In this document: piece after piece, positions 1 through 33,937 of the stretch
Position numbering within the stretch: the stretch's first letter is position 1
Layout: every line of letters begins with the position of its first letter
DNA from: an uncultured Synechococcus sp.
GTDB taxonomy: Bacteria; Cyanobacteriota; Cyanobacteriia; PCC-6307; Cyanobiaceae
NCBI GenBank assembly: GCA_913050565.1
Contig: CAJWZW010000008.1
Location: 1-33,937, forward strand
Length of the DNA stretch: 33,937 bases
Direction of reading: 5' to 3'
The notes under the pieces: model-generated
What the model was told of the DNA's origin: nothing
What the model saw: the letters and a program-made list of their open reading frames with translations, nothing else
Databases searched by the model: none
Program-made: the position numbers and the translations under genes

Positions 1-54
<54 letters not shown>

Positions 55-81
55 GCACAAAATGATCCTAAACCACCACCT

Positions 82-840
82 TCAGCGTTTTGGTCTGAAC
101 AGGTGGTCGTGATCGGGTGAATACAAGCGGGAACGGCTTGTACTCCTGTTCAGAGCAGGACTGATCACATACAGCGTTGTGCGGATCAGGTCATGCCGTT
201 GGGTGAACTCGACCATTTCATTGAGAGGAACAACCTCCAATAACTGGTCGGGCCAACCCACCCGATATCCAACGGCCACAGGGGTGTCGCCTGGGTAATG
301 CTCAAGCAGTGTGGTCTGAACCTCTTCAACGTGTCGTGCACTCAGATAGAGGCAGAGACTTGCCCTCAGGGAAGCCAGATGATGCAGTTGCTCCCGTTCG
401 GGAATTCCGGTGCGTCCTCCGGCTCGACTGAGAACAATGGTCTGCACAAGACCGGGAGTGGTCAGTTCGCTGCCTAATCCAGCAGCGGCTGCCTGGTAGG
501 CACTGATCCCAGGGACCACTTCCACGGGGATGTTTTCATCGTTCAACGCACAGATCTGTTCGTTGATGGCGCTGTAAAGCGCCGTATCCCCGTCATGAAG
601 GCGCACCACATGGCGACCAGCCCTGTGGTGCTCGATCAGTTGAGGAACCACCTCCTCGAGAGTCAGGCGACTGGTACGGACCTGAAGGCAGTCTCCTTTT
701 GCCAGCGCGGCGATCTCCGGACTGACGAGTGAATCAGTCCAGATCAGAACGTCGGCGTGTCGAATCCTCTCGGCAGCTCTCAGGGTGAGCAGATCGGGAG
801 CCCCGGGACCGGCTCCAACGAAACTGATGGGATGGTTCAA
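82..840 (-). CDS. cobM: Precorrin-4 C11-methyltransferase (CobM/CbiF family)
   Basis: A SAM-dependent methyltransferase of corrin ring synthesis. The family methylates C-11 of precorrin-4 or cobalt-precorrin-4 on the route to the (pseudo)cobalamin of marine cyanobacteria. The N-terminus carries the glycine-rich [14 protein letters not shown] motif of tetrapyrrole methylases, followed by [12 protein letters not shown] and [16 protein letters not shown], both typical of the SAM pocket. I place the start at TTG 838-840, which overlaps the lgt stop as TTGA and puts the glycine motif a few residues from the N-terminus. The open frame continues upstream to 906, but that would overlap lgt by 70 bases. 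The resulting 252 residues is usual for the family. It is the last gene of the petC-petA-lgt-cobM series. CobM is preferred over other tetrapyrrole methylases from overall motif pattern and length. Confidence 0.88.
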
Positions 841-1679
841 CGCTGGGAGCCTGCAGCGTCGGGCAGGGATCTCTTCCTTCCATATAGCCACCACAAACCA
901 AAGCAACCGCCAAGGGCGAGGGTCGCGCTCATCACCTGCGCGATGCGCAGGCCTCCCTCACAGGCAGGAGGCAGGGCACCGATGCAGAGAGGGTCGATGC
1001 GAAGCCCTTCAATCCACACCCGCCCGAGGCTGTACCCCACCAGATAGAGACAGCTCAAGGCACCGGCGGGCAGCGGAGTTCTTCCGGACTGTCCGCGGCG
1101 GAACAGCGTGATCAGCAGTGCAAACAGAGCGAGATTCCAGAGCGATTCATAGAGAAACGTGGGATGGAAGTACTCGGCATCCGCATAGACCAACGGTCGA
1201 CTTCCGTAGGGAATGAATAATTTCCAGGGAAGATCCGTTGGCACTCCGAAGGCTTCGGAATTGAAGAAATTGCCCCAACGGCCAATGGCCTGCCCGAGTG
1301 CAACGGATGGGACGAGCACGTCCAGCACATCCCAGAGCGGCTGCCTGCGCCAACGGCAGAACAGGATCACCGTGAGCATCCCGGCGATCAAAGCGCCATG
1401 GATTGCAATGCCCCCCTCCCAGATCGCAAGAGCCTTCAACGGACGATCGGCATAGCTGCGCCACTCGAACAGCACGTAATAGGTTCTGGCGCCGATCACT
1501 GAGAACAGAACCAGCAACGGCAACAGATCGCTGATCAGGCCATTCTCAAGCCGTCGCTGTTGCGCAAGGCGACTGGAGAGGTTGAGTCCGATCAACACTG
1601 CTGACGCGATCAGCAGCCCATACCATCTCAACGTGATGGGCCCGAACTGGAACAGTTCGGGCCCGGGCGAGGAGAACAT
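837..1679 (-). CDS. lgt: Prolipoprotein diacylglyceryl transferase
   Basis: An inner-membrane enzyme that transfers diacylglycerol from phosphatidylglycerol to the lipobox cysteine of prolipoproteins, the first step of lipoprotein maturation. The Lgt signature [13 protein letters not shown] lies near residue 133-145. The family also shows IARTYY-like [11 protein letters not shown] near 63 and [14 protein letters not shown] near 87, which includes the conserved histidine. Several hydrophobic spans fit the usual seven-segment topology. The frame opens at a TTG (1688) overlapping the petA stop, but the ATG at 1677-1679 just after that stop gives the expected N-terminus and a 280-residue protein. 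It overlaps cobM at its 3' end and is probably co-transcribed with petC-petA. Confidence 0.95.
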
Positions 1680-1684
1680 TCCGA

Positions 1685-2617
1685 TCAAACGCCTTCGGCA
1701 GCCTGGACCTTCTCAATCTGCCTCTTCTTCAGCACCAGCATGATCTGAGCCAGAGCCACGGCTGCAAAGAATGCAAGCAGCCCGTAGATCCGAACAGGAT
1801 CCTGGAGAACGATTTCTGCATCCACCTGTCCGAAGCCGCCCACGTTGGGATCGTTGGTGATCACGGATCCAGCTTCGACTGAATCGCCCACATTGAGCTG
1901 AAGAGCCGGACCCACAGGGATGGTTTCCGTGATGCTGTCGCCATCAGCCGTTGTGATGGTGAGGAGGGTTGCACCGTTTTCACCGGGCTCGATGGACGAC
2001 ACCGAACCGGAGGCCGGCGCCGTGAAGGTGGTGTTGTTGCTCTTCTCGCCTGTGGGGTAAACCTGGCCGCGGCCACGGTTACCGCCTACGTGAACCTGGT
2101 ATTTGCCGAAGTGAATGTTGCTGTCGGTGGCCGGATTGGGCGAGAGAACGGGGAAAACAATCTCCTGATGCTGGTCACCGGAAATCGGACCAACGAGAAG
2201 GATGTTGGACTGTTCGTCGCTGTACTGGGAGAAATAAACGCCTTCGGTCTCTTCCTTGATCTCATCGGTCCAGCGATCCTGCGGCGCCAGCGTGAAACCA
2301 TCGGGCAGCTGAATCACCGCGCCCACCTGCATGCCCACATTGCTGCCGTCTGCACCGATCTCCTGGAGGCCATCCTCGTAGGGGATTTTCACCGATGCTT
2401 TGAAAACGCTGTCGGGAAGGACGGACTGAGGGACTTCCGCCTGCGTCAGCTTCTTGGCCAGATGGCAGTTGGCGCAGACGATTTTGCCTGTTGCTTCACG
2501 AGGGCTTTCGTAATTCTGCTGAGCCCAGAAGGGATAGGCCCAGCTGGCATGGGGAGCAACCAGAAGGGTGAGACCCAGGATCAGGGATCCGAACAGGAGG
2601 GAAAGGTGGCGACGCAT
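1685..2617 (-). CDS. petA: Apocytochrome f of the cytochrome b6f complex
   Basis: Cytochrome f carries electrons from the Rieske protein to plastocyanin or cytochrome c6 at the lumenal face of the thylakoid. The 310-residue precursor has a hydrophobic signal peptide (about residues 1-27, ending ASWA). It is followed by mature YPFWAQQ, whose N-terminal tyrosine amine is the axial haem ligand in this family. The haem-attachment motif CANCH is at 48-52. A C-terminal anchor helix (about 276-296) is followed by the short stromal tail KKRQIEKVQ. The gene begins 37 bases after petC, the classic petCA pair. Lgt follows after five bases. All expected catalytic features are present. Confidence 0.98.
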
Positions 2618-2654
2618 GGGACGGTGAGGTGGGTGGAGATGGACAGCAGCGGAA

Positions 2655-3191
2655 TCAGGCCCACCAGGGCTTGTCGCCGGTTCGGAAGTCGGTTTCCGTC
2701 CACTGGCTCACAAACACGTTGTCGTTCTCAACGCTGACGTTCGCCAGTGCCAGGGAAAGGGGTGCTGGACCGCGCACAACCTTGCCTGTGGCGTCGTACT
2801 GGCTGCCATGGCAAGGGCACATGAACTTGTTGGCGCCGCTGTTCCAGGGCACCACGCATCCCAGGTGAGTGCAGATGGCATTGATGCCGTAACTGCCGAT
2901 GGCGTCTGCCCCTTCAACAATGAGATAGGTGGGGTCACCCTTCAGGCCCTGAACCAGGCTGCGGTCGCCATCTGGATGGCTGGAAAGCCAGCCGCTGGCT
3001 GTGATGTCATTGCCCAGCTCATCCTTGGCGCTCGTTCCTCCACCGGATCCCGCGGCTTTGGGGGGGATGAAGTAGTTCACCACCGGGAAAAGAGCACCCA
3101 GAGCAACACCGGTGACCGAGCCGAACGTGAGCAGATTCATGAACTGCCGACGACCCATTCCGGGCACATCGCTCGAGGAAAGTTGGGTCAT
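2655..3191 (-). CDS. petC: Rieske iron-sulfur protein of cytochrome b6f
   Basis: This 178-residue subunit holds the 2Fe-2S cluster that oxidises plastoquinol in the b6f complex. Cluster ligands are in CTHLGC (107-112) and CPCHGS (125-130). The N-terminus has a twin-arginine motif RRQFMN (14-19) followed by a hydrophobic helix. This is the uncleaved Tat signal and anchor by which Rieske proteins reach the thylakoid membrane. A glycine-rich hinge (about 48-53) follows. petA is directly downstream. A tatC gene lies about 0.45 kb upstream on the same strand, the translocase this protein needs. A CATAAT hexamer on the minus strand at 3224-3229 could be a -10 element, but I see no convincing -35. 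Confidence 0.98.
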
Positions 3192-3296
3192 GGCAGACGG
3201 TCATTCAGCACGTTGCAATCGCCATTATGGGCGCTCAAACGGCTGCCAGACTTTGCTACGACTGGTTTTTCACAATCCTTCCCATCGCGCTCGAAA

Positions 3297-3656
3297 GTGC
3301 TGCAACCGACTGCTGAATCAGCCCCCAAACCCCTCGGTGTGGAAGAGCTGATCACCTGTCTGCGACTGCGATGGCGGGCGACCTACGACCTTCAGCTGGT
3401 GGTGCGTCGCCAGCGGTTGTACCTGCAGGTGATGTGGGCCTTCCTGGAGCAACAGTCATTCCCGATGGACGAATCGGCTTACAGGGAGCACGTGGCCGAG
3501 GTGCTCGATGTGGTAAATCGTCTCGGGCTCGCCGGCGATGTCCGCAAATGGCTGGCTGAAACGCGTGACAAACCCCGACTGGGCAAGGCGCTGAGCATGC
3601 AGCTTGAAGCCAAGGGGCCGCAGGCCCAGAGTCTGCTCAGGGAGTTTCTGGTCTGA
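3297..3656 (+). CDS. DUF3067-like conserved cyanobacterial protein
   Basis: A protein of about 119 residues with the pattern ELITCLRLRWRATYDLQLVV, then RRQRLYLQVMWAFLEQQSFP. I recognise this as the small DUF3067 family found in cyanobacteria and plastids; no biochemical role is claimed here. The start is uncertain. GTG at 3297 gives a 14-residue lead-in and GTG at 3339 would begin at VEELI. The longer open frame to 2808 runs through petC in antisense and is not credible. It is divergent from petC. Its last 20 bases overlap the 3' end of tatC, which points the other way. Constant placement beside petC and tatC suggests a link to b6f or Tat function, which is inference. Confidence 0.75.
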   Translation: MLQPTAESAPKPLGVEELITCLRLRWRATYDLQLVVRRQRLYLQVMWAFLEQQSFPMDESAYREHVAEVLDVVNRLGLAGDVRKWLAETRDKPRLGKALSMQLEAKGPQAQSLLREFLV

Positions 3657-4440
3657 GCACCGTTTCGGTGAGGGCCACAAGACCGACGCCCACCATGAAA
3701 AGTGCGGTGATCGCTCCGCCCAGAAGCAGCATCGTGATCGGATCTGTGGAGGGTGTCAGCACCGCGCCTGCCAGGGCGGCACTCAGCACCACCCATCGCC
3801 ATGCCTTCAGCATCGTGCGCCAGCGCACGAGCCCCAGAACGCCAAGCAGCAACTGGAGAACAGGAAGTTGAAAGGCAAGGCCGGTGGCCAGCATCAGCAG
3901 CAGAACGAAGTCGAGATAACGCTCGATCGACCACAGGGGCTCCACCACATCAGCCCCGTAGGTCACCAGGAATTGCAGGGCCGCCGGCACCAGAGCCCAC
4001 CAGGCAAAGGCGAGTCCAGCCAGAAACAGCACGGCGGATCCAGCGACTGCCGGAGCGATCAGGCGGCGTTCCCGAAGGGTCAGACCCGGAAGAACAAAGG
4101 CCAGCACCTGAAACAGCACATAGGGCAGCGCCAGGGTGAGCCCTCCGTATCCCGCCACCTTGAAGGACACGAACAGAAACTCACCGGGAGCCAGTTGCAG
4201 GAAATGAATCCCGCTGGCAGGTGCTTCGAGCAACCGCACCAGTGGTTTCACCACAACAAGGCAGGCTGCCGCTGCAACCACCACGGCCAGCAAGCTGCGC
4301 AACACGCGCTGACGCAGTTCCTCAAGGTGATCCACCAACGGCATCTCCACCTCGTTCGGCAGCTCGTTGTCGTCTGCTTTCCGCGGGATGCGGATGGGAG
4401 GCGGTGGATTCAGAACGGGGCCGTCGGAGCTGTCAGGCAC
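3637..4440 (-). CDS. tatC: Sec-independent (Tat) protein translocase subunit TatC
   Basis: TatC recognises twin-arginine signals and forms the core of the Tat translocase in thylakoid and plasma membranes. The 267-residue protein has the family signature DHLEELRQRVLRSLL (about 37-51) ahead of the first of six hydrophobic spans, and the motifs FKVAGYGGLTLALP and PGLTLRERR in the loops. The N-terminus has a proline-rich stretch (PPPP, 12-15) that is longer than in E. coli. The start is kept because NEVEMPLVDHLEELR is typical of cyanobacterial TatC. It follows the rqcH-like gene by 28 bases. Its C-terminal coding end overlaps the DUF3067-like gene. Confidence 0.96.
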   Translation of the reverse strand: MPDSSDGPVLNPPPPIRIPRKADDNELPNEVEMPLVDHLEELRQRVLRSLLAVVVAAAACLVVVKPLVRLLEAPASGIHFLQLAPGEFLFVSFKVAGYGGLTLALPYVLFQVLAFVLPGLTLRERRLIAPAVAGSAVLFLAGLAFAWWALVPAALQFLVTYGADVVEPLWSIERYLDFVLLLMLATGLAFQLPVLQLLLGVLGLVRWRTMLKAWRWVVLSAALAGAVLTPSTDPITMLLLGGAITALFMVGVGLVALTETVLRPETP

Positions 4441-4468
4441 TGATTGGACCAGGGATCAGGGCGTTGGA

Positions 4469-6193
4469 TCAGGCCCCACGTCTCGCCAGGGTAGGGGTGT
4501 TGCAACGACGAAGCTCCGCCTCCCCGTTCTGGGGATCGCCCCAGCGCACCTCTCCGCCGCTGTGACGGACCGTTCCGGGGGCGGCGCCGGCGATCCGCTG
4601 AAGCTGCTCGGTGGCCACCATCACGACGGCAACACGCACATTTCCACGGGCGCGGCTGAAGTACGCCGCCAGGTCGCAGGCCAGCTGCAGGTCGTCCTCC
4701 TCGGCCAGCGCAGCTGAGCTCTTCAGCACCACGTGGCTGCCGGGACATTCCTGTGCATGGAACCAGAGATCGCCGCTTCGCGCCTGGCGCAGGCTGATCC
4801 ACTCGTTCTGGCGATGGTTGCGGCCCACCTGGATGGAGAGGCCTGATGGACTCCGAATCTCCAGGGGCTGAGGGGTGTGCTGCTGCTGCCGGTGCTGCCC
4901 CTGCCTGCCCACAGGGTTGAGCAGATCCTCCAGCTCCCGTTTCAGTCCCGTCAGAGCCTCGATGCGACTGGGCATGTCCTGCCACGCGGCGGCCTGGAGA
5001 TCCTCGATGAAGGCCTCACTGCCAGAGATCAAGTCCAGCCGCTCTGTGTGATGGGCAATTCGTTCTTCGAGGACGGTCGCGGACCGTCTCAGTTTGCGGG
5101 CCCGCCGATACAGCTTCTGGGCCTGATCCACTTCGTCACGGCTGGGTCTTGGAAGGCAGAGCAGGGCATCCGCTTTCTGCTGGAGACTCTCGCTTTCAGC
5201 GCAGGCGGCCAGCCGGTTGCGTTGATCGCTCAAGGCTGAGAGCTCCTTGGTTTTCCAGCGCTGAAGGCGCTGAATCAGCTCCTGGCAGGTCCGATTCAGC
5301 TCGCGTCGGTCGAGGCGTTCTCGATACCAGTTCCCCAGCTGCAGAGCCAGATCGGCCTGAGCGGATGACGCTGTCGCTGTGGAGTCGCTCGAGGGCACAA
5401 CGTGGATGGAGTACCCGCCATCGCCGTCCTCAACCAAATGGTGTAGCGGTGCGTTGAGGCTGTCGAGCCATTCCCTCCAGCGCTGATGCAGGGCTTGCCA
5501 GGCCGATGAGGTGAGCTCATTGACCGGTGTGTTCAGCTGTTGTCCTGCCAGTTGGCGAGCCAGCGGCGGACTGATGCCCTGGTAGGTCTGCTGGAGTGCT
5601 TTCCTGAGTGGAAGTGGCAGAAGGCTGAGACGATCGCGCCAGCGTTCAAAGCTTTCCTCGCTGCTGGGTGGATGGCCCTGCAGGGCCGGCGGTGGTCCGT
5701 AGAGATCTCCGGTGCTGATGGGCCGAACCCGTGACTGGTGATCGCGGACCTGGCGCCCCAGGGCAATCACGCGACGCTCCCGGTCAAGCAGCAGCAGATT
5801 GCTGTGCCGCCCCATCAACTCCAGCACGATCACCCTGGAAACCCCATCACCGGGACGAGAGGCCAGCTGGAACTCGATCACACGCTCGTAACCCTGTTGC
5901 TCGAGCCCGACCAGGGCCATCTGCCTCAGGCTGTGCTGGACCTGCTGCGCCAGGGTGCTCCCAGCTCCCTGGCGAGGGGGTGCTGGGATCTGAACCAACC
6001 GGGGCGCATCCGCTTGCCAGCTCAGCTCCAGCCAGATCATCCCCTGAAGACTGCGGAATCCAAGCTGGAGCGTTGCCCCATCGGCTTGCTGGGCTTTCTC
6101 GAAGCGGCTGGGAAGCAGTTGCGCCCTGAGGTTGTTCAGCACCGCCCGCAGAGTGGTGAGGTCCATGGACTGCAGCTTTGTCTTGGTGCTCAC
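4469..6193 (-). CDS. rqcH: NFACT/RqcH-family ribosome quality-control protein
   Basis: This family binds stalled 50S subunits with peptidyl-tRNA and, in B. subtilis RqcH, directs C-terminal alanine tailing. It was formerly annotated as fibronectin-binding protein. The 574 residues show the NFACT-N domain with VIVLELMGRHSNLLLLDRE (about 121-139). A charged helical middle follows (about 290-420, coiled-coil-like with many Arg, Glu and Leu). The C-terminal NFACT-R/DUF814 domain contains SGDLWFHAQECPGSHVVLKS and RGNVRVAVVM. The DR motif of B. subtilis RqcH (D97-R98, used in tRNA recruitment) appears to align with E103-R104 here. The start is GTG 6193, with ATG 6166 (MDLTTL) as a good alternative. 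A terminal run to 4469 lies just before tatC. Confidence 0.9.
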   Translation of the reverse strand: MSTKTKLQSMDLTTLRAVLNNLRAQLLPSRFEKAQQADGATLQLGFRSLQGMIWLELSWQADAPRLVQIPAPPRQGAGSTLAQQVQHSLRQMALVGLEQQGYERVIEFQLASRPGDGVSRVIVLELMGRHSNLLLLDRERRVIALGRQVRDHQSRVRPISTGDLYGPPPALQGHPPSSEESFERWRDRLSLLPLPLRKALQQTYQGISPPLARQLAGQQLNTPVNELTSSAWQALHQRWREWLDSLNAPLHHLVEDGDGGYSIHVVPSSDSTATASSAQADLALQLGNWYRERLDRRELNRTCQELIQRLQRWKTKELSALSDQRNRLAACAESESLQQKADALLCLPRPSRDEVDQAQKLYRRARKLRRSATVLEERIAHHTERLDLISGSEAFIEDLQAAAWQDMPSRIEALTGLKRELEDLLNPVGRQGQHRQQQHTPQPLEIRSPSGLSIQVGRNHRQNEWISLRQARSGDLWFHAQECPGSHVVLKSSAALAEEDDLQLACDLAAYFSRARGNVRVAVVMVATEQLQRIAGAAPGTVRHSGGEVRWGDPQNGEAELRRCNTPTLARRGA

Positions 6194-6242
6194 CCGAGGT
6201 TGAAAGCGAGTGCCTACTCTGCTGGGCCATGCAACGGCATCG

Positions 6243-6803
6243 ATGGTCGAGGGGCAGGGTCAGCTCACCGTGATCACCGGTCCCAGCGGCGTCGGTAAAG
6301 GGACCCTGGTTCAACGTCTGCTGGAGAGAAACCCGAGCGTCTGGCTTTCGGTCTCGGCCACCACGCGTGGCCCTCGCGAGGGGGAACAGGAAGGCGTCAG
6401 CTACTTCTTCCACAGCCGGCAGCGGTTTGATGCCCTGGTCGCGGATGGAGGACTGCTGGAGTGGGCCGAGTTCGCCGGCAATTGTTATGGAACGCCGCGT
6501 GCTCCGGTGGAAGCGCAGCTCGCTACGGGTCGCCCTGTGCTGCTCGAGATCGAGCTGGAGGGCGCTCGGCAGGTGCGTCGCAGCTTTGCGGATGCTGCTC
6601 AGATCTTTCTGGCTCCGCCCAGCTTCGAGGAGCTTGAGAGGCGGATCCGCGGCAGAGGCACTGATCAGGAGGAGGCGATTCTTCGGCGCCTGGCTCGAGC
6701 CAAGGAGGAACTCGAGGCCAAAGCGGAGTTTGATGCCGTCGTTGTCAACGACGATCTCGATCAGGCCCTGCTCCGTTTGGAACAGTTGATGGGTCTTGGT
6801 TGA
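6243..6803 (+). CDS. gmk: Guanylate kinase
   Basis: It phosphorylates GMP to GDP with ATP in purine nucleotide synthesis. The P-loop GPSGVGKGT lies near residue 13. It is followed by [13 protein letters not shown], the GMP-binding [19 protein letters not shown], and [16 protein letters not shown], all hallmarks of guanylate kinases. The length is 186 residues from ATG 6243, which puts the P-loop at the usual distance from the N-terminus. GTG 6210 in the same frame has a GAGG sequence ten bases upstream and cannot be excluded. It is divergent from the rqcH-like gene and is followed directly by a strong terminator. Confidence 0.96.
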
Positions 6804-6815
6804 ACCGAGGCCAAT

Positions 6816-6848
6816 AAAAAAGCCTCCTCGTTACGAGGAGGCTTTTTT
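6816..6848. terminator. Bidirectional intrinsic terminator between gmk and psaJ
   Basis: A perfect nine-base stem GCCTCCTCG (6822-6830) / CGAGGAGGC (6834-6842) with loop TTA is flanked by six A on the left (6816-6821) and six T on the right (6843-6848). It therefore works as a hairpin plus U-tract on both strands, ending gmk rightward and psaF-psaJ leftward. It starts 12 bases after the gmk stop and ends 12 bases before the psaJ stop. Confidence 0.95.
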
Positions 6849-6860
6849 ATGAACGTGTGA

Positions 6861-6977
6861 TCACATCGGGTGGAAGAGAAGATCCGGGAAGAAGCGGTTC
6901 CACTCGATCAGGATTCCTGCCGTCATGGTGAAAAACAATGCGGCAACAACTGGGGCCGTTGATAGAAACTTTTTCAT
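6861..6977 (-). CDS. psaJ: Photosystem I subunit IX (PsaJ)
   Basis: A 38-residue single-span photosystem I subunit that binds chlorophyll and carotenoid at the edge of the complex and stabilises PsaF. Translation on the minus strand starts [20 protein letters not shown], continues with [18 protein letters not shown] and stops at 6861. The pattern of KFLSTAPV start, one hydrophobic helix and the [10 protein letters not shown] end is diagnostic of PsaJ. It is 38 bases downstream of psaF, the usual psaFJ pair, and ends just before the shared terminator. Confidence 0.97.
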
Positions 6978-7015
6978 GGGTGAATTCAGACAGGGTGAAT
7001 CGTTGAACGAAGGAT

Positions 7016-7492
7016 TTATCGAGGAGAAATCGTTACTTCCTTGTCGGACACAACCAGTGTTCCATCGCGAAGTTCACCAATGGCAGCGACAGGCCAGGTT
7101 GAAGCCTTCATGAAGCACTTGATCGCAAGACCTGTATCGATCTGAATTTCCTGCATTGCCGCATCCTTGCCACGGGTTGCCATCAGGTATTCACGCCCTG
7201 CCCAGCCAATGCAGCCGGTGATGTACAGGAACATGATTCCAGGGATCACAAAGTCGCCGGCATGGCTCCAGCGACCGTCAACGACCAGGTGAGGCAGTCC
7301 GTCTGCGCCGCAGGAGGCTTTGCTGTACATCTCGAAGCGAGCCTTGGCCTGGGGCGTGGATGCTGCGGCTGCACGCTGCTGAAAGCGTGCGCTTTCGGAG
7401 CAAGGGGTGAGGCCGGCAACGTCAGCTTTGACGACGGGAGCGAAGCCAAACACCAGGAGACCCGAAAGCAGGATTGCGAAGAGACGACGCAT
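7016..7492 (-). CDS. psaF: Photosystem I subunit III (PsaF)
   Basis: PsaF is a photosystem I subunit on the lumenal side near the plastocyanin/cytochrome c6 docking site. The 158-residue precursor has a signal peptide (about 1-23, ending VVKA). Mature [11 protein letters not shown] follows, with the conserved cysteines C32 and, in [20 protein letters not shown], a second one. The membrane span is [22 protein letters not shown]. The C-terminus is compatible with known cyanobacterial PsaF. AGGA lies about ten bases before the ATG. psaJ follows. A palindrome in the upstream region (7515-7530) may be a control site. Confidence 0.98.
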
Positions 7493-7514
7493 CGGAACAA
7501 TTCCTGTTTGTTGT

Positions 7515-7530
7515 TGCCCTTGAAAGGGCA
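7515..7530. promoter_or_regulatory. Palindrome in the psaF-tsaD divergent intergenic region
   Basis: TGCCCTT-GA-AAGGGCA is a perfect inverted repeat of seven bases per arm, 22 bases upstream of the psaF start codon and about 40 upstream of tsaD. It could be an operator for a dimeric regulator or a hairpin in the psaF leader. There is no U-tract, so it is not a terminator. The assignment to psaF control is inference. Confidence 0.4.
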
Positions 7531-7570
7531 GGATGTCACATCTGGACAGTAGGGGACGCCCACGACCGCG

Positions 7571-8653
7571 ATGACATCGGTCCTTGCCCTCGAAACAAGT
7601 TGTGACGAGTCGGCTGCAGCGTTCGTGCGCCGGTTGGCGGATGGTCGTTTTGACGTTGTCGCCTCACGAATCGCTTCCCAGGTTGAAGAGCATGCCCGCT
7701 GGGGTGGGGTTGTCCCTGAGATTGCCTCCCGACGCCATGTCGAAGCTCTGCCGGTCCTGATTGAACAGGTGCTGGACGAAACAGGTGAGTCCCTCGATCG
7801 GGTTGATGCCGTGGCCGCAACGGTTGCGCCCGGCCTTGCAGGAGCCTTGATGGTGGCTTCCGTCACCGGTCGCACTCTGGCGGCTCTGCATCAACGACCG
7901 TTCCTGGGTGTGCATCATCTGGAGGGACATCTGGCATCCGTGCAGCTGGCGGAGCGGCAGCCGAGGCCCCCTTATCTGGTTTTGCTGGTGAGCGGGGGCC
8001 ACACCGAACTGATCCGTGTCGGCGCGGATGGCGAGAAGGAACGGCTCGGCCGCAGCCACGACGATGCAGCGGGAGAAGCCTTTGACAAGGTGGCTCGACT
8101 GCTGGGACTTGGTTACCCGGGAGGCCCCGCCATTCAGCTGGCGGCTGAAGCTGGAGACAGTCAGCGCTATCCATTGCCGAAGGGTCGAATTTCTCTGCCT
8201 GGCGGAGGTTTTCACCCCTATGACTTCTCCTTCAGCGGACTGAAGACCGCCATGCTTCGCACCGTGCAGGCTGAGACCGAATCGTGCCGAGATTCCGATC
8301 TGCCGCTGGCGGACCTCGCCGCCAGTTTCGAGCAGGTGGTTGCTGATGTGCTGGTCGATCGCAGTCTGCGGTGTGCGGTGGACCACGGCATCCGCGAGCT
8401 GGTGATGGTGGGGGGCGTGGCTGCCAACAGACGTCTCAGAACTCTGATGCTGGAGCGGGCCGCTCAGAAAGGGATTCAGGTGTCGATCGCACCTCTGGAG
8501 TACTGCACGGACAACGCCGCGATGATCGGTGCCGCTGCTCTGATGCGTCTGCATTCAGGTGCTCAGAGCACGTCTCTCCAGACGGGTGTGGCTGCCCGCT
8601 GGCCCCTCACGGATGCGGCGGCTCTGTACGACAGCTCAACGGCGGTTTTCTGA
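7571..8653 (+). CDS. tsaD: tRNA N6-adenosine threonylcarbamoyltransferase TsaD
   Basis: TsaD transfers the threonylcarbamoyl group to A37 of tRNAs reading ANN codons, working with TsaB, TsaE and TsaC. The 360-residue protein begins with [15 protein letters not shown] of the ASKHA fold. It has the metal-binding HHLEGH motif with histidines at 116 and 120. Further motifs are [37 protein letters not shown] and the late [11 protein letters not shown] and [13 protein letters not shown]. All Gcp/Kae1 landmarks are present at normal length. It is divergent from psaF and is followed by a high-light-inducible protein gene 73 bases downstream. Confidence 0.97.
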
Positions 8654-8726
8654 GCCTGCGCCGCAGGGTGAAAGCGCTCTCCAGAACAATCGACTTAACA
8701 TCAATATCCGTTACGCCATCAATGTT

Positions 8727-8906
8727 ATGGCTGAGTCTTCTAAGGGGCCTACCAGCAACCCCGTGCCCGTTGGCGCCGACGAACTCAATTCCTGGAAACG
8801 CGGGTTCACGCCCCAGGCGGAAATCTGGAACGGACGTCTAGCCATGGTCGGATTGTCCGCTGGTCTGGGTGTTGTGTTGATCGCCCGTGTTTTCACGGGA
8901 ACCTGA
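8727..8906 (+). CDS. hli: High-light-inducible protein (one-helix chlorophyll-binding)
   Basis: A 59-residue protein with a short polar N-terminus and one membrane helix. It carries the chlorophyll-binding motif AEIWNGRLAMVG, with E32, N35, G36, R37, A39, M40 and G42 matching ExxNGRxAMxG. Members bind chlorophyll and carotenoid and protect photosystems or chlorophyll-synthesis intermediates under excess light. The ATG at 8727 is chosen because the frame upstream reads into tsaD. I could not find a clear direct-repeat high-light element upstream. It converges on pilT, whose stop codon is immediately adjacent. Confidence 0.95.
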   Translation: MAESSKGPTSNPVPVGADELNSWKRGFTPQAEIWNGRLAMVGLSAGLGVVLIARVFTGT

Positions 8907-10115
8907 CTAGCTGCGTCCGCGCAATGCCTGGGCCAGTTCATTCGGCTTGAGGCTCACGGCAACGGCCTGCTCGCTCTCGACACGTCCCTCCTCCACCAGT
9001 TTCTGAAGCGACTGGTTGGTGGTGACCATGCCGTCGAACCCGCTCCTTTCCATGATCTCCTCCACCTCATCCAGCGCACCGCGCTGGATGTAGTCCTTGC
9101 AGGCATCGGTGTTGATCAGGATGTCGTGAAATGCCGCACGTCGACCATCGGTGGTTCGGATCAGTCCCTGAGCCACAACTCCCAGAAGTGATTCGGCCAT
9201 CGACCGGCGGACACTGTCCTGCTGTTCCGGTGGGTACATCCCAAGCACCCGCTCCACGGTTTTGACCGCTGAATTCGTGTGCAGCGTGCCGAACACCAGG
9301 TGCCCAGTCTGGGCTGCCTCCAGTGCGGTGGAGAGTGTTTCCTGATCACGGATCTCACCCACGAGGATCACGTCGGGGTCCTCCCGCAGTGCAGCGCGAA
9401 GGGCGTTGTGGAATTTGAGCGTGTGGATGCCCACCTCACGATGGCGGATCAGGGATGAGCGGCTCTCGTGAACGAATTCCACCGGATCCTCAATGGTGAG
9501 AATGTGGCGGTTCTCATGGCGATTGATCCAGTCGATCATCGCTGCGAGGGTTGTGCTTTTGCCTGATCCAGTCGGTCCTGTGATCAGGATCAGCCCTTTG
9601 GGACGTGCGGCGAGCTCGGTGAGCACAGCTGGAAGATTGAGCTGATCCAGCGTCAGGATCGTCTGCGGAATCAGACGCAGCACCATGGCTGGCCCCCGCA
9701 GGGAGTCCAGCAGGTTGATGCGGACTCGCACGAAGGAAAAGGCGTGGGATCCGTCGAATTCCTTCTCTCTGAGAAAACTGTCGATCTGCTGCGGCGAGAG
9801 GATTTCGTGCAGCCAGCGATCGAAGGTGGCTCGATCGCTGGCGGGCCAGTCAGTGGTTTGAATCTCACCCCGTGCTCGGTAGCGGGGTGATTCCCCAACA
9901 CCGAGGTGGACATCGGAATGTCCCTGCTCATGGGCTGCACGAACGATCTGTTCAAGGGTTGGGCCGCTGTCAGATGCGGAACGGTCGCTCGTAGAGGGAT
10001 CCGCCGGCTGGCGCGCCAGCTTCTGCCGTGGCGGAAAGCTGGGCGGGAACACAGGCTGGGCCACGGCCGATTCAAGGTTCTCTCTCAAGGATCGTCGCCC
10101 GGCCAGGCCTGGCAA
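8907..10115 (-). CDS. pilT: PilT-like type IV pilus retraction ATPase
   Basis: A hexameric GspE/PilT-family ATPase that in relatives depolymerises pili for twitching and DNA uptake. The protein has Walker A GPTGSGKST, Asp box LTIEDPVEFVH, Walker B REDPDVILVGEIRDQET and His box GHLVFGTLHTNSA. The DVHLGVGESPRYR lead-in is that of the PilT N-terminal domain. The open frame is 402 residues, but its first codon is TTG with no ribosome site. GTG at 10062-10064 in the same frame is another candidate, so up to about 50 N-terminal residues are uncertain. No pilB or pilC lies beside it. The typical AIRNLIRE loop of PilT is not obvious near the C-terminus, so a PilT paralogue is possible. Confidence 0.85.
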   Translation of the reverse strand: MPGLAGRRSLRENLESAVAQPVFPPSFPPRQKLARQPADPSTSDRSASDSGPTLEQIVRAAHEQGHSDVHLGVGESPRYRARGEIQTTDWPASDRATFDRWLHEILSPQQIDSFLREKEFDGSHAFSFVRVRINLLDSLRGPAMVLRLIPQTILTLDQLNLPAVLTELAARPKGLILITGPTGSGKSTTLAAMIDWINRHENRHILTIEDPVEFVHESRSSLIRHREVGIHTLKFHNALRAALREDPDVILVGEIRDQETLSTALEAAQTGHLVFGTLHTNSAVKTVERVLGMYPPEQQDSVRRSMAESLLGVVAQGLIRTTDGRRAAFHDILINTDACKDYIQRGALDEVEEIMERSGFDGMVTTNQSLQKLVEEGRVESEQAVAVSLKPNELAQALRGRS

Positions 10116-10165
10116 GTTTCTGCTGACAAACGCCCTTAAAGTTCAAAAACTCTGGTGTTGAAGCG

Positions 10166-11275
10166 GTGGTCAAGCCCCGGGTCACGATCGTGCTGGGCAC
10201 GCGCCCGGAGGCAATCAAGCTTGCCCCGGTGATCAAGACATTCCAGCTCTGCGATGCCCTCGACACCCGTGTCGTGCTCACGGGACAGCACCGCGAGATG
10301 GTGACCCAGGTCATGGATCTCTTCGGGCTGAAGGCTGACCAGGATCTCAATCTGATGGCTCCCCGTCAGACGCTCACCCATGTCACCTGCGCTGCTCTCC
10401 AGGGACTGCGCGATGACTTTCAGCTCTATCCGCCGCAGCTGGTGCTGGTGCAGGGGGACACAACGACGGCTTTTGCGGCAGGTCTGGCAGCTTTTTACGA
10501 GCAGATACCGGTTGGGCATGTGGAGGCCGGTCTGAGGACCGACAACCTCCTGGATCCTTTCCCTGAGGAAGCCAATCGGAGACTGCTGTCGCAGATCTCC
10601 AGCCTTCACTTCGCTCCAACCCCCAAGGCCGAGGCCAATCTCAGGGCGTCCGGTGTGGTGGGGCAGGTGAGCGTGACAGGAAACACCGTCATCGACGCTC
10701 TGTTGCTGATGGCGGAAAACTCCACCGAAATTCAGTTCGACGGCATCGACTGGCAACGCCAGCGCGTGATCCTGGCGACGGTTCATCGGCGAGAGAACTG
10801 GGGGGATCGACTGCAGGACATCGCCTCCGGCATCCGTCAGGTGCTGGACAGCCATGCCGATGCATCCCTGTTGCTGCCGCTGCATCGCAATCCCACTGTG
10901 CGAGAGCCGCTGCAGCGCTTCCTGGGAGATCATCCTCGGGTGGTGCTCACGGAGCCCCTGGATTACGACCGCCTGGTGGCGGCGATGAAGGGTTGCACAC
11001 TGCTGTTGACCGACTCCGGTGGTCTTCAGGAGGAAGCCCCTGCTCTGGGCAAACCGGTGCTTGTTCTGCGTCGCACCACCGAGAGGCCGGAGGCCGTTGA
11101 AGCAGGAACCGCGCGTCTGGTGGGCACGGACCCGTCGGTCATTCTGAAGGAGGCTTCCATGCTTCTGGATGACCCGGTTGCCTACGAAGCCATGTCGAAA
11201 GCGGTCAACCCCTTCGGTGATGGACAGGCCAGTCAGCGCATCCTGCAGCTCTGTCGGACTCATCTCGGAATCTGA
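10166..11275 (+). CDS. wecB: UDP-N-acetylglucosamine 2-epimerase (non-hydrolysing)
   Basis: It interconverts UDP-GlcNAc and UDP-ManNAc, supplying ManNAc for surface polysaccharide. The 369-residue protein shows the full motif set: VLGTRPEAIKLAPVIK at the N-terminus, VQGDTTTAFAAGLAAF, VGHVEAGLRTDN, ATVHRRENWGDRL, LPLHRNPTVREPL, and the UDP-binding LTDSGGLQEEAPALGKPVL with TTERPEAVEAGT. The start is GTG 10166. It is divergent from pilT, 50 bases away. It overlaps the next gene, which suggests translational coupling. No other polysaccharide genes are in the window. Confidence 0.95.
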   Translation: MVKPRVTIVLGTRPEAIKLAPVIKTFQLCDALDTRVVLTGQHREMVTQVMDLFGLKADQDLNLMAPRQTLTHVTCAALQGLRDDFQLYPPQLVLVQGDTTTAFAAGLAAFYEQIPVGHVEAGLRTDNLLDPFPEEANRRLLSQISSLHFAPTPKAEANLRASGVVGQVSVTGNTVIDALLLMAENSTEIQFDGIDWQRQRVILATVHRRENWGDRLQDIASGIRQVLDSHADASLLLPLHRNPTVREPLQRFLGDHPRVVLTEPLDYDRLVAAMKGCTLLLTDSGGLQEEAPALGKPVLVLRRTTERPEAVEAGTARLVGTDPSVILKEASMLLDDPVAYEAMSKAVNPFGDGQASQRILQLCRTHLGI

Positions 11276-11846
11276 CGCCTGTTTCAGTGGCGATGGGAAA
11301 TACCGCTGGTGGCTGACGCGCAGCTGGGGATCCCGAGGGCGGACACTCCTGTTCATTGGACTGAACCCATCGCGCGCTGATGGCAATCGTGATGATCCGA
11401 CGCTCCGGCGTCTTGTCGGGTTCGCCCGGAGCTGGGGCTACGACGCCCTGGCCGTTGTCAATCTGTTCGCTCGCATCACCCCGTCGCCGGCAGCGTTGCT
11501 TCGCTGTGATGATCCCGTCGGCAGCTGGGGAGATTCCGTCCTTCAGCAGTGGTGTCATCGCTGGGCCGAATCATCGGACTGGGATCTCTGGTGTGGATGG
11601 GGAAACGGTGGCGGTCGCCGTGATCGACATCAGTTGGTTCGCTCCCTTTTGACCCCACAGCTGTTGTTGCGTGCGGATCGACAAGCGCAGAGCTCCGGTC
11701 CGTTGATGCTGGGGCTCACCGGCTCCGGGCAGCCGCGCCATCCCCTCTATGCCCCAAGAGCCATGGGCTTGAAGCCATTCACCTGGGCAGGTCCTTCGGT
11801 GATCCGTCATCCTTGTTACACGTCAAAGCACCATCGCTCGCGCTGA
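11220..11846 (+). CDS. DUF1643 domain protein
   Basis: The conserved core reads CFSGDGKYRWWLTRSWG, then LLFIGLNPSRADGNRDDPTL, RRLVGFARSWGYDALAVVNL and FA. This is the DUF1643 pattern (a short mixed alpha/beta domain of unknown function). The C-terminal part is less conserved and contains a tryptophan-rich segment (WDLWCGWGNGG). From ATG 11220 the protein has 208 residues and overlaps wecB by 56 bases. The conserved domain begins only about 20 residues in, so a later or unusual start is possible. Its stop overlaps the next start as TGATG. The function is unknown. Confidence 0.8.
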   Translation: MDRPVSASCSSVGLISESDACFSGDGKYRWWLTRSWGSRGRTLLFIGLNPSRADGNRDDPTLRRLVGFARSWGYDALAVVNLFARITPSPAALLRCDDPVGSWGDSVLQQWCHRWAESSDWDLWCGWGNGGGRRDRHQLVRSLLTPQLLLRADRQAQSSGPLMLGLTGSGQPRHPLYAPRAMGLKPFTWAGPSVIRHPCYTSKHHRSR

Positions 11847-12091
11847 TGCCTCGAACCCCACGACGCTATGCCGTGCATCTTCACCTGGCGGGAGGTCAGT
11901 CCGAGCGGGTGTTCTTCCCACGCCTCGAGCTGTTCCAGGAGTGGTATCAGGGGTTGGTCAATGCTGCGGGCCAGGGTGGGTTTGTCAATGTGCCCATCAG
12001 CGACCTTGACGGTGAATATCTGGTTGTCCGGCCTGAGGCTGTGATCGCCCTTCGCGTGGAACCTCAGTTCTCATCCGCTGATGACGCCTGA
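11846..12091 (+). CDS. Small conserved-looking protein of unknown function
   Basis: An 81-residue protein with a basic beginning (MPRTPRRYAVHLHLAGG), a middle FFPRLELFQEWYQGLV, and an end DLDGEYLVVRPEAVIALRVE. It is predicted to be soluble, alternating beta-like and helical. I do not recognise a family with confidence. The ATG at 11846 shares a base with the stop of the DUF1643 gene (TGATG), and the 3' end overlaps the antiporter start by 11 bases. This is strong evidence that it is translated as part of the chain. GC-ending codons match its neighbours. Confidence 0.75.
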   Translation: MPRTPRRYAVHLHLAGGQSERVFFPRLELFQEWYQGLVNAAGQGGFVNVPISDLDGEYLVVRPEAVIALRVEPQFSSADDA

Positions 12092-13349
12092 GCGGCTGGG
12101 TCTTTTGTGGGGAATCACGGTCTTCTCCGGAGCGGCTGCTCGTTTTGTTGCGGCCCTGTCCGGACTCCCAGGGGTTGTGCTCCTGTTGTTATCCGGACTG
12201 CTGATCGGTCGATCGGGCCTTGGTCTTGTGGAGCCTCTGGACCTGGGGCCTGGCCTTGGAACGGTCGTTGGTCTGCTCGTCAGCCTTGTGCTGTTCGATG
12301 GTGGGTTGAATCTCAGGCTCCCCGGCGACACGATTCGCGCCACGGTGCAGCGCATCGCCGTCCTGCGCCTGATGATCTCCCTGGGTGCAGGGTTGCTGGC
12401 AGCGCACTGGCTTGCCGGTCTCAGCTGGTCGGTTGCTGCTGTCTTCAGTGCCATCGTCCTGGCCACCGGCCCGACGGTGGTGACGCCTCTGGTGCGCCAG
12501 ATCAAGCTGGCACCTCCCCTCGGCGATGTGCTGGAGGCCGAAGGACTGTTGCTCGAGCCCATCGGCGCCGTGCTGGCTCTGCTGCTTCTCGAACTTGTTC
12601 TCGGCAATCTCCATGGCTGGCGCGAGGTGGCTCTGGGCCTGTTGCAGCGTCTCGGCGGGGGCATCGTGATCGGTGCCAGCGTCGGCTGGTTGCTCTCCGA
12701 GCTGTTGCGTCGTCTGGATCCCGACAAGGCATCGGGATTGCCTCTTCAGCTGAGTCTGGGAATGCTTTTCCTGATGTATGGCGTCAGCGAATGGCTGCTG
12801 CCGGAGTCAGCTCTGCCGGCCTCAGTGGCTGCCGGGCTTGTTGTGGGCCGCAGGCCAACGCCCTACAGCGAAGCGCTGGACAACCTGATTCAGGAACTGG
12901 CTCAGCTGGCGATCACCATGCTGTTTCCTCTGCTGGCGGCCGACGTGTCCTGGTCTGAACTCAGCCCGCTGGGTTGGGGTGGCATCAGCTGTGTCCTCGT
13001 GCTGATGGTGGTGGTGCGACCGCTGGCGGTGGGGATCGCCACGGTTGGACTCCCCCTCAACCTCCAGCAGAAGCTGTTCCTCGGCTGGCTGGCACCGCGA
13101 GGAATCGTGACGGCATCCGTGGCATCCCTGTTCGCCATCCGTCTGGAGCAGGCAGGCATCCTCGGTGCAGGACGCCTTCAGGGACTCGTCTTCCTCACCA
13201 TTCTGATGACGGTGGGCCTGCAGGGGTTGACGGCTCAGCCCCTGGCTCGAATGCTTCAACTGGTGGCGCCGCCCGACAACTGCGACGAAGCCGGATCAGT
13301 CGAGACAACGACGAAGCCTGGCGAGGTCCTGGCCGATCCTGGCCAGTAG
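12081..13349 (+). CDS. CPA1-type cation/proton antiporter (NhaP-like)
   Basis: A 422-residue membrane protein with about a dozen hydrophobic spans. Family marks are [15 protein letters not shown] (67-80), [18 protein letters not shown] (123-140) and [18 protein letters not shown] (about 154-171), with [20 protein letters not shown] near the C-terminus. It probably exchanges Na+ or K+ for H+ at the cell membrane. In many homologues the third motif reads NDPIGA with an essential Asp; here it reads L158-E159-P160-I161-G162, an apparent Asp to Glu change. The gene overlaps its upstream neighbour by 11 bases. Its last 54 bases lie opposite the end of gltX. The C-terminal tail is hydrophilic and may be poorly conserved. 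Confidence 0.9.
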
Positions 13350-14729
13350 GGACCATGTGGTGATCAGATCCGGCCCCTGCAAACGGCCGAGGAGAGCAGC
13401 CCTCAGGCTCTTCATCACCACTCCTTTTTTCACTCCGGCGGCTTTGGCTGCATCCGCGAGCAGTTGTTTCGCGACTTCAGGATCTTCACCTGTCCAGGGT
13501 TCGGCTTCGAGCTTTTCAAGCAGATGGGAGATCGCCTGTTTGGCTCCTTCAACCTGCAGCTGCTCCACTCCGTCGCTCTGCATCTCAGGACAGAGAAAAA
13601 ACGGCTCAGCCTGCTCGACACCATCCTTGAACAACGTCAGAGATGGACCCAGAAGCCGGCAGAGATCCAAGCTCCAGCCTGGGTTGTCAGGCAGTGACCA
13701 GCCCCGGTCAAGCCAAAGGGGCTCGAGCTCCTGCAGAAGTGTTTCTGCCGGAAGAGCATGCAGAACCTGACTGTTCAGCCAATTGAGCTTGTCCCAGTCG
13801 AAGCGGGCCCCGGCTTTGTTGACACGATCGAAGCCGAACACGGCTGCCGCATCGTTCAGCTTGAAGCGTTCCTCCATTCCCTCAGGCACCGACCAACCAA
13901 GCAGGGTCATGTAGTTGGCGATGGCTTCCGCGGTGTAGCCCATGTCGCGGAACTCATTGATCGATGTCACGCCATCACGCTTGGACAGTTTTCGTCCTTC
14001 GGCATTGAGGATCAGGGGAGCATGGGCAAAGCTGGGAAGCGGTAAATCCAGGGCCGCATACAGCAACAGCTGTTTGGCGGTGTTGGCGATGTGATCTTCA
14101 CCACGGATCACATGGGTGATGTTCATCGCGGCGTCGTCCACCACCACCACGAGGTTGTACAGCGGATCTCCGATCTGATCGGAAGGAGCCCGTCGGGCCA
14201 CCACCATGTCGCCGCCGAGGTCTGCCCCGCGCCAGCTCATGGGTCCGCGAACCAGGTCTGACCAGGTGATTTCTGCGGCGTCATCGATCCGAAAGCGGAT
14301 CACGGCTTCGCGACCTTCGGCCTGAAAGGCAGCTTCCTGATCGGGCGTGAGGTTGCGGTGGCGGTTGTCGTAGCGCGGAGCCTGGTTTGCGGCCCTCTGG
14401 TTCTCGCGCATTGCCTCCAGTTCGTCCTCGCTGGCATAGCAGCGATAGGCCAAACCACGGTCGAGCAGCGTCTGGATTGCGTTGCGGTGCTCGGCGATTC
14501 GCTCGCTTTGAATCATCGGCTCTTCATCCCAGTCAATTCCGAGCCACTGCAGGCCTTCGAGAATGTTCTGGGTGTATTCCGGTTTCGATCGCTCCTTGTC
14601 GGTGTCTTCGATACGCAACAGGAACCGGCCGTTCTCGTGGCGGGCAAACAACCAGTTGAAAACTGCGGTTCGGGCAGTGCCGATGTGAAGCGTGCCCGTG
14701 GGGCTGGGGGCCAGACGAACGCGCACCAT
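13296..14729 (-). CDS. gltX: Glutamyl-tRNA synthetase
   Basis: A class I synthetase that charges tRNA-Glu. In cyanobacteria it also supplies glutamyl-tRNA for 5-aminolevulinate synthesis and mischarges tRNA-Gln for the GatCAB route. The 477-residue protein has the HIGH-type signature [20 protein letters not shown] at the start and the KMSKS-type [10 protein letters not shown] near residue 253. The C-terminal anticodon domain is complete. ATG 14729 fits the family start. tRNA-Asp lies 21 bases upstream on the same strand. The last 54 coding bases overlap the antiporter gene on the other strand. Confidence 0.97.
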
Positions 14730-14750
14730 GGCGACCGGAGTGTTGATAAC

Positions 14751-14823
14751 GGGACCGACGGGGCTCGAACCCGCAACTTCCGCCGTGACAGGGCGGTGCT
14801 CTAACCAATTGAACTACGGTCCC
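14751..14823 (-). tRNA. tRNA-Asp (anticodon GTC)
   Basis: On the minus strand the 73-base gene folds with acceptor GGGACCG/CGGTCCC, D stem GTTC/GAGC, anticodon stem CCGCC/GGCGG around CTGTCAC (anticodon GTC) and T stem GCGGG/CCCGT with loop TTCGAGC. All stems pair, allowing G-U. CCA is not encoded. It is immediately upstream of gltX and may be co-transcribed with it. Confidence 0.97.
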
Positions 14824-14981
14824 AAACCAATGCAGCTGTACTGGAACTCGTCCGGTAACGGCTGATCGGTGCCGCCTCAGCGACGGATCAAGTATCCATC
14901 GCCACCCTGCCCTCCGTCAACACCGAGACCAGTGTTGACAACAATTTCTTGGAGATGCATCGCACCCCAGAAAATCTTGCA

Positions 14982-15008
14982 TAGAAAATCCCGGGTGGTG
15001 ACCCGGGA
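14982..15008 (-). terminator. Intrinsic terminator downstream of the hyper-conserved protein gene
   Basis: A perfect stem TCCCGGGT (14989-14996) / ACCCGGGA (15001-15008) with a four-base loop. On the minus strand it is followed by TTTTCTATG, giving a short U-tract. It lies 42 bases past the stop of the 62-residue gene. A second perfect hairpin (15013-15027) sits just before it in the transcript. Confidence 0.7.
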
Positions 15009-15012
15009 GCTG

Positions 15013-15027
15013 TGTGGTGGAACCACA
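15013..15027. repeat. Second hairpin between the stop codon and the terminator
   Basis: TGTGGT (15013-15018) and ACCACA (15022-15027) are a perfect six-base inverted repeat around GGA. It lies 23 bases after the stop of the hyper-conserved protein gene and four bases before the terminator stem. There is no U-tract of its own. It may stabilise the 3' end of the mRNA, which is inference. Confidence 0.45.
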
Positions 15028-15050
15028 AATTCGAACAGAGCGCCAACCGT

Positions 15051-15239
15051 TTATGGACGGAAGCCGGCGGGTTCGATGAGACGGACCTGGTTTCCGCGGG
15101 CAGTGAATTCTCTGCCCTGGTCGCTTTGCACAACCACTCGACCACCTGATTTGACGCGAATGACGCGGGCGCGAACCCAGCCGAGAGCGGCTGATTCCAG
15201 CACCTTCACGACATCACCAGGTTGAAGATCCAACTCCAT
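15051..15239 (-). CDS. Prochlorococcus/Synechococcus hyper-conserved protein (PSHCP)
   Basis: A 62-residue basic protein beginning MELDLQPGDVVKVLES and continuing through LGWVRARVIRVKSGGRVVVQ to a GNQVRLIEPAGFRP end. The pattern of short beta strands, with GDVV, ARVIRVKSGGRVVV and FTARGNQVRLIE, fits a small SH3/Tudor-like barrel. I recognise it as the protein reported to be almost invariant among marine Synechococcus and Prochlorococcus and proposed to act in translation through ribosome or RNA binding. That identification is from memory of the sequence. Its context supports the role: tRNA-Asp and gltX lie on one side, and tRNA-Trp, rplS and map on the other. No strong ribosome site precedes the ATG. 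Two hairpins, one a terminator, follow it. Confidence 0.88.
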   Translation of the reverse strand: MELDLQPGDVVKVLESAALGWVRARVIRVKSGGRVVVQSDQGREFTARGNQVRLIEPAGFRP

Positions 15240-15278
15240 GCTCAGAACCGGGAAACTGCACTAAGGGGGTCATCGGAC

Positions 15279-15350
15279 GCGCCGTGGAGGACTCGAACCC
15301 CCGACATCAGGTTTTGGAGACCTGCGTTCTACCAACTGAACTAACGGCGC
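15279..15350 (-). tRNA. tRNA-Trp (anticodon CCA)
   Basis: The 72-base minus-strand gene has acceptor GCGCCGT/ACGGCGC, anticodon stem CAGGT/ACCTG around CTCCAAA (anticodon CCA) and T loop TTCGAGT. It is 39 bases upstream of the hyper-conserved protein gene and 61 bases downstream of rplS, all on one strand. Confidence 0.97.
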
Positions 15351-15367
15351 AAGGCGATGAACCCCCG

Positions 15368-15386
15368 ACCAACAAAATATGTTGGT
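15368..15386. repeat. Inverted repeat between rplS and tRNA-Trp
   Basis: ACCAACA (15368-15374) and TGTTGGT (15380-15386) form a perfect seven-base stem with a five-base A/T loop. It lies 25 bases after the rplS stop on the minus strand and 17 bases before tRNA-Trp. No T-run follows on either strand. A processing or partial-termination hairpin is possible. Confidence 0.45.
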
Positions 15387-15411
15387 GTATGGATTAAACG
15401 AGGCCTAAACC

Positions 15412-15867
15412 TCAGCGATCGAAGCGCTGCTTCACGCGAGTGGCCTTGCCCACTCGTTCCCGCAGATAAAAAAGCTTCGCCCGACGAACTTTACCGCGCC
15501 GTTCAACTTTTATCGATGCCACCTGAGGGCTGTGGAGCATGAACACCCGCTCCACACCAATTCCCTGAAAAATCCTTCGAACGGTGATGGTTTCGTTGAG
15601 GCCACCGTGGCGCTTGGAAATCACCACACCCTCGTAGGGCTGAACGCGCTCCTTGTTGCCCTCGCTGATGCGGACGCCGACTCGAACGGTGTCGCCAACA
15701 AAGATGTCTGGAAGATCGTTCTTCTGCTGCTCCTGTTCGAACGCACGAATGAGTTGCTCGGCACTCAGCTTTCCTGCCGGAGCTGCATCAGCCTTGGTCG
15801 CAACAGCCTCAGTTGCTGTTTCGTTGCTCTCTTCGGTCACCGTGGTGTCCTTTGGGTCGGCTGCCAT
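15412..15867 (-). CDS. rplS: 50S ribosomal protein L19
   Basis: L19 sits at the 30S-50S interface. The core includes [55 protein letters not shown] and the basic tail [20 protein letters not shown], all typical. The N-terminus has an extra stretch of about 40 residues rich in Ala, Thr and Glu compared with the E. coli protein. The start is ATG 15867, which has GGAG five bases upstream. The frame also opens at a TTG at 15891, which is less likely. It leads a series with tRNA-Trp and the hyper-conserved protein gene. Confidence 0.96.
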
Positions 15868-15895
15868 CCCAGCTCCGCGTTGTATCGCCAAACAA

Positions 15896-16090
15896 TCAGC
15901 TTACCTTCCGGAGCCGACGGTCCATCAGAATCGCGCACCGAAGGCTGAAGCAATCCACCGCCTGCCGGGACGACTCCTCGATGGCCGGGTGTCCAACAGT
16001 GGAGAGCAATTTCCAGGAGGCTGTTGATAGCGTGATGAAGATCGGTGGTGGTTGATGAATCTTTTCGCGGATTTGCTCTCGAGCACCCAA
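15896..16090 (-). CDS. Possible small ORF upstream of rplS (unconfirmed)
   Basis: A minus-strand frame ends 28 bases before rplS. Its last 30 or so codons ([18 protein letters not shown] to RRLRKVS) look more protein-like than the beginning and use GC-ending codons. The first 13 codons overlap map in antisense, so a later start, for example a TTG near 16001, would be needed. I recognise no family. It could equally be untranslated leader of rplS. Reported only so that the gap between rplS and map is described. Confidence 0.2.
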
Positions 16091-16894
16091 GCTCCCCGAG
16101 CCACGTCGACGGGTCCAAGAATTCAGAAACGTCGTGGCATTGAGATCAAGTCAGCCCGCGAAATCAAAATCATGCGCGAGGCCAGCCGCATCGTTGCAAC
16201 GGTGCTTCGTGAGGTCATTGAGAGAGTTGAACCGGGGCAGACCACCGGCGATCTGGATGCGTTTGCTGAAAAACGAATTCGTGAAATGGGTGCAACCCCC
16301 AGTTTCAAGGGCTACCACGGTTTCCCAGCCAGCATTTGCGCCAGCATCAACAACGAGGTTGTTCACGGCATTCCAAGTTCAAAACGGGTCATTCACAACG
16401 GCGATCTGCTGAAGGTCGATACAGGTGCCTATTTCGACGGGTACCACGGCGACAGCTGCGTCACCATCTGTGTCGGTGACGCACCTGCCGAATCCCAGAC
16501 CCTCAGCCGGGTCGCGCAGGAATCACTGATGGCTGGTCTGTCCAAGGTCAAAGCCGGCAACACGCTGCTCGACATCGCCGGAGCGGTGGAAGATCACGTC
16601 CGAGCCAACCAATTCAGTGTGGTGGAGGACTACACGGGCCATGGGGTCGGCCGCAATCTGCATGAAGAGCCATCGGTGTTCAACTTCCGCACCGATGAGC
16701 TGCCCAACGTCACCCTGCGAGCGGGAATGACTCTGGCTGTCGAGCCCATCCTCAATGCCGGCAGCAAAGCCTGCAGAACGCTGAAGGATCGCTGGACGGT
16801 GGTGACGCGCGATGGATCCCTCTCGGCTCAGTGGGAACACACTGTTCTCGTCACCAGTGATGGTTGCGAGATCCTCACCGATCGCGGCGATTGA
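16055..16894 (+). CDS. map: Methionine aminopeptidase, type I
   Basis: It removes the initiator methionine from nascent proteins using two metal ions. The 279-residue protein carries the family motifs YHGFPASICASINNEVVHGI, KVDTGAYFDGYHGDSC (two metal-binding Asp), GHGVGRNLHEEP (His), TLAVEPILN (Glu) and SAQWEHTVLVT (Glu). A basic N-terminal extension of about 30 residues precedes the catalytic core, which starts around IEIKSAREIKIMREA. ATG 16055 is preferred to the TTG immediately upstream. The last 20 bases overlap the 3' end of the SDR gene on the other strand. Confidence 0.96.
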   Translation: MNLFADLLSSTQAPRATSTGPRIQKRRGIEIKSAREIKIMREASRIVATVLREVIERVEPGQTTGDLDAFAEKRIREMGATPSFKGYHGFPASICASINNEVVHGIPSSKRVIHNGDLLKVDTGAYFDGYHGDSCVTICVGDAPAESQTLSRVAQESLMAGLSKVKAGNTLLDIAGAVEDHVRANQFSVVEDYTGHGVGRNLHEEPSVFNFRTDELPNVTLRAGMTLAVEPILNAGSKACRTLKDRWTVVTRDGSLSAQWEHTVLVTSDGCEILTDRGD

Positions 16895-17621
16895 GGACTC
16901 GGCTGTAGAGCCACCGTGCGAGTTCACTCAGGGGCATCAAAACAAAGGTGAGGGGATTGGGCGTGACCACAATCAGCCGTGCCCCAAGACCGGCTTGAAA
17001 CAGGATCTGACCAGCAACGAAGTCGGCGTTCATCACTCCGATCGGATTGAGTGTCGATCGAAACGGCCCCAGAACGAGTTTCCTGAACACGAGTCGTGAC
17101 CGCTCCTCCTCGCTGCGCACTGCTCCACGGATGCTCACCAGCTGGCCGATCAATCGTTTGCTCACTTCGTAAGCGGGACTGACCGCCGGCTGGATCTCAG
17201 CTTCTGAGGTGTTCACCCAGACCTCCCGAGGCCCTGTTCCATCTCCGGCGAGCTGCTCGCAGATCCGCAGCAGCCTCCAGACGCTGAGAGCGTTCACCTC
17301 CAGGGCCTTGTCGAGAGCGTCGATGCTCTGATCTCCCTGCGGATTGACCCCATGATTCAGCACCAGAAGATCGAGCTTGCGGAGCTGCGGTTCAAGTAGA
17401 TGTTCCTGTCCGCAGCTCCAGCTCAGCCAGTGCTTGATCGGCCCTGCAGCACAGCTCGCTGGTTGGCCATGGGTCAGACCAGTCACCTCGGCTCCAGCCT
17501 CATGAAAACGTTGTGCCAAGGCCTGTCCCAGGCTCCCCCGCACGCCGGTGATCCCAACCTGGATGCCTTGCCAGGGAGAGGTCTTCTTGGAGGGCTGGGG
17601 CATTCCTTCTGCTTGGGGCAT
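16875..17621 (-). CDS. Short-chain dehydrogenase/reductase of unknown substrate
   Basis: A 248-residue Rossmann-fold oxidoreductase. The nucleotide-binding motif is GITGVRGSLGQALAQRF (glycines at 26, 29 and 32), followed by LLVLNHGVNP. The catalytic set N110, S139, Y151 and K155 (NTSE and YEVSK) is complete, so it is probably active. The C-terminal third contains a hydrophobic stretch (VVTPNPLTFVLMPLSELARW) that could touch the membrane. The start is ATG 17621, with ATG 17603 as the alternative. It is convergent with map, overlapping it by 20 bases, and divergent from the next gene. The substrate cannot be told from sequence. Confidence 0.88.
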   Translation of the reverse strand: MPQAEGMPQPSKKTSPWQGIQVGITGVRGSLGQALAQRFHEAGAEVTGLTHGQPASCAAGPIKHWLSWSCGQEHLLEPQLRKLDLLVLNHGVNPQGDQSIDALDKALEVNALSVWRLLRICEQLAGDGTGPREVWVNTSEAEIQPAVSPAYEVSKRLIGQLVSIRGAVRSEEERSRLVFRKLVLGPFRSTLNPIGVMNADFVAGQILFQAGLGARLIVVTPNPLTFVLMPLSELARWLYSRVLNRRDR

Positions 17622-17655
17622 TCTTGGAACGGAATCCTGGTGAGAGGTTGACGAG

Positions 17656-18024
17656 GTGTCTCAGCCTGCTCTTCTGGCGTTGTACGCGCCGTACTGCGGT
17701 GGTCTCAGCGGTGAAGAGGATCTGAGTGCGGCTCTGACGATCCTTCAGTCTCAGTCCTTTGAAGGTCTGCGCCCAGTTGAGGGGGCATCAGGTCATGCCT
17801 ATCAACTCAGCTGGACCGGCGGTCAGGCCCCGATGGAGACGATCTCATGCCGCTTGACGTTTCCAGCTCACCCATCGTTGGACTACCGCTTCGATCTGGT
17901 GACCCATCAGCTTGTGAGCTGGCTCATGCGGGTGGATGACCAGGTTGGTGAGAAAGGCGACCTGCCGGATGCGTTCTGGCAATGGTTGCTGGTGGGAATC
18001 GATCAGGACGACGACAGCGCCTAG
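17656..18024 (+). CDS. Unknown protein
   Basis: A 122-residue soluble protein starting at GTG 17656 (SQPALLALYAPYCGGLSGEE). It has a middle rich in mixed polar residues, a YRFDLVTHQLVSWLMRVDD segment and an acidic end (GIDQDDDSA). There is no signal peptide, membrane span or motif that I recognise. It lies 34 bases from the divergent SDR gene and 33 bases before the P-loop/DRTGG gene on the same strand, so it may share a transcript with the latter. Codon use resembles that of its neighbours, supporting a real gene. Confidence 0.7.
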   Translation: MSQPALLALYAPYCGGLSGEEDLSAALTILQSQSFEGLRPVEGASGHAYQLSWTGGQAPMETISCRLTFPAHPSLDYRFDLVTHQLVSWLMRVDDQVGEKGDLPDAFWQWLLVGIDQDDDSA

Positions 18025-18057
18025 ATTCCCAGGTCATATGAACGTTGTCTGCGGCCG

Positions 18058-19155
18058 ATGGGAACGACCCTGCTGATCGGATCCTGTGAGCCCTTCAGCG
18101 GTAAGTCCGCCCTCGTGTTGGGGATAGCTCAACAGCTCAGCAGGGCAGGGCAGACCATTCGGTTCGGCAAGCCTCTTGCCACGAGTCTCGACTGGGATCC
18201 CAACAAAGGACCGCTGCCCCAGCCCCTGATCGACGATGACGTTCGATTTGTCGGCAACACACTCGGCTTGACGCCGGACCAGCTGCTGCCGTCTCTGCAC
18301 CTCCTGTCCCACACCACCGCGACCCAGCGCCTCGGCCAGGGGGATGTGACGGCCGGCTCAGGGATGGAACTGATGCGCAGTCGGATCGATTCCGACGATG
18401 CACTCACGTTGCTGGAGTGTGCGGGAAGTCTTCAGGAAGGGCTGCTGTATGGCCTCAGCCTGCCTCAGCTGTCCGAGGGGCTGGATGCTTCCGTGGTTCT
18501 TGTGCATCTGTGGCAGGACAGTTGCAGTGTCGACGCCTTGCTGGCTGCCAAGCAGATGCTCGGTGAGCGCCTGGTGGGGATTGTGCTCAATGCCGTCACT
18601 CCCGATGAGGTGGAAAGCCTGGAGCGCCAGGTGGTGCCCGCCCTGGAGAACCTCGGCTTGCCGGTTTTCGGTGTGATGCCTCGTTCACCACTGCTGCGCA
18701 GCGTCACCGTTGGGGAGCTGGTTCGTCGTCTCGACGCACGGGTCATCTGTTGTGCAGAGCGTCAGGAGTTGTTGGTGGAGACACTCAGCATCGGAGCCAT
18801 GAATGTCAATTCAGCCATGGAATTCTTCCGGCGCCGTCGCAACATGGCCGTGGTCACCGGGGCTGATCGAACCGACATTCAGTTCGCTGCCCTCGAAGCG
18901 TCCACGCAATGCCTGATTCTCACCGGCGCGGGAGAGCCTCTGCCGCAACTGATCAGTCGGGCTGAAGAACTCGATGTCCCTCTTCTGAAGGTGGATCACG
19001 ACACTCTCGCGACCGTGGGAGTCATCGAACAGGCCTTCGGACATGTGCGTCTGCACGAAGCGGTGAAGGCCACCTATGCCTTCCGACTTGTGGAGGAGCA
19101 CTGTGATCTTGATCGTCTGTTCCAGGCTCTCAACCTGCAGGTTCATACAGGCTGA
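18058..19155 (+). CDS. P-loop NTPase with DRTGG domain (Pta/BioD-like)
   Basis: A 365-residue protein. The N-terminal domain starts with LLIGSCEPFSGKSALVLGIA, a BioD/CobB-type P-loop, and continues with ECAGSLQEGLLYGLSLPQLS and VLNAVTPDEVESLERQVVPA. The C-terminal half contains TGADRTDIQFAALEASTQCL and ILTG, the DRTGG domain. This arrangement matches the N-terminal regulatory part of some phosphotransacetylases, but there is no Pta catalytic domain. The substrate is not known. It is followed after 40 bases by a DprA-like gene in the same direction. The N-terminal ATP-binding site looks intact. Confidence 0.85.
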   Translation: MGTTLLIGSCEPFSGKSALVLGIAQQLSRAGQTIRFGKPLATSLDWDPNKGPLPQPLIDDDVRFVGNTLGLTPDQLLPSLHLLSHTTATQRLGQGDVTAGSGMELMRSRIDSDDALTLLECAGSLQEGLLYGLSLPQLSEGLDASVVLVHLWQDSCSVDALLAAKQMLGERLVGIVLNAVTPDEVESLERQVVPALENLGLPVFGVMPRSPLLRSVTVGELVRRLDARVICCAERQELLVETLSIGAMNVNSAMEFFRRRRNMAVVTGADRTDIQFAALEASTQCLILTGAGEPLPQLISRAEELDVPLLKVDHDTLATVGVIEQAFGHVRLHEAVKATYAFRLVEEHCDLDRLFQALNLQVHTG

Positions 19156-19195
19156 TCATTGCTAGCGTCCGATCAAGTCCGGCGGCGGGTTCTCC

Positions 19196-19708
19196 TTGGG
19201 TCAGTCACTGGATCTTCCGTCCCTTGATCGGGTCGACACCCTGGCCCAGGAACTGGCTCTGCTGCAGGACAAGGGCAAGCGCAGAATCGCGATTCTCGGT
19301 AGTCGGCACGTCCCGATCGTTGCCATTCATCTGGTGGAACTGGTCGCTCGTTCCCTGGCCCAGGAGGGCCATTCCCTGATCACTTCAGGTTCCCAGGGCG
19401 TCAACGCGGCGGTGATCCGCGGTTGCCTCGAGATCAACTCGTCCCAGCTCACTGTTCTGCTTCCCCAGAGCCTCGATCGTCAGGCACCTGAAATCCGCGA
19501 TCTTCTCGATCAGGTGCTGCATCTTGTGGATAAGCCGGAACAGGATGATCTGCCCTTGCCCATGGCCAGCAGTCTCTGCAATCAGGAGATCATCAGCCGT
19601 TGTGATCAGCTGATCTGTCTGGCTTTTCACGACAGCGAGACCTTGCTGGCAAGCTGCCGCACCGCCGAAGACATGGGCAAGGTGGTCAGCCTGCTTTATT
19701 TCGACTGA
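19196..19708 (+). CDS. DprA/LOG-like Rossmann-fold protein
   Basis: A 170-residue protein with RRIAILGSRHVPIVAIHLVE, then GHSLITSGSQGVNAAVIRGC and LTVLLPQSLDRQ. The GSR and SGxAxG-like GSQGVN motifs resemble the Rossmann core of DprA/Smf and the lysine-decarboxylase-like family. In cyanobacteria such proteins are often labelled DNA recombination-mediator protein A, but it lacks the extra domains of full-length DprA, so a role in DNA uptake is not established. The start is TTG 19196; no ATG fits. It lies 40 bases after the P-loop/DRTGG gene and converges on the MAPEG gene. Confidence 0.78.
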   Translation: MGQSLDLPSLDRVDTLAQELALLQDKGKRRIAILGSRHVPIVAIHLVELVARSLAQEGHSLITSGSQGVNAAVIRGCLEINSSQLTVLLPQSLDRQAPEIRDLLDQVLHLVDKPEQDDLPLPMASSLCNQEIISRCDQLICLAFHDSETLLASCRTAEDMGKVVSLLYFD

Positions 19709-19711
19709 TCG

Positions 19712-20164
19712 TCAGCTGCTGATCAGTGCTTTGAGCCCTTCGCTGTAAAGGATCCCCGTGCAGACCAGGCCGCTGGCCCAGCACAGGCCTCGCGCCGGTG
19801 GGACGTTGCCGACATAGGCAGCGATGTAGGCAAGGCGAAGCGCGGGCTGTGCGAATGCCGCGATTGCAGCGGATGAAGGGAGCGAAGCCCCGTTCATCAC
19901 TGCCATCAGAGCCAGCAGAGCTGCTGGAGCGTGCAGGGTGAAGGCCTCGAAGCTGTTCTGATGAGCCCAGCTGGCGCGTTTCCCCCAGGCTGGATATCGC
20001 TCGAACATCGCCCGGGGTGCCGCCATGTCCTTCATTTCGAAGTTGGCTGCCGAACGAGCTGCGCCGAGCGGCAGGATGCTCGCCACCACACTTCCGCCTG
20101 ACAGCACGAGAGACCAGGCAAACGGAGCCGCAGGCGTGGCGGTGAACAACTGCAGCAGCGACAT
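19712..20164 (-). CDS. MAPEG-family membrane protein
   Basis: A 150-residue protein with four hydrophobic spans. The conserved block MFERYPAWGKRASWAHQNSF, then EAFTLHAPAALLAL, is typical of bacterial MAPEG proteins, relatives of microsomal glutathione S-transferases and leukotriene synthases. The AHQNSFEAF segment is diagnostic. The physiological substrate in cyanobacteria is unknown; detoxification with glutathione is a family-level guess. It is convergent with the DprA-like gene (3 bases apart) and divergent from the YajQ gene. Confidence 0.9.
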   Translation of the reverse strand: MSLLQLFTATPAAPFAWSLVLSGGSVVASILPLGAARSAANFEMKDMAAPRAMFERYPAWGKRASWAHQNSFEAFTLHAPAALLALMAVMNGASLPSSAAIAAFAQPALRLAYIAAYVGNVPPARGLCWASGLVCTGILYSEGLKALISS

Positions 20165-20220
20165 TGAAATGTTCCTTCTACAGCGCCTTTCTAAGCTGAA
20201 GCCCTGAAGGAATGCGAGTT

Positions 20221-20718
20221 ATGGCCAGCACCTACTCCTTTGATGTTGTTTCCGACTTCGACCGGCAGGAGCTGGTTAACACGCTCGACCAGGTGCGTCG
20301 CGATGTGGGGAACCGTTACGACCTCAAGGATTCGAACACCGAGATCGATCTTGAGGAGTCCGAGCTCGTCATCACCACAGCCAGCGACATGACGCTTCAG
20401 GCGGTGGAGGATGTTCTGCGAACGAAGGCCACCAAGCGCAACCTCTCCCTGAAGATCTTTGATTTCCAGAGTCCGGAAACGGTTGGGGGCAATCGGGTGA
20501 AGCAGGTGGTGAAACTTCGCAGGGGTCTCAGCCAGGACATCGCCAAGAAGCTGAGCAAGATCGTGCGAGATGAGTTGAAAAAGGTGACCGTCGCGATTCA
20601 GGGCGAGAGTGTCCGGATCACCGGCAAGAACAAGGATGATCTTCAGGCCGCTATCCAGCTGGTGAAGAGCAAGGAGGATGAATTGGATGTTCCGCTTCAG
20701 TTTGAGAACTATCGCTGA
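20221..20718 (+). CDS. YajQ-family nucleotide-binding protein
   Basis: A 165-residue protein made of two small ferredoxin-like domains, as in YajQ (UPF0234), some members of which bind cyclic di-GMP. Landmarks are TYSFDVVSDFDRQELVNTLD, VGNRYDLKDSNTEI and RRGLSQDIAKKLSKIVRDEL, with KVTVAIQGESVRITGKNKDD and LQAAI near the C-terminus. ATG 20221 has GAAGG ten bases upstream, so it is preferred to the ATG at 20212. Whether this protein binds cyclic di-GMP is unknown. It converges on parA with a 16-base gap. Confidence 0.93.
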   Translation: MASTYSFDVVSDFDRQELVNTLDQVRRDVGNRYDLKDSNTEIDLEESELVITTASDMTLQAVEDVLRTKATKRNLSLKIFDFQSPETVGGNRVKQVVKLRRGLSQDIAKKLSKIVRDELKKVTVAIQGESVRITGKNKDDLQAAIQLVKSKEDELDVPLQFENYR

Positions 20719-20734
20719 AGAATGAATCAGTCCG

Positions 20735-21433
20735 TCATGCCGCGAGACGATGTTCCAGAGGTGTGAAATCCCAGCCAATCGGTGATTCCGTCTGATTCTG
20801 TTCCCGATAGTCGTTCAGGAGATCTTCGATCTCTTCACTCGCATCGCAATACGCCAACCAACCTGTCATGCGCCGTGAATTGGCCCGGCCGCGTTTGTCA
20901 GTGGCCTGGTCCACCGTCACTCCCTCGGTTTCGGCCTGCTCAAAGGCACTCAGCAGAGGGATCCGGGCTTTCAGAACGGTGATATCGAATCCCTGCAGCA
21001 GTTCCGCGGCCTGATCCGCACTGGATTCCTTCCGTGCATCCACTTTGACCAGAAGTGCTGCATAGGGAATCCTGTATTGCTTCAACATCTGGGACATCTC
21101 GACGGTTAACTCAATCGAGCGACTTTGCGTGGTGGTTGGAAGAAGAATGAAATCGGCTCCCTCCACCAGATTTTTCATTTCCTCTTCATTGCTGCTGGCC
21201 TGTCCATCGGTGACGACGATTTCTGCAGCCCGCGTCGCTTTGGCAGCAGCTTCTATCGGGACGACGGGACATGGCAAGAGCCCTCTTGCCCCGTAAGCCG
21301 TCGCCGATCGATTGCGGTCTGCATCAACAAGGATCACCCGTTTTTGCCTTCGGCTCCAGCTCGCCGCGATGTGCACACTGCTGCACGTTTTGGCGACACC
21401 ACCTTTCTGTCCAAAAACAGTGATGAACATCAT
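20735..21433 (-). CDS. ParA/MinD-type ATPase
   Basis: A 232-residue deviant Walker ATPase. The N-terminus reads MMFITVFGQKGGVAKT, with both signature lysines (K10, K15). It continues with VILVDADRNRS (D37, D39) and EIVVTDGQAS (D76). The middle has ADFILLPTTTQSRSIELTVE. Family members move plasmids, chromosomes or protein complexes by ATP-driven binding to DNA or membrane. No ParB gene is beside it; a 79-92 residue protein of unknown function precedes it on the same strand. The 135-base leader holds inverted repeats, one overlapping the start codon. Alternative start M2 is directly adjacent. Its cargo is unknown. Confidence 0.88.
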   Translation of the reverse strand: MMFITVFGQKGGVAKTCSSVHIAASWSRRQKRVILVDADRNRSATAYGARGLLPCPVVPIEAAAKATRAAEIVVTDGQASSNEEEMKNLVEGADFILLPTTTQSRSIELTVEMSQMLKQYRIPYAALLVKVDARKESSADQAAELLQGFDITVLKARIPLLSAFEQAETEGVTVDQATDKRGRANSRRMTGWLAYCDASEEIEDLLNDYREQNQTESPIGWDFTPLEHRLAA

Positions 21434-21521
21434 GTCTTGGATGATGAATTGTCTGAAGGATCGCGTCCTTTATCTGGAAAGCAACTCCTGTCTCATTCGG
21501 GTTCGTGTCAGACAAGACATG
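21431..21521 (-). promoter_or_regulatory. Structured leader of the parA gene
   Basis: In the minus-strand transcript CATGTCTTG (21521-21513) is perfectly complementary to CAAGACATG (21439-21431), and TTGTCTGA (21515-21508) to TCAGACAA (21456-21449). The first 3' arm contains the parA start codon. Between them lies AAGGA-CGCGA-TCCTT (21472-21458), a smaller hairpin. The two long pairings share the TTG, so a broken stem of up to 14 pairs could form and cover the start codon. It may equally be a DNA operator. Function is inference. Confidence 0.45.
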
Positions 21522-21568
21522 GGCTGGATGAACAAGCCAGCGTTCAATCACAGGGCCAACTGAACGAT

Positions 21569-21808
21569 TCAGTCGCGACGTGCATCGATGATTCGAGCCA
21601 GCTCCAGCACATAACCCGCCGTACACCAGCGTCCGTGACTGCGTGCCTTGTTTTCAGAGTCGGAACGGATCTCAGCGGTCTCGGCCATCAGCAGATCCAG
21701 TTCCCCCTGAGGAAGGTCATAAAGGTCCTGCAGCTCCACTTCGCGGTTCAGCAAATGGCTGCGAAACCATTTACGGGTCTGTTCCTGGGCTGGTACGTCG
21801 CTGGACAT
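21569..21808 (-). CDS. Small unknown protein upstream of parA
   Basis: Starting at ATG 21808 the protein has 79 residues, SSDVPAQEQTRKWFRSHLL, then NREVELQDLYDLPQGELDLL, ending CTAGYVLELARIIDARRD. The upstream ATG at 21847 would add 13 residues and overlap the start of the divergent phosphoribosyltransferase gene. It is charged, probably helical, with no signal or membrane span. I do not recognise a family. It shares strand and probably transcript with parA, so a partner role is possible but unproven. Confidence 0.6.
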   Translation of the reverse strand: MSSDVPAQEQTRKWFRSHLLNREVELQDLYDLPQGELDLLMAETAEIRSDSENKARSHGRWCTAGYVLELARIIDARRD

Positions 21809-21845
21809 GCTGTTTCCGGATGCATCACGTGCCATTCTCCCGGCC

Positions 21846-22244
21846 ATGAGAGAGCTCAGCTGGACGCAGTTTGATCAGGCGGTTGCGGGTCTGGCCCGGC
21901 AGTTCGATACGACACCGATGACCGGCATCTATGGGGTCCCCAGGGGTGGTCTGTGTCTGGCGGTGGCCCTGAGCCATGCCTTGCAGCAACCACTGCTCTC
22001 TGATCCAGACCCCGATGCCCTGATCGTTGACGATGTCTACGAGACAGGGCGGACGCTTGAAGCCCTGCATGACCAGTGCCCCCATGCCCGATTTGCTGTC
22101 TGGGTCAGCAAGCGACCACCGCTCTGGTGGCAGGCGGCAGTGGTCACGGATCATTCGGAATGGCTGTTGTTCCCATGGGAGAACAAAACTCTGGCCAGGG
22201 CCGATGAACGCGCCTACCAGGATTCACGCCGGGGAACCCGATGA
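21846..22244 (+). CDS. Phosphoribosyltransferase-like protein
   Basis: A 132-residue protein with the type I PRTase pattern: YGVPRGGLCLAVALSHAL (pyrophosphate loop region) and DALIVDDVYETGRTLEALH, which contains the PRPP-binding DDVYETGRT. The short length and lack of the usual hood domain leave the base substrate open. The family salvages purines, pyrimidines or related bases using PRPP. ATG 21846 fits. The stop overlaps the next start as ATGA, so it should be translationally coupled with the deoxyribosyltransferase-like gene. A joint nucleoside salvage role is inference. Confidence 0.82.
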   Translation: MRELSWTQFDQAVAGLARQFDTTPMTGIYGVPRGGLCLAVALSHALQQPLLSDPDPDALIVDDVYETGRTLEALHDQCPHARFAVWVSKRPPLWWQAAVVTDHSEWLLFPWENKTLARADERAYQDSRRGTR

Positions 22245-22708
22245 CCAGTCGAACGATTTATCTCGCCTCCCCCTACGGCTTTTCAGCCCAATGGAAACGG
22301 TTGCTGTTGCCGGAGTTTGTGTTGGCTCTGGAATCGCTCGGGCTGGAGGTGTGGGAACCGTTCGCCCGCAACGGTCAGGTGGACCTGGCTGAGACGGGCT
22401 GGGCTTACCGCGTTGCTCAACGCGATCTGCAGGATGTGCGCGACGCCGATGCCTTGTTCGCGATTGTCAATGGCACGCCACCGGATGAGGGCGTGATGGT
22501 GGAACTGGGTGCTGCCATCGCATTGGGCAAGCCCACATTCCTGTTCCGCGATGACTTCCGCCGCTGCACGGATTCGGAGCAGTATCCGCTGAATCTGATG
22601 CTGTTCGCTGGTTTGCCGGCGGATGGGTGGGAGCAGTTCGTGTTTGCAGATCTGAGTGAGATCGTCGATCCCGACAAAGCTCTGGCCCGCTGGGCTCATT
22701 CGAACTGA
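22241..22708 (+). CDS. Nucleoside 2-deoxyribosyltransferase-like protein
   Basis: A 155-residue protein starting MTSRTIYLASPYGFSAQ. It has a central RDLQDVRDADALFAIVNGTP, then PDEGVMVELGAAIALGKPTF and LFRDDFR. The motifs IYLASP, D-ADALFAIVNG and DEGVMVELGAAIALGKP match nucleoside 2-deoxyribosyltransferases, whose catalytic Glu lies in the D-GVMVELG segment. Such enzymes exchange bases between deoxynucleosides or hydrolyse deoxynucleoside 5'-phosphates. Four bases overlap the phosphoribosyltransferase gene. The pair may be a small nucleotide salvage or clean-up unit. It converges on the gene downstream of hemL. Confidence 0.87.
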   Translation: MTSRTIYLASPYGFSAQWKRLLLPEFVLALESLGLEVWEPFARNGQVDLAETGWAYRVAQRDLQDVRDADALFAIVNGTPPDEGVMVELGAAIALGKPTFLFRDDFRRCTDSEQYPLNLMLFAGLPADGWEQFVFADLSEIVDPDKALARWAHSN

Positions 22709-22731
22709 GCTTCAGGCGCTCAATCAGGGAT

Positions 22732-23196
22732 TCACCCCTGGTTCAGGCACCGACCCTTGGCGGATTCCTGGAGCGTGTTCAGCGTTCTGGTGCCGTTGGC
22801 TTCCGTAAGCCGCGACTGCTGGTTGAGCTCGAACGTCGCTCGGTTGTGAATGGTCAGGGCTCCGCTGACGATCACCATTGATTCGGATGAACTGCCCTCC
22901 CCACCGTTGGAGTCCGACCACTCGAGCAGGCCCAGCGGAGCCGTGAATGTCCATTGATAGGTGGCCTTCAAGGGATCACTCCGGTCAACTCCGGAACTGC
23001 TGAACCGGTCCACCAGGGTTGTGATTCTGCTGTCCACAACTGTGCGGGGTTCGATCACCGGGTCTGACCCTCCGCGAACAACAAACTGCTGATGCTTCAG
23101 TTCACGGATGCCGGCAATCGGCTGATGCGACCACGACGTCTCAACGGTCTGGATGGTGCAGACCAGGGGAATGGACGGTGGCAGGTCGGCCAGCAC
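22732..23196 (-). CDS. Unknown protein downstream of hemL
   Basis: A 154-residue protein with a GTG start at 23196, eleven bases after the hemL stop, so probably co-transcribed. It has segments VVDSRITTLVDRFSSSGVDR, TYQWTFTAPLGLLEWSDSNG, SSSESMVIVSGALTIHNRAT and FELNQQSRLTEANGTRTLNT, rich in Ser, Thr and alternating hydrophobics, suggesting a beta-rich fold. There is no signal peptide or membrane span. I do not recognise a family. A tetrapyrrole link through hemL is a guess from position only. Confidence 0.7.
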   Translation of the reverse strand: MLADLPPSIPLVCTIQTVETSWSHQPIAGIRELKHQQFVVRGGSDPVIEPRTVVDSRITTLVDRFSSSGVDRSDPLKATYQWTFTAPLGLLEWSDSNGGEGSSSESMVIVSGALTIHNRATFELNQQSRLTEANGTRTLNTLQESAKGRCLNQG

Positions 23197-23207
23197 TGGT
23201 CTTTGAA

Positions 23208-24509
23208 TCAGGCCACGGCCGCGAAGCTTTCGCGGAAGGCATTGATCGTTGCGTCGATGTCGGCGTCTGAATGAGCCAGGGACGTGAACCCCGCCTCGAA
23301 GGCCGAGGGTGCCAGATACACCCCTCTCTCCAGCATGGCCCTGTGAAGTTTGCCGAAACGTTCGGCATCCGTGGCCTTGGCTTCCTCGAAGTTCCGGACT
23401 GGACCGGTGCAGAGGAAGAAGCCGAACATGGCACTCACGCTCCCGGCTGTGATCGGCAGCCCGGCCGACTGGGCAGCGTCCTTGATGCCGCTCACCAGCT
23501 TCTGAGTGGTGGCGGTGAGTTTGTCGTAAGTGCCAGGTTGCTTGAGAAGTTCCAGAGTCTTGATCCCGGCAGTCATCGCGAGCGGATTGCCGCTCAACGT
23601 GCCGGCCTGATACATCGGCCCCGCAGGAGCCACCATCGACATGATGTCGGCCCGACCGCCGTAGGCACCAACCGGCAGACCTCCACCGATCACCTTCCCC
23701 ATCGTGGTGAGGTCGGGTGTGACACCGAAGTGAGCCTGAGCCCCGCCGTAGCTGATGCGGAAACCCGTCATCACTTCATCGAACACCAACAGGGCGCCGT
23801 TTTCCTTGGTGAGTTCGCGCAGTCCTTCGAGAAAGCCTGGCTCCGGTTGGATGAAGCCGGCGTTTCCAACAATCGGTTCGAGAATCACACCCGAGATCGC
23901 ATCGGGATTCTCGGCGAACAGCGCCTTGACGGCTTCCAGATCGTTGTAAGGGGCTGTGAGCGTGTTGGCCGTGGTGCTCCGCGGCACTCCCGGGGAATCG
24001 GGCAGTCCCAGGGTGGCCACGCCTGAGCCGGCCTTGACGAGGAACATGTCGGCGTGGCCGTGGTAGCAGCCCTCGAACTTGATCACCTTGTCGCGACCGG
24101 TGTAAGCCCTCATCAGACGGAGCACGGCCATGCAGGCTTCCGTGCCGCTGTTGACGAAACGAACCATCTCCACGCTGGGGACGGCCTCGATGACCATTTC
24201 CGCCAGGGTGTTCTCCAGGGCGCAGGGGGCTCCAAAGCTCGTTCCCTTCTCAATCGCCTCCTGAAGAGATGCGATCACTTCAGGGTGGGCATGTCCGCAG
24301 ATGGCCGGTCCCCAGCTGCCGATGTAATCGATGTATTTGTTCCCGTCCACGTCCCATGCATAGGGCCCCTTGACCCGGTCGAACACGAGAGGTTGGCCGC
24401 CAACCGATTTGAAGGCGCGCACCGGGGAACTGACGCCTCCGGGCATGAGGCCCTGGGCTTCACCGAAGATGGCCTGGGAGCGGGTGGTGTTCAACGCGGG
24501 TGTTGTCAC
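23208..24509 (-). CDS. hemL: Glutamate-1-semialdehyde 2,1-aminomutase
   Basis: A PLP enzyme that converts glutamate-1-semialdehyde to 5-aminolevulinate, feeding chlorophyll, haem and cobalamin. The protein has [19 protein letters not shown], then [26 protein letters not shown] and the PLP lysine in [18 protein letters not shown] (K272 by this start). I take GTG 24507-24509 as start, giving 433 residues beginning [19 protein letters not shown] as in other cyanobacteria. The frame stays open for 30 more codons upstream without family similarity. A palindrome (24550-24564) lies about 40 bases upstream. Confidence 0.96.
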
Positions 24510-24549
24510 GGGGACCGACGCCAAGGGGGGCTGATGCAAACCGTGCAAC

Positions 24550-24564
24550 ATCCTGGCCCAGGAT
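24550..24564. promoter_or_regulatory. Palindrome upstream of hemL
   Basis: ATCCTGG-C-CCAGGAT is a perfect inverted repeat with seven-base arms, ending about 41 bases before the hemL GTG. It could be a regulator site or part of the leader. It is unsupported by other evidence. Confidence 0.3.
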
Positions 24565-24833
24565 TGGCCGCTTCCGTCAGGCATGTATCCCGAACGCATC
24601 GGATGACACCGATTGCGTCACTGGAGGGCATGGATCGGCAGAAGGGAAACGACCCATGACTTGTCAGTGTTGGAGAGGGATCTTTGCCTTCAGTGGCCCC
24701 CTTGAAACATCGCTTTCGTCCGTCAGCCGCTGCTCGGTTGCGACTGTGACGGTCTGACTGTTGAGCGTCATATTTCGCTGACTGAGGTGCTGCCATCGCC
24801 ACCCATTTCTCACTGAGCCAGCGGGTCTGAACC
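24565..24833. other. Intergenic stretch between hemL leader and xth
   Basis: With the preceding 55 bases, more than 300 bases without a confident gene. One minus-strand frame opens at 24850 inside the xth end (TSSSEVQTRWLSEKWVAMAAP) and runs into hemL, but it shows no family pattern and overlaps both genes, so I do not call it. Imperfect pairing of CGCATCGG and CCGATTGCG (24595-24618) is visible. I see no tRNA, terminator with a U-tract, or known small RNA here. Confidence 0.5.
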
Positions 24834-25673
24834 TCAGAAGAAGAGGTCATCGTCTTGTGCGTCCTCGTCCTCTGCGGGCGGCCAGTCGATCTCAACACTC
24901 ACCGGGGCATGGTCGCTGGGCTGGCTGTTTCCACGCACGTTTTTGTGGATGGTGCAACTGCGGGCCAGGGACATCAGCTCCTCGCATAAATAGATGTGAT
25001 CGATCCGCCAGCCGCGATCCCGATCCCAGGCTCCTGTTCGGTAGTCCCACCAGCTCCAGTGGCCTGCATCCGGTTCAAACACCCGGAACACATCGGCCAG
25101 GCGACCTGCCAGGGCCGTTTTCAATGCCTCACGTTCTGCGGCCGTGGCCATGACACCGCCCGTAAGCCGCTCCGGGTCGTGCATATCCCGGTTTTCAGGG
25201 GCGATGTTGAAGTCACCCACCACGCAGAGCGGCTCCCCCCGTTCCGATTGAGCGTTGAGGTAGCGAGCGAGGCAGGCCAGCCAGGTGAGCTTGTACGGAT
25301 ACTTGTCTGAGTCGAGGCTTGAACCGTTGGGCACGTAGAGGTTGACCACGCGGACTCCCTCCACGAGAGCACTGATCACCCGTTTCTGTTGCCCCAGCTG
25401 ATCGGCGTCTGCGTCATTCGGCAGCTCACCCAGAAAGCCGAAGCGCACGTCTTCGACCGGCTCGCGACTCAACAGAGCCACACCGTTGTACGACTTCTGA
25501 CCGTGGATCTGGACGTTCCACCCGGCAGCCTCGAAAGCTGCAACGGGGAACAGAGGATCGTCAACCTTGGTTTCCTGCAAACAGAGCAGATCGGGCTCGA
25601 CCGTTTCGAGCCACGCCAGCACCTGCTCCAGCCGGGTGCGCACAGAATTGACGTTCCAGGTGGCAATCCGCAC
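24834..25673 (-). CDS. xth: Exodeoxyribonuclease III (AP endonuclease family)
   Basis: A metal-dependent nuclease that cuts at abasic sites and trims 3' ends in base-excision repair. The 279 residues contain RIATWNVNSVRTRLEQVLAW at the start, LLCLQETKVDD (catalytic Glu), VVGDFNIAPENRDMHDP (Asp and Asn) and the end SDHAPVSVEID with the active-site Asp-His. WRIDHIYL is also typical. The start is GTG 25673. It lies upstream of hemL on the same strand with about 0.3 kb between them. The acidic tail (EDEDAQDDDLFF) is an unusual extension. Confidence 0.96.
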   Translation of the reverse strand: MRIATWNVNSVRTRLEQVLAWLETVEPDLLCLQETKVDDPLFPVAAFEAAGWNVQIHGQKSYNGVALLSREPVEDVRFGFLGELPNDADADQLGQQKRVISALVEGVRVVNLYVPNGSSLDSDKYPYKLTWLACLARYLNAQSERGEPLCVVGDFNIAPENRDMHDPERLTGGVMATAAEREALKTALAGRLADVFRVFEPDAGHWSWWDYRTGAWDRDRGWRIDHIYLCEELMSLARSCTIHKNVRGNSQPSDHAPVSVEIDWPPAEDEDAQDDDLFF

Positions 25674-25727
25674 AGCTGAGCTTTATCCAGAAGTGAGGCT
25701 TAGCATCGCCGCACCGTGGTGACTTTG

Positions 25728-26003
25728 ATGCCTCATCGCTCCGCTGCTGTTGTTCTGATTCTCGTCACGGCACTGTTTTCAGGGATTGGACGAGCGATCG
25801 CTCAGACCGACCCCACGTACCTGAACGAAGAGCAGGAGATTTTTGGAAACGGCACCGATGGCGGTAACGGGCCGCTACTGGATGCGACCAACCCCATGGA
25901 TCTGATCAACCGACTGCGGCAATCCGAGTCGATGAACGATGCCACCGATCCATCGGATGCAATCGATGCAGCGTTGAAGGATTTTCAGCGGGTGTCTCCC
26001 TAG
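25728..26003 (+). CDS. Small exported protein of unknown function
   Basis: A 91-residue protein with a clear signal peptide: basic PHR, a hydrophobic run SAAVVLILVTALFSGIG, and a likely cleavage after GRAIAQ or just before it. The mature part is acidic (TDPTYLNEEQEIFGNGTDGG, then NPMDLINRLRQS) and ends with AIDAALKDFQRVSP. No cysteine lipobox is evident, so it is likely periplasmic or lumenal. ATG 25728 is preferred to GTG 25716. It is divergent from xth and its 3' end faces the TPR gene with a 10-base gap. I do not recognise a characterised family. Confidence 0.75.
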   Translation: MPHRSAAVVLILVTALFSGIGRAIAQTDPTYLNEEQEIFGNGTDGGNGPLLDATNPMDLINRLRQSESMNDATDPSDAIDAALKDFQRVSP

Positions 26004-26013
26004 AGACCCGAGT

Positions 26014-26781
26014 TCAACCTGCTGGACGTTGTCTCTGAGCCTGAAGTCCCCAGTGGGCCCCAACGGCATCGATCAATGGATCCTTCACCGCCTCAGGTCC
26101 CCTCCGAAGCCGAGCTTCATGCAGCAACACCTGCATGTCGTCGGCCCGTCCCTGCTCCCCGCGCAACATGGCAAGGGCCAGAACGGGTCGGGCATCACTT
26201 GTTGATTCCCCTGCCAGTTGCCGGTAGAGGGCTGTCGCTCGGTCGTGGTGGCCCTGATGCAATTCCAGATCCGCCATCAGGAGCCCAACGGAGGTCCGTT
26301 GGGCCACCGGTAAAGCCTGGAACGTTTGCTGAAGCCAACCTCTGGCCTCGCTGACTCGGCCCCGCTGGAGGTCCACCAGAACCCGCATCTGCATGGCTTC
26401 GGAATGGTTCGGTTGCAGGGCCAGCACCTGATCAAGATCCTTCATCGCCCTTTCAGGCGAACCGGTGCGGCGATGCAAGTCGGCCATCAGCAACATCAGA
26501 GAAATCTGATGGGGGTGTTGTTCCAGCAGAGGGGCCAGGACCAGTTGAGCCTCTTCAAGCCGTCCAAGATCAAGAAGGTGTCCCAGCAGCCATTGCTGAT
26601 CTCGGCTCGGAAGTTCGCCGCTGCGCATCTGGTCGAGAAGCTCGCTGACCTGCGGATCGGAGTCGATCCCGCTGTCCGTCTGCGCACGCATCGACGCCAG
26701 TGAGCTCGAAGCCAGCCAGCCTGCAACGGCTGCCGAAACCAGTGCCGCACTCAACAGCAGCTTTCGGCCTGGCAGGGGCAT
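26014..26781 (-). CDS. Membrane-anchored TPR-repeat protein
   Basis: A 255-residue protein starting MPLPGRKLLLSAALVSAAVA, one N-terminal membrane anchor, followed by helical repeats. The TPR-like units include WLLGHLLDLGRLEEAQLVLA, LMLLMADLHRRTGSPERAMK, ALQPNHSEAMQMRVLVDLQR and VGLLMADLELHQGHHDRATA, covering about residues 60-210. Such proteins scaffold complexes; the partner is not evident. ATG 26781 is chosen over the open frame to 26871. It is divergent from the larC operon and convergent with the small exported protein gene. Confidence 0.85.
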   Translation of the reverse strand: MPLPGRKLLLSAALVSAAVAGWLASSSLASMRAQTDSGIDSDPQVSELLDQMRSGELPSRDQQWLLGHLLDLGRLEEAQLVLAPLLEQHPHQISLMLLMADLHRRTGSPERAMKDLDQVLALQPNHSEAMQMRVLVDLQRGRVSEARGWLQQTFQALPVAQRTSVGLLMADLELHQGHHDRATALYRQLAGESTSDARPVLALAMLRGEQGRADDMQVLLHEARLRRGPEAVKDPLIDAVGAHWGLQAQRQRPAG

Positions 26782-26874
26782 GCGCTCTTCGTTTCTCGAT
26801 TCATTGTGAGAAGCAATGACTGCGCTGGCTACAGTCGTTAGGAGGGCTTTTGATTTGCCCGGACTTCTCATTCA

Positions 26875-27495
26875 ATGCGCAACCACCCGATTTCCCCGGT
26901 CACAGAACCCTTGCAGTACCGGGCCATTGGTGTGGTGCGTGGCATCTACAAACCGACTGAGCCCGAGCAGCTCACCCGTGGTGTTGTGGTGGATGCGGAC
27001 GGCCATGAGATCGAGGCGGTCGTGCTGGGCCGTGTCCTGACTCTGATGCGGCGTCACCTGGCCATGGATGAGCCTCACCTTTGGGTCACGTATCCACGAT
27101 GTCGTGAAAGCGACCATCTGCACCTGCAAATCGCAGGTGTCTGGGAGCCCAGCACCTTGTCTCCTGGTCAGGATGATGCGGAAGACACCCTGCCTGAGGG
27201 TGATGACTTCTTCTCCATTCGTGGTGAGCTGATTTTCACCAAGCCTGAAAGCGGGGAACTGGTCGTCAAAGTCCGCCAGCAACCGCGGTCGGATGGCCAG
27301 AGACCTCTGCCCTTCAAATTGCAGATCAAGGGGGAACTTCCACTGGAGAATCTGCGTCATTTCGTCAGCCTCGACGTCCGTCGTTCCGGTCAGCAGCTCC
27401 ACATGGAATCCCATGAGGTGATCGCGCCGATGCCGACCCGGGGCGGCAAGTCGAAGAGTGGTCGTGGGCGTGCACCCGCCGGCAGTCGAAGCTGA
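26875..27495 (+). CDS. Unknown protein with basic C-terminal tail
   Basis: A 206-residue protein, first gene of a four-gene overlapping run. It reads YRAIGVVRGIYKPTEPEQLT, then RGVVVDADGHEIEAVVLGRV, and FFSIRGELIFTKPESGELVV followed by KVRQQPRSDGQRPLPFKLQI. The N-terminal two-thirds look like mixed beta barrels and the last 20 residues are rich in Arg, Lys, Gly and Ser (GGKSKSGRGRAP), so nucleic-acid binding is possible. It is cytosolic: no signal or membrane span. I believe similar proteins are common in cyanobacteria but cannot name a function. Its stop overlaps the next start as TGATG. Confidence 0.75.
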   Translation: MRNHPISPVTEPLQYRAIGVVRGIYKPTEPEQLTRGVVVDADGHEIEAVVLGRVLTLMRRHLAMDEPHLWVTYPRCRESDHLHLQIAGVWEPSTLSPGQDDAEDTLPEGDDFFSIRGELIFTKPESGELVVKVRQQPRSDGQRPLPFKLQIKGELPLENLRHFVSLDVRRSGQQLHMESHEVIAPMPTRGGKSKSGRGRAPAGSRS

Positions 27496-28142
27496 TGGCA
27501 GATCCGGGAGAGGGTTCAACAGGTGCTCTTCGCGCTGGCCTCGTTGTGGCGGGGATCACGGCCCTTGGGGCGTTCGGACCTGTGTTGGGGCTCTCAGCCG
27601 CCTGGATCGTTGTGGTTGTTGGTGGAGGGTTGGTCCTGTTGAGCGTTGATGCCGCCACGTGGCAGGGCATGGGTGGTCATGTGATGGCGGAAGCCCTCCC
27701 TGGTGGTGTGAATCGCTTGCGTCGCATCGCTGTTCATGAGGCTGGTCACGTGTTGATCGCAGAGCAGGAGAAACTGCCTGTCGAGCGTGTGATGGTGGGG
27801 ACGCTCGCCTGCCTCAAGGCCGGTCTGCGCAGCAGCGGTGCCACGGAATTCACCGTGCCCGAAAGCGTCCGCATGCCCCTGGAGGATCTGCGCCGTTGGA
27901 GCCGTGTTCTCCAGGCGGGTATCGCCGCGGAGACGGTCGTGTTCGGACAGGCCCGTGGCGGAGCTGACGACAGGGCCATGCTCGGTCAGCTCTGGGGACT
28001 GTCAGGACATGACGTTCAGACGGCTCAGCGGGAGCAAAGGCGTGCCCGCCGTGAGATCGAGCAGGCCTTGCGTCAGGGCCGAGCGGTTCTTGATGAGCGT
28101 GCACAGGCGTTGCTGACGGAGGCCCCGCGCCTGGGGCGATGA
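27495..28142 (+). CDS. Membrane protein with FtsH-type (M41-like) HEAGH site, no AAA domain
   Basis: A 215-residue protein with two N-terminal membrane spans (about 13-33 and 35-51) followed by RIAVHEAGHVLIAEQEKLPV, where H81, E82 and H85 form the zinc motif. Further on, AGIAAETVVFGQARGGADDR parallels the FtsH segment AAE-IFG-TGASND, with D158 or D159 as the likely third ligand. The AAA ATPase domain of FtsH is absent. Either a stand-alone membrane protease or a non-catalytic relative is possible. It overlaps the previous gene by one base and larC by four (ATGA). Confidence 0.82.
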   Translation: MADPGEGSTGALRAGLVVAGITALGAFGPVLGLSAAWIVVVVGGGLVLLSVDAATWQGMGGHVMAEALPGGVNRLRRIAVHEAGHVLIAEQEKLPVERVMVGTLACLKAGLRSSGATEFTVPESVRMPLEDLRRWSRVLQAGIAAETVVFGQARGGADDRAMLGQLWGLSGHDVQTAQREQRRARREIEQALRQGRAVLDERAQALLTEAPRLGR

Positions 28143-29368
28143 GATCAGCGCCGGTCTCGTCTCTGCATATCGACTGTCCGACGGGTCTGGCCGGAGACAT
28201 GCTTCTGGCCGCGCTGCTCGATCTCGGCGTGCCGATGGACGTGGTCGAGCAGCCGCTTCATCAGCTCGGGCTCAGTGAGTTGGTTCGCCTTGATATCCGG
28301 GAAGATCGCAGTGAAGGACTGCGTGGGCGCCGGCTGCATGTGCAGGGGCTCGAGCAAGATCCTCCCCACCGTCGGTGGACTGAAATCCGCGGGAGGATTA
28401 CCGATGCTGCCTTGAATTCCCATCTCAAGGACAGAGTCCTTGCCGTGTTCTCGGCCCTGGCGGAAGCCGAAGCGCATGTGCATGGCTGCAGTGCTGAAAC
28501 CGTGCACTTCCATGAAGTCGGGGCCGTTGATGCCCTGGTGGACATCGTGGGTGTCTGCGCGGCCGTCACCCATCTCTCCCCGGAGCACCTGTCCTGTGAT
28601 CCACCCCCAGCAGGTCATGGGAGCGTGAACACCGCCCATGGAGTGTTGCCTGTTCCCGCACCAGCTGTTCTGGAGCTGGCCAGAGCCCATGGGGTCCCGT
28701 TGCGCCAGGATCCATCCCTTCCGCAGGGAGAGCTCACCACTCCCACTGGATTGGCGCTCGTGGCTGTGTTGGCGGATGGTTTCAGTCCGCCAACACTGTT
28801 CCAGCCAGCCGCAATCGGGATCGGCCTTGGTCACCGCCAGCTGGACCGCCCCAATCTCGTGCGTCTGTGCCTCAGCCAAAACGACACTCGGAACGCCGCG
28901 GTCGCCCCGCGCTGGCAAGCGCTTGTGGTGCAGGAGGCATGGATCGACGATGCCTCGGCAGAAGATGTGGCTCTGCTGGTGGATCAGCTGCGCGCAGGTG
29001 GGGCGGTGGATGTGGCCTGTCACCCCCTCCAGATGAAAAAGGGTCGCTTGGGTCTGGCGGTCACGGCTCTTGTCGCCCCTGAACTTGCCGACTCTCTGCG
29101 CGGCATCTGGTGGGCCGCGGGTTCCAGCATCGGTCTTCGCGAGCGCCACCAGGGGCGCTGGCTTCTGCCGCGCCGCAGTGGCCTGTTGCGGACGCCATGG
29201 GGGCAGGTTCGTGCCAAGCAGGTGCAGAAGCCTGATGGTCAGGTCAGCGTGAAACCCGAGGCCGACGACCTTCAAAGCCTCAGCGAGGCCAGTGGCTGTG
29301 CTGTGGATGAATTGCGGCGGGCCGCGGCGGCCGCGGAGTTTGAAACATCAGAGGCCTGGAGCTGGTGA
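28139..29368 (+). CDS. larC: Nickel-pincer cofactor insertase LarC
   Basis: LarC inserts nickel into the pyridinium-dithio cofactor in a CTP-dependent reaction in lactobacilli (DUF111 family). The 409-residue protein has LHIDCPTGLAGDMLLAALLD at the start, ETVHFHEVGAVDALVDIVGV, GVLPVPAPAVLELARAHGVP, GELTTPTGLALVAVLADG and a C-terminal LarC2 part (EDVALLVDQLRAGGAVDVAC). It is one continuous frame; the programmed frameshift known in Lactobacillus is not needed. LarB and LarE are not in the window. It overlaps both neighbours (ATGA and TGATG). The cofactor's client in this organism is unknown. Confidence 0.9.
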   Translation: MRSAPVSSLHIDCPTGLAGDMLLAALLDLGVPMDVVEQPLHQLGLSELVRLDIREDRSEGLRGRRLHVQGLEQDPPHRRWTEIRGRITDAALNSHLKDRVLAVFSALAEAEAHVHGCSAETVHFHEVGAVDALVDIVGVCAAVTHLSPEHLSCDPPPAGHGSVNTAHGVLPVPAPAVLELARAHGVPLRQDPSLPQGELTTPTGLALVAVLADGFSPPTLFQPAAIGIGLGHRQLDRPNLVRLCLSQNDTRNAAVAPRWQALVVQEAWIDDASAEDVALLVDQLRAGGAVDVACHPLQMKKGRLGLAVTALVAPELADSLRGIWWAAGSSIGLRERHQGRWLLPRRSGLLRTPWGQVRAKQVQKPDGQVSVKPEADDLQSLSEASGCAVDELRRAAAAAEFETSEAWSW

Positions 29369-30294
29369 TGCCCCGGCTGCCCAAGCCCAAGCACTTGATC
29401 ACGCTTGCCAGCCTGAGCTTCATCGGCGTTGCGCTTGCCCAGCAGGGTGAGCAGCTGCGCCGGATTCATCTGGATGCCATCGGTTGGTGCTGGTTGTTCC
29501 TCGGCCTGCTTCTGACGGGGGCCAGCATCCTGATCAATGCACTGGCGTGGAGGCAGCTGCTGCGTTGGTTGGGCCACCGGCCCGAGGGGATTGCTGTTGT
29601 GGCCTTGTTTGTGCGGAGCAATCTGCTCAAATACCTCCCCGGTGGCATCTGGCATCTGGTGGAACGGGTGCGTGTGTTGCGTCCGCAGATCGATGCCGGG
29701 CCTGCCCTTGCTGGAGTGATCCTGGATCCGCTCTTGATCGTGGCAGCCGCATCACTCCTGCTGCTGTTCGGTGGCTGGCAAAACGGTCTGCTGCTGCTGG
29801 CCCCTGTTCCGCTGGTGCTTCTGATGTTGTCCCGTTTCCGGGAACCGATTCTGCTGCGGCTGGAGAAGGCCAAGGCCAGACAGCTGGAGGATGCTGGATC
29901 AGGTCCTCTCCAGCTTTCAGGTTCATCGCGTGACGGCGGCCCCTGGGGACCGCTGTTGATCGAGCTTGGTTTCGTCCTGGTCCGCTTCAGCGGCTTCGCC
30001 TGTTGCCTGATGGCTTTCGGCATGGTTTCTCCGCCCCTGAACATCTGGCTTGCTGCTTTTTCGATGGCCTATGCCGCAGGGCTGGTTGTTCCCGGCGCTC
30101 CAGGCGGTCTCGGTGTGTTCGAAGCGACTCTTCTGCTGCGTCTGGGGGAGGGAGTGGCAGAGGCACCTCTGCTTGCAGTTGTGCTCAGTTACAGGCTGAT
30201 CTCCACTGCTGCGGATGTCCTGCTGGCTGCGGGTGTCTCACTGCAGAACCGGTTGAGCCCGGACCTGCGATTCCGAGACTCCTCAGTCGACTGA
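29368..30294 (+). CDS. UPF0104/LPG-synthase-type transmembrane protein
   Basis: A 308-residue membrane protein with about eight hydrophobic spans. The pattern FVRSNLLKYLPGGIWHLVER, then AAGLVVPGAPGGLGVFEATL and LLLRLGEGVAEAPLLAVVLS matches the membrane domain related to lysylphosphatidylglycerol synthase (UPF0104), often seen as a flippase-like or lipid-handling protein. There is no aminoacyl-transfer domain. The start is ATG 29368, sharing a base with the larC stop. It is the last gene in the operon and converges on the ABC permease gene, 19 bases away. Confidence 0.85.
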   Translation: MPRLPKPKHLITLASLSFIGVALAQQGEQLRRIHLDAIGWCWLFLGLLLTGASILINALAWRQLLRWLGHRPEGIAVVALFVRSNLLKYLPGGIWHLVERVRVLRPQIDAGPALAGVILDPLLIVAAASLLLLFGGWQNGLLLLAPVPLVLLMLSRFREPILLRLEKAKARQLEDAGSGPLQLSGSSRDGGPWGPLLIELGFVLVRFSGFACCLMAFGMVSPPLNIWLAAFSMAYAAGLVVPGAPGGLGVFEATLLLRLGEGVAEAPLLAVVLSYRLISTAADVLLAAGVSLQNRLSPDLRFRDSSVD

Positions 30295-30313
30295 ACGCAG
30301 GTTCAAAGAGCAT

Positions 30314-31891
30314 TCATCGCTTTTGGGCAGGAGGCTCGAGTGTCGGCACAAGAGCCAGCGATGCCACCAGCCCCAGCAAGAGAATCATCAGAGCCGGCAG
30401 CATTGCTTCGGCCAGGCGTTCGTCGCCTGCGTACTGGTACACCCGCACCGAAAGGGTGTCGAAGTCGAAGGGCCGAAGCGCGAAGGTCAGCGGCAGCTCT
30501 TTGACTGTGTCCACAAAAACCAGCAGTAATCCCACCGTGATTGGCCCTCGCAGAAGTGGCAGGTGAACGCTTCTGAGGACCCGTGGCCACTGAAAGCCGA
30601 GTCCAGTCGCTGCTTCATCCAGGCTTGGGCTGATGCGCTCCAGGGCGGCATCAAGCCCTCCTTTGGCAACGGCGAGGAAGCGGTCGCTGTAGCCCCAGAG
30701 GAGCAGCACAACGGGAGCCAGCTGCCATGGCCCCCCAGTGAGCAGAAGGGCCAGAGCCAGCACAGTGCCTGGAATGGCATAGCCCGTGCCGGCAAGGAAG
30801 GTGAGGCTCTGGAGCCAGCGTGCGTTGCTCCAGCGCTTGGCGATGGCCAGAACCAACGCAACTCCAACAGCAAGTACAGCAGCGCTCAGGCCGAGGAGGA
30901 GGCTGCGGAGGCTCAGATTGAAAAGATCGTCGTTGAAACCGCTTCCCAGTTGATCCAGGTTGGTGACCATCCACAGAAGCGGGGTCCCCAGGGTGAACAG
31001 AGGGGGCAGCACTGCCAGCAATTGCGCAGTGAGGGCCCTGATGCCATGCAGTTGCCAGGTGGTTGCTTCAACGCCTGCGACCCCGTCGCTCCAGCGGCGA
31101 CTGCGCCGGCGCAGAATCCGTTCCGTCATCACCAGGGCCAGAACGATGACCAGCGTGATCAGAGCCAGGCCGATTGCTCCGGTGGGATTACCCTCCGCCT
31201 GCCAGGTCTCCAGGATTCCGGCTGACAGGCTCGGAATGCCCAGCAATTGCACGGCACCGAGCTCGTTGATGGTCTCCATCCCCATCAGCGCCACCCCAGC
31301 ACCGATCGCGGGAGCTGCAATGGGAAGTGCGACACGCCTGAAGGATGCCCATGGGCCCACCCCCAGGCTTCGACAGGCTTCCAGCTGTCGACGACTGCCA
31401 ACGGAAAAGCTCTCTGTTGTCAGCAGGAAGACGTACGGATAGGTCGTCAGCGCCATCACGACGATGCCCCATCCCATGCCGTAGACGCGCCAACCTTCCC
31501 GGGTCGACAGATCCACCAGAGTGGCGGAGAGAAGATAGGCAGGGGTGGCCAGAGGGATCAGTTGGGCGATGCGCAGCCATCGGCGACCTGGAAAGCGGCA
31601 GTTGGACAGCAGCCAACCGTTGGTCGCCCCCAGGATGGTTCCGATGAATGCGGTCCCCAGCAGCAACTCAATGGTGCCCTTGACCATCAGGGGGCCATCC
31701 GAGCTGAGGCCCGAGCCTTCCTGATTGATCGACCCCGCCATTTCGATGATCAGCGTGATCAGGGGCCAGATCGCCAGCAAGGCGATCAATGCCGCGCCAA
31801 TCACCAGAACGGAACGGCTGATGTTGGAGCGCCATTCTCCGAGAAGTGATCCGAATGATCCTCGCGATCTCTCCTGCATCGCTGCTTTCAT
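30314..31891 (-). CDS. futB: Ferric-iron-type ABC transporter permease (FbpB/FutB-like)
   Basis: A double permease of about 525 residues, with two copies of the inner-membrane domain, typical of iron(III) uptake systems. The EAA-like loops are LEACRSLGVGPWASFRRVAL, followed by PIAAPAIGAG, and DEAATGLGFQWPRVLRSVHL, followed by PLLRGPITVG. Eleven or twelve membrane spans can be seen. I take ATG 31891 (MKAAMQERSRG) as the start; ATG 31879 is close and the open frame extends to 31951. The ATPase gene is divergent about 0.45 kb away. No substrate-binding protein (FutA) is in the window. Iron is the family-level guess; a related substrate is possible. Confidence 0.87.
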   Translation of the reverse strand: MKAAMQERSRGSFGSLLGEWRSNISRSVLVIGAALIALLAIWPLITLIIEMAGSINQEGSGLSSDGPLMVKGTIELLLGTAFIGTILGATNGWLLSNCRFPGRRWLRIAQLIPLATPAYLLSATLVDLSTREGWRVYGMGWGIVVMALTTYPYVFLLTTESFSVGSRRQLEACRSLGVGPWASFRRVALPIAAPAIGAGVALMGMETINELGAVQLLGIPSLSAGILETWQAEGNPTGAIGLALITLVIVLALVMTERILRRRSRRWSDGVAGVEATTWQLHGIRALTAQLLAVLPPLFTLGTPLLWMVTNLDQLGSGFNDDLFNLSLRSLLLGLSAAVLAVGVALVLAIAKRWSNARWLQSLTFLAGTGYAIPGTVLALALLLTGGPWQLAPVVLLLWGYSDRFLAVAKGGLDAALERISPSLDEAATGLGFQWPRVLRSVHLPLLRGPITVGLLLVFVDTVKELPLTFALRPFDFDTLSVRVYQYAGDERLAEAMLPALMILLLGLVASLALVPTLEPPAQKR

Positions 31892-32133
31892 CTGAAGCTC
31901 GATGGCAGTCTGGCAGCGTCTTGTTGTTTGAAAGCCAGATATTGATCCCAACCCTGAGGAGGGGTTGCGAGGCTGATCTGTCCGATTCGTTTTTCTCAGT
32001 GCGGCTCAATCGCTGGAGTTGAAAGCGATTGATTCCCGCGATTGTGTGATCTGCGATGTTGCTGAGTTGTTCCAGACACAGTGGTTTCCCGGGCTGGAGC
32101 GGAGGCTGAACTGCACTGGCACTTGTTGATGAG
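31892..32133. other. First part of the intergenic region between the ABC permease and ATPase genes
   Basis: This stretch and the ATPase lead-in add up to about 0.43 kb without a long gene. It contains the inverted repeat at 32006-32032 and, further right, a 34-residue ORF (32134-32238) and an AT-rich block (32272-32295, CGTTCAAATCATTTATTACC then TTTA). Part of the block, AATCATT, recalls half of a Fur box, but the match is weak. Confidence 0.5.
32006..32032. promoter_or_regulatory. Perfect 9-base inverted repeat in the ABC divergent region
   Basis: TCAATCGCT (32006-32014) and AGCGATTGA (32024-32032) are perfect inverted copies with a nine-base spacer, GGAGTTGAA. This lies about 115 bases upstream of the permease start and 0.3 kb upstream of the ATPase start. 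The arms and centre-to-centre distance suit a dimeric regulator. An RNA hairpin in a leader is the alternative. Confidence 0.5.
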
Positions 32134-32238
32134 ATGGAACAGCCATTGCCTCTTTCCACTGCTCTGGCAGCCCTCTGTGTCGGGATTGGCCTGGGTGGGA
32201 CATTGATTCAAGTTCTGATCCGATTTTCCCCTGGCTGA
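32134..32238 (+). CDS. Small single-span membrane ORF (34 residues)
   Basis: The ORF reads MEQPLPLSTALAALCVGIGL, then GGTLIQVLIRFSPG, and stops at 32238. Residues 8-29 form a continuous hydrophobic helix with a short basic-ended tail. It is similar in build to small photosynthetic or transporter accessory peptides, but I cannot name it. No strong ribosome site is seen. It lies 84 bases before the ATPase start. A 12-base palindrome GGCTGATCAGCC overlaps its stop codon. Confidence 0.45.
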   Translation: MEQPLPLSTALAALCVGIGLGGTLIQVLIRFSPG

Positions 32239-32322
32239 TCAGCCGGCGTGCATGGACGCAAATAACACGTTCGTTCAAATCATTTATTACCTTTACTGGG
32301 CGTTCTGTTTCAGCAACATGAA

Positions 32323-33399
32323 GTGTTGCGCATCGCAAATCCGCCCATGGGGTCAACCGTTGCTCTGAATGGTGTGTGGCACCGATACAGCAACTCCGCT
32401 GAGGCCTGGACGCTTCGCGGGGTTGATCTGGACGTTGCTCCCGGAGAGCTGGTTGGCTTGCTCGGGCCCTCAGGTTGTGGAAAAACAACACTGCTTCGCC
32501 TGATTGCAGGCTTTGAGCGGCCTGACCGTGGCTCTCTTCGGCTTGGGCAACAGCTGGTGGCGGGCGATGGTGCCTGGTTGGCGCCGGAGCGACGCGGAGT
32601 CGGCATGGTCTTCCAGGATTACGCCCTTTTCCCGCATCTGAATGCCTGGAGGAATGCCCGATTCGGTCTCGCTCGGGGCAAGGGCGATGAGCGTGTGGCC
32701 TGGTTGTTTTCACTCCTGGGACTGGAGGGTCTGGAACAGCGTTATCCCCACCAGCTGTCGGGTGGACAACGCCAACGTCTGGCGATGGCGCGGGCTCTGG
32801 CTCCATCGCCGAGGGTCGTTCTTCTCGACGAGCCCTTTTCAAGTCTTGATGTGGAGGTTCGTCTCCGTCTGCGCAGTGAACTCTCCTCCGTTCTTGAGGC
32901 CTGCGACGCAAGTGGAGTGATCGTCACCCATGATCCCGACGAGGCTCTGGCGATCTGTGATCGGGTCGCTGTGATGCGCGATGGAGTGCTGCATCAGTGT
33001 GCGACGCCTCAGGAGATTGTTCGAACGCCGGCAACACCCTTCGTCGGTTCGTTCGTTCTTCAGCGCAACGTCATCCCGGCTCAATCGACCCGCCCCGACC
33101 AGTGGTCATGTCCCCTGGGAGATTTGAGTCAACAGCACATCCGGATGGCGGCAGCGCCCACGACTCAGGAGGAGTGCTGCGTTCTGGTTGAGTCGAAGGA
33201 TATTGAGATTGATGCGGATGATCGGGGAGATGCAGCCATCGTTGGGCGTGAATTCCTCGGTGACCTCTGGGAATATCGCGTGCGGATGGGTGAAATGGTT
33301 GTCCGGGCAACCTGCGGTGTTGAGAAGGACTATCCGCCTCAGATGCCCTGCAGCCTGAGAATCAAGGAAGGTGCAGCTGTGGATCTGATGACCAGCTGA
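32323..33399 (+). CDS. futC: Ferric-iron-type ABC transporter ATPase (FbpC/FutC-like)
   Basis: A 358-residue ATPase with Walker A LLGPSGCGKTTLLRLIAGFE, Q-loop VFQDYALFPHL, signature LSGGQRQRLAMARAL, Walker B VVLLDEPFSSLDVEVRLRL and H-loop VIVTHDPDEALAI. About 120 C-terminal residues form a TOBE-like domain (CVLVESKDIEIDAD and VVRATCGVEK). It would power the permease encoded divergently to the left. The start may be GTG 32323 or ATG 32347. An out-of-frame ATG at 32318 begins a 16-codon ORF overlapping it. Iron is the likeliest substrate by family; the binding protein is missing. Confidence 0.87.
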   Translation: MLRIANPPMGSTVALNGVWHRYSNSAEAWTLRGVDLDVAPGELVGLLGPSGCGKTTLLRLIAGFERPDRGSLRLGQQLVAGDGAWLAPERRGVGMVFQDYALFPHLNAWRNARFGLARGKGDERVAWLFSLLGLEGLEQRYPHQLSGGQRQRLAMARALAPSPRVVLLDEPFSSLDVEVRLRLRSELSSVLEACDASGVIVTHDPDEALAICDRVAVMRDGVLHQCATPQEIVRTPATPFVGSFVLQRNVIPAQSTRPDQWSCPLGDLSQQHIRMAAAPTTQEECCVLVESKDIEIDADDRGDAAIVGREFLGDLWEYRVRMGEMVVRATCGVEKDYPPQMPCSLRIKEGAAVDLMTS

Positions 33400-33402
33400 G
33401 GG

Positions 33403-33549
33403 TCAGCGCCGATCTTCCCGGACACGAACGGGGATCAGAACCGGCTGGCGCAGGCCACCGCCTCCATTGTCGTCATCGGAATCAGCAAGCAGCCAAAGCA
33501 ACAGGCTGGCAGCAAACAGAACAGCGGCCAGCGTGATGGGTTCAGCCAT
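33403..33549 (-). CDS. Small single-span membrane protein (about 48 residues)
   Basis: Starting at ATG 33549 (GGAG nine bases upstream) the frame gives MAEPITLAAVLFAASLLLWL, then LADSDDDNGGGGLRQPVLIP and VRVREDRR. A helix (about 4-22) is followed by an acidic, glycine-rich linker and a basic end, so the C-terminus may face the cytoplasm. ATG 33564 would add five residues. It lies between the ABC ATPase and the CobW-type gene; its 3' end nearly meets the ATPase stop. I do not recognise the family. Confidence 0.6.
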   Translation of the reverse strand: MAEPITLAAVLFAASLLLWLLADSDDDNGGGGLRQPVLIPVRVREDRR

Positions 33550-33601
33550 TGCGGAGTTCTCCATCGCATCACATTAGTCAGTTCATCCCGGTCCTGCCTG
33601 T

Positions 33602-33937
33602 TCAGTCCGGACTGTTGCTCGTCTCGGATGCAACACAATCCTGCAGCTGCTGTCGCAGCAAGTCGTGATCCAGGTCGCGTCCGATCAGCACCAGCTGGTT
33701 CTTGCGAGCACCCGTCCAATCCGTGTCGTCGATGGAGAACCGCTTGCCAGCCAGGTGGAACACATGTCGGCGTTCACTCTCCTGGAACCAGAGGATTCCC
33801 TTGGAGCGAAAAACCTCCTGCGGCAGTTGATTGTCGAGAAAGTTCTGGAACTTGCGGAGGGAAAAGGGCCCATCACTCTGAAAGGAGAGAGACGTGAATC
33901 CATCGATGGCCAGGTGATCGGGGTTTTCCCCGTGGTC
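33602..33937 (-). CDS. CobW-type GTPase, C-terminal part only (cut by window edge)
   Basis: The last 111 codons of a minus-strand gene run to a TGA at 33602. Segments LAIDGFTSLSFQSDGPFSLR, LPQEVFRSKGILWFQESERR, VFHLAGKRFSIDDTDWTGAR and NQLVLIGRDLDHDLLRQQLQ are the typical C-terminal domain of COG0523/CobW GTPases, which handle zinc or cobalt delivery. The GTPase domain and start lie outside the window, so metal and subfamily cannot be told. The frame has no in-window start codon. Confidence 0.85.
   Translation of the reverse strand, partial: DHGENPDHLAIDGFTSLSFQSDGPFSLRKFQNFLDNQLPQEVFRSKGILWFQESERRHVFHLAGKRFSIDDTDWTGARKNQLVLIGRDLDHDLLRQQLQDCVASETSNSPD

Follow-up and report, generated by a model that had tools for sequence, protein, structure and literature searches.

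A larC gene that stands in a chain of four overlapping genes, with neither larB nor larE next to it, raises the question of whether the whole chain serves an unrecognised nickel or membrane-protein pathway, as a first-pass annotation had suggested. The question is considered here for one such locus in the window (i.e., the whole 33,937-nucleotide stretch of DNA that was analysed) and for its counterparts across Cyanobacteriia, among which the Prochlorococcus/Synechococcus/Cyanobium family is denoted f1.

The locus and the NPN route

The features of the locus are listed below, the three overlaps being read directly from the sequence.

ORF1, 26875..27495, plus strand: 206 aa, cyanobacteria-wide, predicted tandem OB folds (SSB-like arrangement)
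ORF2, 27495..28142, plus strand: 215 aa, predicted membrane-anchored M41-like zinc protease with HEAGH and without an AAA domain
larC (ORF3), 28139..29368, plus strand: 409 aa, LarC1 and LarC2 in a single frame, predicted nickel insertion step of NPN synthesis
ORF4, 29368..30294, plus strand: polytopic protein of family PF03706 with 308 aa, or 309 if begun at the GTG at 29365, predicted MprF-flippase-domain fold
ORF1-ORF2 stop/start overlap TGATG, 27493..27497, plus strand
ORF2-larC overlap ATGA, 28139..28142, plus strand
larC-ORF4 overlap TGATG, 29366..29370, plus strand
TPR gene, 26014..26871, minus strand: divergent, old neighbour of ORF1 (profile match and neighbourhoods)

The junctions are exactly as first annotated, reading CTGATGG between ORF1 and ORF2, CGATGAG between ORF2 and larC, and GGTGATGC between larC and ORF4; an in-frame GTG at 29365 gives ORF4 an alternative start. 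The true start of the TPR gene is probably nearer 26781, judging from the signal-like MPLPGRKLLLSAAL. A promoter and terminator scan returned no promoter-like sites and two terminator-like sites on the minus strand, a result no different from that of shuffles. From the sequence we infer an operon of four genes, co-transcription included.

The assignment of ORF3 to LarC is borne out by scores above the curated cut-offs (193.1 against 90 bits for TIGR00299, 103.4 against 50 for NF052512, and 384.9 against 22.1 for PF01969), and residues 9-399 match a solved LarC structure with an E-value of 5.5e-67. LarC occurs in 70 of the 81 f1 genomes and in all 50 of those at least 90% complete. LarB and LarE exceed their cut-offs in 73 and 75 of the 81 genomes, respectively, and the window's own genome holds both on other contigs: LarB at G000:C66:6090-6716 (261 against 175 bits) and LarE at G000:C1:69388-70158 (287.3 against 150 bits). 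Hence, larB and larE are indeed not adjacent to larC, yet the pathway is not absent; given their presence elsewhere in the same genome, the NPN route (larB, larE, larC) is complete by gene content, in keeping with the earlier view that LarC implies the NPN cofactor. The own LarE presents SGGVDS at 18, CFAC at 88 and QPC at 168 of the matched stretch. A CXXC and a third Cys are found in all 30 LarE stretches, own copy included, while SGGXDS was checked for the own copy alone. By these motifs the own LarE is of the [4Fe-4S] type, as delineated in the available part of PMC9283937.

The same search, proposed with the first-pass annotation, found no LarA. Model NF033504 has no match over its cut-off in the 81 f1 genomes and one weak match, and Lar_N (PF09861) exceeds its cut-off in one genome and falls below it in one more, neither being the window's own; as that genome is 87% complete, a missing stretch could hold LarA, and these models would not catch its very distant relatives. 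LarA hidden inside the operon was considered and rejected, there being no Pfam or NCBIfam match to it in the window. A client beside larB or larE was likewise rejected: around 10 + 20 larB and 10 + 20 larE loci, the loci of f1 have neighbours in common, and outside f1 no neighbour exceeds 7/20 larB or 8/20 larE loci.

According to the available portion of PMC11796402, the Synechocystis larB, larE and larC genes yield NPN in E. coli, nickel insertion was shown for the Synechocystis LarC homologue, LarA is absent from most cyanobacteria, and the client is unknown; no treatment of the larC neighbours was found in that portion. Term searches of PMC7583248 and PMC11770544 found no mention of cyanobacteria. 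Given this published LarA-less NPN, the operon itself is not a new nickel pathway; what is new here is its composition. Synechocystis sp. PCC 6803 has the same larB, larE and larC enzymes, its genes having been shown to work in E. coli, whereas in the window ORF1, ORF2 and ORF4 share a coupled operon with larC.

The LarC of Lactiplantibacillus plantarum is of the same family. In that species larC is frameshifted, while the larC of the window has LarC1 and LarC2 in one frame and is without adjoining LarA, larB or larE.

Gene order within f1 and across the class

In the best 30 matched places of f1, ORF4 follows LarC in 30/30 and ORF1 lies upstream in 28/30; one of these loci (L001) is the window itself, one begins at a contig end, and in one ORF1 possibly lies beyond the 1.5-kb flank. 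Among 20 named f1 relatives, picked by title and rank among the 80 matches listed, ORF4 and ORF1 are each present in 19, the single ORF4 gap being a contig end. ORF2 is present in just 11 of the 30 loci and 8 of the 20 named ones, and was not seen in 19 of the 30, one of which is truncated. The four-gene arrangement exceeds chance, and most of the Prochlorococcus, Synechococcus and Cyanobium relatives sampled share it. Free variation of the neighbours, which had been named as grounds for dismissing the grouping, is thus not found within f1 for ORF1 and ORF4, but ORF2 is variable.

The class was searched at E-value limits of 1e-3 for LarC, ORF1 and ORF2, 1e-10 for ORF4, and 1e-30 for larB and larE. 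Among 68 class genomes with LarC, 67 have ORF1, 62 have ORF2 and 60 have ORF4; judged by occurrence alone, ORF4 is no closer a companion of LarC than ORF1 or ORF2. All eight LarC genomes in which ORF4 is missing at 1e-10 have ORF1. The one class genome without larC (G131) also misses larB and ORF4 and retains larE, ORF1 and ORF2; conversely, G222, the only larC genome in which ORF1 is missing, has larB, larC and larE, has neither ORF1 nor ORF2, and keeps ORF4 beside larC.

Position separates the three neighbours more clearly. With different contigs counted as far and gaps taken from match ends (i.e., not exact intergenic distances), 27 of the 60 genomes with both genes have ORF4 no more than 2.3 kb downstream of LarC and on its strand; of the other 33, 32 have it far away or on a different contig and one has it near but in the other orientation. 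This close linkage spans six families (f1, f3, f6, f7, f8 and f20). It is also found in a genome of 2.8 Mb, against 4.8 Mb in its congener G218, and a larC-ORF4 overlap (ATGA) occurs also in loci L211 and L219. Outside f1, none of the 61 genomes having ORF1 and LarC places the two within 10 kb of each other, and for ORF2 and LarC one of 60 does so, at some 8.4 kb, about half of these pairs being on different contigs and counted as far. Of ORF1, ORF2 and ORF4, only ORF4 keeps its place beside larC across several families. Genes may, however, stay linked without acting together.

Two further samples of non-f1 LarC loci were considered. For 60 named loci, L146-L205, nine of which are cyanobacterial by title, the flanks covered reach at most 6 kb and are shorter where a contig ends; none of the matches listed there is ORF4. 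In a set of 29 loci, a divergent Sua5/YciO/YrdC gene lies by larC in 25 and ORF4 in seven; L149 and L208, both on a contig of length 98667, are treated as one contig that enters the 29 twice. As for ORF1, a neighbour read as TPR is common to 20 of 24 loci outside f1, and in 13 of the 24 the neighbour aligns with the TPR gene of the window and is divergent.

Predicted nature of the neighbours

ORF1 has no Pfam or NCBIfam match over cut-off, single-strand binding families included. Its model (pLDDT 89) presents two OB folds in tandem and aligns with 2fxq over 147 residues at Z 12.1, followed by the editosome protein 4dni (Z 11.1) and other OB-fold chains at Z 7.9 or below; the VIA-align lists for ORF1 and ORF4 are without other folds and are not counted as proof of fold. 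The Deinococcus-Thermus SSB structures (2fxq, 3udg) have two OB folds similarly arranged (Z about 12), although identity is about 10%, ORF1 is without a family match, and 4dni reaches a nearly equal Z. The model suggests that ORF1 may be an OB-fold nucleic-acid binder. The basic tail first ascribed to it is present in the window copy as a Gly/Arg/Lys tail, but is not conserved among relatives. As an NPN partner ORF1 was rejected: G131 has it without larB and larC, G222 has those two genes but not ORF1, and outside f1 it does not adjoin larC. Bare presence would not exclude it, given its 67 of 68 LarC genomes.

ORF2 was rightly described as a membrane HEAGH protein lacking the AAA domain: hydrophobic N-terminal segments span residues 14-56, HEAGH is at 81-85, and no AAA ATPase match was obtained in Pfam or NCBIfam, so it is not FtsH proper. 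In comparison with FtsH/M41, its score is below the Pfam M41 cut-off (20.5 against 29.9 bits, E 4.7e-4); a homologue outside f1 (L122) scores 21.4 bits. The third zinc ligand of M41 peptidases is Asp, and both HEAGH and D158/D159 are invariant in 11 of 11 ORF2 rows. ORF2 would thus be an M41-like, AAA-less membrane zinc protease resembling plant VIR3; the likeness is one of description, Arabidopsis VIR3 (PMC9166295) being, like FtsH/M41, a membrane protein with HEAGH, and VIR3 being without an ATP-binding domain. Present in G131, gone from G222, not beside larC outside f1 and often missing in f1, ORF2 too was rejected as an NPN partner.

ORF4 is a UPF0104-type membrane protein as annotated, with 44.7 bits against the PF03706 cut-off of 33.4. 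Its predicted fold matches the MprF flippase domain 6lvf over 267 residues at Z 22.6. Unlike MprF, it has no lysyl-PG synthase domain (the match to full-length MprF, NF033480, covers only 35-296 of 841 positions, at 40.8 against 600 bits), carries a KYxPG...H motif, and in cyanobacteria is often beside larC. The Lys of KYxPG is found in all 33 copies aligned, the single outgroup copy included, and the nearby His in all 32 class Cyanobacteriia copies, the outgroup copy having Asn. Much of the KYxPG motif is also present in that outgroup copy.

Explanations of the locus

A single nickel or membrane-protein pathway comprising all four proteins is very improbable. The overlapping junctions, the order kept in f1 (ORF4 in 30/30 loci, ORF1 in 28/30) and the presence of ORF1 in 67 of 68 LarC genomes speak for it. 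However, ORF2 was not seen in 19 of 30 f1 loci (one truncated), neither ORF1 nor ORF2 adjoins larC beyond f1, and G131 and G222 part both from larB and larC; the presence of ORF1 carries little weight because it is found throughout the class. The four-gene pathway first proposed is therefore not upheld. We consider it probable instead that the locus combines an old larC-ORF4 pair with an old divergent TPR-ORF1 pair, ORF2 having come between them in some lineages, and that NPN is made for a client other than LarA. The result would be an f1-specific, translationally coupled operon joining two older cyanobacterial units. LarC is predicted to catalyse CTP-dependent nickel insertion into P2TMN, the last NPN step, with LarB and the [4Fe-4S]-type LarE, encoded elsewhere, predicted to perform the earlier ones; NPN would then pass to a protein not recognisable as LarA. 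ORF1 and ORF2 would do separate work and share only expression.

How ORF4 relates to NPN is less clear-cut. Its linkage to larC suggests that it may work downstream of or together with LarC, a role we hold only tentatively. A real contender, if short of an even chance, is that the two genes are linked through inherited chance or for reasons of expression, with ORF4 a plain lipid flippase that has nothing to do with NPN: 32 of the 60 genomes with both have ORF4 far off or on a separate contig, eight LarC genomes miss it, and the functionally unexplained Sua5/YciO/YrdC neighbour is commoner (25/29 against 7/29). Yet all 27 cases within 2.3 kb have ORF4 downstream on the same strand, the 2.8-Mb genome included, and ORF1 and ORF2 are without such linkage outside f1. 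A role for ORF4 itself as a client that depends on NPN or carries it is unlikely. LarA holds NPN with Lys and His (PMC12611868, available part); by analogy, the KYxPG Lys of ORF4 might hold the cofactor as a thioamide and the nearby His complete nickel coordination, a proposal to which we give little credence. The linkage in six families, the overlap in L211 and L219, the absence of ORF4 together with larB and larC in G131, its place beside larC in G222, and the Lys and His counts agree with a client role. Nevertheless, the co-loss is a single apparent one, the fold predicted for ORF4 belongs to a lipid flippase domain, the outgroup copy shares the Lys together with much of KYxPG...H, and eight of 68 LarC genomes are without ORF4 (E 1e-10), so it cannot be the sole client. 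That ORF4 would be the first non-LarA protein to carry or use NPN, with nickel-hydride chemistry acting on a lipid of the membrane or on a lipid-linked substrate, is a long shot. The titles and abstracts searched, with few subscription journals covered, included none tying larC to a PF03706 protein or naming a cyanobacterial NPN client.

For cyanobacterial NPN, which has no known user in the part of PMC11796402 available, gene order over several families and one apparent co-loss make ORF4 the candidate client to try first, and the same evidence renders ORF1 and ORF2 unlikely as partners. The locus is also a warning that overlapping genes alone are poor ground for reading pathways: here, a streamlined family appears to have put a tight operon together out of old parts that are unrelated to one another.

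The LarC locus and its predicted products

The sequence bears out the first-pass annotation's description of four plus-strand genes joined by three overlaps. With the gene upstream, they are:

26014..26871 (-), TPR gene
26875..27495 (+), ORF1, 206 aa
27495..28142 (+), ORF2, 215 aa, HEAGH motif, hydrophobic segments at the N terminus
28139..29368 (+), larC (ORF3)
29368..30294 (+), ORF4, membrane protein, over the cut-off of PF03706

The four genes are presumably co-transcribed. The window corresponds to contig 8 in an assembly of 1.78 Mb, estimated at 87% completeness, and the nearest named loci among the matches listed belong to Synechococcus, Cyanobium and Prochlorococcus.

ORF3 exceeds the curated cut-offs for LarC1 and LarC2 alike, and a solved LarC aligns with its residues 9-399 at an E of 5.5e-67. 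ORF1 matched nothing in Pfam or NCBIfam over cut-off. Its structural model (pLDDT 89, 29 sequences) predicts two OB folds arranged as in Thermus/Deinococcus SSB (Z about 12 over 147-159 residues, Foldseek E 1.3e-4), the other matches being editosome protein 4dni (Z 11.1) and further OB-fold chains at 7.9 or less. The ORF4 model (pLDDT 87, 19 sequences) predicts the fold of the MprF flippase domain, with a Z of 22.6 over 267 residues against 4.8 for the next unlike row, and a Foldseek E of 4e-5. ORF2 matches peptidase M41 only under the Pfam cut-off; by description rather than alignment, it is similar to VIR3, a HEAGH-bearing membrane protein of plastids that has no ATP-binding domain and depends on the motif for its function (PMC9166295).

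NPN synthesis and LarA

In the Prochlorococcus/Synechococcus/Cyanobium family (f1), LarC was found in 70 of 81 genomes, including all 50 of those at least 90% complete, while LarB and LarE exceeded their cut-offs in 73 and 75 genomes, respectively. The first-pass annotation had remarked that larB and larE are not adjacent to larC. This holds, yet the genome encodes both on other contigs, and hence the puzzle of the missing genes is solved. Its LarE carries an SGGXDS motif. All 30 LarE stretches checked, this one included, have the three cysteines that mark the [4Fe-4S] type, a motif described in PMC9283937. The LarA model was over cut-off in none of the 81 genomes, with one weak match; the broader Lar_N domain was over cut-off in one and under it in one more, neither being the genome studied. 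Given that larB, larC and larE were found and the LarA models unmatched, the genome encodes the full route to the nickel-pincer nucleotide (NPN) without a recognisable LarA.

This resembles Synechocystis, whose larB, larE and larC jointly substitute for the Lactiplantibacillus plantarum genes to give lactate racemase activity; the same study describes LarA as missing from most cyanobacteria and the NPN user there as not known (PMC11796402). The suggested nickel pathway is thus not new as a pathway, as LarA-less NPN synthesis in cyanobacteria was already published there. The locus belongs to this known kind of system, plus a single new testable lead. Overall, what the first-pass annotation observed is confirmed, and its interpretation is partly supported.

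Several features were seen elsewhere. The only protein over the Lar_N cut-off in the 81 f1 genomes (L044:40-1851 (-), genome G023; 604 aa, 36.9 versus a Pfam cut-off of 23.3 bits) is a divergent LarA-like protein with weak matches to malate-racemase-type LarA models, and its gene overlaps the end of the one upstream, whose product was read as a SpoIIE/PP2C-like phosphatase. At ten f1 larE loci (L241-L250), a divergent CobO-like gene adjoins larE in nine and lies three genes away in L250; MoeB/ThiF-like genes are near larE in nine and JAB-like genes in seven, a possible sulfur-transfer link, all these names being readings of the sequences. In family f24, outside the class Cyanobacteriia, larE, larC and larB can cluster (e.g., G210:C20:7586-10678), and the LarC match ends near position 235, with in-frame stops in some genomes, as expected for a LarC1/LarC2 split. 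One class genome, G131, keeps LarE with LarB and LarC unmatched, which hints at a second LarE role in cyanobacteria.

Gene order within and outside the family

Whether the neighbours are constant among strains depends on the gene. Across 30 f1 loci, made up of the window and the 29 best matches after it, LarC is followed by ORF4 every time and preceded by ORF1 in 28, whereas ORF2 was seen in 11. One locus without ORF1 begins at a contig end, and the other may have it past the 1.5-kb flank. Among the matches listed, the 20 named f1 loci include ORF4 in 19 (the exception being a contig end), ORF1 in 19 and ORF2 in 8; nine are Prochlorococcus loci with ORF1-larC and no ORF2, eight of them having ORF4 and the ninth being that contig end. 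A two-domain ABC permease (30314-31951 (-) in the window, followed by an ABC ATPase at 32323-33399 (+)) lies next to ORF4, in convergent orientation, in 11 of these 20.

The phylum sample comprised 156 genomes, 69 of them in the class Cyanobacteriia (counted from LarC and ORF1 search rows). LarC was found in 96, ORF1 in 68, ORF2 in 65, ORF4 in 61 (E 1e-10), LarB in 92 and LarE in 96 (both at E 1e-30). In the 61 genomes outside f1 that have both ORF1 and LarC, the two never come within 10 kb of each other (30 pairs share a contig); ORF2 does so in one of 60, at about 8.4 kb from LarC (28 pairs share a contig). Of the 60 genomes that have both LarC and ORF4, 27 place ORF4 downstream on the LarC strand and within 2.3 kb, namely 6/6 in f1 and 21/54 elsewhere (families f3, f6, f7, f8 and f20); one further genome has it nearby in opposite orientation. 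Given this linkage across f1 and five other families, and ATGA overlaps of the two genes in f6 (L211) and f8 (L219), larC-ORF4 is, judging from gene order, an old pair.

At 24 ORF1 loci outside f1, 20 have a common neighbour read as a TPR protein; in 13 a neighbour aligns with the window's TPR protein, always divergently, so that the TPR-ORF1 pairing also looks old. The operon is therefore best read as a putative fusion of these two units, with ORF2 inserted between them.

Other neighbours recur as well. Beside the TPR-like gene, a second neighbour cluster occurs in 14 of the 24 ORF1 loci (L081-L105), its one scanned member being HcyBio (PF01837, homocysteine biosynthesis). A Sua5/YciO/YrdC gene (L206:5229-5882 and equivalents), whose one scanned copy is over the cut-offs of TIGR00057 and PF01300, diverges from larC in 25 of 29 non-f1 cyanobacterial loci, two of which are one contig; it was not found in the window or in 50 f1 loci, 30 of them with short flanks.

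ORF4 and the use of NPN

Among the 68 class genomes with LarC, ORF1 is present in 67, ORF2 in 62 and ORF4 in 60. Bare presence gives ORF4 no advantage over ORF1 or ORF2, because near-universal genes cannot be told apart by it. Two single-contig genomes are more telling. G131 (3.8 Mb), the sole class genome without LarC, retains larE, ORF1 and ORF2, with larB and ORF4 unmatched; G222 (2.8 Mb), the sole class LarC genome without ORF1, retains larB, larC and larE with ORF4 adjoining larC, ORF2 being absent. Both genomes group ORF4 with NPN and set ORF1 and ORF2 apart, but they amount to a single apparent co-loss and a single co-retention. A strict ORF4-LarC tie is opposed by the eight class LarC genomes without ORF4, all of which have ORF1, by 32 genomes in which ORF4 is far from LarC or on a different contig, and by 60 named LarC loci outside f1 among the matches listed, of which nine have cyanobacterial titles and in whose flanks ORF4 was not found.

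ORF4 might itself hold NPN. In LarA, a thioamide links NPN to a Lys, with a His completing the coordination of the nickel (PMC12611868). The KYxPG Lys of ORF4 is invariant in 33 aligned copies, and a His eight residues past it is present in all 32 class copies, adjoining larC or not. These residues would fit such a site without proving it. However, the single outgroup copy retains the Lys, with Asn at the His position, and some LarC genomes have no ORF4; we consider an NPN site in ORF4 very improbable.

The proposed mechanism takes the observed gene content, order and distribution as its basis. NPN would be synthesized by LarB, LarE and LarC, and ORF1 and ORF2 would be carried along with the operon. 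LarC and ORF4 may be made together because the cofactor is used at or near the membrane, a tentative proposal that we regard as possible rather than probable. This would be one new testable lead from an otherwise known LarA-less NPN system.
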